Notes under the pieces: generated by a model
The model's input: only the letters and a program-made list of their open reading frames with translations
Database searches by the model: none
Told to the model about the DNA's origin: nothing
Part shown: in pieces, positions 1 to 64,000 of the stretch
How positions within the stretch are numbered: position 1 is the stretch's first letter
Layout of the letters: every line of letters starts with the position of its first letter
Translations under genes and position numbers: made by a program
Assembly: GCA_031763025.1 (NCBI GenBank)
Contig: JASSKH010000010.1
Coordinates: 14,525,427-14,589,426, forward strand
Length of the DNA: 64,000 bases
Direction of reading: 5' to 3'
Source: Macrocystis pyrifera
Lineage: Eukaryota > Sar > Phaeophyceae > Laminariales > Laminariaceae

Positions 1-130
1 TAAAAAGCCGTCTGGCAAAAATTTCGGCCGGCCAAGGGCTATGTAGCGCATGGCGGCGTTGCACGCGGGCTCAGCCTGTTGTTCCCGAGCCCAGTCGGCG
101 TGCGAATAGCGCGCTGCAGAACCACCGAAC
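1..130 (-). pseudogene. Possible retroelement polyprotein fragment at window edge
   Basis: Read on the minus strand, these bases give a short stretch (DWAREQQAEP followed by RYIALGRP and LPDGFL) that resembles the spacer between RNase H and integrase in Ty3/gypsy-type polyproteins. It runs off the left edge of the window, so the family and state cannot be judged. It is separate from the large LTR element at 2.9-12.5 kb. The resemblance is from memory of such spacers and is weak. Confidence 0.25.
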
Positions 131-513
131 TGAAAGTCGGCAGCTGTGCCGAGGGCGTCCAAGTCGGTCGAGGTGACGGGAGGTGCGTCAGTTGGCGGCG
201 GAAGTCGTAAAAGAGGAGTTCCCACGGGCTCGGTGCGGTCGCGGCCGGACGGGATGGGTACCGTCGGGACGGACGAGGCGGCTGGAGTCGGGGCCGATAC
301 GACGGGTGCGGGCGGTCGCGGCCGTGGGGCTCGCAGCGGGGTGATAGCACGCCGGGCTGATGGTCTAGGGGCCCCGCCGGGCCCGAAGCCGTAATCAACA
401 GCAGGCGGCACGGTGCCAGCGGCGGCGGCTGTTCGTCGGCGCGTCCGAGATGAGATGCGGCCTGAAGACGGCAAAACGTTCGGAGGCGCCGGGTTGCCAG
501 GCGGCGATGGGGT

Positions 514-1005
514 AGACGCGGCCGGATCAGTGATCACGGCGGAATTTTTTCCCTGTAAAGTGCTCGTCGGGGGAGGAGCACGCTGGGCGACAATCGTCGC
601 TGCAGCGGGGGCTTCTGCAGAACCCTGACATGAAAGGGAAGACGCGGCCGGAGCAGTGCTCACGACGGAATCTTCGACCTGTGAAGTATTCGTCGGGGGA
701 GGAGCGCGCTGGGCGACAATCATCGCTGCAGTGGGGACTTCTGCAGAGCCCTGGTCTGAGAGGGAAGACGCGGCCGGAGCAGTGCTCACGACGGAATCTT
801 CGACCTGTAAAGTGCTCGTCGGGGGAAGAGCGCGCTGGGCGACAATCGTCGCTGCAGCGGGGACTTCTGCAGAGCCCTGGCCTGAGAGGGAAGACGCGGC
901 CGTGGCAGTACTCACGAAGGAATCTTCGACCTGTAGGGTGCTCGTCGGGAGAGGAGCACGCTGGGTGACAATCGTCGCTGCTGCGAGGGCTTCTGCAGAG
1001 CCCTA
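514..1005. repeat. 126-bp tandem repeat, about four units
   Basis: Four consecutive units of about 126 bp start near 514, 640, 766 and 892. Each contains a segment like gctgggcgacaatcgtcgct and ends near cttctgcagagccctg. Because 126 is divisible by three, the repeat is a 42-codon unit, and it is open on both strands: one plus frame reads EDAAGAVL...ARWATIVAAA, and a minus frame reads CRSPRCSDD...SSPDEHFTGRRF. The first unit is the most diverged. Neither frame is recognised. It could be part of the retroelement fragment at the window edge or a coding minisatellite. Confidence 0.8.
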
Positions 1006-1035
1006 GTCGCCCCCGGAGGGTACGACAAAAACCGA

Positions 1036-2170
1036 AGCGAAAGCGGCGTTGGCGGGGGGTGAAAAATCCCCCAAGCCAGGACGGCGGTCGACGGTGGCGA
1101 CGGAAGCAGGTACAGCCTACCCCCCCCGCCCAGTGTCGGGACTGGTCTGGGCACTCGGCCGCCAAATTGCGGCCCAGGACGCGCTTTCAGAGTTGTGGAC
1201 TGGGTTTACGTGGTTCTTGCCGTCTTCCGTGTTATATTTCTTTTCGTTCCCGTACTCACTTTTCGCTTTTCAGTGCATCTTCCTCGCCTCCCCCCCCGTG
1301 CGGGCGGCATGGCGATGGCTTTCATCGACGATTTCTTCCTGCCCCTTAAGGCTAGGTCTTCCCTTTATTTTTTGTACGTACTTTGTCGGCTTCGTTGCCT
1401 CGCCGTTCAGAGGTGTGGGAGTGTGGTTTTGACGAGACGCATCTTCGACTCATGTTCTAGTTCGTGGAATCGGGGTTTCCACGAATTTCCCATAATTCTG
1501 CATATACGGCTCATCAGAGTGGGCTAGTGTTATGATACTGCTTTGTATGAGGTTGAAAGCCCGGTAAGTATCTGGGTTCAGTCACTGGGAACGTATTTGT
1601 AGTACTTGGAAGGCGTATCTTAGATAGAAAACCAGGGGTTTTCCAGAGGCACACAAGCTTGGTCTCAGTCTCCGCGTGCACGAAAGGAATAAAACTGCTC
1701 TTCTTTATAAAGCAAGCAGCACACGTGAGCACCAACGATTACCGACTTAAAAAGCAGACCTGTCCAGGGATACAAAGTGTCCCGCAAGTTTGATCTTAAC
1801 ATTGTTGCTATGAATCGTGAATGCCGACACTACCTCGAATCAACACGTCAAGTATCACGTGTCGAGATACGCCTGATCAGGCCCCTACATTATCTACCCG
1901 GAAACAACTTCCACCTCCGGTATCCAAGCAGGGTTGTGAAAAAAACAAATAAACAATGTAAGGTCGATGCCATGGGAATCAATGTTCCTTGTGTGCGCGC
2001 GCTTACTGCTGCAGGTGCGAGACACAACTACAACAGCAGCTGCGCAATGAATGTTGCATGCATGATGGAGCCATTGTCATTTTTAAGTCGCCAGATTCGC
2101 ACAAGTATGTACCTCCTTCGCAATTCCGTTTGATGTGTCCCTTTCAACTTCTTTCCGCGAGCGCAGCGCG
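1036..2170. other. No recognisable gene
   Basis: Short open frames exist on both strands but none has a recognisable domain, and no splice-consistent model emerged. Base composition moves from GC-rich (before about 1.4 kb) to more AT-rich. Confidence 0.4.
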
Positions 2171-2177
2171 CGGCGTT

Positions 2178-2425
2178 GGCCGCCCGCGAAGCGGAGTCCT
2201 TGCACATATTTCAAAATGCAAATTAACAAAAAAAAGACCGGTAACAAACAAGTTGGTTGTATCTTCTCTGGCCGCCCGCGAAGCAGAGTATTCTCGGAAG
2301 GATGAGAGAATGTGAGTTTTGTGCGTACGTAAGAAGTCAAGCCCTTGAAATATTTCAAATTCAAATTAAAAAAAAAATAGACCGGCCAGTCCAGCACAAC
2401 ACGTTGGTTGTATCTGCTCTGTTTT
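2178..2425. repeat. Direct repeat pair, about 95-130 bp
   Basis: Two adjacent copies share ggccgcccgcgaagc, then an AT-rich segment resembling atatttcaaattcaaatt, an A-rich run, a gaccgg motif, and end in gttggttgtatctgctctg (second copy). The second copy is longer. No coding capacity is seen. Confidence 0.6.
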
Positions 2426-2810
2426 GCGAGGAGATAACCCGGAACAAGCTGTCTCGTCGAGGTTTTACAACAGAATCAGCACTTAGACGAGGACTGCTGA
2501 CCTTCTATTGCTGTTGGGGTCAGCTTGGCCCTTGCTACAGCAGAAGACTTCCCCACCAGGCTTGCTGGCTCGAAGCTCTGAAGCCTCTCTCTCTTTACCG
2601 CTCTGGTTGCCTGCGGTGCCCGCCGATGGAGAGCTGTGCATGTGCTTCTGGCTGCTGCTTGCTTGGCTAGGGGTGTTTTCCGCCTGGCTTGCTCTGCGGT
2701 GCTGGCGAGTGGAAGCTGGGACGGGAACGGACGTGATCTTGCCGGCACAAACGAAATGCACTACGAGCACTGTAGAAACCCTATGGTTTGTTTGGGGTAC
2801 GTGCAGTTTT

Positions 2811-2885
2811 AAAAGTACCTCTTTGAGGTACTTTTAATCCACGTACCCCATGGGGTACTTTTAATCCACGTACCCCATGGGGTAC
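2811..2885. repeat. Three palindromes abutting the 5' LTR
   Basis: A perfect hairpin lies at 2811-2835 (arms aaaagtacctc and gaggtactttt, 3-nt loop). Two copies of the 16-bp perfect palindrome gtaccccatggggtac follow at 2843-2858 and 2870-2885, 27 bp apart and separated by ttttaatccac. The group ends about 17 bp before the LTR start, so it could be a target-site hairpin cluster or a separate micro-element. Confidence 0.8.
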
Positions 2886-2902
2886 TTATACCAAGTCCCT
2901 TG

Positions 2903-3166
2903 TTGGGAGATCTGATGTTCTTGAACCATATAGGAGATCTTGCGTGAGAGGCTTGTAATAGGAGCAGGATTACAAAGAAAAGGAGATATGCCGGAACTAC
3001 CTGTATCACGGTCTAGGTGAGAGGTGTGTGCGCATCCCAGGGACTCAATCAGACTTCAGAAGCAAGGTAATAAAAGATAAAGCAAAATATCCTTGAGTAG
3101 TACCGAACCGCAGTATCACAGCGAACCTGGTTGAAATCTCTCATATTTGGAGGGATAAGGAACAGA
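2903..3166 (+). repeat. 5' LTR of the Ty3/gypsy element
   Basis: This begins tgttggg and ends near aaggaaca, giving TG...CA termini. It shares several blocks with the 3' copy: catataggagat, gcgtgagaggcttgtaatag, gtgtgcgcatcccagggact, and the final block tatcacagcgaacctggttg. At about 264 bp it is shorter than the 3' copy (about 555 bp). Confidence 0.8.
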
Positions 3167-3167
3167 C

Positions 3168-5908
3168 TGGCGTCTTCGGCTTCTGTGCTACTCTCACGTT
3201 CTCGGATACCCTACGATGTCGACCTCAAAGTCTGGTGCGTCCGGTAAAGATGGGAAGGGGGACTTGGTCAGCGCTCGTTCCCCGCCTCACACTCGTTCGC
3301 GCGCGCGCCGCGTGGAGGTGGCGTCGGGTCCCTCCTCCGCTTCGGCTCGGCCGTTCTTTTCGAGGGCGCTCTCTCACGTAGATAGGGTCCATTCGAGTAA
3401 GGACCGTAACAGTTTCTCCCGTAGTGGCCGTTCTGCCGGCAGCGTCTCCCGCGTGCGACCTATCGAGGTGAAGTCGCCTCACGACATTCCTTTCCCCCCT
3501 CCCCTTGCGTCTTGCTCCCGCTGGACCACACGTCCCGCGTCGCTCCTATCTAGCAGCTGTCCAAGGCAAAGGGTTGCCTAGCGTTGATCCCTCGGCAAGC
3601 GAAGGCCTCGGGCAAGGGTACCGCCGATGGCTCCGCGTCGTGGGTACTTCGTACTCCCGAGGGGGCCGCAAAAGAGGGTGCGTTCGCGTGAGGCCTCTCA
3701 CGAGGTGGAGGCTTTGATCTCCTCCCCTCAGTCGCTGCTGGCCGGTCTGTCTTTCGAGGACCAGTGTAGGGTAGTGGGGGTGGCTCCGCTGAGTTCGGGT
3801 CGATGTGTAGAAACTGCAGCAGGCCCGGATGGCGCGATTGTCTCTCTGGGACGGCCGGACCCACGCGGGATCTCGGTTCCCGTCGGTAGCGGATTCGGTC
3901 GCGCGAACAGGGGTGCGTCTAGCTTCCCTCCCACTTCGGACGAGAGGAGTACGCGCGTGCTCTTCAAGCTGAGGAAAACGCCATGGCCGAGCAGATAGAT
4001 GCAGCTTTGGCGCGGGACGAGCGACTGGCGCGCGATTTGTCTGTGTCAGCTTCCCCCCCTGTGTCTCTTGCAGGGTCTGTTGTCTCTGCTGTGATTCAAC
4101 AAGTCCTCCCGGTTCCCCCGGTCCCGTGCCCGCGTCGCGTCTCTCGTTCGCGTCACACAACCGATATGCTGCTCTCGTGCAGGATGCCAACCGTCGGGGC
4201 TCTTAAGAAACCGGATATCTGCCTGACCGAGGAAGATGCATTGTTAGAGGCTCGAACGGATTTGGAGCATGCGGTTGCGGACGGCCGCGCGCGGGAGGCG
4301 GAGGCGGCAAAAAAGGCGGCCGACCGCGCGATGGAACGGAAGCGACATCGAGAGTCGTTTGCAGATCAAGCCGCGTCCGTTCGGAGGTAGCAGCTACAGG
4401 CCGATCGCGCGACGAAAGCCGAAAACCAACGACAGGCTGCCCGAGGCGCGGCCGACCAGGAGGGCTGTTCGCGGGACGAGGCAGGACTCGCTGCAAGGAT
4501 GGCCGCAGTGTTCCTCCGGATAGCCTCTTCCGTGGAACTCAGGCTCTGTCGGTGCCGAGCGAGGCCGGCCTCATCCCGCGAACATGCCTCCTGGTCGGCC
4601 GCGTCTCGGGCAGCCTTTCGTTGGTTTTCGGCCTTTGTCGCCCGATCGGCCAGGAGCTGTTGCCGCCGCACGGACGCGGCTTGATCTGCAAACGACTCTC
4701 GACGTCGCTTCCGTTCCATCGCGCGGTCGGCCGCCTTTTTTGCCGCCTCCGCCTGCCGCGCGCGGCCGTCCGCAACCGCATGCTCCAAATCCGTTTGAGC
4801 CGCTATCAATGCATCTTCCTCGGTCAGGCAGGTGTCCGGTTTCCTACGAGGGCCCTGACGGTTTGCATCCTGCACGAGAGCAGCATACCGGTTGTGCGAT
4901 GCGAACGAGAGACGCGACGCGGGCACGGGACCGGGGGAACCGGGAGGACTTACTGATTCGCAACAAGAGACAGCAGACCCTGCAAGAGACACAGGGGGTG
5001 AAGCTGACACAGACAAATCGCGCGCTAGTCTCTCATCCTGCGCCAAAGCTTCATCTAACTGCTCGGCCATGGCGTTTTCCTCAGCTTGAAGAGCACGCGC
5101 GTACTCCTCTCGTCCGAAGTGGGAGGGAAGCTAGACTCACCCCTGTTCGCGCGACCGAATCCGCTACCGACGGGGACCGAGATCTCGCGTGGGTCCGGCC
5201 GTCCCAGAGAGACAATCGCGCCATCCGGGCCTGCTGCAGTTTCTACACAACGACCCGAACTCAGCGGAGCCACCCCCACTACCCTACACTGGTCCTCGAA
5301 CGACAGACCAGCCAGCAGCGACTGAGCGGAGGAGGTCAAAGCCTCCACCTCGTGAGAGGCCTCACGCGAACGCACCCTCTTTTGCGGCCCCCTCGGGAGT
5401 ACGCAGTACCCACGACGCGGAGCCATCGGCGGTACCCTTGCCGGGGCCTTTGCTGGTCGAGGGATCAACGCTAGGCACGCCTTTCCCTTGGGCAGCTGCT
5501 AGATAGGAGCGACGCGGGACGTGTGGTCCAGCGGGAGCAAGACGCAAGGGAGGGGGGGACGGAATGTCGTGAGGCGACTTCACCTCGATAAATCGCACGC
5601 GGGAGACGCTGCCGGCAGAACGGCCACTACGGGAGAAACTGTTACGGTCCTTACTCGAATGGTCCTTACTCGAATGGACCCTATTAATATCTACGTGATA
5701 GAGCGCCCTCGAAAAGAACGGCCGAGCCGAAGCGGAGGAGGGGCCCGACGCCACCTCCACGCGGCGCGTGCGCGAACGAGTGTGAGGCGGGGAACGAGCG
5801 CTGACCAAGTCCCCCTTCCCATCTTTACCGGACGCACCAGACTTTGAGGTCGACATCGCAGGGTATCCGAGAACGTGAGAGTAGCACAGAAGCCGAAGAC
5901 GCCAGACT
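3168..5908. repeat. Large inverted repeat (gag-like region of the LTR element)
   Basis: The plus-strand reading from about 3215 (protein start STSKSGASGKDGKGDLVS) is repeated almost exactly on the minus strand from about 5856. Arms are roughly 1.35 kb (3168 to about 4530 and about 4540 to 5908) with almost no spacer; the symmetry centre is near 4536. The outer edge of the left arm coincides with the end of the 5' LTR. Each arm encodes a gag-like protein with an Arg/Ser-rich N-terminus and a long Ala/Glu/Lys/Arg coiled coil (LEHAVADGRAREAEAAKKAA). Arms look about 95 percent alike by eye. Confidence 0.9.
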
Positions 5909-6239
5909 GATGAGTTAAAACCTAAACGAACGTTCCGCGGTACTGTTAATGCATCTTACGGTAAGTCAGTTGTTTTGAATGCTACAACGCATTCGTGGCA
6001 GGTTAGGGATTCTAGTATGAGTACAGAGGGTAACTATTTCGACCACACCGGAAGCGATAGCATTTATGCATTAAATCCGTCTGATGGGAGAGGTTCTGAC
6101 GTACCTGTTCCGTTGTTTCCCCCGGTTCGCGTGTCACTGCAACGTGGAGAACGTGCCGATTATTCATCGGAATTTTCAAGACCTGTAGGCGGGCGGAGAC
6201 GTGAAATTGGATCGGAATCGACATACGGCTGGAGTGCAG

Positions 6240-6360
6240 CTATTCGCGGTTGCTAAAGCTTTAAGGACTCAAGCAAGTAAAGCACTTTTGGATACCGGGA
6301 GCCCAGCGTCCTTCATTCAAGAAAAGGTATGGAAAAGAATGCTTGCTTGTAGTGCCGCTT
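6240..6360 (+). pseudogene. Retroelement aspartic protease region
   Basis: This carries the retropepsin active-site signature ALLDTGSPASFI in the position expected between gag and reverse transcriptase. It is part of the LTR fossil at 2903-12541. Confidence 0.75.
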
Positions 6361-7299
6361 CGGAGGATGGTTTATCATCCACGGGTCAGAAAAAATGAGG
6401 TGGTTCTCACGGCGTTCCGTTAATTACCTCAGACCACGTACGTTTAAACATACCTGGTACACTTTCGTGATAGTACGCGAGTAGGTGGTGGGCTAGAAAA
6501 TGGCCCGACCGTGTGTTTGGTTGTATATGCACATGTTGTACCGGATACAGCAATGTCAACGGCGGTTTTACTCGGCCGGGATAGTTGGTCACAATTTCCT
6601 GTTCGAAAACACCGAGATGTGAGCGAAACCGAAACAGTAGTTATTTTTGTTGAATCAGACGAAATTTCAACAACTGGTAATCAACGTTTTACCCAGGGGG
6701 TAAATAATGCAGTTGGCACGATCGAAAGCAAGGGTAGCGGCCGAGTAGTTGTACGTGTTGTCAGTCATAAGTTACTGTCTACCAAATGCTATGTCTTGGA
6801 TACGCGTATGTCTTACCAATGCGGATCGTAGCTCTGCCAGCGAAGGTGCATATTGTATTTGATTTGGATCGGAATGGTTTCCCCAGGAAGCGATAGTAGA
6901 GGCAGACACCTCCGAAATTCCCATGAAGCGTTTGTACACAGATAGTTTTCGGGTGCAAAAGGGTATGAAATTAGGAGTAGGAGGTAGCAGGTTAATGCCT
7001 TGCAACTTGAACAACGCAGAAACGATTCCGTTCGAAACGCCAAGCAATAATACGGTAGAAAAAGGAGACAGTCCAGTATTATCGACAGATGATGATTCAC
7101 CAACAGCAGTGTTATCAAGTTTACCCTTTACAACGACAAACGTTTATTCGGCTATGGAAAAAGGTTCCCGCACACCTGCGAACGATACATTTTGATTTCG
7201 AAGAGAGTCTTTGGACCGCAAGCGACATTGACTTGACAGTCTTGGAAATTTACTCTGCAAGTATACACACCGTTTTTCAAGGCATATTAATAGTCCTGA

Positions 7300-8010
7300 T
7301 TTGGGTCATGTCACTACCGTTGATCCTTTCTGCATTATTGTGAAGAAATATGCGCAGCCGGTGAAGCAGCGACCATACCGTCATTCCCCAGTATTAGCGG
7401 CAAAAGTTCAAACAGAAATCGACAAACTGGTTTTAGCTGGAATTTTGCGCAGGTCATATTCAAACTGGTCGAGCCCCTTGGTAGTGATAGCTAAAGCAGA
7501 AGGTCGCATTTGGTTGACCTGCAACTATAAGAGACTGAACGCACAGTCAATTATGCCGGTTATGCCAATCCCGACTGTAGATGATTTGTTGTCTGACTTG
7601 GAAGGAGCGATGGTTTTTAGTACGATGGATTTGGTTAGTGGTTTTTTTCAGTGCTCTATATATGATGACTCTATTCTACTGACAGCGGTTTGTACCCAAG
7701 CTGGTAATTATGAGCGGACGGTAATGCCGATGGGTTTAGCTTCTAGCCCGGGATGGTTTCAGTCTATAATGTCACAGGTTTATGATGGGTTGCAGCGTGT
7801 AAAACTTTTTATCGATGATATTGTATGCTTTTCGACGAATGGAGCAGAACATGCATGTGACCTGGAGAAGTTTTTCGATAGGCTTACAAAATTGGGTTTG
7901 AAACTATTGATAGCACCCAAGAAAGCGCATTTGGGTGTACAAGCCATCAAGTTTTGGGGTCACCGAGTGACAGCGAAGGGAGTAGACCCGGATCCTGAAA
8001 GGTAGAGGCT
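7300..8010 (+). pseudogene. Retroelement reverse transcriptase region
   Basis: Typical Ty3/gypsy RT blocks appear in order: RPYRHSPV, GILRRSYSNWSSPLVV, NYKRLNAQ, a finger-palm block ending in STMDLVSGFFQ, MPMGLASSPGWFQ and the catalytic FIDDIVCFS. The catalytic aspartates are visible. It is part of the decayed LTR element. Confidence 0.9.
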
Positions 8011-8640
8011 ATGACCAAGTTGCCAATGCCTGCAAACGTTAGCCAGTTACGATCGGTGTTAGGTGCACTTTCATTTTTCCGGAAATTTTTGCCACACATG
8101 GCGACTACTACACGACCTCTAAATAACCTCTTGAAAAAGGGCGAAAAATACGTGTTTACCGCTGAACATGTCGAGATCGTGCAGCAGTTGATAAAACGAC
8201 TGTCCAGCCCAGACTTTTTTGCTTTCCCGGATTTTAAAGCTGCCATTTCTGGAGAAAGGCCTTTCCAATTAATCACAGACGCATCTGTAGATGGGTTAGG
8301 TGCAGTAATTGAACAGCAACAACCGGCTTTGTCCACCAGACCTTTGCGCTTTCTGAGCAGATCAATATTACCAAACGAGCGTAACTGGAGTGCCACTGAA
8401 TTAGAATGTGCTGCTATCGTGTGGGCGGTCGAGAATAACAAACAGACTGTTGTTCTACGGGATACCTTTTGTGGTAGTTAGTGACCATCAACCGTTAAAA
8501 AATTTAGAGAGCTTGTCGACGAAGGCCAACCGAGTACAGCGTTGGTTTGATTTTTTGAGTGCGTATACGTATGCCTTAGAACATAGACCTGGGAAATTAA
8601 ATGGTAACGCCGACTTCATGTCGAGATTACCGTTGCCGGC
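8011..8640 (+). pseudogene. Retroelement thumb/connection and RNase H region
   Basis: The segment starts with the RT-connection motif SFFRKFLPHMA. It continues with RNase H-like blocks LITDASVDGLGAVIEQ, NWSATELECAAIVWAV, SDHQPLKNL and HRPGKLNGNADFMSRLP. These are the usual blocks of the Ty3/gypsy RNase H. It is part of the decayed LTR element. Confidence 0.85.
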
Positions 8641-9559
8641 CACTGAAGCTGACCAACACCCTGGTGTTCGATTATCCGACCCAGCAGACATCGACGTATA
8701 TCTGATAGGTGCGAGCGGAGTGCGATCTGCACAGTTGTCGGAACCATCAATTTCAAGCTTCGAACAGCCGAACGAGTTGGACCCCGGGTTTGTATTTGAG
8801 GAGGGGGAGAGAGAACTGAAAACTGCCCTACTCACCACAAGCGAGGAAGCTACGAGAGCTTGGAAGGTGGTTCAAAACGAACGCGCAAAAAGAACAACGA
8901 TCGGAATAGAAAAGCGACGTACATTCGTAGTACCGGACGAGACACCTCTTGTGAAACCAACGTCCTAAGTAGTGAGTGGTCAGTGGGAACCAGGGTTGGT
9001 TTTACATGCTTGTCCCATGACAGAAGAAGGTCAGGAACTTTTGAGCTTGAATAGGAAAACACTGGTTGCGGTTATTAACCCTGAAGAGGAAGATGATGGT
9101 GTTGCTGGCCTCGCTGGCAGCCAAAATCAAAATAATAACGAAGCACTTCCAGAGGAAGAATTGAATAGCGAAGAAGCCAGACAATTTGGGGAGAAATTGT
9201 GTGAAATAACTGCTTCCGATTGGTCAATAGCACAACTCAAGGATGACACAGCAAGAATCGCTATAGAGTTCATACTTGCTGGTGTTGCAGTCGGAGATAT
9301 TACAGACGAAGTAATACCTGACACGGTTGACAAGGAAGTAAAACGGTTAATATCGCAAGGTGAACTAATGGAACTCTCCCCGATTCCCGAAAATTGTTGG
9401 TAAAACGTCTTTCCTCGGAACCTGCTATCCACAATGACAGGAACCCAGGACGGTTTGAGCGATTATTGGGAGAGGAGCCGGTGAGAACCTACGTGCCGCT
9501 ATTGTTAAGGCCATGGGTGATGGATTGCACTCTCAAGGAATCTGTTCACTTGGGTGAGG

Positions 9560-10115
9560 ATCTCCCTCTGACATTGTTACAGCGATATTATTGGTGGATA
9601 GGAATGGAGGATAGTGTAAAACGGTGGATTAGAAGATGTTACACTTGTCAACCAAGAAAAAGTGCGCGAAGTACCGTCCGATGGCCATTAGTTTCCTTGC
9701 CGCTACCTAGCCGTCCGGGACAAATGGTATCATTCGATTTATTGGGACCTTTGCCGGAGACGAAAAATGGCAATGTGTATGTCTTTTTAGTAGTTGATTT
9801 ATTTAGTAGACATGCTGAGGGGTATATATGCTATGACGAAAGACGAGAAGACAGCACGAGGCTGTGCGTCAAAACTAGTAGATGATTATATACCGAGATG
9901 GGGATGTCCGCATACGTTCTTATCAGATCGAGGTACCGAGTTCATATCTCAAGTAAGTAGAGCTGGATATCAAACGTTGGGAGCTGTAAAGAAATTTACA
10001 AGTTCCTGTCATCTGATTACAAATGGAATGGTTGAGCGATTAAACCACACCCTTTGTCAGATTTTGTCATACTTGATTGCGGATGACGAGCAAAACTGTG
10101 GGACGAAATGTTGAT
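9560..10115 (+). pseudogene. Retroelement integrase region
   Basis: A zinc-binding N-terminus is visible (YYWWIGMEDSVKRWIRRCYTC). The core follows with SFDLLGPLP, VFLVVDLFSRHAEG, FLSDRGTEFIS and NGMVERLNHTLCQ, matching the first Asp, second Asp and Glu neighbourhoods of the DDE core. It is part of the decayed LTR element. Confidence 0.85.
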
Positions 10116-10799
10116 ACATGCAGTAGCCGCGCATAAATATTAACGTTAGTAGAGGTACGGGTTTGGCTCCTAACGAAGTACACATCGGAAGATACCCAAG
10201 GTTACCTATGACGAAATTGGAAGGACGAGATGTTCAAGGTCATCAAGGGGTTGAAACAGGACCAATTGGATTACCTCGAACTTATGCGAGATAGGCAAGT
10301 AAAGGCGTATGAACTAGTAAGAGAAGAGGATCGGTTAACCAGAGCCAGGCATGAATCGAACAACGAAAATCTTATTGAATTAATCAATCGACGTCCCAAG
10401 TACGAAGTTGGAGGATGGGTATGGATTTATGACGATAAGAGTACCATTTCTGGTGGAGGACAGCATGTTCTTTAAACAAGCGAAACCGATTCAAGGAGTA
10501 AGAAGTTTGCCCTATCTGCAAAATTAGCACAATGTTGGACAGGACCATATAAAATCCCATTTGTCGGACCAGGAACCACAAGTGATGGTCAAAAGGTTGG
10601 GCCAAACTTGTTGTTATTGGAAGTTCGTAAGGACGAACCGGGTCGAGAGATAAACGCGCGCAGATCAATGTATCGATGTAAAAAGTGTTATAATCCACAC
10701 GAGGGAGAGGACAAACCGAAATTTCTGCCATGGGCTATGAGTAGCTATGTCTTAATTAAGTATTCGGAACGCTCACCTCCATTTTCATCTTACCGCTGA

Positions 10800-11200
10800 G
10801 GATGTTAGTATGGAATTAGACCACTATCGTATACAGCCTACGCACATAACAAAACACCGAATTTCGAGGGGATTAGGTGGGAAGAATGCAGTTCAATACT
10901 TTACCAGTTGGGATGAGGTAACGGTAAAAACATGGGAACATGATACTGATTTGGAACAGTACGGAAGTATAGTATCGAGGTATTGGTCGGGAGACCCAGT
11001 ACAAGTAGGCGGAGAAAATGCAAAGTATAGGAGGTATAGAGTGCAACTTGCCAAGCGCACCCTTGCGTGTGCTAATGGGGAGAGATACGTTGCCACAGGA
11101 TACAGGGTCTGCTGTGATACCAGAGGTAGACCTGGAATATATGATCGGGACATCATCGGTTCGTACGTATATTTTAAAACATCCCGTACAGGTTGACAAC
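10800..11200 (+). pseudogene. Chromodomain-like tail of the retroelement
   Basis: A block HRISRGLGG...VQYFTSWDEVTVKTWEHDTDL...SRYW has the spacing of aromatic and acidic residues seen in the chromodomains that end chromoviral integrases. About 0.8 kb without recognisable coding lies between it and the 3' LTR. Confidence 0.55.
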
Positions 11201-11983
11201 TGGCCCGAGTAGTGATGGTGGCTGAAGATGCGGAAAGCAAGGAACTACCGCATACCATCAAGCTGCTGGACCTAGTAAAACGCTACAACGTCCATCTCTC
11301 CGAGGAAAAGATGACTACAGTTAGCGAGGAAGTAGGAACATGGTGTTGCATGGCATGTACATGTTACCAGTAAGAGTAGTAGTAAGAAGTTTTTGCATGC
11401 CATTTGAAGTGATAGTGGGTTTGTATGTTGGACAGTACAAGCAACGAGTCAACCAAAGGAAAGGACAACATTACGGATTTTTGGGCCAACCAGTGAAGGG
11501 AACTTGACACTCATGAGTCTTTACCCTGTGAAACAAGAAATTGTAATACACACTGATTGACCACATATCCGATGGAAGGGTGGAATGGTGGTAAGTACTC
11601 CAGGCTTGATGCAGCATTTACTGCTGTACTTGGTCAAAGATCGGATGGAGGATACACTCACATGCGGTCTATTAGGGGATGGGTGAATGCTGGGGGTGGA
11701 TAGTATTAACAGGTCTATGTCTGGATATTGAGGAATACACTTGGATTTAATGACTGGATCCAGAATAGGGTCTATTTTCAAGTAACAATTGCTCTACAGT
11801 AGTCAGTCGTACGTGTACCAGCAATCTCAGACTTTTCATAGTTATTTCATTGAACACTTAAGATCGAGAGGTGACAATGAACTTAGGGGGGCAAGTGTGG
11901 TGAGATTGGTCTTCTCCAGCTTTTAATGTGGACAGTTAAGCTTCATTTAAAGTTAGTATGAGACAAGGGTTTCAATGTAAGTT

Positions 11984-12541
11984 GTTGGAATGTCTGGATA
12001 GGGATTGTTGAGACATGTTCTTGACCATATAGGAGATATCTTGCGTGAGAGGCTTGTAATAGGAGTACAAAGAGAAGGAGATATATCGGAACTGGTCTCT
12101 GTATCACGGTCTATTGAGAGGATGCGAGAAATGGTAGAGGACCAGTACAGCAGTAGCCCAATCAACGGAGCTAGAGATGATCTACGAGAGTGGAACGTTT
12201 GAATTCCGCGATCCGATGTGGTAATTCTGAGGCAATAGCGTACAAGAGAGAGACATGTTGGAAATAGCGAGAGGAGGGTTGTAGCTCTTGATGGGACAAC
12301 GGCACGCATTCCGTTGACTACGTGGGTTTAGGAAGACAATAACTGCAAGAGTATGATCAGAGCAGTTGGGCAAGCGAGCAGAGCAACGCATCCCCCCCTG
12401 TTCAGTGTGTGCGCATCCCAGGGACTCATCCAACTTCAGAAGTAATAAAATATGAAGCAAAATATCCTTGAATAGAACCGAACTGCAGTATCACAGCGAA
12501 CCTGGTTGAATTCTCTCGTATTTGGAGGGATAAGGAATCAC
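11984..12541 (+). repeat. 3' LTR of the Ty3/gypsy element
   Basis: This starts tgttggaatgtc and ends aaggaatca, about 555 bp. It shares its beginning and its final 100 bp or so with the 5' LTR, including gtgtgcgcatcccagggact and gcgaacctggttgaa. Confidence 0.75.
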
Positions 12542-13080
12542 TTTTCATCAGAGATCAAGCGGGGGTTTCCAGCTATACCGAAGGTTTTTTGGTGCGGGGA
12601 CGTAGACTGCCGGTTTTGCGGGATCCGTGCTGGATGGATCTTGCCCGCCGTAAGGAACAGGTAACCATGATTTTGTGATCTTTAAAAAACAGTTTTTTCT
12701 CTAAAAGGCTGCATTCGATTGGCGCGTGTATGGAGCTCCTCAATCGAGAAAGAGCCTCATAAAGCTTACGTGCACCGCTACCGCAAAGAGCGGACCCACG
12801 AGCCGTCGACGTGGCTTGAACGGCGAAAAAAAATTGGTCGCTTTGCTCCCTCGTTTTTGGCGCTTCGCGCCAATTTAATTTAATTGCCGGCTCCAGGTAA
12901 GACCATGGGCGTGCGGCCTGATTTTTGGGCCCAGGTGTGGTTCATGGTACGGTTGATGTTAGCAATTCCCTTTTGCTGCGTCAGCTGCAAGCTCGACCGA
13001 TTGGTTCGCTTCTAGGCTTTGCAAGCTGCGTGATCGTCAGTTCCCATCATGTTCTCGCACATCTACAGGTATCTCTCGAT
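12542..13080. other. Non-coding stretch between two elements
   Basis: No gene was seen. A short palindromic stretch (gcgcttcgcgcc with flanking bases) lies near 12859. The DNA grows GC-rich toward the next repeat. Confidence 0.4.
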
Positions 13081-14530
13081 TTGTTGTGTATCCTTCGAAT
13101 TGTCATGTTAACAGTATTCTCTGCGACGTCGGGGGGGGAGTCCCCTGGCGTGGTACGAGAGCCGCGGCATCGGCCGCTGACTCTCGTTGCCTTATCGTAC
13201 TGCCAGTACCCGGGAGTTCCCCCCCCCAGCCGACTGGCCGGGGCTCTAACAAACGCAGTCTCGGACGACCGAGACCCCCAATTGTAGAAAACCCTTGACA
13301 TGCCCCACTCTCCTGGTGAGAGCCCCGAATCGCTTCCAGTTAATCACAGATAATAATAAAAGTATAATACGGTGTGGCCAGCACCCTGTAGCCGCTCAGT
13401 TCCACCCACCTTCGAAAGAAGAAAGGGGCGGGTGGGCGGGAGAAACCACAACAGTAGGCCAAGCCTCTAGGCCTATCAATCGGCAGCGAGCAGTGCCATG
13501 CTCTGCTTGTGTACCTATCACGAGAAGCTAGGAGGGGGCACGGGACGAGTGTGGCCGTTCTTCTCTTCTCTCTGCCTCTGGGCAACTTCAGCTATTAGTT
13601 TCCGTCGGTAGAGTCCATGACTACAAATAGTTAATTCCGTCGGTTGTGAACAAAACGTGCATCTCACGTGAACTTAGAGATACTACGCTTTGTTGTATAT
13701 CCTTCGAATTGTCATGTTATTATTATTCTCTGCGACGTCGGGGGGGGAGTCCCCTGGCGTGGTACGAGAGCCGCGGCACCGGCCGCTGACTCTCGTTGCC
13801 TTATCGTACTGCCAGTACCCGGGAGTTCCCCCCCCCCAGCCGACTGGCCGGGGCTCTAACAAACGCAGTCTCGGACGACCGAGACCCCCAATTGTAGAAA
13901 ACCCTTGACATGCCCCACTCTCCTGGTGAGAGCCCCGAATCGCTACCAGTCAATCACAGATAATAATAAAAGTATAATACGGTGTGGCCAGCACCCTGCA
14001 GCCGCTCAGTTCCACCCACCTTCGAAAGAAGAAAGGGGCGGGTGGGCGGGAGAAACCACAACAGTAGGCCTATCCTGTAGGCCTATCAATCGGCAGCGAG
14101 CAGTGCCATGCTCTGCTTGTGTACCTATCACGAGAAGCTAGGAGGGGGCACGGGACGAGTGTGGCCGTTCTTCTCTTCTCTCTGCCTCTGGGCAACATCA
14201 GCTATTAGTTTCCGTCGGTAGAGTCCATGACTACAAATAGTTAATTCCGTCGGTTGTGAACAAAACGTGCATCTCACGTGAACTTAGAGATACTACGCTT
14301 TGTTGTATATCCTTCGAATTGCCATGTTATTATTATTCTCTGCGACGTCGGGGGGGGAGTCCCCTGGCGTGGTACGAGAGCCGCGGCACCGGCCGCTGAC
14401 TCTCGTTGCCTTATCGTACTGCCAGTACCCGGGAGTTCCCCCCCCCAGCCGACTGGCCGGGGCTCTAACAAACGCAGTCTCGGACGACCAAGACCTCCAA
14501 TGGTAGAAAACCATTGACATACCCCCATAC
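13081..14530. repeat. Tandem 610-bp direct repeats, 2.4 copies
   Basis: Copies begin at about 13081, 13690 and 14300, each with ttgttgt-atccttcgaattg. They contain tgcgacgtcgggggggagtc, an inner block around aaagaagaaaggggcgggtg, and end near cacgtgaacttagagatact. The third copy is cut after about 235 bp by the recombinase-bearing DNA, and the matching right-hand part reappears at 15345. Copies are nearly identical by eye. Confidence 0.9.
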
Positions 14531-14539
14531 CGAGGTCGC

Positions 14540-15340
14540 GTCGACACTACGGTGTTCGACCCCAAACAGTACCCTGACCTGACTGCCTCTGCCCTCTCTC
14601 ACCCGTCTCTGCTAGTTTACGAGATACGATACCCGCGTCCTCTGGGTTATTGCGGGTGTACGTCTTGGAAGACTCTGGGGACTTCCATCTGCCTTCTCTC
14701 TGAATCACCCTCTGCGGCACTTCCTCCCCCGCCGCTAGAGTGGTGGTTGCGCCGATACGCAATGAATGGAGGCCGACTTCGCTGGAGTCGTCTCCTGCTT
14801 CCGCTACCACTTCGCGGAGTGCCCCGAGGGCCTCCGTGTACCCCCACACTCTGACCTCATTACCGTACCGATACGACGACAGGGGGGCGCTTTCTGGCAA
14901 CGTCGGATATCCCGACAACAACTCCACCATGAGAGCGACGACACCGCCGCCTGCTTCTACCCCGGAACGCGCCCCGAAGGCGTCGTCGCGTGTGCGCACG
15001 ATAACCGATCCTTGCTGAGCCTGGCCGCCTTTATGGCCCCGAAATAGAACTTCGATGCTGATAGCCTGATGCCACTGCAGCGAGTTCAACCGCCGCCCCC
15101 CCGCGAATAACGCTATGTCCCCCCTCGTCAAGCAATGCACGGGGGTGTACTGCTCCGGACGAAGAGGTGGATATTTCGTCAGACCTCGCCATGAAAAAAT
15201 AGCCCAACGCTAGCAACAGCCAAAGCGCTCGGCCGCTCGGGCCCCACGACAGGGCCAGGCCCTGTCCTTCCAACAACATGTCCGATATAGGGCGCCGAAT
15301 TCCTTTCGGGGTACCGGCGGCAACGTCCGCCGCTGTTGCT
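14540..15340 (-). mobile_element. Tyrosine-recombinase element fossil (DIRS-like)
   Basis: The minus strand carries tyrosine recombinase blocks: LALGYFFMARSDEIS, an Arg-containing N-terminal catalytic block; the HxxR box HSLRIGATTTLAAG; and the C-terminal box GRWKSPESSKTYTRN with the catalytic Tyr, followed by a C-terminal tail. This combination is common in DIRS-like YR retrotransposons and related YR elements of algae and oomycetes. Position inside interrupted direct repeats (left copies to 14530, right copy from 15345) suggests the split direct repeats of PAT/DIRS types. No reverse transcriptase was seen, so the copy is partial, and the recombinase has at least one break. Confidence 0.75.
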
Positions 15341-15344
15341 GCTA

Positions 15345-15600
15345 GAAACCACAACAGTAGGCCTAGCCTCTTAGGCCTATCAATCGGCAGCGAGCAGTGC
15401 CGTGCTCTGCTTGTGCACCTATCACGGGAAGCTAGGAGGGGACACGGGACGAGTGTGGCCGTTCTTCTCTTCTCTCTGCCTCTGGGCAACTTCAGCTATT
15501 AGTTTCCGTCGGTAGAGCCCATGACTATAAATATTTAATTCCGTCGGTTGTGAACAAAACATGCATCTCACGTGAACGTAGAGATACTAAGCATAAATAA
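15345..15600. repeat. Right-hand partial copy of the 610-bp repeat
   Basis: This matches the right portion of the tandem copies (for example 13441-13690), from gaaaccacaacagtaggcc through cacgtgaacgtagagatact. A further 45-bp scrap of the same end lies at 16894-16937. Confidence 0.85.
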
Positions 15601-16029
15601 TTAAATTGTTATTGCCCTCGATGAAATGCATTCGAGCGCTGTTCTCAGTTTGCTTGTCTCTTTTTTTGTGAAGTCGCAGGTGGAGTTGTTGAGGGTGACG
15701 GGAGAGGCCAGTCGGGACCAGCACAGACGGAACCTCAGGCAGAGCGTCTACTTGTTGACTACCGGTACCACGTGTTATAGTACTCGGCGGGGACATATAT
15801 TCAGCAGCAGCAGCACACGAAGATGGCACGAGCACCCGCACCAGTACCACAGCAATGGGATCGATATTATTGAGGTGTAATTGGGTTTGCAGGGCTAAAT
15901 ACAAGACTGTTGGCCAATGAAAAACAAAACATGAACGGGGAGAGATCGCCAACAATCAGTCAGAGAGCTGATGACGCTCTCTTGGCCAAAGCAAAACATG
16001 TCGGTTGTTTATTACAACAAGTAAACGAC

Positions 16030-16890
16030 AGATTGACAAGTGATCTCTGTACCGCGAAATAGTTGTTGGCGAAGTGAGAACTGAGGTGGATGCATGCTCT
16101 AGGGGGCAAGAGCTTGCCGCTCGCCGCCGGCGTCCTACGGTATCCTCCCAAAACCTGAAAAAGGCCATTTTTTGTTGTGTGCTGTTACACATTCGACAGA
16201 TTGACGTATTTTCAACTGCCGGGTTATTATTTTGGCGAGTACCGAAACATACAATGAGGATCGCAAAATACAAACAAAGGCGAAAAGTAGAGAGTAATCA
16301 ACTAACTGCTGTTGTAAAAGACCTACGATAGTATGCAATTTTGGGTCATTCTTTTTGCGAGCACCGAAACATACGACAAGGATCGCAAAATACAAATAAA
16401 GGCGAAAAGTAGAAAGTAATCAACCAACTGATGTTGTACAAGACCTACGATAGTTCGTATGCATTTTTTTAGTAGTTTGTAATTTTTTAATAGTACTCGT
16501 AGATAATTTTGTTGTCGCACAAGAAGTAATCCACTCCTGTTGTTGTAATGTAAAATACCTGCTTGTGCTATAGTATGCGAAGTTGTTGTTGGCCAAATGA
16601 GAAATGAGGTGGATACATGCTGTAGGGGGCAAAAAACATGACTAAGTACTATGGAAATATCATATCGTATAGGGGGTATATATAGGGTAGCCCTATACTG
16701 ATACCAGGCTCTACTGCTATAGTATGCGAATGACGACGCTTTGTTGGCCAATGAAAAAACATTTTGTGGGTTGTTACACATTCGACAGATTGGCATGTAT
16801 TTTCAACTGGCGGGTTGTTATTGGCGAGTACCGAAACATACGATGAGGATCGCAAACAAATAAAGGCGAAAAGTATAAAGTAATCCACTG
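16030..16890. repeat. Degenerate tandem repeat with roughly 500-bp unit
   Basis: The block ggcgagtaccgaaacatac...aggcgaaaagta occurs at about 16235, 16356 and 16823. Two further blocks, tgttggc...gaggtgga..catgct (16063, 16582) and acacattcgacagattg (16187, 16778), are also duplicated in the same order. No coding potential was recognised. Confidence 0.75.
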
Positions 16891-16939
16891 CTGCCTGCAT
16901 CTCACGTGAACTTAGAGATACTAAGCATAAATAATGAAA

Positions 16940-18670
16940 TGCGATCGCTGCCTTCCTCTGCCTGTGCCTGACTCTAGGCTGGAGTTTCTGCATTTTGCTT
17001 GCCATAGGGTGCGGATTATAGTATGTGACTTATATACCAGGTAATAGGTACATAGTATAGTAATAGTGGACCTGCTCTAGTCACCATTATGGAACATGGA
17101 GGGAAAAGATCGCAACTAATAGTTCAGTAATCGTATTAGCATTGTAGAAAATGACAACGACATGCGTTGCCGTGCTTTGCCCTACTGTAGGTGTTACCAT
17201 AGTACGTGCGTGTATGGTGATCGGGGTGGTAGTGGTCGGTGTTAGGGTTGCGGTAAGAGTTCGATTGGGAACTGCGGATCCGAGCAGTTGCCGAACAGCA
17301 ACAAGTGACAACCAACCTGATTTTGGTTACAGTACTTCAACAATCGTAGTAGCATTGGCATTTCCTCTGGCAAACCTATTCTGTTGACGAGCATATGCCG
17401 GTACGTAATAATACCAGTACGAGTGTGTTTGTGTACATACATGTACGTGCATAACACCCATGGGTAGCATTCCCCAGTCGTGATTATATCGCCATCGTAA
17501 GGATTAGGGATGTTCAAGGTGAAACGTTTGCTTTATGCCTTTTACATGGTATGGCGGTTCACAATGAACAGGACCATACTCCATGGACCAGGACCAATAA
17601 ACTATCAACCTTTTACACAGATGACCTCACGTCCACAAAAAAAAAAACTGACTATTTTTTCGTACAGTATGTAGTGTACATCCTTGTACTAAATATGATG
17701 CAATCGTCGTGGGGTACAACGCGTACGTCCTCCGCTCGTCGGCTATGTACGCCACGAAACGGGCATCATGACAACTGTGAATAGCTGGCAATTGCTCAAT
17801 ACCAGGTATTAGGTACTCTACTGTTGGTGTTTATCGAATTCCACAGCAGTGTCAACAAACCGGAGTCTCGTAGAACGCATGCTACTTTTTTTACCAACCT
17901 TCACCTTCGAAGTATGCGTGCCCGTCTTTGTTCAAGCTATTTCGAGTCCAATCTTTCACTCTCACCAGGCGTGACTTACGCACGTTTTCCTTCCGACGAT
18001 CCCTATCGATACACACCGATACCGCGACGGATATCGACAGCTGACAGACACACCAGCGGCCTGTCCAGCGGCATGTGCCTCCCTACTCTCAGCATCTAGG
18101 CTGCCGTGTGCGTGAAGGCACGCAATTCCTACCCGAGCACTGCAATTTCCGTACGTCACGATTTGCAATATTGAAGTTACCTTGGGGTAGTTCACCGGCG
18201 CAACTACCAGCTAAAAGCCGACGCGTTCAAACGACGTGTATATGATGAAGCGAAACTGCCACATTCAAATACAGAAGCTCAAGATGTAAATCTCCACCTC
18301 AACCTCATATTATTCGAAACTGTTACGTACGTATTAAAACCGCCGTTGCACTAAACAATAAGAAAAAAAAAAAGAAACGAAGTCTCGCTCATCTCCAACA
18401 AAAAGCGCACACACCAAGAATACGCATACACGTATTGTAGACCACTCTAAAACCTAAACACTCTGTAGCACGCGCGATGGAAGCATCACACGCAGCTTGC
18501 ACAGATGGGTTTCGATGAACAATTCGATCTCACAGCTGAGGTGTCATTTTGACATATACATGCACGTACTCGCATATTTCACCCCAAGTGTAGGTGCAGA
18601 CCGGCATCTTGTGCCGGGCTTGACTCGAAAACAGAGGGCAGGGTACTTTGGGAAGTGATGGAAGATACGG
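16940..18670. other. No supported gene (downstream of the p34 gene)
   Basis: Only short unrelated open frames and A/T runs were found. This is probably intergenic DNA beyond the stop codon of the p34 gene at 18677. Confidence 0.4.
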
Positions 18671-18676
18671 TTTCTT

Positions 18677-21600
18677 CTAGTGTCCGTTGACAGTCCCCCT
18701 CGTCAACGGTTTCCTCTTGTTCCCCGTGACTTTCTTCGGCCACGCCCTTGTGCCACAGGTCGTGCACACCGGAGAGAACTCGCAGAATACGGACAAGCAC
18801 ACCGAGCATCTGTCCAAAAAGGGCAGCGAAAGCAAAAACAAACACAAAGGTCAGAGGACAGGCGAGGCTACCAAAACTATCGTGTGGAGAGGCGGGGGAG
18901 GGGCCTAGTATATTTGGGGGAGGGGGCAGGGAGTCGTGCTTTCTTCGAACACGATGCAGCTGGTAGGTCAGACATCCACCAATCCGGCGAGGGCATGTAT
19001 GACGAAACACGGTGGCACTACTTTAACAAGTCAATATCGTATCGGTGATTTACCCTTCAAAGACTATTGTTGACATTCCCCAGAAATGAGTTCCTCTGCA
19101 GAACCACGAACTGCCGTGCAGAAAAACGTGCGTGTTTCATCCAACGCAAGAAGCGCAACGAATGGAAGGCTGATGATAGCGTCGACAGGCAAAACAGACA
19201 GATGAGCTCACACGTAGGCGATGTCGACGATCCGCTTGTGGCAGAAGCATGCGGCCCTAAAGTCCACGCTCTGCTGCTTGCGGAGCTTGAGATACTTGCG
19301 GCAGCTTTGGCTTGGCAAGAAGGTAGTCAAGAGGTACTGCGCTATTCCCACTTCTTTGTGCTCCAGGTACAATCCCTCTGAGGCCCCATTCGCCACCCAG
19401 CGAGATCAGCGCAACATGAATCGCGCACACGGAACAGGGGGACAGAAGTCAGCGTGGATGATGCTACAGTTCGCGGATTTCTAGCTTCTCGTATACGGAA
19501 CTAAGTATCTTCTCGACATCCAACTGTACTGGAGGTGCTACTGTACGTCCTAGTAGCTCTGGCGCAAGACACTTTGTTTGTAGCACACCCAATACTAGAG
19601 CCACAACAATCAGGTGCATAACAAGAACCCGAAACGAACGATGTGCCTCACGAAATTCTACTGTAGAAAAGGAATAACCACGACAACAAGCAACAGAATG
19701 AGCGAGGAAAACCCCCCGTCATCTCCCGCGGCTCTCTCACTCGTCAGGTAGGCTGCCTGCTGTAGAAAAGTGGAGGATTCCCCAAGCACGGCGCAGTCCA
19801 CCAGCACGCCCGCCTTTTGCGCCGAAAAAATCGCGTTCATGACGGAGTTGTACGTCTCCGGCACGTCAGGAGCCCCCGAGAACACAAGGGCGCGCGCCTG
19901 TATCGCCATGAAAGGTCAAGCGAGACGAGAGTAGTGTCGACATGAGGCCACATCTCGGGGATACTATTAATACATGACAAGGAGGAGGACTGCTGAAGCG
20001 AAGAAACCTACCGTTGCGTCTATGCCATAGAATCTATATTCATGTTGCTGTAGTTGCCTCTCAGTTTTAATGGGTGGTGCAACATATTTTTCACACTTCA
20101 GCGGGACTGCAGCTGCCATTCTCCCGCTACTCCCGCTGCTCTCTACATATCATGCGCTATTGCCGACTTTTATCTCTGTTTGCACTTCCCCCTCCGTTTG
20201 TCTGGCCCGTTTCCTCTCTTCTTCCTTCTCCGTCCTTGTTCCTCCTCTCCTTCCGAGGTTCGCCTTCAGGAGCTACAAGGCGCATGCTCGGTGACAAGGT
20301 CGTGTTCAAATTGAAAGCGCAAAGGTCGTAAAGCCGTGATGGTGAATGCTCGACACCTCAAGACACACGAGATTACTCGAAGGAGGAGGGACCGGTGGTT
20401 ATCGGGGGGTTACACACTGACCTGAATAGCTGGCGTCTCTCGCAGTTTTCGGTTAACGTAGCAGAGCCCCTTTGACAGGCCTCCTGCCAGCGTGCACCCC
20501 GCCCTCGTTCCATCGGAATTGTCTAAGAAACGAAAAATAACGCGGCACAGCAATCCACATCCAAGGTCAACGAGGGGGCGGGAAAGCGCGACGAAGTGAG
20601 CGGGAGGCGAAAGTACACAACTAGACACGTAAAACACGCTTCGTGAGATCATCGTGCGTATATTTTTTGTTGCAGGAGTCCTGAGGGTGTAGACAAAACA
20701 CCCTCAACGGGCATACAGAGGTACTGCAGTAAAGCACGTCAAGATAAACGCGAAAAACAGTCGGATGTGGGGCGTGCAGGCAGGGATATGACGCAAGTGC
20801 TCCTCCACATGACTGGTACACGAGCTCGGCATAAGACCCACCTCCCAGCTCCCATGAGAGCCATTCATGTGTGGCGCTACTTGCAACACTATGAACGGAA
20901 GCGTTAGGTCTCGCGTTTACATCTTTCTCGATGTTTCCTTCGTATTGTTCACCAGGCGCCAGTTATGAGAATCATGAACTTGCCTCTGGAGTGCTCCCTT
21001 TCAACTAATCGCCCCAGGCTGTCCCACAGACATTGCTGAAATTCCTTTGTACTGACTGAGCCGGTGCCGAGGGACCGATGATCGCGCTCCATAGCAAGCG
21101 TGGGAAAGACGACGGTGCTGATTTGGGGGGGCGGGTGCGGGGACAAGGGGTGACGTGAAAAGTGTCAAAATTGGTTATGGTTGACCCGGTACCGATGACC
21201 TACGTATACAGTTAATCTAAGTATATGCCATGTACGTGTTTGCCTTCTTTCATGATTATGGTGGTATGATATGCTAGCGGACTGCGCCTCTTGATGGGGA
21301 AATAGAGAGCACGGGAAATGCCAGTGCTGCGTGTCGATCGTTCTTATCGAAGCGACGGCCGGAGGCGGGCCGCTGTCCCATGTGGGTCGCCGAGAAATAT
21401 TTGGCAAACAAAGGTTTAAGGTTATACTGTTAAGATTACTCTTGGTCAATCGGGATGAAATCCTCGCAAGGCCACGTTACCTCTTGAGCTGGCCGCTGGC
21501 CGCACAGTCGTTGTCGGTTTCTGCTGGTGTTGTATTTCTTGCTGTAGTGCACTGCTTACGGCAATGCGCTCCTATAACGTTCGTACCTGGTACGTACCTG

Positions 21601-24600
21601 GTACCTCGTACACACTTTGGTATCTTAACTTCACAAATATCGGGAAAGCATTCTTTGGAAACCGTGCGTGTTCCGGTACGTACTTTAATACCTGGTACAT
21701 ACGAGTACTATTTTAATAGGGGTCAGGTAAAGATAGAATAGCTGTCGTTAGGAACTCGAGCAGCAGGATATTTACAACTGTTAGGGACGGGACTGGAGGC
21801 CTGTTTTGACCCGAAAAAGCGGCAGGCAATTCGAATCGACCAGCCAAACTATATTAAAAAATCTGAAAAAGTAAAACTACCGCTATACTCCCAACCACTC
21901 CCAACTGCTTGGGGTTAGTGTGGATGCATAGTGAACTTGTATATGCTATTTCTCTAAGGTGGGGATGAAATCGATCTTGACGTCATACAGACATCTAACA
22001 CAGGCACATACCGTTCGGATGACTTGTTTTATTAGCACAGGAGTACAAACTGACGTCTTTATAGACTAAAAGGTGCGGAACAATATGTTTATCCTGTGGT
22101 TTTTGCCTCTTGCTCTATGGCGTGCTTTGAGTAGTGCGGAGACATGTCATACTCTGGATTGCAATGTGCGGCATACAGCAAAACAAACCCCGGTCGAATC
22201 GACGTAGTATCCGTAGAGAACGATCTGGCGGAAAATTGCCCCTTCAGTCACTTTTTCGGGACCACGACAGTCAACTTCGAACAGAAGGAATCTCGGCCAA
22301 GGGCAAAAGGAAAACAATTGCCCAAGTGCACCGGGAGGCATATCTGCAGCGTACAGATCGTAGCGTCCACGAGGCGTCGGCGATCGTGTGCCGATCGAAC
22401 GTTGTTGTCTGCCGTGGCATCGCGGGGGGCGAGGACAGCCGCGATCGGGCTCTGTAGCAGCGAGACGCCAGTCATGTCGAGACTGCTCAGGCAAAGGCAT
22501 CCCTGGAATCAGCCTCTCGTACGATTTTCGACCAAGAATCGAAGCTCAACCTGGAGCAGCTTAGGCGCGAGACGAACGAGGCCCTCGCAGAATTCCAAGC
22601 TGACCTGCGCGAACAACAGAAATCTGCGCATCGGCAAGAGGTCAACCTTGTTGCCACCAAGGCGCGGTCGGTAGAGCTGGCGGAGAGGTTGTCTAAGATG
22701 CGTCAACAAGGAAGAGAGCTGGCAAAGCAAAATACCACCCTACTCCAGGAATTTGGTATGGCGGCTGGCGAATGGGCTCCATCTCGTGGCGGGGGGACAG
22801 GGGGGGAGGTGAGCGAGAGGTCGCTCCAACGCGACTTCATGCACGAGAAGATCAAGGTGTCGCAGCTCAAGCGGAAGGCGAAGGTCATGGAACCCTTGTT
22901 CGCCAAGTTGAAGACCAAGACTGGGAGTCTCCAGAAACAGGTGATCCGGGCTTTCATACTTGCACACCCTGGACAGCTCATGAGCTAGTTCATCTATCGT
23001 GTATAGCTCAAGCTTCGAAAACATGCGCAGATGAGCTACCGTCTATAGCTCAAGCCGGGGGAAACATGTGTAGCTCATGTAGCTCCTATAGCTCATCTAG
23101 GGCGCTGATGAGCTGTAGATGAGCTATCTTCTGTAGCTCAAGCCTTCAAAACATGTGCAGATGAGCTACCACTTTTAGCTCAAGACTTCAAAACATGTGC
23201 AGATGAGCTACCACCTATAGCTCAAGCCTTCAAAACATGTGCAGATGAGCTACCACCTACCAGGTATACCTCAAGACTTCAAAACATGTGCAGATGAGCT
23301 ACCACCTACAGCTCAAGCCTTCAAAACATGTGCAGATGAGCTACCGCCTATAGCTCAAGCACGGGAAACATGTGCACATGAGCTATCGCCTATAGCTCAC
23401 CCCCGGAAAATGTAATCATAGCTCATGCACGCAGCTCATTGCAGCTCTTTCTCGGCAACACATAGACAAGTAGCTGAAAAAGCCAACCCTCCAGGACAAC
23501 TGCGTATGTATAGGAATAATATGGGTTCGGCCTGGGTTTGATCGTTGTCCTTATCCACATCGATGACGTTGTTCGTGGGGTCCACATCCATCGATGGATC
23601 CGGTTGCTGCCCGTCGCCCTGGTCTACGTCCGAAGCGCCGCTAGAGCTGCTACTCCGGGTCGTGGGCATGCTAGGGGTGTTTCTGTGTGGTATCCATGTT
23701 GTATTCTGTTCGAGCGCCTCTTGTGGTGTGCATGGTGACAGCTGACAGCTGCAAAATATAGAAGTTGTCAAAAAACGAAAATTCAAATTATGTTGGGTGT
23801 CGACCTATCGTCAGGTATCTTCAGAACAGCAGATCCGATCTCATATCATATCACATACTGCTGTACCTGGTACGTACAAAAAAAATGTGGTTGTTTGTGT
23901 TGATATCGTTCTATTCTGCGTACTTGTATTGGCCATTTATACAGCTCATGAACTACAGTAGCTCATCTATCCCCTGTAGCTCAAGCTTGGAAAACATGTG
24001 CAGATGAGCTATCGCCTATAGCTCAAGCTTTGAAAACATGTGCAGATGAGCTACCGCCTATAGCTCAAGCTTCGAAAACATGTGCAGATGAGCTACCGCC
24101 TATAGCTCAAGCTTCGAAAACATGTGCAGATGAGCTACCGCCTATAGCTCATCTCGGGGGTAGATGAGCTAGGTCATGTAGCTCCTATAGCTCACTCTGG
24201 AGATATATGTGCAGATGAGCTATCCTCTATAGCCCAAGCTTGGAAAACATGTGCAGATGAGCTACTCTCCTATAGCTCAAGTCAGGAAAACGTGCATAGC
24301 TCACGTAGCTCACGTAGCTCACCAGTGAGCTAGCTCCTTAAAGAGCTAGCTCGAGCTACCGTGAGCTGATCTGTCCGAGGTGTGCATACTTGCTATTTTT
24401 AACGGCTAATTTGTTGTGATAATAAACACAAACCTGAAAAACTTACTGATACACCACACACAACTGGCACGTACGAGTATCATGGCTTATTCGTTTTTGG
24501 TGTTATATAGGTAAACGATTTGATTCGTTTCGCTTTCGTACCTGCTGCTGCCAGGTACAATATACCAGGTATAACGTACTGCCATTTTCTATCTATAGAA

Positions 24601-24715
24601 ATATGTTGGAAACGAAAAAATCGTGCCTCGCTGATGCTGCTGGTGCTTCCAGGTGACACGGAAAAGCGAGAGGCTGGTGGCTTACAACGCGAAAGCTTCT
24701 ACGGAGGAAATGGGC

Positions 24716-24752
<37 letters not shown>

Positions 24753-27700
24753 GTACTCGATAGGAGAGGTGTACCCGATCTCATGCATGGCCGTAGTCGT
24801 ATGATCATAGACCCTCGCGTCCCTACACTGCCGGGACGGAGCATGTCGGGTTTTCACCGACCAGGCAGACATTGCTTGCACCAAGCGCGAAGCGCCGTGA
24901 GGTGTCCGGTGAGCCGCATGAAGGGTGAGCTGTATCCTACTAAGAACTGTTTGTGCGGCGGACTTGCATATGGATGACAGCTTCAATTAGTTATTATAAT
25001 TTCCGGTGTAGACACTTTCCTGAGACAGCAACGGGAGTACTATGTAACTGCCTCTTGGGTGCCTTGCCAAGAACATTAGATGGGGGGGGGGGGGGGGGGG
25101 GGAGCGGTGTGGTGGGGGGGGCGGGAAGTGGTGTGGTTGCACTTGATGACGGCCTCGACCTAACCAAGGAGCAGCAGCACGGCGTGGTGGTGGGTCAGAT
25201 TCGGTCCTGTCTAAAGCCCGACGGTCATTTCGGCGAGAATGTAGCCCGCACATTCCAGGATCTCCTACAGCGTAGAACTTCGCTCACCAAAGTCAGGCCA
25301 ATTCTTCAGACTTCTGTCCTCCATTGCACTGGCGTCAACATGCGCAACGAGCTTCAAGATGACCTTTGCTCGCGAGACCGTGAAGCTTCACACCCTCGGC
25401 ATCACTAAGCTCGATAGTGACGAGCTGACTGCGGCAATCCTGCGAGCACCATTCCTGTGCGTGGCAACGGACGAGTCTCTGTGGAACGGTGACAAAAAAT
25501 ATCCGATCTTCGTTTCGTTTTGGATGTCGAGGTTGACGCCCCATGTTGGGGAGCCATCAGCATCTGCGTAATGAAGGATAACACGGCCGAGACGCAGGCC
25601 CAGCTGTTCTACGAGACCATCGTCGGCGTTCCCGGGTACCCGCGGGAGCGAGTTCTCTATGTGCTGAGCGATAACACTGCTTCGGTTTCGGGTAAGGTGT
25701 GGGGGTTCGTCGCGCTGCTGCAGAGGAAGCTCAGAGGGGAAAACACCACGCAACGGGGGGGCGAGAGCTGGAGCAGCACGTGGCGGGCGGGAACGGGCGA
25801 GGGGTGGGGCGGCACGCGGAGGACGAGGCGTAGCGGCACGGGGCGGATGAGACGGAGCGGCAAGGGGCGGACGAGGCGGAGCGGCAGCGGAATACGAGGC
25901 GGGGCGGCTGGCGGGGGGCGGATCGGGGCGGTCGAGCAGGCATGAACGTTGACTCTGATAGCTTCGCCGAGGGCAGTGGGGTTTTCGTTTACGGCAGAGG
26001 CAAGCAGGCGTTGGACGCTTTTTTTTCGTGGCATGATACGACTTCGAGTACGATTTATTTTGCCTTTTATCCGATATTGATTCACCCCAACAGCCGGTGT
26101 TGACACGCGGCTCGCTGCTGCTGCTGCTCCTTCCGAGCTCAGGAGTGGCAGGAGCAGAAACATGATGATAACGAACACAAGTTCGGCGACAGCAGCAGCA
26201 GGCTTTGCAACAGGTCTGGTTCATTGATATCTGGCACAAATCTGGACAGGATTGTAACGATCGTTTGGTTTTCATATTTATCCATCAACGTTGCTCACAT
26301 TTCCGGGCAAAGTTACGCATCTTGCTTTTTTCATCTGATTTCTCGATAGGTGATTTTATCTTCTTCCGCTCTGTAACTTCGCACGACAAGCGTGTGTCGA
26401 CCCGCGCTTCGCTGCTGCTGCTGGGGAGGAGCCATACTGATAACGAACACGACAAGCTTCGTGACTCGTCAGCGGCAGTTGCAGCAGCAGCAGCAGGAGG
26501 CAGCGGCAGTAGGGTTTGTAGAAGCGTTGGTCCATTGCTACCTGGTGTGCTACGAGTATGATACAGCTTCAAGTAGTTATTGTGCATTTTTGTCTGGTTT
26601 CTCGATAGGTGCTTTTGTGTTTTTCCTTTACGTAATTTCGCATGATAAGAGTGTGTTGCCCGCGCGTTGCTGCTGCTGCTGCTGGGGCGGAAACATACTG
26701 ATAACGAACACGACAAGCTTCACGATTCGTCGGCCGCAGTTGCCGCAGCAGCAGGCAGTATCAGTAGGATTTGTAGCAGGGCTCATTGATACCTGGTATG
26801 ATACGAGACTGATACGAGTACTGTACACGTATTTATTTTGCATTTTTCGTCAGATTTCTTGATCGGTGATTTTGTGGATTTTCGCGTTCTCCCTCCCTGC
26901 AATTTCGGGCGACAAACATTTCTTGACACGCGATTTGCTTCTGCGGCTGCTGCGCTCATGACCGGCTGGTGCGGAAAAAAATCGGATAACGAACACGACA
27001 GGCTTCGTGCCTTGTCGTCTGCAGTTGCAGCAGCAGCAGCAGCAGCAGCAGCAGCGGGTAGAGAGGTGTAAGGGATGAGTAAGATACGAGTACGAGTATG
27101 TACCAGCATTATACGATCACGGTACGTATACATTTTTCTTTTTCATCGGATTTCTCGACAGGTGATTTTGTGGATGTTTGGGTTCTCCCGCTCTAAATTT
27201 CAAGCAACAAGCATTTGTTGACACGCGGTTTGCTTCTGCTACTGCCGCGCTCACGATCGGCTGGCGTGGAAATATACTGAAAACAAGGACGACAAGTTTC
27301 GTGCCTGGTCGGCGGCAATTGCAGCAGCAGCAGCAGCAGCGAGTGGAGTGTGTGTGATACGAATATGATACGACTACGACGAGTACGAGCATAATAAGTA
27401 TTTGTTCCCGGCATGTATTTATTTTTTTTGTCGGGTGTCTCTCGATCGGTGAGTTTGGGTTCCTCTAACCAATTTGACGCGACATGCGTGCGTTCACGTG
27501 GTTTGGTGTTGCTGCTGCTGTACACGAGACAAGTTCGCCGTCTCGTCGGCACCAGTACTTACGGCAGCGGGCAGCAGGGTTGGTAAATCGACTGGTTGAT
27601 CTGGTGTGATATATGGTAGACTAGTACGAGAGTACTCTGTTACATACCGGGTGTGTTTCTATACTTTCCATCTTAACCTGCCTTGACCGGCATTATTTTG

Positions 27701-30700
27701 CGTCCTCCCTCTCTGGGCTTTCGCGCGATATTCGTTTGTTGACACGTGGATTGTGTTACTGCTGCCAAGCCCCATGATCAGCTGGGGCGGCCACGACATC
27801 ATAACGTACCAGATAAAGCAGCAATAATAATAGGACGTTCCGAAGTGGTGTGTAGAACTTCACACCGACTAAGACATGGTGTGTAGAACTTCACACACAC
27901 CGAATGATTTCGGCTCAAAAAAAAAGCGAGTCATGATCATCTCGCCCTTGGGTGGCTTTTTGTGACAAAAGAACAACAAATTTGAATGGCTGGTGTTTGA
28001 TACATATATATTATTCTTTGCTTCTCGTGCTTGCTGGAGCCGCCCGCCTTCCCCTTTTCTTCGCTATCAGTCCTTGTAGAACATCCTGACCCTCTAGCGG
28101 TCGCTTCCGCTGTTCACGTGCCTTCGGCACTGGTCTGGTCGCTCTAGTTCTCGCCGCGCGCGCATCGTTCTGCCTCCTCAAACCGGCCTCGCGAATATCC
28201 GTGGGTGTGGCATTAACCTTGCAAATCTTCCTAGACTCTCGAGATCTGTACTGCCCTGTCCGTACTTCGTCTAGCTCCGAAACGTCGGTCTTGCGAGCAC
28301 ACGACGTGTCGTTCTTGGAGAAAAACGACTCCACAAGTTGCTGGTGTACGGGCGCCATAAAAAAAGCAGTGGCAACACTCCTTATACAGCAGGCTAGCGA
28401 ACCCCCAAACCAATGGAAAGTTAGACCCCTTGCCTCATCGACATCCAGCTCTACATCCCCCTTCGTGGATTCCTCGTAGCGCTCCAACTCTGAATCAGCT
28501 CCTGAGAATTGTCAAACATCGAAAAAAGTCCAAGCGTTAACCTGTCCTTTTCGCTGTCTGTGTTGGCCTCATCGAGATCTGCCTCAAGAATTTTGCGATA
28601 CGATGCCTCGCGTTCCGACACAGACGTCTTGCGTTCCTCCCTAGGCCATACTACCGCTAGAAAAGCACTCGCAAACTCTTGTCCTGCCGCTCGCTCCAAC
28701 GACGAAGCCCCACCGGCCCATTTCCCCACGAAAAACGACGAGCACCCCCCAAGCGCGCCATCGACAGCGGCAGACGCTGGCGCCTGCCCATCCACCAACG
28801 AAGAAGCCCTCGTCTTCCTCGTGCTCGCTGAAATTCAACGTGAAGTGGTCGAACTGCAGATATCAAGCAAACAAACAAGATGGTAATGCGGCAGGAACAA
28901 AAGCAGCAGTCGCAGGGTGAGAGTGGTATAGGTGAGGTTCCGCAGCAGCAAGCAGGGAAGGGCATGGCAGCAGCAGGAGGGAAGGGAAAGGAAGGAAGGG
29001 ACACGACACGGACAAAAATATATACCACTCTGTACCAAAATATAAGGACATATTATTATAATATATTATAATATGTCCTTATATATCGGTGTATATTCGT
29101 ATCTTACGAAAACAAACAAACTCACTTCGTCCGTGTTGAGAGTGGCTTTCGCAAATTGGATCACGTCCTTGAAATAGACGTCCTTGTTCGCCCGTAGCTC
29201 CTCTAAGCGCGCCCTCATCTCGACGAAGAAGTCAGCCACCTCCACAAAACGCATGGCAGGAGGAAGCTGTCGGCGCAGCCTTTCACGCTCCACGAAGAAC
29301 CCACCCTTGCCTCGAAACCAGTGATACGCCCAGTTCAGGACGAGTTCGCCCAGCTCCGTCGCAAAGCGTGCATGCACCCGAATATCCGGGTCCTGTAGCA
29401 TGTAGGCCGCTTGCAGCCAGTACTTCTGGGACGGGGTACCAGGCAAATTCTCCGCCGCCCACGTGCAAAATACCCACTTGAGTTTCTCCCAGCGTTTGTC
29501 CAGAAGCGCGGCGGCGCCCTGCCAGATTACCATCCACCGAATCTCGGGAGGCCGACGAACTTCTTCCATGTTAGCCCGGGGAAGCGCTCCGTCGCCGGTT
29601 TTTCGAACTGCTGGAAGGTGGAATTGTATGTGTTTGATCTGCTGATGTTGTACCACACAGACCCCAGAAGCGCCACCAAGTGGTCCTCCTTCCACTCATG
29701 CCAACTGCCTACACCGAGAGGGCCCGTGAAACAAGGAGTTGTCAACCCCGCAGTCACGAAGATGTGCAGGATGTGCAACACGCAGCCGAGGCAATGGCTG
29801 TGGATAGGAACATATTGTACCGCAGCAGCAGCAGCAGGATGAGAGCAGCAGCAGCAACAGCAGCCGGGTCAGCAGCGCCAGCAGCCGCACCAAGACCAGC
29901 AGATCCACTTTCAACCAGACCTTTAGGGACTGCACTTGCGGGCTGTCAGCCATCGAGTCCGAGGGTCCATCAGTAAATCCCCCTCACCCTCACGCGCCCG
30001 TTCGTGCGCTGCTGCTCAAGCACCCGTCGTGGTGTGCCATGCGAGAACGATACCAGATTTAACATTTTTTGTGTGTGCTGCTCCGCTCTTTATTAGCGAG
30101 ACGCTGCAGCTCCTCTACCATGCCCTGGTATATGATACCACATGAATAGTTTTTTTTGTGATGTTGTCCATTCTTTCCCCAGCGCTGATTGGTTCATTTC
30201 TTAAAGATTGCTTTTTCCCAACTAACGACCGCTGACATTTTTTGGGACTTTTTTACGTCTAAAAATATTTCAGTCCTGCCCCTAACTGTCGTCGACTTGT
30301 GTGCGTTGGGTGTTGATGAAACACAAAACCAACAAATATATGTAACAAACGTACGAAACGCAGGGCATGCAACAACTGCACGAGTACTCGTACACCAATT
30401 ACACCCCCCCCTGGCCACCGTTGAACTGCCCGCCACTCCGCCACTCCGTGGGCGGTCACCCCTACCTGTCCTGCGCTTCGGCGAACAGCTGTACGTACCA
30501 TTCTCGGCCCGCTACACCTCCAAAAAACCTCCTCCGCTGTACGAGCACTGTGAAGGTGTTACCCACTGAGCTATAGGGGTAAAAGATCGATCGATTACCC
30601 AGCCCAGGGCAATCCTTATAACCCTACGCCCCCCTCTGAACGGCGGGATCTTTGGGGCGTCGGTACCGTATACGGCCGTACGCTGGCCTACCCGCTTCGT

Positions 30701-32520
30701 TTCAATACCTGGGGAACCAGGAAGATATGTTTTAGGGACGCACGCGCAAGCGTTTTTATAAAGGAAACGTTCCAAATGAGGCTCGAACCCGTGTCCTGTC
30801 GACGACGCCAAATGTGAAGGTGTTACCTACTGAGCTATAGGGGTAAAAGATTGATCGATATACCCAGCCCTGGGTAATCCTTATAACAGCACTCATACTG
30901 CAGTAGGAAAATGTTGAGTACCCAAACTAAGCGTAAAGTTTGTTCGGAGGTAGAGGTTTCTGTAGAAGGCATCGCACAACAGCAAGCATACGAGAGACTA
31001 GAAGAGCACAGCAGGTATAGCCCAGCCAGCCGTTCCCATCTGAGACACTGGATGCGCACAGCGTCGGCGGCGGCTGCCTCGCCGCGTGGTGCTGTCTTTG
31101 TGGGCGCGTTGTGTTCTCTGTCTGCACTGACGCGATAGCGATCAACCGGTGCTGTTAAACAAAACTATTTTGTGTCTGCTGTGTCATGTTATTCCGCTGT
31201 GAAATTTTCGGAGATCATCGCGGTCGTAGATCCACCTGACAGTGGTTTCGAAGGGGGTCCCGAAAAGAAAAGCGCCGTCGAAATTAGAAACGTTCGCGTT
31301 CGCAATTATTTCTTCTAAGTAGGCACAGCAGCAGTAGCAGAGTAGCAGTAGCTATAACCACCTCGCACCTTTCTTGCGAGGAGCAGGCGACAAAGCACAC
31401 CTCGTTCCGCCTATGCATCATGAGGTAACTCTCCACGAACAGCAGGGCCGCCTCCACGGTGTCCTGGAAAGAGGACAGGGCCACCTCTCCCGACCCCGGC
31501 CGCTGTCATAGCCGGAAAATGTCAGCAAGGGGCCAATTGGTCTGTCTGTTAAGAAGAAAGTGGCGGGGGGTTGATTACAACTTATTCGAGAAAATGGTTG
31601 GCACACACTGCTGTGTACCGAAACGAATAGTAATTACCCCTGACCCTACCCCTAAAACCTAAGCCAATCAGAGCAACCCTCATCCTGACCCTAAGCCACT
31701 CAGACTAAATCTCGACAAGTAAGCTCTACTTTCTGGAGTGGCTCGCTCCAGAAGACAAGGGATCGACGCCGTGGGTGAATCTGCTGTACATCTACATAGG
31801 AGAACAGTTTTTTCGTCCGATTGCCGTCGACAGGTACTCTGCAGGTGTAGATAGGGTACCAACCCGCTGCACGCAGCAGTAGTACAGCAGTAGTACAGCA
31901 GTGGTATTGGTATTGGTGTTTTTGGTTAGGATCAAAAGCGGGACAGCACGACTCAATCTGTCAATGAAGTTGGGGCAAGCATTCGGTGCTTGTGTAAAAC
32001 ACTATTAATAGTCAACAGCAGAATACCTGGTACTCGTACGAAGCAAATACCAATAAGTCCCTAAATATAAAGACCGTTCACATTTCAGTTTAATCAACAA
32101 AAGCTACCTATATTTCGGTACGTAGTGGTGGTCAATATCAATGCATCCGCAACTGCGATAGCAGTAGTGCTGTCAATGCAACTCACAGCGCTGCCTGCAC
32201 ACAGCAATGCTGATCAAGGCAGTGTTAGTGTTTGCGGTGAGGTCGGCTACAGCGCTGTACAGCACACGAGTATTACCTACTGACGTAATACTTTAAGTCC
32301 TGCTGTGTACGACCGACAGCTGTTGTCTCCTGTCTACTCTTGTACCTGGTACCTGGTACCACTTTTACTGGCTCTGTGATAAGATTTGATTGATTTGTGA
32401 AAATATTCGCACCGCGTCTTGTCGTCGGCGGGTAGCCTCTCGCTTCGTCCAAAAATCTGACGATGCATCTAGCACCACCAAGAGAAGGCTTGGCTCCTCC
32501 TCGTCCATTGGTCGCGACAT
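18677..32520 (-). CDS. TFB4: TFIIH core subunit p34/Tfb4, seven exons, complete
   Basis: This is a subunit of the TFIIH core, acting in RNA polymerase II initiation and nucleotide excision repair. Exons in transcript order: 32413-32520, 31369-31502, 20984-21117, 20422-20522, 19741-19897, 19212-19377, 18677-18809. All junctions agree in phase and give 310 codons plus stop (human p34 is 308 aa). Exon 1 starts MSRPMDEEEPSLLLVVLDAS, the first strand of the vWA-like fold. Exon 2 has SYLMMHRRNEVCFVACSSQE, exon 4 TLAGGLSKGLCYVNR, exon 5 ALVFSGAPDVPETYNSVMNA. Exons 6-7 form the C-terminal zinc-binding part (FRAACFCHKR, then CSVCLSVFCEFSPVCTTCGT). Intron 3 uses a GC donor (AGAG|GCAAGT). Intron 2 is 10.25 kb and packed with repeats; the others are 0.36-0.91 kb. 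Confidence 0.92.
22134..22988 (+). pseudogene. Coiled-coil protein fragment inside p34 intron 2
   Basis: A plus-strand frame runs from about 22134, meets a TAG at 22455-22457, and then continues open in the same frame to 22988. The second part is strongly coiled-coil: KLNLEQLRRETNEALAEFQA, VELAERLSKMRQQGRELAKQ, then VSQLKRKAKVMEPLFAKLKT. A Gly-rich hinge (SRGGGTGGEVSE) separates two helical parts. No family was recognised. It lies antisense within the p34 intron, so it may be a gene fragment or the remnant of a transposed gene. The downstream end merges with the minisatellite. Confidence 0.5.
22976..23450. repeat. AGCT-rich minisatellite array 1 (about 42-46 bp units)
   Basis: About ten tandem units of the form agctcaagccttcaaaacatgtgcagatgagctaccacctat occur here. 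Each unit holds tagctca and its reverse complement tgagcta, so single strands can fold on themselves. Units vary mostly in the ctt/cgg segment. Confidence 0.9.
23942..24375. repeat. AGCT-rich minisatellite array 2
   Basis: The same unit as array 1 appears in about nine tandem copies, several nearly identical (gcttcgaaaacatgtgcaga then tgagctaccgcctatagctc). It ends in a run of short agctcacgt repeats. About 490 bp of non-repetitive DNA separates the two arrays. Confidence 0.9.
24718..24751 (+). repeat. 34-nt uninterrupted poly-G tract
   Basis: Thirty-four consecutive G residues follow gggcga and precede tgtactcg. It can form stacked G-quadruplexes on the plus strand. It lies in p34 intron 2, so the pre-mRNA carries the poly-C strand. 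Confidence 0.95.
25082..25131 (+). repeat. Poly-G tract, 21 G then G-rich
   Basis: Twenty-one G residues (25082-25102) are followed by a G8 run and further G clusters. It is the second such tract in the same intron, immediately upstream of a transposase remnant. Confidence 0.9.
25140..25745 (+). pseudogene. Transposase remnant, hAT-like
   Basis: Three overlapping plus-strand frames carry consecutive parts of one transposase-like protein: LTKEQQHGVVVGQIRSCLKP; then LRAPFLCVATDESLWNGDKK and YPIFVSFW; then MKDNTAETQAQLFYETI, RVLYVLSDNTASVSG and FVALLQRKL. The TDES box followed by SDN resembles the catalytic region of hAT-type transposases. Frame changes near 25360 and 25520 mean it is broken. 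It ends abruptly in a G-rich minisatellite. The family call is from motif memory. Confidence 0.55.
25745..25935 (+). repeat. G-rich minisatellite, 15-20 bp units
   Basis: Repeats of the type gagacggagcggcaaggggc and cggacgaggcggagcggcag follow one another at the end of the transposase remnant. It translates to Arg/Gly-rich sequence in several frames. Confidence 0.75.
26040..27830. repeat. Degenerate 250-300 bp satellite with CAG runs
   Basis: Six to seven units occur here. Each contains a block like tttctcgataggtgatttt, then cgcgcgacaag..., ttgacacgcg.tttgcttctg, a ctgctgctg run, aacgaacacgacaagcttcg, tcgtcggc.gcagttgcag and a cagcagcag run. Units start near 26330, 26600, 26860, 27155, 27440 and 27690, with a partial at 26090. 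Units have drifted strongly. Confidence 0.85.
27846..27896. repeat. Duplicated 20-bp self-complementary motif
   Basis: The motif tggtgtgtagaacttcacac occurs at 27846-27865 and 27877-27896. Inside it gtgtg pairs with cacac around a gaact loop. It sits just beyond the 3' side of the minus-strand transposase remnant and might mark its end. Confidence 0.7.
28011..29780 (-). pseudogene. Minus-strand transposase-like gene remnant
   Basis: Upstream part (about 29113-29780): HEWKEDHLVALLGSVWYN, KWVFCTWAAENLPGTPSQKY, FATELGELVLNWAYHWFRGK and RQLPPAMRFVEVADFF. A plausible intron follows (donor GTGAGT after NTDE; acceptor ctgcag near 28857). The downstream part (28011-28856) has SEREASYRKILEADLDEA, then APVHQQLVESFFSKNDTSCA and a basic Arg/Lys-rich C-terminus. 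Frame changes near 29545 and 28470 suggest decay. It looks like the middle and C-terminal half of a hAT-like transposase, possibly the same family as the plus-strand remnant at 25.1 kb. It lies in p34 intron 2 in sense orientation. Confidence 0.5.
29040..29084. repeat. 45-nt AT-rich palindrome
   Basis: The arms ataaggacatattat and ataatatgtccttat match exactly around an AT-rich centre. It lies in the probable intron of the transposase remnant. Confidence 0.85.
30550..30623 (-). repeat. tRNA-like repeat copy 1 (box A)
   Basis: On the minus strand it reads ttttacccctatagctcagt, containing a good Pol III box A (TAGCTCAGTGGG), preceded by ataaggattgccctgggctg. No matching box B follows, so this copy is a fragment. 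It shares about 70 bp with the copy at 30.8 kb. Confidence 0.6.
30770..30888 (-). repeat. tRNA-derived SINE-like repeat, copy 2 (boxes A and B)
   Basis: On the minus strand, box A TAGCTCAGTAGG (about 30829-30840) and box B GGTTCGAGCC (30780-30789) lie about 40 bp apart, as in a tRNA. The ends do not pair as an acceptor stem, so it is a tRNA-like head rather than a working tRNA gene. The leader ataaggattacccagggctg is shared with copy 1. Confidence 0.65.
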
Positions 32521-32728
32521 GATGAGCGCAGGAAAGGAGCACTCCAAAAGGCAATTACTACAAAGCTGCAGCAACGGATGTCCTAGTCATTCTCATTGGT
32601 TCCCATTCACGTTTGGCCAGAATGGGAGTTCAACATCGTGGAAGGCCAACGTTGCACGGGTGTACACCGCCAACCCCTCTCCTCGTTCGTGTGTGCCTGC
32701 TACATGCTGTGTCCATAGATCACCAGGC
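32521..32728. promoter_or_regulatory. Divergent 208-bp promoter between p34 and plastid-protein genes
   Basis: The start codons of the minus-strand p34 gene (32520) and the plus-strand plastid-protein gene (32729) are only 208 bp apart and point away from each other. Both 5' UTRs and all core promoter elements must fit here or overlap exons. No clear TATA box was seen. Confidence 0.7.
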
Positions 32729-35049
32729 ATGAGGTTCTCGACTACTCTGAACGCGGTGGCAGCGATATGCCTCTCTTGCAGCGTGGAAAGCTTCACGATG
32801 GCACCGTTGCCCAAACGGCAGTGCCGATATAGCTCCGATCAGCTTGCCTCGTCACAGGGGTACTCTCCGCGAGCGCACATGATCCCTGTTCCAAGCAACA
32901 CCGCAACCATGGCTCTCACCATGATGGCCGGCTTCGGGGCCAAAAAGAAGGAGACACCGCCCACGCCCGGGGCGGGGAAGGGACAGCGGGTGTATGAGCG
33001 ACAGATGCGCTCGTTCAATGGGCTCAGGGGTGCTGGCGCCGAAGGGGTGGATGTGTACGTTCACAGAAAAGGGGAGGACAAGTTTATCTTCATGGGTAAG
33101 GCGGCTTGGAGCTCAGGGATCAGCGTGGAACGGGCTCTACAGGTGACTACGATCGGAGGTGTTACAGCAGTAGTACGTAGCTGAGCGACAAGTGGTATCG
33201 CTGGATGTTGGATTCAGAAGACTTGCGCGCTATGCATTGAGCGATAGGCGGGGGAGCGCGTGCACAACAACAAACGACCGTGATCGATCGTCTTACATAC
33301 GCCTCACAGCAACAGCACTTACAGTGTACACACGCGTACAGCATGACAGCATGTGGGATACCATGATCATACCTTGTACACACCCGGACGCCACAGGAGC
33401 AACACTCGTCTGTATCCTTGTGTTCCCGCTCTACGAGCGCGTGGCTAGAGGTAAGTGTGAGGGTGTGGTTAAAACCTCCGGCGAGACGTACCCGTAAAGC
33501 TCTACTGAATACTGGTGCGGTACTACACAGCAGAGACGTTCCCGTAAAGCTTTACTGAATACTGGCACGGTACTACAGCTGTATGCGGCAATAGCTCTTT
33601 ATCATTACGGCTTTTAATTTTTTACCTGCAACCCGGTGTCATTTCTCAACATGGGTCCGTGAAGAGCGTTGAGTTGCACAGGGGTCGATCTGCGATCGTG
33701 TTTTCAGCGCTCGTTTTTTCCAGAAGGGGAAGGTTAAGGTTGCCAATACCGAACACGGCGTTTTCGGAGAGATCTGGTCGAGAAACTTCCGAAAAATGTA
33801 ACGTTCGACTTTACGGTAGCACCCTTACTTTTGTCGAGAAAACGAGCGCTGATAAAAAACGGCATCACCCCTGCGCGAACTCAAAGCTCTTTGCCGTTTG
33901 TATATATGGGTGTGTTCGTTCTTGCCATACGTAGGCGGTTTCGGCTGCCGACACTCGAACCAACCAACCTTACCAAGAGCTACCGACTGCTGCTCTACGG
34001 CCGATTGTAAGTCGAGCGTGATTTGTTGACACCATGGTTATGTAGCAAGTACAGCCGGCGAGTGGAACAAAACCTCGTCCCTTCCTCTGCCACGCCCCAA
34101 CAGCCGGCGAGTGGAGCAAAGCCTTGTCCCTTCCTCTGCCACGCCCCATGAGGTTGGTACGTTGGTTACGAAGATGGAGCTTGGCCCGCCACGTTGACAT
34201 GAGGTAATGGCGAAAGCTCAAGGTACCGCGATCGATACTTCTATTAATAAGCATTTTCTCACGTCCTGTGATAGTATTCGACACCTTTTCCCCCAGCATG
34301 GCTTCGAAACTACAATTTTCTTCGCGGCCACAAACGTTCCCTCACAATCAGCTACGTAAAATAGAACGTCGTGCTGTGTAATACGAGCAGACTACATATT
34401 TTAGTTGCCTCCTCCTCATGGCTCCCCCGTTGTTTTTCCCGAGCGAGCTCGCTCCCACAACCCTCCTCGGCACTCAACAACCGCGCGTACGAACGTACTA
34501 CATATCCTGCCTCACGCACGGTTTCTTCGTTGTTTTCACGAACTAACGCACTCGCTCCGACGACCCTCCCCCCCCCCCCCCTCCTTCTCCTTATCCGCGC
34601 TCAACAACCGCGTCTTCTACTTGTTCTCGTGCTTCGTCATTTTCATTATAATACACCAGTGGCAAAAGACTCTTATCCTGGACCACGTAAAACTGCTCGA
34701 GCCCTCCTGGAGGACTAACCCAGCGCCGATGCGCATCTTCACCGCGCCTCTCAACAGTGAGGTCGAGGTCGCCAGAAACGTGCACGACCTCACGTGGGTG
34801 CTCGGCGGGAAGGGCAAGGGGCCTGTCAACGTCGACGGTATGCTCTCGACCGAGGTGGGCCTCAAGCCCGAGCTGTACCAGCGGGGCGAGGACTACTTCT
34901 ACGTGAGGAAGCTCGACGACGGGCGATCTCCCAGCGCCCCGTCTGACGTGATGATGGATACCATGGACAACCTCATAGCCGCAGGGGTAGTACCTGGCGC
35001 GCCGGGAGCGGTGGACCCGGCGGCGGCTGCCCCTCCGGCAGCCGAATGA
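32729..35049 (+). CDS. Conserved plastid-targeted protein, two exons
   Basis: Exons 32729-33142 and 34660-35049 join in phase 0 (CAG|GTGACT ... ACACCAG|TGG) to give 267 aa. The N-terminus MRFSTTLNAVAAICLSCSVE then SFTMAP looks like a signal peptide followed by a transit-like stretch led by Phe, the pattern of bipartite plastid import. The mature part holds RVYERQMRSFNGL, DVYVHRKGEDKFIFMGKA, then across the splice SVERALQ-WQKTLILDHVKLL, and FTAPLNSEVEVARNV. This resembles a conserved plastid family of algae and plants annotated only as a domain of unknown function (similar to DUF6523; name from memory). The start was chosen as the Met that opens the hydrophobic leader. The C-terminus is Ala/Pro-rich. 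The 1.5-kb intron carries direct repeats. Confidence 0.85.
33488..33577. repeat. Direct repeat pair (about 39 bp) in the plastid-gene intron
   Basis: Two copies of cccgtaaagct.tactgaata followed by ctgg..cggtactac begin at 33488 and 33539. Flanks are unrelated. Confidence 0.8.
33945..34015 (-). repeat. Degenerate tRNA-like segment
   Basis: The minus strand shows a D-arm-like gagcagcagtcggtagctc and ggttcgag of box B type. The outer ends tcggccg and cagccga pair at six of seven positions. The anticodon arm region is far too short, so this is a tRNA-derived pseudogene or SINE scrap, not a tRNA. Confidence 0.4.
34051..34148. repeat. 49-bp tandem duplication in the plastid-gene intron
   Basis: Two head-to-tail copies of acagccggcgagtgga.caaa followed by cttcctctgccacgcccca occur here. 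Confidence 0.85.
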
Positions 35050-37020
35050 TGAGGGGTGTTCAATTTTGAACACAATTCGTAGATGGTTAGCTTATGGTTT
35101 GGGGAGTTGTTGTTTTTTTTTGTTTTGAACCTCAGTCTACAGATGGTATTGCTCTGTGAGTTGGCGCAAGATGTAGGTAGTTTTGACTTCTACTACTGCA
35201 AGTCACAGAAGATGGTTTGCTTGTGATTTTTCGCACGCGGGACAGCAGTAGTAGGAATGATACTGGTGATGCCTTATGGCTGTTGCGGTACAGTAGCTCG
35301 AAGCCTACGATGCGGAATATCTGCCCACGACCAGACGGCCGGTGCGTGAGCGTCGCGAGGCTTTGAGCGAGCGGGTAGAATGTGTAAAGCCAGCGTTAGT
35401 ACCGCCGTATAACACGCAAGATAACACACACCCCCTCGGACGATTTTCAAAGCTGGGTTTCTCGACAACAGGGAGGGAGGGCGTACTGAATACGACGAGC
35501 GATGCGTCTATCTATGCATGCAACCTTCTCGACGAAACCTTTTACAAAGACACCGTTTTCGTAGTGTGTGCCCCCCATGTTTTTGAGGAAAGCGGGTCTG
35601 AAACTCGTCCCAGGGGGTGTGTTATCTTATCACCCAGTGTGATACGATACACGAGTAGACATAAGTGTGTTACCACCGACCACGTCTACGTAAAACTGGC
35701 GATTCAATCCTCCAATTTGATAAACGGTGATACGGCGGTTGTTGCTTGTCTTCCTCATCGGCGAATCAATTCGACAATGTACGCGCACGCTTCTCTTGGT
35801 GCCATACGCGGCTGCTGCTGTGTGTGCTGGCGATCGGTTAGCCGGTTCTGAGTGTTGGCTAGCTCCATGTTTTGTTTTTGCATTTTTTATAGCTCGCGCA
35901 GACCGGCGGTTGCGTCTGTGCAACGATGGTATTTTGGCTCGGCGTAGTGGTTTTGACTCTCACAAACACATGCGGGCTGAGCAGTAGAACGTAACCAGGC
36001 GTTTGTGTAACTGGTGACTTGAAATTTCGTGCACGAAAAGTGTATCGTGGTGTAATACCGAAAAATGTTGTTGCCGCTCTTGAAAGTGCTGTCGTGGAAG
36101 CACCCTCGTGCCGCGGCTACAACGCTACCGAAGTACCACCTTCGACTGTGTCACTAGCATATGATGAAACCTGTGCGTTTGTGCAGGGATGTGCTCGAAA
36201 ATTATCGTGTGATTTGACAACTGATACTACTTGGCGTTTGTTCAAAAGTTGCGCTCGAGTGCTCCCGGGTGATTGGACAACCTGAACAAGAACGAAGTCC
36301 CCGTCTAGCGGAAAATCGACGACGGCTACAGTTAGCGTTGGCGTTTACGCGAAATACCCGTGCCGTCAGATTCGCGAGAGGTCCGATCTCGGAAATCTCA
36401 ATTCCCCACCCCTCGGAGTATGCCATATAGGGGGTTTCGACGAGAGGACACAAGATGTCCATGAGGATGTACTCGGCTGGTGTGCTGGCGTCTCGAATGT
36501 GCGGCACTCTCGCGTGCTGTTTGAGAAATAGTCTAACCGATCAAGCTATAGATCCAGCGAACAAATCTGCCGCGGAGGGGGTCCGTTGACCGGGTGGGCT
36601 CGAGACCACTCGCAAACCTGGCTCTCGGAATTGAATCGCTAAATTTTCGAGCAAGCTCTCCCGGTGGCTCTCGCTGCCAGGTCCTTGGCCACTCTCCGGA
36701 CTTGATCCTCTCGAATACAGGCGACAGCGTGGCGAGCACGAATGGCAAGGTAATCTTACGACGGCAGCCCACCGCAACTCACATACTCGGTCAGCCCTAG
36801 GATACAACCCCGATCACGGAAATAGGGCTAAATCCCCGACACGTTCGAGCACAGGGTGACATTACGGCCACCACGAGCGAGCAGGGTTTGTCTTCCAACC
36901 ATGCAAGGTTATTACGTACACCTCACGGTTCAACCCCGGTGGACAACTACGCGCGAGGCATCGACGAACGAAACCGTGCTCACACGAACCACCATTTCGT
37001 AGTGGGGTATACTCTCTGAG

Positions 37021-37050
37021 AAAAAAAAAAAAAAAAAAAAAACAAAAAAA
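37021..37050 (+). repeat. A22 tract
   Basis: Twenty-two A, a C and seven more A follow ctctgag. It could be a retroposed poly-A tail, but no SINE or LINE body was identified immediately upstream. Confidence 0.8.
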
Positions 37051-38291
37051 CGGGTTTTAGCCTATTCAAGGTGTACGTACCCGGACGCGGGGTCAAACAT
37101 TCAGCGGCCGTGGGCGCCGTTGGACCGGAGTTTTTTTGCTAAGAAAGAGCGCGAGAACCGCGAGGAACAATAAGGATGGTACCATCGATGGAAACCATGC
37201 CTGCCTAAAAACGACGGGGCATTCGTGTATCGTATGGCGGTTCAGGAGAGCGAGGTCAGCGGGCGTGTTTGTGGCCGGAGTAGCCACGAGAGCGGTGGCG
37301 ACGGAAATACTAAGGGACGGTGACTTGTCAAGGCACGAGAGGATAGAGTGCGACAACACCGGAGGACGGTCACACATAGAGTAAGGGGAGTAGCGCGACG
37401 GCTGACTCTCAATCGCACGACACGTACATGTAAGCGGGGCGTACCATGATCGATAGGGTCGCCGTCGCCGGCTGCTAGAAATAGGGACGGGGATGCAACA
37501 CTTGACGAACGGTAGCACGGGAATAACAGAAGGCTGGGCTATGCATAGCGACCTGTACACGACAGCACAGGCGAATCGACGCCAGGAGTGCGCCAGCGTT
37601 CGCGACACGATAAGCGGCGATGTGGAACTGTAACGGGAACAGCGGGAGCGTAAGGTGCTGGCGTTAATGCAAGGGGGGAACGTGCACGGGCCACGCACCT
37701 GGCGACTAATATGACGAGTCGCGGCGTAATCCCACTTTCATGTACACAGTGTTAGAATATACATACCGGTATATAGTGGCAAAACAATATAAAATAAGAA
37801 ATACATGTGGTATACATGCGAGTCCTCGAGCGCATACGCGAACACGTTGACACACGCACAGAAAAACAGCGAGCGCACGAACCAGTATATTTTGCATCCG
37901 TGACACTTATTTTGACCGATCAAGTCTATATCACATATAATCGACAACTGTTTCACGCCTGTACCCGCGTGGTAGAAACTGTATGGAATATAAATATATG
38001 TATATATATCATACTACTGATATTCATAGACCGTCAATCCGAAGTGTCGTTGCAATTGATTGCCCTTACGTCCGCCATGTCTCTCGGCGGGTGCGTCTGG
38101 TCACAGTCGCATCGAACCTACGTTAGCTTCAAGTACATCGCAACCCACGGAAGTGAGTGGTGCACCGTATCTCAGGTGTCTGTAATTGCTTGCTATAACA
38201 AACATAATTGTACATCGTGCCGTATCAAGCGTGGTAGGATCTGCCAGTGTATGGCTCGTGACCCTATCATGGAGGCACCGAGAAGTAGGTT

Positions 38292-38908
38292 TCTCGTTCC
38301 CATTTTTTCCCCAAATCTGAAAGTCGAGGAACAAATGGGATGAGGGGGCGAGGACCAAGCGAAACGTAGAAAACATGCCGACTGTGGCAGACGTTATGCG
38401 TGCTTCGTTAGACGAACGCGTATGGTAACTGCGGTGGGGGGCGAGCTGCGGTATCTGAGAAAAAATAGTGTGGGAGACCACCTACATAAACGCTCCGCCT
38501 TTGTCGCCATTCAAGCACGACATAAGCGTATGTTAGTTCCGGAAGAACCGCACGGAGACACGCTACAACATTGCGTGCCGACAACCAGGTAAACGCGTTC
38601 CGGGTGCATCACACCGCGATCGCATACCTCAGCGCGTATCACCGTCAGAGGGGTCTGGAAAATCGTACACGACGTTCCCACGGGACAACCAACGGTAGCA
38701 GAACCCCTAATCAACTAGGCTACAAGTGTGGGGACAATAAGGAATAGAAGGCACCCGCAAAAAGGATACGCATCAAAAGAGCGACGACATTGAGATAAGA
38801 GAAGGGTCAACAAGTATGGGTGTGATCTCATGCCGCAGCGGAGAGAGGCCTCGTTGATCCCAAACTACATACGAATTAACGTACGACGCGATGTTACAAC
38901 AGTAATTA
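38292..38908. repeat. Dispersed 617-bp repeat, copy 1
   Basis: This is nearly identical to 61108-61722, starting ctcgttcccatttt and ending acgcgatgttacaacagtaat. It includes tagcctagttgattaggggt on the minus strand, a box-A-like motif. No protein domain was recognised. Confidence 0.9.
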
Positions 38909-39473
38909 TCGGGCTGACTGCGCTGCAAAAAACATTGTCAGAAAATGGCACAGGGTATCTATAGGGCCGACTGCACTGCACACCGCAAAAAAAAAAAACA
39001 GACCACAAAAACAGAGAGCGCGCAACAAACGGTAGAGTTTATCGGGCTGACTGCGCCGTGAAAAAAACTCTACGCAGACCTTTGTTCTGCTCGGTCTAAG
39101 TTGCCAAAACAAGTGCGTTTCCTCTCATCCTCGTGTTCGGAGTTGCTCTCGTCCTTGCGCGGAGTTTCTCTTGTCGCTCATGCGGAGTCACATCAGCAGC
39201 TATGGTATAGCAGAGGGGTGCACTTGCAATGTTCTGAGGCTGCTCGCTTCAGGAGCTCTATTTATCACCCAAAAAAGGGCTGCAAGACAAATTGTACGCT
39301 TTACCCGATGGGCAGTACCATGGCCTTAAAGTAGCTTCTTATCGAAAACTACATAACGATGTTTTGGGTAGATACTCAGTCGAGGAGCCCCCCATCAATC
39401 CTAAAGTAGGTTGGCCAAAAAGTGCTACCCTTCTATATATTGTAGAACGCGTCAATCAGTGGAGCTTTTCATC

Positions 39474-40642
39474 GGCATGCACGAGATGTCCCTTGCAGAG
39501 GGAGAAGGTTGAAGGCCGGCACGACGGCGGCGCCTCGCGTGGAGCTGATCCGCGCCTTTCCGCCGCTGCATTCCATCCACTGCAGGAGCCCCAACACCTT
39601 CTCCGTAGGGGTGTTGTACAGGCCCTGTTACGACACCGGATGATGGTGGTAGATTGTTTTATTGGCTGGGGGGTGGTGAATAATCGTGGTCGAGTTAGAC
39701 GCACATGGCTCACTGGAATCAACGGCTAGCTCGCTCGCTCGCTCGCTCTGAGTTGCGAGCACTTGCATAGAGGTGTGACTACTGTACTATGCTTGATTAT
39801 TGACGATGAATTACCATGTCTGCAAGCCTCTTGCCGAGCCGATTAGGTCCCACACAGTTTTGCGAGGACACCCACGGAGTCAAAGGAGAAGCAATGTATG
39901 TGGTTGGGGCGAACCAAAGAAAGATAGTGGGGATCGACCTACAGCATGTCGCATCACGAGAGCAAGAGTGTGAGGTAGCAACTTTTGATGAGGCTCTGAA
40001 CAGCGGGAACTAATAAATGGAAATACCGTATCCAACTCACGCGTTGTTTGTCGAACCACGTGCACCCAATGCCCACCAGCCCCAACCATGCCATCCACTC
40101 GCCCAGCCCAAGCCCTACTCCGGCAGCAGGTGCTGCCGAACCTCTGACGTTATTCCCACGCCCGTCGTTTCCGTTCCGACCCCCTCCTCCTCCCCCTCGC
40201 GACGACCCTTCTCTGGCAGCTATACTCTCCAGCGTGAGAAGACTCTCGTTGGGGTAAGCAAGTTCTACGTAGATGCGATGCGCGTTTTCGCGGGGTAAGA
40301 TGCTTGGCGTCAGCTCGAAGTCCTAGTAGAATGACGACGAAATGCCATATTGTCAAGGACAGAACGGAGGCACACGGGGTGGAAGGAGGTAATAAAATAC
40401 CCGGTTAATCTTCAACAGTTTTCTCTCAAGTGTGAGGCAGTGTCCCCGCTACTCAGTGAGCGCATGGAGGAGGCACAGCCGCAGGAAGCAGACTGTGGGA
40501 AAGCTACGCGGGAGTCGTAAATGCAGCGCTAAAAACAGAGACACATCGGTGGGGGGTGCACCTCGACCTTGGTTACCTTGCAGAGAGAAGTCAGAGCTGC
40601 CAATGGCAGTACTCGTCTCCCGCGGGCGCTGGAAGCGCCCAC
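39474..40642 (-). CDS. Two possible exons of an unidentified minus-strand gene
   Basis: Segment about 39474-39627 follows a good acceptor (gtcgtaacag) and reads GLYNTPTEKVLGLLQWMECS, then KARISSTRGAAVVPAFNLLP. Segment 40577-40642 is bounded by ctgag and a GTAACC donor and reads GRFQRPRETSTAIGSSDFSL. Both look protein-like and are unlike neighbouring non-coding DNA. Their phases do not agree directly, so another exon would be needed between them. TPTEKVLGLL faintly recalls the region before cyclic-nucleotide phosphodiesterase domains, but no catalytic motif was found. Confidence 0.3.
39728..39750. repeat. (GCTC)n microsatellite
   Basis: About five tandem gctc units lie here. Confidence 0.8.
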
Positions 40643-41125
40643 CTCAGGTGAACAAACAGTGGCATAGTGAGAGAAAATTGCTTCCAGGGCGCGCCTGGTA
40701 GCAAGAAACGGAATCAGCGGGAGGCGCGCGCATTCACGAGTATAGGTGGAGATCGGGGACGATTCTGGATGAACACGTTTCGAGAGTTTTGGCGACCCGA
40801 GGGTAGGACGGAGAACTAATCCGAAGCACAGGTCCACACAGCTCACTTGTCCAACTGCACACAAGAGCTGTCAGGGTTGTCTCTGTACGTAGTGGTACTC
40901 ACATGATCGCATTCAATGAGCGTCGCTTACAACGCTTCGGGGGCGAGGCGAGGTACTGCTCACAAAAAAGCTAAAGCGCAACGTATGACGCGTCCAACCA
41001 TGCATACAAAATTATCAAGTACAGCTAGTGTGGAACGGGTGCCGCCACCCGAAAAAAAAGAAGCGAACTTTGAAGTGACGCATGCCCGTTGTGAGCTCGT
41101 GTATGAGGTACGCAATCACCAACCG

Positions 41126-43118
41126 TTACACCGCTCGCCTTTCCCTTTTGAGCACTCGCTCGGCGCCGGCTAACATGCCCTCGAGATGCATCCCTTCCAA
41201 CGAGGACCCCGCAGATTCAACGGAGTTGGCGGCAGCTGCTGCTCCGACAGTCGCGTCCTTGATCTTACCGTTAGGAAAAAGAAGGTTTTGCGGCAACCGG
41301 GAGGGAAAAGGGGGGAGGGCGTATTCAGTTGTTTGTTGTCTTGGTCATTTGACCATTTACCACGCATCCATTTCGAGACGGAGCACCGCTCCTGCTCCTG
41401 ACAGAGACACCTCCAACATTTGGGAGGGGGGGCGTCAGGTTTCTATTCGTTGCTCTAGAGGGCCGATAGACCGGACGTGGTCGTCAGATACGCCATGCTA
41501 GGACATGTATACTGTATACAGTGTCACAGCAAAGTCGCGGAGAGAAATAGACACAGCCACATACACACGTGCCAGTAGCGTAGGAAAAAGACGAAGACTC
41601 GATATTCGTGCACAAATTATTGGCAACCTTCCCACCCACGTGCGCGTACGCTTGCTACGCGCCCCTTTCTCGCATTGCCCACTCACGTGCCGGCTCGACG
41701 CGTTCTGGGCCAGGCTTACCCCCAGCAGCGCAGGTTGCAACATTGTGGACAGTTGTTCCAGAGCGCTTTCCTTCGACTCCCCAGCGAACCTGCACTTCAC
41801 CATGGACATCATCGTCTTGAAGTACTGCCGTCCACAGGGGGCGGTAGGGAGAGGGTCTGGGTGGAGTTGGACTAGGTAGGGTTGGGAACGGGAGCCGTAA
41901 TATAAGCCCAACAGGGAAGGCTGATTGATTCAGATCGATTTGTTTGTCCTCCTACGCCAAACGAAGGGAGTTTACACACGGATAGAGGTGAGAAGCGGAC
42001 TCAGATCTGATGTCCAAAACAGGCGAGATAAGGTTTCTCAACAGAAGGGAGAGACAGGTTTGAAAGATTGGGAACAGGTGCGGCAAAATAACATATATAT
42101 ATAGCGGGGAAGGCTTGATTCGGCGATTTGTTTATTCCCGTAGGTGGAACAAAGGGGGTGTACGGAAAGAGGCGAAAAAAAAAACGCGCAGCATTGAATA
42201 ATAAAAAACACACTCAGCACGATGCGAGCTTTGTCGGGCGCAGGTAACCGTCAGCGCATCGCCATGTCGCCGGTCGTCCATTGCCAGCGGCGCCGTGCCC
42301 AGCGAGACCTATCAATACTGGGCCCGCCGATATATGGTGGCGACCGCTTGTGCTCCCGCTTATTTGCGACGACACTAATAAACTTCGCCCGCACGCTTTC
42401 TGTACACCCCCTCTACCACTTAGATCCCCCTCAACTAGGAGAATACGTCTCCCGAGTATTCCCACTTCTCTCGCATATCCTATCGAAGCTTTCCATGCCA
42501 TATCGAGCTTCGATATGGCGTGTCGAACGCGGATTGCCTTCCACCCTTTGCCATCCTCGTCTCTTTCATACTGATACTTGACGAAAACTTTCGACATATC
42601 CAAATATCGAAAATTGTTCAAAATAGATTTACCAGGCACCATCATTTATCGATATCGCATCGATTGATATATCATTTATCTATGTCGTGTCGATTCAAAT
42701 TGTATAATTTGTCAATACCGTATCACTTCTATAGTCCCCACACCTCTCGATAACCAAGGCGCCCCTTGCCCACGGCGTTCCGTCGGAGCTGCATGTCCGC
42801 ATGCGCCAGGGTCGGCCCGCCCGCGCCGCTCCGAACGACTCCACAAGTATGCGCCAGGCGCCGTACCGCGAAGACAGGAATTGTTGCTGCGGCATCGCTT
42901 GACACACCAGCGGCGTACAACACGTCACCCGTGACGCCGCCTCTTCCGACTTCGCCCCCGCTAGCAGCTGCCGGAGTGGTGGCCTCGCCACTCAGCAGGA
43001 AGAACCACGAGGAAGAAAGGGCCTGCGCGGATCCGTTGATCAAGGATCGTAGGCGTGCGTGCGCTTCTACTTTCGCTGTCGTGTCCGCCTTTTTTTGTTC
43101 GAAGTTGTTCGCGCGCAA
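41126..43118 (-). CDS. Three minus-strand exons, probably 3' end of the coiled-coil gene
   Basis: Exons 41720-41824 (YFKTMMSMVKCRFAGESKES...QPALLG) and 41126-41263 (IKDATVGAAAANSVESAGSS...VLKRERRAV, stop at 41126) join in phase 0 with good GTAAGC and branch/acceptor signals. An upstream segment ending at 42744 (QLRRNAVGKGRLGYRE, donor GTGTGG) also ends in phase 0; it is open back to about 43118 (LRSLINGSAQALSSSWFFLL). They lie just downstream of the coiled-coil gene on the same strand. They could be its real C-terminus, if its exon 7 splices at AAAGAG|GTGAAG instead of reading to TGA, or a small separate gene. Function is unknown. Confidence 0.5.
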
Positions 43119-43686
43119 CGGCGGTCACACGGCGCAAGGTAAGCACGTGGAAATATGGGACGAGGAAGGGCGGAAGGAGAGTTTGAGCTAGGTTCCCGGG
43201 GCCTGCACGCACACGAGTCGCCGCTCGCGCGAAGTGCGGTGGCTATCGCCCGCGCCGGAGGCGCATGCACGCTGTACCAAGACTGAGATTGCATAAGTTA
43301 TTATTCACAAGGAGACCGTGGGGGGTAACGATAGAGCACGTTCAGTTCGGGGCCGTCGCTTGCCAATAACTCGGTTGTTGGCAGCGAAGGATTTTGTCAC
43401 GCGCACAGCGTGGTCAGGAGGCATGACTCAAACCCCCACACGCACTAACATGCGCCCGTGAGCCATCGCGACGGCTCTCTATTCGCAAACGCGGTAACGT
43501 AATACGCGAGTCATTTGCCCTTCCCGCGATCAATCATGCCTACCAGTACTGTTTTGATGTGGGCGACAACAAGGAAGGAGGTCACTGCTTAAAAGTAATG
43601 CGTCATACCCTGGTACTCGTTATGATCTGCGTGAGCGCGCGACACGAAGCAATAGCGACGGCTCTGGCACCGACGGCCGACCCTTC

Positions 43687-46600
43687 TCACTTCACCTCTT
43701 TGGCACACATCGCTAAGGCCCTCGCGGACAGCCTGCCGCCTTGCCCTATAGCTTTCCACCGCGATGAGGCCGCGGGGCCGCCGCCCTTCTCCTGGGCGGC
43801 GGCAGCCACTGCCGATGAAGGAGGCGGGCGCACCGCCGGCACGAAGTCCCCGAGAAACATTTCGACGTTCTCCACCGCTGCCGCATACACTTCGCACCCC
43901 GGGCCTCTCCTCTCTCTGCCGGCGCCGACGAAGAGATTCCCAGCTTTGTTGGCCGATTGGAGGGGAGTTGATCGAGGCCCGCCTCCAACGTTAGCGGGAG
44001 ATGATGCGCCCGCGTCTGCCTTATCCAGAGATCCACCACCGTCACGGCTTTTCCTTCGCTCAATACCTCCGCTACTAAGAAGCCCAACCCCCGCTGTTGC
44101 TGCCTCCGCGCGGCTGCTGCCGTGGAGCGGACCTTTCGAGTTAAGGGTAGCGAGCAGTCCTTTCTTCTGGTCCCCCCGGCTGCGCTGTTGCGTGTCGATG
44201 CGCCGCCTGGCCTTGACTTCTCGCCACCCTCCGCCACTCTGTCGTCTACCTCCCCCCCCCCTGTTATTTCCGCTCGGTAACCGGAAGCTGCTCTGATCGT
44301 GGCCGAGGCGTTTCGTTCGGGGAGCAAAACCCGCGCGAATAGAACCAACCTCCTCGGTTCCCATAGCAGCGCGCTCGGCCTCTTCCTTGACCCTGGGGGG
44401 AGTGACCGACAAGGTGCGCAATCAATGCGGAAACAGGAAGACACTCATTTGCGGCACTCACACCTACCACTCCGTCCGGCGCTAACGCTTGGGTATTCAT
44501 ATAAATTGTAGCTACGTACAGGCTGGTCGTAGGAGACGATTCGCCACACATCAGAGCCCTGCCCGATGAAACAGTTGGGGAAATAGGGACGACAAGGTGC
44601 AGAAACAAACGCGGAAAGGAAAAAGACACTCAAGTTTTCCACTAAAACTTACCGGTACCACTCTGTCTATCCGTACATATAGATAACGCCTAGGTATTCT
44701 TATAAATATCAAAACGGTACTTATATTTAAGAAAACGTACCCCACGCAAGCTAACTGCAGTACTCCCTAAGAATAGCCAACTAATTACTAATAGTCGGCG
44801 GCTTGTGGTCAGCCAACTCACAGCTCTAGCGTTTACGTGCTTGTACGGCAATACCTGAGTTCGTGCGAGCAGCGTTCGTTAAGCAGCTCCGCTTCAAGAC
44901 GCTCGGCCCAACTTTCCAAGCGGGCGCGCTCTTGCGAGGAGCTTTTGAGGGCACAGCGGTACTCTTCCTCCATCTTCGAGTGCAACGCGGCCGCTCGCTT
45001 AGCATCCTGATGCTGCTGCTCGTAACGCACCTGCCGCCGAAATGGGTGCTTCGATGAGTTTTTCGTTGTGAACTGGCGCTTGTTAGTGGTGGAGGCATGT
45101 CTAGGGGTTTCCCGCTTGAAGACTTTCTGCTTGCGATAGATTATTCAACAGAAACGCGAGACTTCCGGGGGTGTATGTGACCACGACCAGCAACCCAGGG
45201 AGGGGAATCGCGAAGGAGCGCCGGGTGGACTGGCACAACAGGTCTACGTCGAATCCTACGCCAGCGTTTCTACAGCGAGAAGGGTGTCAACTATTGGCGC
45301 AGTTGCGGTGGTTGACCGACGACGTAGCGTACCACCAACAGGAACACAATCGATCATTTCGGTGCAGTACATAAGCCGCGACGTGGACTGTGAACTAGAA
45401 AGTGAAATGTGCGCCGCCTGTCTGAAACGATTATTTTGAATCGCCGCAAACGGTGTCTGAGTCGCCGCACAAGAATTGTCCTCAGCGTCGGCTTTTCAGC
45501 AGCCACAGTCACAAATTGGGCCGACCGTAAAACGCAGGCGAACACACGGTCAATCTACAGCAATGTACACCAAAAGGTCCAATCGTTCGTCAGCAATAAG
45601 TTCGCTACGTTCTCATACTCTTGAGTTCTACACTACACAGCGCGAAAAAGGTGTGTGCGCAACGGTAGGGGGTTGCCCTCGGTAATCCAAACACTTCTCA
45701 CTGACGAAACTCCTTATGTATTGTCATCAACCATTGCGACAACCACTGCATGAACCATTGCATCAACCATAGCAGCAGCCATTGCATCAACCAACTGAAA
45801 AGCTACTGTACGTACCCAATATATCTGCATTCGATTTTTTTTCAACGACGCTCTTCGCTAGGTACCTAATCCCTTTTTTACCTATCGGGATAAAGCTTAC
45901 ACTGTTGTTTCTCAACGTCGCCTGTTGAGTTGGGTATATATATAATTAATTAGTTGAGTTAGTGTTAGTGTTAGTTAATTACTCATTAATTGTACCGTTC
46001 TTTTTTTCGAGACGATGCATCGTACACATGTATTTGCCATTGTACATAGAAGTAATGCCTTGAGTTAAAACCAATGTGGGATTTATCATTTACAGTAATT
46101 CCAAGACATTGATTCGTTGCCACCCCTCCGAGGCACACCATGCATGACAGAGATACTCAACTGGGGAGCCCGGTAAAAGCTAGGAAGTACCTCTACTACC
46201 CCTACCACGGCACGCATCCTGCGTTAACTTGGCTCGCATCCTATCCGCGACTTGCCTCGAGTTCGTGCTCTTTCTCCGCTACCGCCAAAGCCATTCCTCC
46301 CGCTAGCAGCTCCTCGACTTCTCCCTCGAGCTGGTGTCGAAACCCGCGCTCCGCGCTCAAGCTTTTCAAGAGGTCGTCTCGTACGCTAACTGCGGTTCTG
46401 TCGGCGAAGATCAAGAACGTGGACAGCAGTGGCGCCCCGGACCGGTGTAGCTCTGGGCACCGTTTTCGGGCGACCGAAAACGTTGACTAACGCTGAGAGC
46501 AAACATTTCGTCTTGGTGTTTTCGCTTTCGACCATTGCGTAGGATTGGTGGGACTTATCTAGCACCAGGCACTTCGTATGCATTCATAGCAGTACCGTAA

Positions 46601-49600
46601 TGAAAAACACAAGCACCTCCATCGAAGTTGTGAAAACGATCTGCTGGGGATCGGCGGTTACAACAAGCCGCGAACAGTATGCAGCAAGCAAGATAGCTCG
46701 AACAACGCACTCGACGCGAAGTCCTAGAATGACGGTCATAAGTCCCCCGGCGGCCCTCGTACAAAATGAACACGGGGAGGACACACACCGCATGAGACAA
46801 AATATCGCTGACATATTGCGTCTCATTTTTTTCGCCGAAACTGCTATTACGGGGGACCATAGTAAATAGGACCTACGGTACACACAAAAACCTATATATT
46901 TACCTTTTTTTACTAACAATATTAGGTCCATTTACTATGCCCCCCCGCAATAGTTGTCTTACGGTAGTCCGTGCGGAGTGCTGCATGGTACTGCATACCT
47001 CAACAGTTCCACATGTCTGCTCCGGTGATACGTTTGTCCAGTACCGCGAATCCAACAAAGAGAAATCATATCATACACCGCAGTGGCAGTGCCCAACGCT
47101 ACTATGTATAGAAAAAATGCCGCATGATCCCATTCGGGTGATGATTGGTCTAATACCGTCCACTCATGATATGGTGGGCATTGTGTCCCTGGCGGTATGT
47201 TGGTATGTTAGAGGATGTTGCTCTTGGTGTGATTTTGGTGACGGCGACTTTCGCCGCGAGGAGACTTCTCAAAAACAAATGCGGTTCTGCCACCAATTCA
47301 TACCATTAGTAGCCGCGTCTGCCTCTCTTTGCCGTGAATCCACACATCCATTTGGAGCACGCATGGACTGTACGGTACAAGCATCGACAAGTTCGAAAAC
47401 GGGAAATTACAAGCTTGGCTTACCGTAGTTCGTCCACTAATTTTCTGTTGAGGGTTGCAAAGCCCTCCACCACGTCCAGCGCAGATTGAGCCTCCCCTCT
47501 GGCCTGAGCATGCGGAATAGTAATGGCACGAAGAAAACGGGTGACCAAAAACAAGTCGTCTATTCGTATGCAGCCAAAGGGAATCCGGTTGCATACTCTC
47601 CGCCGGTCTCTCATTATAGAAAGGGGTTTGGGGCTGATTTACAACGTTGGAAGAATACGAAGCGACTCACCCCTCTTGCCCGTGCACTGCGAGCCGCCCT
47701 TGTCAAAAGGAGACTCTGCAAGTTCAAGGTTTTGCGTTGACAAAACGTTGACGTTTTGTCTCCGAGAACGACCCACGCGAAGACCATAGTCCAACAGCAA
47801 CACGGACAAAAGCAGCATATTTCGTCATCAAATATGCCCCTACTTTAGACTTGACTACTGTGACATTACCGGCTGGAATGGTATATAGGAGGCCGGTGTT
47901 TCTCAGAGGTGCTCGCGAGTCGGGTCAAACCTCACGGATCAGGTCGGGTCGGGTCGGGTCGGGTCGGGTCAGGTCCGCTGGGGTCAGGGAACGTTGACCG
48001 GGCCCGATCTGTGAGAATTTGAAAATCTCTTGACCCGCCCCGCCCCGACCCAACCCGAACGGTGGGATTCGAAAATATTCCTTTTGTCGACCCGCGGGTT
48101 GGGGTCATGATCCGTGAAGAGCCCTGCTATTTTTTGCGCGTCTAAGGCCCCTTTTAGCGTAACAAACTAGTTTTAGTGTGGGGGACGGTCCGTCGATGGG
48201 CAAACCACGGGTCTCCCGGAAAAAAATATGCAGCACATTAAACGTACCCGTCCTGAGTCAACTAGCGTTTTAGTTTCGTTTTTCCTCGACGATTCTCTCA
48301 CCGTTTCGGTGGCGTCTGCGATAACAGCCATTTGCGCTTGTCTCTCGGCCCTCTCCGCGTTGACGGTTTCCCGTCCTCTCGTCTTTCTCAGGCTGACGGG
48401 GGACATACTGCGGGCCCTTCTCGAACGGTTTGACGAATGGAACAAACTGGCGTCGACGCCAACGCCAGATTCCCTGCCGCTGCCACCGCCGCTGATGCTG
48501 CTGGTCATCGTCAGCACTCGGACGCGGTTCTCGAGCTCTTCGGTGCTACGAGATAAAAAGGAGAGCCAGGGGGAGGGGGTAGTGCATTATGCAAACCGCC
48601 GGAGGCAGAGGATTCAATAGCACGTTTCTGCCTCGGGCAGTCAGTCCTGCAGAACTACACTGCGGTGGCCAGAACAGGAAACTTACGGTTGTGTCAAACA
48701 GGTACCAATGGCTGTAAACAAGCAGTTGTGGGCACGTACATCGTGGCACGGTAGGTACAACATCGAGGGCCGTGTGAACACGTAGGTCTGGCACAACCAC
48801 ATAGCGCGCGACAAATTCCAAAACGATGAGATGAACTGAATCACACAAGCGGCATATGATATAGCATGTACCTGGTATGACTTTCGGCGAACATAAAGTG
48901 GTGATAATACACCTGCGTATATACAACGCTGACGATGCACATCTTCAACGCCAGTAATCTAAGTGGCGAATGTTGTCGCAAAGTGGGTGTGGTTTAATAT
49001 ACGTGCGCGATTGTGCTTCGACTTCTTCCCGAGAGAACTACACGAGACCTTTGCTTACATGGTTCGTTCGAGAGAGCTGATGTATATCTCGGGTTTAGGT
49101 ATATAATCACCACACCTCGGGTAGGTCATGATCTATCTGTGATCATGTACAGTAGTTCCTTACCCACCATTGTGAGAGGTTGTGCATGATCTGCATAGCA
49201 CACATCCAACCAAGGAAACATGTGCTACGGTAGTAAATCATGCAGATTACACGGCTCCCGCCCGGCAACATGAGCTACAGATCAATCGGGTCTACCCTGA
49301 AAGACCTAGATTATCAAGTGGGGATCAATTATCTGGTATGTCCGAGGTGTGATAGTAGCGGCACTGAGGCAGCAGCCCAGCAGGTACATACAGTAGTGGT
49401 TCCATCTGTTACTGTGTAACGAACATATGAACATACATTACGACGTACCTGGTACGTTATCGACCCTCTCGTCAGAAACCAGACAGAGAAATTTAGCTGA
49501 GAGAAAGGAAAAAAAAGTGCGAAAGTGTGCTGGCTAGGCGCTCTATCGCCGTCCATACGTAGGAAACTGCAAGAAATCTACAGTACCCCCCCTTTTCGCT

Positions 49601-50198
49601 TCGCCAGTATAAGGATGTTGGCCCAACGTCTGATTTCAGGTTCCTTACGTGAGGGCCGATACTGCTGTACACCCTTGAAATATAACTTTCTGGTTCTAGA
49701 GCAGGAAGTTGGTTGCACTTGCAAGCAGGCGAGGTGGGGTGGGGCGGAAGGGGTGGGGGGGGGGCTCTCACCGTTTCGACTTGGCCTCCAAGGAGGCGTA
49801 CGCCGCCCTCGCTTCCCCTTCGAGCATCTCCCGTCTTTTCTCCTGCCGTGCTCTTTCGTCCTGTTCCTTTCTCAACGAAGCTTTCAGATTCGCGATGACT
49901 GCCTCGCTCGCGCCTCCGACAAACGTCACGTCGCCACCGCCGCCATCGCCGTCACCGCCACCGCCACCGCCATCACTACAACTACCCCACGCGATATTAT
50001 TATTACCAGAACCATCACTCCCAACAGACCCTCCCTTTCGCGAAGTGCTAATCAAGTGGCGGGTAGGGGAGGAAGAGAGCCCTCCTTGAAAAGTTGTTGC
50101 GCCCGTGTGCGGATCTAGCTTTTTTACGGCTGCTACTCGACGGTCGTCAAGTCCGGAGGCACGAGTACAAGGCAACAACTCGTCCAAAACGGGAGTAC

Positions 50199-50238
<40 letters not shown>

Positions 50239-51044
50239 GCTTTTGTGTTCGACAGGATCAGCTTCGTCTTCTGAGTTTAGGAGTACCTCGTCGGGCTTGT
50301 GGCTAGCCACTGCAGATGCCAGCGGTACGCTGCTGCTGATTTTTTGCGTTGCTGTGCTTCGTGTCGGGTCACTTCGGCTGCCTATTACTTGAACTCCAAC
50401 GCGGGCAGGCTGCTCCAGAATGTGTTCGCTGCCTCGTACGTTGCTGATTGGCGTTTTTACGCTTTGTGTAGGACCACTGCTGCGGCTGCCTGCTTGAACT
50501 TCAACGCGGTCGAGCTGCTCCAGTACGTTTTCCCTGTTTTGTGATCGTTCGCTTTCTTTGTCATTGTGCAAACTGCTGGCATCTCCCTCGCTTCCGCGGG
50601 GGGGGGCGGAGGCCCCGATTGCTGGCCCGGCACCACCAACGGCGTCTTTCAGGATACACTGTGGTCTCGTGACTGAAGCGGCCGGGCCAACCGATCCATC
50701 TTACGAGTGGCGTAACAAACGGACAGATGCAACGAAAGGGAAAGGGTGATCCAACAGCTTTGTGCTGGTGCATGTGCCGCCAGGAGGAGAAACTTAAAGT
50801 TGTGTCTCGTCTGTGATACGGCATTTTCGCTGTTTGCTCCGCGTTGTTTGTCCCTCGTTTGTCGAAAGATATACGGATCGAGTCGAGTCTGCAGGCGAAG
50901 ATACACACAGCAGGCAAAACACCACCCCCAGGAAAATAAGCGTGACCGATTCGTCCTCTTGTGATGATAGAGGCACGGCATACCTGTCACGTCATCACTG
51001 ACGTCCCATCCGTCCATGCTCGCCAGCTTGCCGAGAGATGCCAT
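43687..51044 (-). CDS. Coiled-coil protein of unknown function, seven exons
   Basis: Exons in transcript order: 50984-51044, 49772-50645, 48248-48545, 47424-47503, 46256-46397, 44855-45030, 43687-44392. All junctions agree in phase, giving 778 codons plus stop. The start MASLGKLASMDGWDVSDDVT is tentative; exon 2 might instead begin at 50658. The N-terminal half is low-complexity, with a 13-Asn run, Gly/Asp stretches and acidic segments. Helical coiled-coil blocks follow: KASLRKEQDERARQEKRREM, ALDVVEGFATLNRKLVDEL, LSAERGFRHQLEGEVEELLA, QHQDAKRAAALHSKMEEEYR. The C-terminus is Arg/Gly/Ser-rich. Intron 5 uses a GC donor (GAG|GCAAGT). No domain was recognised; a cytoskeletal or centrosomal scaffold role would be a guess. 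Confidence 0.72.
46850..46947. mobile_element. 98-bp foldback (MITE-like) element
   Basis: Terminal inverted repeats of about 24 bp are present: left cgggggaccatagtaaatag and right ending tttactatgcccccccg. The short AT-rich middle carries no coding sequence. It lies in intron 4 of the coiled-coil gene. No clear target duplication was seen. Confidence 0.75.
47940..47990. repeat. (GGGTC)n microsatellite
   Basis: About six tandem gggtc units are followed by degenerate ones. A related cgccccgacccaacccga stretch lies 50 bp further on in the opposite sense. It is in intron 3 of the coiled-coil gene. Confidence 0.8.
50193..50238. repeat. (GTT)n run encoding poly-Asn
   Basis: Uninterrupted gtt triplets on the plus strand encode 13 Asn on the minus strand inside exon 2 of the coiled-coil gene. 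It is likely length-variable. Confidence 0.9.
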
Positions 51045-51320
51045 CACCACCAGATGTGGTTGCGATTTTTGGTGCTGCAGAAAACGCTACAACGGCAATT
51101 CGGCTCGTACGAGTATACGTTTGGAACGCCGAAAGAGGAAAACGCGCACGGTGCGCAGAGCAAAGGATATCTCATTAGGAGATGCTCGACATCTGGTAAC
51201 CAAGTTTGTAGGATGTTGTGAGCGAGGCGCTTGAACGGCTGGACACAACGGCCTGCTGTTCAGATTCGTCGTTTGTGCGCCAGGCCGGATGCCGGAAGTT
51301 CAACTCTCTCGAAACAACAA

Positions 51321-51391
51321 TTTGTCCGGAAATGTAAGAATAATTTTATCATAATAGTGATAACAAAATGGTCTTTACATTTTCGGACAAA
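51321..51391. mobile_element. Small MITE, TIR tttgtccggaaatgtaa, copy 1
   Basis: The 17-bp inverted termini tttgtccggaaatgtaa and ttacattttcggacaaa bracket 37 bp of AT-rich DNA. No coding sequence. Confidence 0.8.
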
Positions 51392-52132
51392 GTGACGAAA
51401 AAGAAGGAGTTCCACGTTTCCTCTCGGTCGCGTGTTTTTGAAACGACAAGAAACACCGATTGGTGCAAGCCGACCAGCTGCCGGCCAGACGCTCTACGCT
51501 TCGCCTGTATTCTGTGGTACTGACAACATCGGGATGTGGCTAGACGACAACGAACTGACAGGTGATGATGTGCGTGCATACCTTGCTTGCTTCGTGTCCA
51601 TGGAACTGTCGTAGGCGTCATGCGTTGCGACTATCATAGTAGCTCTACTCGTATTTCGTCGTTATATATAGCGAAAAATATTTCCTGCGTCCTCGTTATC
51701 TCATTTTATGGACGATGTCGTCCAAGTGTCGCCGCATGTACTTGTTAAACAGAGTCATACATTGCCGCCACCCCCTTAACAGCACCAGCCATTGTCATCA
51801 GCTCGCTTGGTGGCCTCGTCCAAAGGAAAGATCAGCTAACAGCGAAGGATGTGTACCGAGCTCGCATGCTCCGTCAAGTGCTCAAGACGCAGTTGGGTCC
51901 GCCGAGGTACAGTACAGTAAGTAGTATCTGGTACGTTGGATGTTAATAGCAGTGTATATGTTACATACGTTGGATGTTCATACCGAGAGAATGGTATCAT
52001 ATGCGCGGCACAAAACCAGTACGTACTGGGCACGAACACAACGAGTACTGAGTACCTGGTATCAGGCTACAGCAGTAGACGAGGATGTACACTACTTTCA
52101 CTTGACATTACATTTTCGAAAAGAGCGCGAAA

Positions 52133-52228
52133 ACACTCTGTCCGGAAATGTAAGGAATGTTTGTTTATTGACATGAATGAAAAACCTTCCTTGCAGTTCA
52201 ACGCTATTTACATTTCCAGACAAGAGTG
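52133..52228. mobile_element. Small MITE, same family, copy 2
   Basis: The termini cactctgtccggaaatgtaa and ttacatttccagacaagagtg are inverted and match copy 1 in the inner tccggaaatgtaa. The middle differs, so this is a relative rather than a duplicate. Confidence 0.75.
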
Positions 52229-52901
52229 AATGTGGTAACCTTCACTGGGTTCCGAGCGGACGTGGTAGCGGCCGTCCTGCATGTATATGTGTGCGTTGGA
52301 AGGCACTAAATCCGCCTGATGGCAGGAACTCTTGCTGTAATTATGCGTAGCATTCCCAGATCTACAGCAGTACTGTAAGCTCATTCACGGTCTATCCATT
52401 GTTGGCAGTAGTTGGCGTGCGTAGGGTGTTGAGGTGTTGACCTCCAATCAGCAACGATATGTTGTATATACGAGTACAACCGAGGAAAGCGCGACAAACG
52501 ACATAGATATGGAAGTGAGGTGATTTTACCCATCCGCCTATAAGAGGATTCAAAAAAAGAAAAAAAGCACGGTAGAAATTCAACGTCATCGCTCCCTGTC
52601 GTATGATGATATTTCGTATTTCGCACTCAACTGCGATTGGAAGCCCGGACATAAAAATATTATCGTTGCTGACCTTCGTCTCCGCCGATGTTTGTCTGCC
52701 TACCGCGCAGACGACTGATCCCACGAACACAACAAGACTACGAGTACGCCTTCTCGACTGATGCCAATCGCGGCACGTCCGCCTGTGAAGTTAGCCGGCA
52801 TCGCTTTCTCCCCGGACAGGAACAGCAGAAGAACGTCTTTTTGCCGGGGACGAGCGAGGCTAACCTCTGCAATCCGTCCAATCTTCGAACTTGCATAAAC
52901 A

Positions 52902-53090
52902 ATGACCAGGCCTCAATACCTCCATCCACCGCCTATTATGGCAACGCTGAACCAAATTCCCGCAAACGCGGCTGGAGGGCGCAAGGTCTGCTGGCAAATA
53001 ACAATGACCAGGCCTCAAGACCTCCATCCACGCCGATTAGGCAACGATGACCAAATTCCGCAAACGCGGCTGGGGAGGCGCAAGGAGAAT
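52902..53090. repeat. Direct duplication, about 100 bp
   Basis: Two copies share aatgaccaggcctca, acctccatccac, gaccaaattccgcaaacgcg (second copy) and ggcgcaagg. They lie immediately upstream of the open frame at 53.2 kb. Confidence 0.8.
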
Positions 53091-53155
53091 GGCGAGACCG
53101 CTTCGGCAGGCACAGGCGCTCGTGCCATTCGGACAGACCGCAGCACGCGGCGGCG

Positions 53156-53893
53156 GTGTCATCATCAGTGGTGGCAGACCTATCCATGGCGTCAATTTCA
53201 TGCTCTTCGTCCTGTGCGGGAACAGAGGTCAGCTTTGAAGGTCTGATCGAGGAGCTGCGCAAGCGTCTGCCACACTCCTCGTCCTCTCTTCTTGAAATGG
53301 TTGCCGCGCAGCATAGTGTTGCCGAGAGCGCGCTCGAAGAAGCAAACTCGATGGAGATAGAGGCGGGGAATCCAGAGCGAAATAGAGCAAGAGGAGAACC
53401 TGACAGAGATGTCGACATCGAAGCGGCAGGAGAAGGACGCCGGTACCATGACGCGAGTAACAACAACAACAACAATAACACCTGGAACTTTGAGGACGAA
53501 AGAGTTGGAGAAAAGTCCTCTTCGTCGATACGACGGGACACGACGAGAGGGTGTACAACACGTACCCAGCAGCAGTGGGAATTACCGCGAGGATGCGTCC
53601 AGCTGAGGCCGATGGTGGAGCCGTTCAGAGCGTCTCTGCCGCGACAAGCGCTGCCTGCTGGTTTCGGCAGTCGTTTACGCCAAGCGGTGGGATCAAACCC
53701 CTCCTCGCTGCAGATGGGCTCGTTTTCCCACGGCGGGAGTAGTGTGTATAATATCACGGCCACGGCTACCGCAGTAAGGGAGGAGAATGTCAGCCCTTCG
53801 GCAGCGATGGTGGCCACTGCCAAGGCGCAGGAGCGAGCGTTGCCGTTGCTACAGGTTTGCGCCGTGAAGCTCGTGGAGCCAGCGGGAGGGTGA
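53156..53893 (+). CDS. Possible Ser/Asn-rich protein, unrecognised
   Basis: A 245-codon plus-strand frame is open here. The first half looks protein-like: FEGLIEELRKRLPHSSSSLL, MVAAQHSVAESALEEANSM, an acidic stretch, and a seven-Asn run. The opposite strand is also open (328 codons) but richer in Cys/Ser/Leu and less protein-like. A possible acceptor (gtgcgggaacag at about 53224) could make this an internal exon instead. No domain was recognised. Confidence 0.35.
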   Translation: MSSSVVADLSMASISCSSSCAGTEVSFEGLIEELRKRLPHSSSSLLEMVAAQHSVAESALEEANSMEIEAGNPERNRARGEPDRDVDIEAAGEGRRYHDASNNNNNNNTWNFEDERVGEKSSSSIRRDTTRGCTTRTQQQWELPRGCVQLRPMVEPFRASLPRQALPAGFGSRLRQAVGSNPSSLQMGSFSHGGSSVYNITATATAVREENVSPSAAMVATAKAQERALPLLQVCAVKLVEPAGG

Positions 53894-53933
53894 GGCGCGG
53901 GGTGCTTTCCTCGAATGGTCACCCGTCAGCAGT

Positions 53934-53938
53934 AGTAT

Positions 53939-53971
<33 letters not shown>

Positions 53972-53978
53972 AAGTAGA
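53934..53978. repeat. (AGT)n microsatellite
   Basis: About thirteen agt triplets, mostly uninterrupted. A shorter run of the same triplet lies at 54222-54239. Confidence 0.9.
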
Positions 53979-53979
53979 G

Positions 53980-55735
53980 CCATCCCACAGTAGGGGTGCA
54001 CCTGATGTTCCTGAGTCCCTCACATTAGGAACTCAATATCTCACCCGATACAATACTTGGAAGAAATTCGTTCGGGCCATCTGACCGGCACTTGTATGCG
54101 CTAGTCCTAAAACGAATATACGAGAATTTTTTTCGTTCTAACTGGTAGTTTCTCACTTGAGTAACTCAATTGGTCAGAAACCTTCCACCCAAAAAGTGCA
54201 ACCCCTACCGCGGGGTGACTCAGTAGTAGTAGTAGTAGCGACAGGGTATAACGAGACAACGGGCTTTCCACTCCAATATCACATGACTAATGCAGCGCCA
54301 ACGGTAGCGTTGGCTTGCTGGGTACAGTACCGGCCCTCTCGTAAGAAACCTGAAACCAGCTTTTGCATATTAGGCTAACATCCTTACTCTGGCGGAGGGA
54401 GAAGGGGGAGGATATCTTGCAAGCTCACAGACGGCGAGCGTCTGGACCACATACTCTTTTTTTTAACTTGTCTACTGGCTGGATTTTTTATTGTCTATTT
54501 TCTTGCGAGAGAGCCGATACTGTACTACTCAATCACACATTTGGACTTTCCGTCAAAAAGAACCCCGGTAAGCTGGGGAATTAGCACGATGCCGTGCAAT
54601 CGATACAAAGGGAATGGATCCCTGTATTTTCTGCAGACTCTGGCGTCGATTACTAAATAGCGCGGAACAAACAAGCCAAATGTCTCGCGCTGGGCATAAT
54701 TTGGCAGTCGAAAGGGGTGTATGTCGGTAGATATTTTCGACAAGACATGGAGCAGAAACGGCCAGCGCACTGCGTTGTGGGGTAAAAAACCACGCCACCG
54801 CCAACGGATGAAAAAAAAGAGAGAGACAGTGTGTTACGAGTATAAGCGTTCGAAAGAACAACAGGAAGATACTGGTACAGGCGTACGGTACACAAACACG
54901 CAACGAACGGTTTATAAGCGTCGTTGGTTACCCACACCGGTGAGGCCAAGCAGCGGCGGTGGCGTCAGGTGGAGTTTAGCGATACAGCCGAACAGCTTCG
55001 CCTGCTCTTGGTTCAAGACGGCGCAAGTATGTGCCTTCAAACCACCTTGGCAATTCCCAAACGATCTTGTCTTGAGCACTGCTCGCCTCAAAGGGATATT
55101 TCTCCAGTCGATCGCGCGAAAACAAAGCATGCTCCTGTTTACGCACCCATGCCGGCGCGCAACACGCTAGAGCTATATCTGATGAACGCCTCAACGATAT
55201 GGCGTGCCGTGGAAAGGCACAACGAATGGGACGTACACCGAATGAAGACGTTGACTGAAGTTGCTGAATGAAACACCAAACAAAGACGGTGGACATGTGA
55301 CCTTCTGCTGAACCTGTCACATCGGCTTTCGCTGCAACAGACCGACGACAGCATACTACTTTCAATACGAGAAGAAACAACTGCTGCTGTAGATATGACT
55401 ACAGGTTTCACTACACGGGTCATTCCGAATCACAACGCGCCCTAAGTGCACAGAAAATAAACAGTACGAAGTCGGCCCGACGGCTGTTCCGTTCGCACTG
55501 CCAGAGTCAACGAGAATGTGGCCACTTGCCGTCCCCCGAGATCGCCTACTTCCAACCAAACGTGTATCGAAACAGAACTCACGACAGACTGGGAAAACGT
55601 GTTTCCATCTGCACGCCCCAAACGCTACCCTACCCTACTCGTAGGTGCTAGCTACGGCCAAGGCGAGAGCGCTGATGATGGGGCAATAGACCCAGCTTCC
55701 CGCTGTTGCCGTCGAGGAGGTTTTGACCATACACT
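53980..55735. other. No supported gene
   Basis: Several 100-150-codon frames occur on both strands (for example plus 54924-55271), but none shows a domain and no splice-consistent model emerged. Confidence 0.35.
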
Positions 55736-55739
55736 GATC

Positions 55740-58700
55740 CTACTTCACGACAACGCCGAAGACCTGCTCCGACACTGGCCACATACCGTTCACGCGCACG
55801 GTCTCGATGCTCTCCACCCGCGAGAATAGCCGGCTGTCCGACACGTTCACGAATGCGGATTTGCACAGGGGTACGGTTGGTGGTGGGGTCTCGTTAGCGC
55901 ATACCGGTATATACCAGTACTTCGATCCAACTCAATACACCGAGGGGGTCTTAACATGTGCTGGTATGTCAGAGCGTCGGGTCTAAACCCACGAAAAGCG
56001 GGCGAGTGGACGAAACGCAGGGGTACACACACTGATATGATCAGGCGGTTTCGTTTTTTCTGACCTTTCCGGTGGTCCCCCGACGGCATTTTGTATGAGC
56101 CGGTCCGTCTCACGAGTAAGGTGGCACCCATCGGCCACCAGTTGCTGCAGGGGGTCCAGTAGGTCTTGTTGCCCCCGAAGACCGAAAATCGACAAGCCTT
56201 CTTCTTGGGCGTGAATGTGCTACCGAGTCGACGACAAAACACGAGGAGGGGGCGGGGGAGGAGGAGAAGGAGGAGGAGTAGTGAGCGGGAGCAGCAGTGC
56301 TCGGAGAACAGGTGATTTTCCATGGCTGGGATGACCCACCCTGCACGCGTGGCTATGAAAGCTAACGATATCGTTTATCGACGATTGTTCTGAGCGTACA
56401 GGTAGGTGCTGCACAGCAGTACGAAGGTGGGTATATACTGGGCGTGTGGTCATGCAGCAACCGTGCAGCAAAATACAGACACTCAATAGAGGTACGCTCG
56501 CGCACCAAATCATACGGAAAGGCACGCATGCTTAGTCTAACGCATGCAGATGCCGCCAATGAGACGAGCATGCAAAAAACCGTCAGGCGCGGCACGGCCA
56601 GAGGACGGACAGGATGAAGGCAAAAAAAGAGTCAGTCGTCACCTCAACAAAAAGGAACTTCCCTCCCGGCCGAAGCACTCTGGACACCTGCCGGAAAGCG
56701 GGCAGACAACGCGGCAGTGGCGCAGGGACGAAGGGACGAAGGGACGAAGGGACGAAGAGAGTATATAATGTGCCGTACTTATTCTTGCCCTCTCGTTGTA
56801 GATGGGCGCACTCCCTTAGCAAGGTCTCATCGCGGCGCTAACCGGCAGTGTGTACTAGTCTGGCATGTACGTACAAGGCTTAGGCGTTACAGAAACACAC
56901 AAACAAAAAACAAGGCCGTTGTCAACTGTCTGGATCCGGGGGAACACCGCGTATGGGGTGAAAGCAACACCAGATACTGAGGTGTGTTGGCGGTGCTTTG
57001 AGCTGGGGTGGTTGCCTACCGGAAACAGGTAGACTAGAGCACGCGGTGCGGGAGGTTGGTGGCGGTGGGCAAAACATTCCTACCGATCGCTCATTTGTGC
57101 ATCAACTGCACGCCGCGTTAAATCAAAAGACCCGACCCCGAAGCCCGGTGTCTATTGTTGGAACACTTTCGCGCATCGAACCCGAATAGCCCTAGCTGAC
57201 ACCATGAACATCGATGCATCGGGGAGGAAGGCACTCAGTCGAAATAGTACTTCGCATCGGTCAACGAGGTGGGGTATGCCAGTGAACCGACCTCTCGCAA
57301 AGCCAACGAAGGGTCGAGCACGGAGCAGAACACCAACGTTGATACGACGGCGTCAAAGGATCCGGAATCGAAGGGCAGATCTTCGGCAACTCCTCCTACA
57401 CCTCGCAACGTCAGACCCATATCCTGTGCCTTTATAGTGGCCGATTCGAGGGCCGATGACGGTTTTCCCGACAACGCCGGGTCGACGCCGGCTGAAGAAG
57501 AAAAAAGCGGTTGCAAGAAATACGGGGGCCGTGGGGGGGAACGGTGCAAGTCAGCCCGAGCGAGAGGGACGGACGGCCAGAAGGATTGAAAGCCAACCTT
57601 GTGCGACTGGAAACAATAGCAATTGCCGCATTACGCAACAGCAGAAAATCCAACTCCTGTTTTGCGCCTGGATTACTGTCCCTATGGAATGCTGTGGAGC
57701 ACCCTCGGTATAGCATACCCAGCACTTGTTGGGGTTATGTTTTCGCCGCACGTGCATCTCGGAAGATACGCCGTAACGCAACCCCCCCCTTTCGGCGACG
57801 CCGTTTTTGAAAAAAACGCCTCCCCAAAAGCATAACGCGCGATCACACACTGTACCCACGGTACCAGCAGCGTGGGCTCAGGCAAGCCACAAAATGGATC
57901 AGCAGGCGGGTTCGGGGTAACCAGTATCGCTGGAAAATACCGATACCCACGATTGCTTATATTGCGGTGCACAGACAACGGCACAAAAATCGCAGGAGTA
58001 AAAGGTGCTGCACCGGTAACCCGCTCGAATTCGCGTTGCCTTCATGCAGGCGCTGGCATTTGGGGCGATCCATACCGTGTACGAAACTCTTAAAACTCTA
58101 CAGAGAAGAACTGCAGCAGGTACGGAAACGTGCCTTCTCGGAGTTTGGCTGTGCGCAACAGTGTGTCGGCAGTGGTGGGATATGAAACCGTTCGTACTGT
58201 ATAGTAAGAACGTGTTTTATCCTCACATCTTGCTCGGCGCCTGGTCCATCCATCCCTACGCAGTATCGGGCAATCTGCTATACAAAAGGTCCACTTGCTG
58301 CATGCACAAAGTAAGCCTTGTACACATCGCATCCCACCTTATACATGCGGGGAAACAGCAGTCAGGACGTCTTCCGCAACAAACACGATGCGATGGTTGA
58401 CGTCACACTTGCCCCTTGACGGACGGCCATCACGGAACCCCCCACCCAGAAACTAGAGCATACTAAGTCGAAACGAGGCCTCCCCGGGTAAAAACCAGAC
58501 CGTCAACCGACAACTTTACTCCGTAAAAGCGAATATCACCCCCGCCCTTTTCTGGCTCAAACGGGGCTGTACACAGGCTTCTGTGCGTTGACCATCGCAC
58601 GGCACATGATAACCCCATATCCCCCGAGACATGCGACCCCGTGATGAAATCCCGACCTCTAATCGGCATCATCACCAGGTGTGCAATGCATGATTTTCCT

Positions 58701-61700
58701 ACTATTAATACGGCAGCAGAGGCAACCCTCGTATTCACAATGCAACTCTAAAGATCTGCATGCAGCTTTATACCACGCATCTCTAGATCCAGCGGCAGAG
58801 CTATTCACGTTGTCTCGCGGTCTCGCTCCTCGACTGCAGACTTGCTACCGTGTAGTCTTGCGTGTCAACCACTTCTCGCATACCGGGTACCGAGAAGTAT
58901 CAGATTACGGTTGCGCTAGTCTACAAACAGAACGCCAACATCGGAGGCTGCCAACCTGAACGGCCGCATAACAAGTTCAGCGTTTTCCGCGGGTTGTCTT
59001 TACCTATGCGCTGCCCACGGCGGTAGAACTCCAAGTTGTTGAATCCGCCAACTTTCGGGTTGCCTCCCACTCCCACCTCCAGAATGTCTCTACCTCGCCG
59101 AAACGATAGTTTAAACATAAGCGAGATGATATTGCATTTAATTTACAGAGGGCGGGTTGAAAAACAAAACTTGGTCGGCGGCTGGAAGTGTCACTTTTAA
59201 ATGTTCTTGGGTTCTGCATACAGAAACTAACGTGCTGCTTCCTTTTTCTCCCCCCCCCCCGTTTTTTGGGTGAATACCACTCTGATTGAACCATTGATAG
59301 AAACAACACAACAAAGGCGTGCAGAGTGACTACTGCAACGCAGGATGCAAAGCAATTGCTGCGTTTATCTACGTTCCCATACAGGGCGCACACGTCTGGT
59401 ACATTGGTATGATATGTGAAGCAACAGGTGCTGCTATGTCTCTGTGCGCACGCAAAGGGCGCGCAGAAAGGGCTTTGCTGCCTCTGTGGAAGGACAGCAT
59501 CGATCTCGTGTATCCGTGTTCACACAACAGGACGTGCATGGGTTGCTCTTGCACTCTGTCCTCACACACACGATGCACAGCGGTTGCTCCCATGCTTTGT
59601 GCTTCCCGGTACACGCATCTAGCACCAGAGGTATCATGCTATGACGCGGGGCAGCTGTATCGTGTCTTTAGGCTCACGCACAAGACACGCATCAGTGGTC
59701 ACATGCCTCTGCAGTCGCACAGAGGACGCACAGCAGCAGACGCTCTCATGTTCTACGTTCGCACAGAGGGAGAAGATCAGTTGCTCTCGTTTTCTGTATT
59801 CGCGCACAGAGCGTGCATCAGTTCCGCTGATGTTCTGCCCTAGCACAAGACGTATAAACGTACACCAGTTGCTCCCATGTTCTGTACTCACACATCCCGG
59901 TATCAGGTATCATGGTATGGTGTGCTGCAGTTGCGCCCTGTGTCTTTGTGCCCGCACAAGAAGAACATCATTTGCTCTCATAGCTCTGTGCTCACACACA
60001 GGGCGCACAGCAGTTGCTCTCGTTTCTCTGGACTCACTTGGTGCTCACACCTACCTGATACACACCACATGTTATCATCGCCATCTGTATATAATGCTCA
60101 CACGCTCACACAGGTCATACGACCACACAAACAAAACGTGGCCTACTGTACGTACGTGCCATGTCTCTGTTTTCACACACAGGACATCCAGCAGTGTTAT
60201 GTTCCTATCATGCTCAATGTCCACACAAACAGACGTACGCCATGTCGCTCTCGTCTCGGTGTCCCATACGTAGGACATGTGAATCGGCCCCTCTGTTCAC
60301 ACACACTGGCACTTGATACCATGCACAATGGTGCCACTTTGTCTGGAATTTCAAGGGCAGTCTGGGCATTCATAGGAATATCTAAACGGTCCGTATATTT
60401 CCGGAAATAGTGGTAGCCGGCGTCCCCGGTGACTTGGTAGGTGGTCCGCGTGCCTATCAAGATCAATTTCGTGGGTTCAAGTCTCACCGAGTGCATGCTC
60501 GTAGGGACTTTTTCTCGCATAAAAAAATTGATAAGCGGAAAGCGCGAGAGCGTGAGTTAGCTACATTCGACGAAAATCGACGAGCAGAGGGAATGCTGAA
60601 CCCTATGCGCGACAAGAAAAATAAAGGCACGTACCGGGGGGGAGAAGGGACGACACCTGTGACCACGGCTTATCCAGAAGATCGCAGAGGGTAAAACCTC
60701 CTACGATTTACAGTAGGATGGAAAGTAAAAGTGATGATTAAAAAAAAAAAAAAAAGTGGTATGACGTACAGCAGCTGCCTTCACATTGCTGTGTTTACAC
60801 TGCGCGTGCAGAACGTACAGCAGTTGTTCTCACGGATATGCCCAAACGCAGGACGTATGTACCTCAACCTGCTCTTTAGTCCATGTGCTCACACGCAGGG
60901 CGCACATCAGATACCCCAGGTAATCTGGACCAGAAAAGAGGGGACGCCAGCAGGGTGGATCCCTTTTCGGGAAAGCCTCCTTGTTGTATGGGGAGACAGT
61001 GATTGAGTATCACTCCGTGAGCGATATCGCAGCTCTACAACAGCACGACAAAGTAGAAAGAGGCTAGGAAAAAAAAACAGCTTATATGACGAATGCAGCG
61101 ATCGCTGCTCGTTCCCATTTTCCCCCAAATCTGAAAGTCGAGGAACAAATGGGATGGGGGGGCGAGGACCAAGCGAAAGGTAGAAAACATGCCGACTGTG
61201 GCAGACGTTATGCGTGCTTCGTTAGACGAAAGCGTATGGTAACTACGGTGGGGGGCGGGCTGCGGTATCTGAGAAAATATAGTGTGGGAGACCACCTACA
61301 TAAACGCTCCGCCTTTGTCGCCCCTCAAGCACGACATAAGCGTATGTTGGTTCCGGAAGAACCGCACGGAGACACGCTACAACACTGCGTGCCGACAACC
61401 AGGTAAACGCGTTCCGGGTGCATCACACCGCGATCGCATACCTCAGCGCGTATCACCGTCAGAGGGGTCTGGAAAATCGTACACCACGTTCCCACGGGAC
61501 AACCAACGGTAGCAGAACCCCTAATCAACTAGGCTACAAGTTTGGGGACAATAAGGAATAGAAGGCACCCGCAAAAAGGATACGCATCAAAAGAGCGACG
61601 ACATTGAGATAAGAGAAGGGTCAACAAGTATGGGTGTGACCTCATGCCGCAGCAGAGAGAGGCCTCATTGATCCCAAACTATATACGAATTAACGTACGA

Positions 61701-62969
61701 CGCGATGTTACAACAGTAATCTGGACCAGAAAAGAGGGACGCCAGCAGGGTGGATCCCTTTTCGGGAAAGCCTCCTTGTTGTATGGGGAGACAGTGATTG
61801 AGTATCACTCCGTGAGCGATATCGCAGCTCTACAACAGCACGACAAAGTAGAAAGAGGCTAGGAAAAAAAACAGACCATCCCGCCCGCCCCCATCGTTGG
61901 TAGCGAGGTGTACCGTCGACAACGACATCAGTTTTGTTAGTGTTTATTTTACCGGGGTTCCTACTCTCTGCTACGAGGGGCCGCGTTTATTGCCAGACAA
62001 CCAACGCGGGAGTAGTAACCCTGGGTAAGAGTCTCCGGCTGGTCGCAGCAGGAGGCCTCATTGATCCCAAACTATATATACGAATTAACGTACGACGCGA
62101 TGTTACAACAGTTACCCCAATGCTATTTGTTCGTATGGTGAGTCCACAACACACAGGACGTACGTCAGTTGCTCTAGTCTGTTGTAATTGTCTGAGCGAT
62201 CTGCTGTGCTCGAATGCGCACGTGACACTAGAAACTTCGTACATACCATTGCGTACTGGTTTTCGAATGAAGTACCAACATATCCGAAAACTTAAGGACC
62301 TTTTTGATATTAATATTGAAAACTAAACATCTCTTACATTTCCGGACACGGTGATACAAAGTACCAGGTACAAACTGTGACAGACTCAAAGAGATTGCAC
62401 CTGACATTATTATCGCCCGCGATGCTTCCAAACAGTCTCCGCTTCCGGGCGCTGTACGATTTTTGGTCCTCCCTCCCTCCAGCGTACGCCACGCCGAGGA
62501 ATCCCGACCAGCCCGCGATGATCAGCTGCTCCCTCGTTATCGACAAGGAGGGCAGTCCAGGCACTGCTAGTCGAGGCTCCTCCTCACCCCCGTCACCCCC
62601 GTCGGAGATGTTCATTTCTTCAGGTTGGCCAAGGCCTTCAGTGTTTTCAGGCTCAAAATTCAAACGCTGGTTCATTGCCAGGCGGGTCACCTTTCTCCTC
62701 GCCCTTTGGCTAGCTGGTTGCTTCTTCGGCAGGGCCATAGTGGTAGTAGCGGTGGTCCCGTAGCGAGTGTTATTAGGTCGGCAACTTTTCATGGAGCCGC
62801 CGAAACATCGGGGTGGGGAAACAGTAGGGGAAGCACCAGCAGCAGCACCAGGAGGGGAAGCTATCCACGAGGTGGTCGGGGTAGCATCGGCTGTAGCTCT
62901 ACCATAGTAGTGCACCACCAGCAACGCGCAGAGCTTCAACGATAGCCGCGAGGGCAAAGCAGCGTTCAT
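55740..62969 (-). CDS. METTL7-like SAM methyltransferase with N-terminal membrane extension
   Basis: Class I SAM-dependent methyltransferase. Exons in order: 62401-62969, 59004-59089, 57292-57491, 56643-56687, about 56085-56219, 55740 to about 55862. The first four junctions agree in phase; the last acceptor is unclear. About 385 aa. The leader MNAALPSRLSLKLCALLVVH is signal-like; a hydrophobic segment EQLIIAGWSGFLGVAYAGG lies before the catalytic domain. SAM motif I is DILEVGVGGNPKVGG, then GVDPALSG, GVAEDLPFDSGSFDAVVSTL, and REVSRVLRPGGKFLFVEH across two splices. The C-terminal half has QQDLLDPLQQLVADGCHLTR and ends MWPVSEQVFGVVVK, as in METTL7/thiol-methyltransferase-like proteins. The substrate cannot be told. 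Intron 1 (3.3 kb) is full of repeats. Confidence 0.85.
56716..56757. repeat. 9-bp tandem repeat (gggacgaag)
   Basis: About four tandem gggacgaag units, in intron 3 of the methyltransferase gene. Confidence 0.8.
59340..60320. repeat. Degenerate minisatellite, about 45-50 bp units
   Basis: About twenty units share pieces like tgttctgtgctcacacacag and gcgcacagcagttgctctc. Further scattered units lie at 60780-60915 and 62130-62225. Frames through it read repeated VLTHR- and QQLLSC-like strings, which are a by-product. It lies in intron 1 of the methyltransferase gene. Confidence 0.8.
60919..61079 (+). repeat. 155-bp direct repeat, left copy
   Basis: This starts taatctggaccagaaaagag and ends gctaggaaaaaaaaacag. 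The right copy is at 61719-61875. The two flank a copy of the dispersed 617-bp repeat. Confidence 0.9.
61108..61722. repeat. Dispersed 617-bp repeat, copy 2
   Basis: Nearly identical to 38292-38908 (only scattered single-base differences by eye). It ends exactly where the right 155-bp repeat begins. A 60-bp scrap of the same right end recurs at 62053-62112. Confidence 0.9.
61719..61875 (+). repeat. 155-bp direct repeat, right copy
   Basis: Matches 60919-61079. Together with the central 617-bp segment it gives a unit of about 0.96 kb with terminal direct repeats and no coding capacity, similar in plan to a small terminal-repeat element. Confidence 0.9.
62331..62352. repeat. Single end of the tccggaaatgtaa MITE family
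   Basis: The sequence tcttacatttccggacac matches the right terminus of the MITE copies at 51.3 and 52.1 kb. No partner terminus was found to its left. Confidence 0.5.
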
Positions 62970-63666
62970 GATCGTATATATGTGATGGTACGTGGTGGTA
63001 ATATGAGGCAACTCCCCCCCTGCTCCCTGCCCCTCCCCTCGCTCTGCCCTGCTCCCTTGCTACATGGCTTCTGGTGTGCAATCTCGCCGCATTTTTTAGT
63101 GTTGCAGTTGACATGTTGACATGTAGCAATTCCGCCGCGTTGTGTGCTGTCAGCAGTTGAGCGGTGAGCAGTGAGCAGAGGTACGAAGTACAGACGTATA
63201 GACTGTCAGTGTGTTGTGTACAGTAGTCAATACCCAAGCCCTAGAGAAGAGGGAAGATACCCATCAGGCGCTAAGGTGGCAACACGACTAGACCCGAGCC
63301 ATTCCGTGGAGGATGTGGACTGCTGTGCTTCGAGCCATTACCAAGGTGATCAATACTCCCCTCTCGTTGTGACTACGAAAATGGACACACAGCACAGGCA
63401 ACAGGCAACAGCAGTGTACAGCAGCATCTGTGTCCGCAGCAAGAGCGAGCAGCATCACGCCACAGCTGCAGCTTTCATCTACAACAGCGTGTGTCGGTAA
63501 AACAGAGAGTGCAGGGTGAGTGGGAAAAAAAAAAAACGGTGGAAAGCCCGAAAGCAGTTTTTTTTTTACGGTCAGTTCTGAAGCCACTTCTTACGCAGTC
63601 GGATTTGGAGTCAGTTGAAAAAGTCCCTTTCAGCACGTTCGCATGGGCTTTTGCCCCGGAAATGCT

Positions 63667-64000
63667 GAAAATTGGTCTTTCTCGCCTCAGAATGTGCCCG
63701 AGTTCTCTCCAAGATCTATCAGGAGGTGTTTCCCACTTCTCGAGGGGCCCGGTTGCAAGAAATCGTCGTCGGCACTTTTACTTTTTCGATCCAAATGAGG
63801 TGAATATGATTGCGATCGTCGATTGGATCGAAAAATAGGCTCGATCCGATTGGGCGTTTGGATCGTATTTGACCGAGTTGAATCGAAAAGTGCGGTCGGC
63901 AATTTCCTGTATCTGGGTGCCTGGAGAAGCGGGAAACGCCCCCAGATAGATCTTGGAGAGAGTTCGGACACATTCTGAGGCAACAAAGACCAATTTCCAA
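63667..64000. repeat. Large foldback repeat running off the window
   Basis: The plus strand from 63667 (gaaaattggtctttctcgcc) is matched by the reverse complement of the window end (gaaattggtctttgttgcct when read inward). The arms are about 165 bp with the centre near 63838, and share ctctccaagatctatc. Because the right arm reaches the last base, the full element may be longer. No coding was recognised. Confidence 0.85.

Follow-up and report, generated by a model that had tools for sequence, protein, structure and literature searches.

The p34 subunit of TFIIH is regarded as essential, and transposons of the hAT class are recognized by an 8-bp duplication and by short inverted ends starting with CA. 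In the brown alga Ectocarpus, 81% of the genes are reported to carry a genic transposable element (TE) (PMC12477816), and published mean intron lengths for three assemblies of the kelp Saccharina japonica are 1,057, 1,203 and 1,816 bp (PMC4421812, PMC6507550, PMC11836290). Among miniature LTR-type elements, Helenus has been reported from fungi, animals and plants (PMC10886601). Here, a stretch of 64,000 nucleotides from the giant kelp Macrocystis pyrifera (the window) was analyzed, in which a p34 gene contains an intron of 10,251 bp. This intron very probably grew mainly through the insertion of one 8.5-kb transposon, along with an adjacent 340-bp TRIM, into a normal single-copy p34 gene.

A single-copy p34 gene with one long intron

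The p34 gene is formed by seven minus-strand exons (32520-18677) that sum to 933 nt, corresponding to 310 amino acids plus a TAG stop, with all phases in register:

32413-32520, minus strand, p34 exon 1, start ATG at 32520
31369-31502, minus strand, p34 exon 2
21118-31368, minus strand, p34 intron 2, 10,251 bp, GT-AG
20984-21117, minus strand, p34 exon 3, GC donor at the 3' end of the exon
20422-20522, minus strand, p34 exon 4
19741-19897, minus strand, p34 exon 5
19212-19377, minus strand, p34 exon 6, where the Cys-rich end begins
18677-18809, minus strand, p34 exon 7, stop TAG at 18677-18679

Introns 1 to 6 measure 910, 10,251, 461, 524, 363 and 402 bp, five of them with GT-AG borders and intron 3 with GC-AG. 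The donor of this intron (20982-20983, minus strand) has GC in place of GT, in the context AGAG/GCAAGT.

The predicted product matched the Tfb4 domain (PF03850) over positions 1-273 of 273 (E 2.6e-72, 244 bits against a cut-off of 27), and among the chains of solved structures it matched a GTF2H3/p34 chain with E 6.8e-49 and Tfb4 chains with E values from 2.7e-29 to 9.4e-23, which relates it to the p34 of both human and yeast. Its C-terminal Cys-rich stretch (ACFCHKR...) aligns with human p34 and is predicted to bind zinc. When the protein was searched against the whole M. pyrifera genome, seven matches were obtained, one per exon and all of them at this locus, and no second p34 copy was found. 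Read from its sequence, the locus is a normal TFB4/p34 (GTF2H3) gene present as a single copy. The initial annotation had described an intact p34 gene of seven exons with agreeing phases and a 310-residue product, and the complete domain match bears this out; its exon coordinates and the borders of intron 2 were correct, and the uninterrupted second p34 gene elsewhere that it had named as contrary evidence was not found in the genome.

TE-filled long introns can give premature ends or mis-splicing, and one p34 donor is of the rarer GC type, as might be expected of a broken gene, a dying copy that can no longer be transcribed or spliced across the transposon. We consider this very unlikely, as the p34 frame, its splice sites and its full domain are intact and the intronic TE load of Ectocarpus is reported to hardly affect expression (PMC12477816). 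Moreover, no other p34 copy was found in the genome, and therefore losing this locus would remove a core TFIIH subunit.

A divergent plus-strand ORF has its first ATG (32729, picked by eye) 208 bp away from that of p34, and only weak matches below the cut-off were obtained for this ORF (FAM101, E 0.026; HHL1-like, E 0.062). Elsewhere in the window, the ORF at 14547-15209 (minus strand) gave a weak match, also below the cut-off, to the phage integrase family (PF00589, E 5e-4) and is possibly a tyrosine-recombinase element, and a tandem array with a 126-bp unit (3.9 copies, 89% matches) occupies positions 510-1004.

Intron 2 is 11 times as long as the next longest p34 intron, the other five being of 363-910 bp, so that its proposed excess of more than tenfold holds. 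As a yardstick, we used the exon matches of two conserved families in the same genome, Cpn60/CCT (80 rows) and Adaptin_N (52 rows), keeping those gaps in which profile positions were continuous within 12 residues (n = 72 introns). Gaps with missing profile positions were dropped because exons may hide in them, and rows separated by over 40 kb were left unjoined; therefore, very long introns would escape this yardstick. The sampled introns of these two families had a median of 1,056 bp, a 95th percentile of 3,342 bp and a maximum of 8,426 bp, and when all the gaps were counted six were above 5 kb and none above 8.5 kb. As it is longer than all 72 sampled introns, p34 intron 2 lies in the upper tail. 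The M. pyrifera genome has 25,919 annotated genes (PMC10498591) and, we infer, will hold many introns of this length. In brown algae, introns that are long and carry TEs are usual, and p34 intron 2 is ordinary in kind and large in size.

The transposon and other repeats of intron 2

The following features were delimited within intron 2:

21782-30284, no strand assigned, DNA transposon with terminal inverted repeats (TIR), 8,503 bp, ends TAGGGACGGGACTG / CAGTCCTGCCCCTA
22305-22940, plus strand, N-terminal coiled-coil part of the plus-strand gene, one stop inside in the window copy
22963-24384, no strand assigned, nested non-autonomous hAT-like element, 1,422 bp, CATACTTG on both sides
24718-25102, plus strand, nested poly-G-flanked repeat, a 3'-short copy of an abundant repeat
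25172-25744, plus strand, D..D-type region (DES ... SDNT) of the plus-strand gene, two frame shifts in the window copy
about 26080-27770, no strand assigned, degenerate CTG/CAG satellite lying between the transposon genes, its units counted by eye as about 7 and measuring 245-310 bp
about 28158-29868, minus strand, minus-strand gene, spread over several frames, with C.LH.LH, RW and HQQLVESFFSK motifs
30549-30888, minus strand, Helenus-like TRIM, 340 bp, outside the transposon, terminal direct repeats of 73-75 bp, duplication GTGC (4 bp)

To obtain the borders of the transposon, pieces of the intron were searched against the same genome, and the relatives retrieved in this way were aligned to the window. 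Positions 30289-29666, then 24674-24385 and then 22963-21777 of the window are matched end to end by L023 (2.1 kb); L026 (1.2 kb) matches 30289-29683 and then 22390-21780; and L028 (1.2 kb) matches 30285-29685 and then 22392-21791, with a left end that is degraded and not clean. By their sequences, these three are internal-deletion relatives of the transposon, with both inverted ends present and the middle missing. The transposon is flanked by ACTGT on both sides (21777-21781 and 30285-30289), L023 by ACAGT on both sides, and L026 by ATAGT and ACAGT, which share four of five bases. A 3-bp duplication (CWG) with palindromic neighbours also fits the flanks of the transposon.

As regards class, the flanks of 21782-30284 do not fit hAT, 5 bp being shared between them and not the 8 bp of that class. 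Nor do they fit Harbinger, since the 3-bp duplication described for that class is TNA or ANT (PMC12477816) and the flanks here are ACWGT. No Pfam family was found above the cut-off for any of the transposon ORFs given to the search, the best match being Syntaxin_2 (E 0.0028) for the coiled-coil ORF, and a PDB sequence search with one relative returned only matches of E 0.34 and worse. Relatives of the plus-strand half were also sought among viral contigs, where none of 57 pattern matches was confirmed.

Assemblies fail in repeat-rich stretches, and the published M. pyrifera assembly was scaffolded with Hi-C (PMC10498591), so the length of intron 2 could be imagined as an artefact produced by joining unrelated sequence into it. 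However, the same assembly was built from PacBio reads (PMC10498591), the exons on either side agree in strand, order and phase, and the transposon is present in full with a matching duplication at either end. A misjoin would hardly have put both ends of the element in the intron. Such an artefact is thus extremely improbable.

The nested hAT-like element starts with CACACC and ends with GGTGTG, and the 8 bp CATACTTG on each side correspond to the duplication size of hAT elements; no transposase ORF by which to classify it was found within it. Two arrays of 42-bp units, at 23117-23399 and 23967-24281, both lie inside this element. L023 lacks the 1,422 bp and reads straight across their position; as to the order of insertion, this empty site shows only that the element entered the transposon after its split from the lineage of L023. 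When the best 40 of 831 first-look candidates were scored, 39 other places matched the element, in 27 cases along almost the entire element.

The two poly-G tracts of the intron, of 34 (24718-24751) and 21 (25082-25102), are the flanks of the nested repeat. This repeat is abundant, as 39 other places matched among the 40 scored of 4,758 candidates for the searched stretch, and in its full form it measures about 510 bp (L016-L020, L064-L069, L071, L072). Fifteen other copies were examined, of which L063 was unmatched by the head pattern, although its G-run is visible, and the 3' end of L070 was not found; the 13 copies with both ends visible all have G-runs on both sides (5-22 at the 5' end and 6-31 at the 3' end). 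For comparison, a six-G run occurs in 2.8% of the 60-nt stretches on one strand of the window and in 2.2% of those on the other. L039 and L040 have an unoccupied run of seven G at the corresponding position of the transposon gene. The repeat sits between G-runs as if it targeted poly-G.

Several units of the CTG/CAG satellite contain a run of CTG and, after it, one of CAG. A genome-wide satellite family was rejected, since 26 matches were obtained, the best outside the window being 81 bp long, and the satellite is local to this place.

In the TRIM, a putative A box closes the terminal repeat and a putative B box lies just inside the element, beyond the repeat. Matches to it were found in 30 of the 40 places scored for the stretch 27840-31300. 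Eleven copies, including that of the window, all have terminal direct repeats, with a TG start in 8 and a CA end in 10; a 4-bp duplication, judged by eye from the flanks, is exact in six of them (one inside an AGT microsatellite), agrees in 3 of 4 bases in four and is absent in one. No tRNA genes were detected in the window by ARAGORN, and no Rfam matches at gathering scores. The repeat at 30549-30888 resembles Helenus.

Two convergent transposon genes

A genome search with the plus half of a relative of the transposon returned 11 rows at nine places, which amount to eight loci when the palindromic L039 is counted once, and a search with the minus end returned 6 rows at five loci. L039 (G000:C190:3846500-3856400) consists of two nearly identical mirror-image arms, each with a plus gene and the end of a minus gene. 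The minus half accompanies the plus half at four of the eight loci (the window, L039 in both arms, L040 and L041), and it is convergent in all four, that of L040 being without the last motif. In L042, L043, L046 and L047 no minus half was found within at least 4.7 kb downstream of the plus half, while the 9.9 kb retrieved for L044 and for L045 contain the minus half and no plus half. The plus-half search gave no match at five other places that have a minus half (C215, two on C200, C137 and C131). Lone halves are consequently commoner than pairs, and no place was found with both halves on one strand.

Of the 38 listed pairs, 29 gave a pairwise dN/dS value (Nei-Gojobori, on short stretches) and the other nine were saturated. 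The values ranged from 0.11 to 0.34 in 23 pairs and from 0.38 to 0.75 in the remaining six; for the middle part of the minus half among convergent loci (window, L040, L041), four of five values were 0.23-0.32 and one was 0.51. Both halves look constrained. The low values of these 23 pairs of family members, which concern both gene halves, might also be read as a sign that the host uses the transposon genes, as a functional antisense or nested transcript within intron 2. Nevertheless, the constraint is seen among transposon copies and not among host loci, and in the window copy a stop and two frame shifts disrupt the plus gene, into which other elements are also nested, which leaves host use with a minimal probability.

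Taking the two genes as those of a transposon, they might tentatively be seen as one DDE-type transposase split over two convergent genes, with two aspartate-type motifs in the plus gene and RW and a final glutamate-type motif in the minus gene, a reading that we regard as possible but rather doubtful. The DES, SDNT, RW and HQQLVESFFSK motifs were presumptively assigned to the DDE triad by comparison with hAT motifs, and not from a structure or a profile match. If the reading is true, two proteins encoded on opposite strands must join to make the transposase enzyme. A search of the literature by title and abstract found nothing on a split transposase.

Growth of the intron and comparison with known systems

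The transposon alone makes up 83% of intron 2. Without it and one of its 5-bp duplications (10,251 - 8,503 - 5) the intron would measure 1,743 bp, and without the 340 bp of the TRIM 1,403 bp, which is near the median of the 72 sampled introns. Intron 2 would thus have started as an ordinary intron of about 1.4 kb, a length obtained by arithmetic and not from an observed empty p34 intron. Insertion of an 8.5-kb cut-and-paste DNA transposon would have given the bulk of the present 10.25 kb, and the TRIM would have added length beside it. Inside the transposon, the additions would be the hAT-like element that carries both minisatellite arrays, the repeat inserted in a run of G and a CTG/CAG satellite that expanded locally, and these guests may have entered it before or after its landing in p34. 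As all the inserts lie between the intact donor and acceptor of one intron, the whole load should be spliced out, leaving the protein unaffected. Directly observed at the locus were the gene anatomy, its single copy, the boundaries of the elements, their target duplications and one empty site, that of the nested element; this splicing, the expression and essentiality of p34 in the kelp, the initial length of the intron and the succession of insertions are inferred.

The initial annotation had proposed a repeat-driven growth by many separate repeats. Repeats did lengthen intron 2, yet growth was essentially one insertion with nesting, because without the transposon and the TRIM only those 1,403 bp remain. 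The items that it listed are present, and the CAG-bearing satellite stands as described (about 26.08-27.77 kb), but the two minisatellite arrays are parts of one nested element, the two poly-G tracts belong to a single nested repeat, the supposedly independent transposase remnants, although transposase-like, are read as the two convergent genes of the transposon, and the tRNA-like motif is that of the TRIM and not of tRNA genes. The locus offers a dissected example of intron growth in an ancient conserved gene, with one insertion accounting for most of the length and further sequence nested in it, and such an account is sharper and more testable than gradual bloat. Its by-products may matter more, namely the TRIM resembling Helenus, found here in a brown alga, the poly-G-landing repeat and the transposase that is possibly split.

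With respect to TFB4/p34 (GTF2H3) as a TFIIH core subunit, the kelp protein shares the whole Tfb4 profile and the C-terminal Cys-rich end with human p34; the gene departs only in the length of intron 2, no protein difference being noted. The nested element shares with hAT non-autonomous elements the 8-bp duplication and the short inverted ends starting with CA, and differs from them in having 42-bp arrays near both ends.

The kelp intron has in common with those of Ectocarpus a high intronic TE content and a large DNA transposon with other TEs nested in it (PMC12477816). The same study suggests that only young genes tolerate the longer TEs, and the kelp p34 case runs counter to this suggestion, with an 8.5-kb element in an ancient conserved gene. 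Like the Ectocarpus Harbinger elements described there with two tail-to-tail genes, the kelp transposon has two convergent genes in one TIR element; unlike them, its flanks are ACWGT (or CWG) and not TNA or ANT, and its proteins have no Pfam family above the cut-off.

Like Helenus, the kelp TRIM is a miniature element of the LTR type that includes a sequence resembling the Pol III promoter of tRNAs, and it shares 4-bp duplications with animal Helenus (PMC10886601). The tRNA-like sequence expected inside the LTR is, however, only partly there in the kelp, the 73-bp repeat containing the A box but not the B box, which is just outside. The host is also different, since the main text of that paper makes no mention of brown alga, Ectocarpus, Saccharina or Phaeophyceae. 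Finally, the poly-G repeat seems to insert at simple repeats as described for microsatellite-targeting TEs (PMC5907723, PMC8449440), its own apparent target being a G homopolymer.
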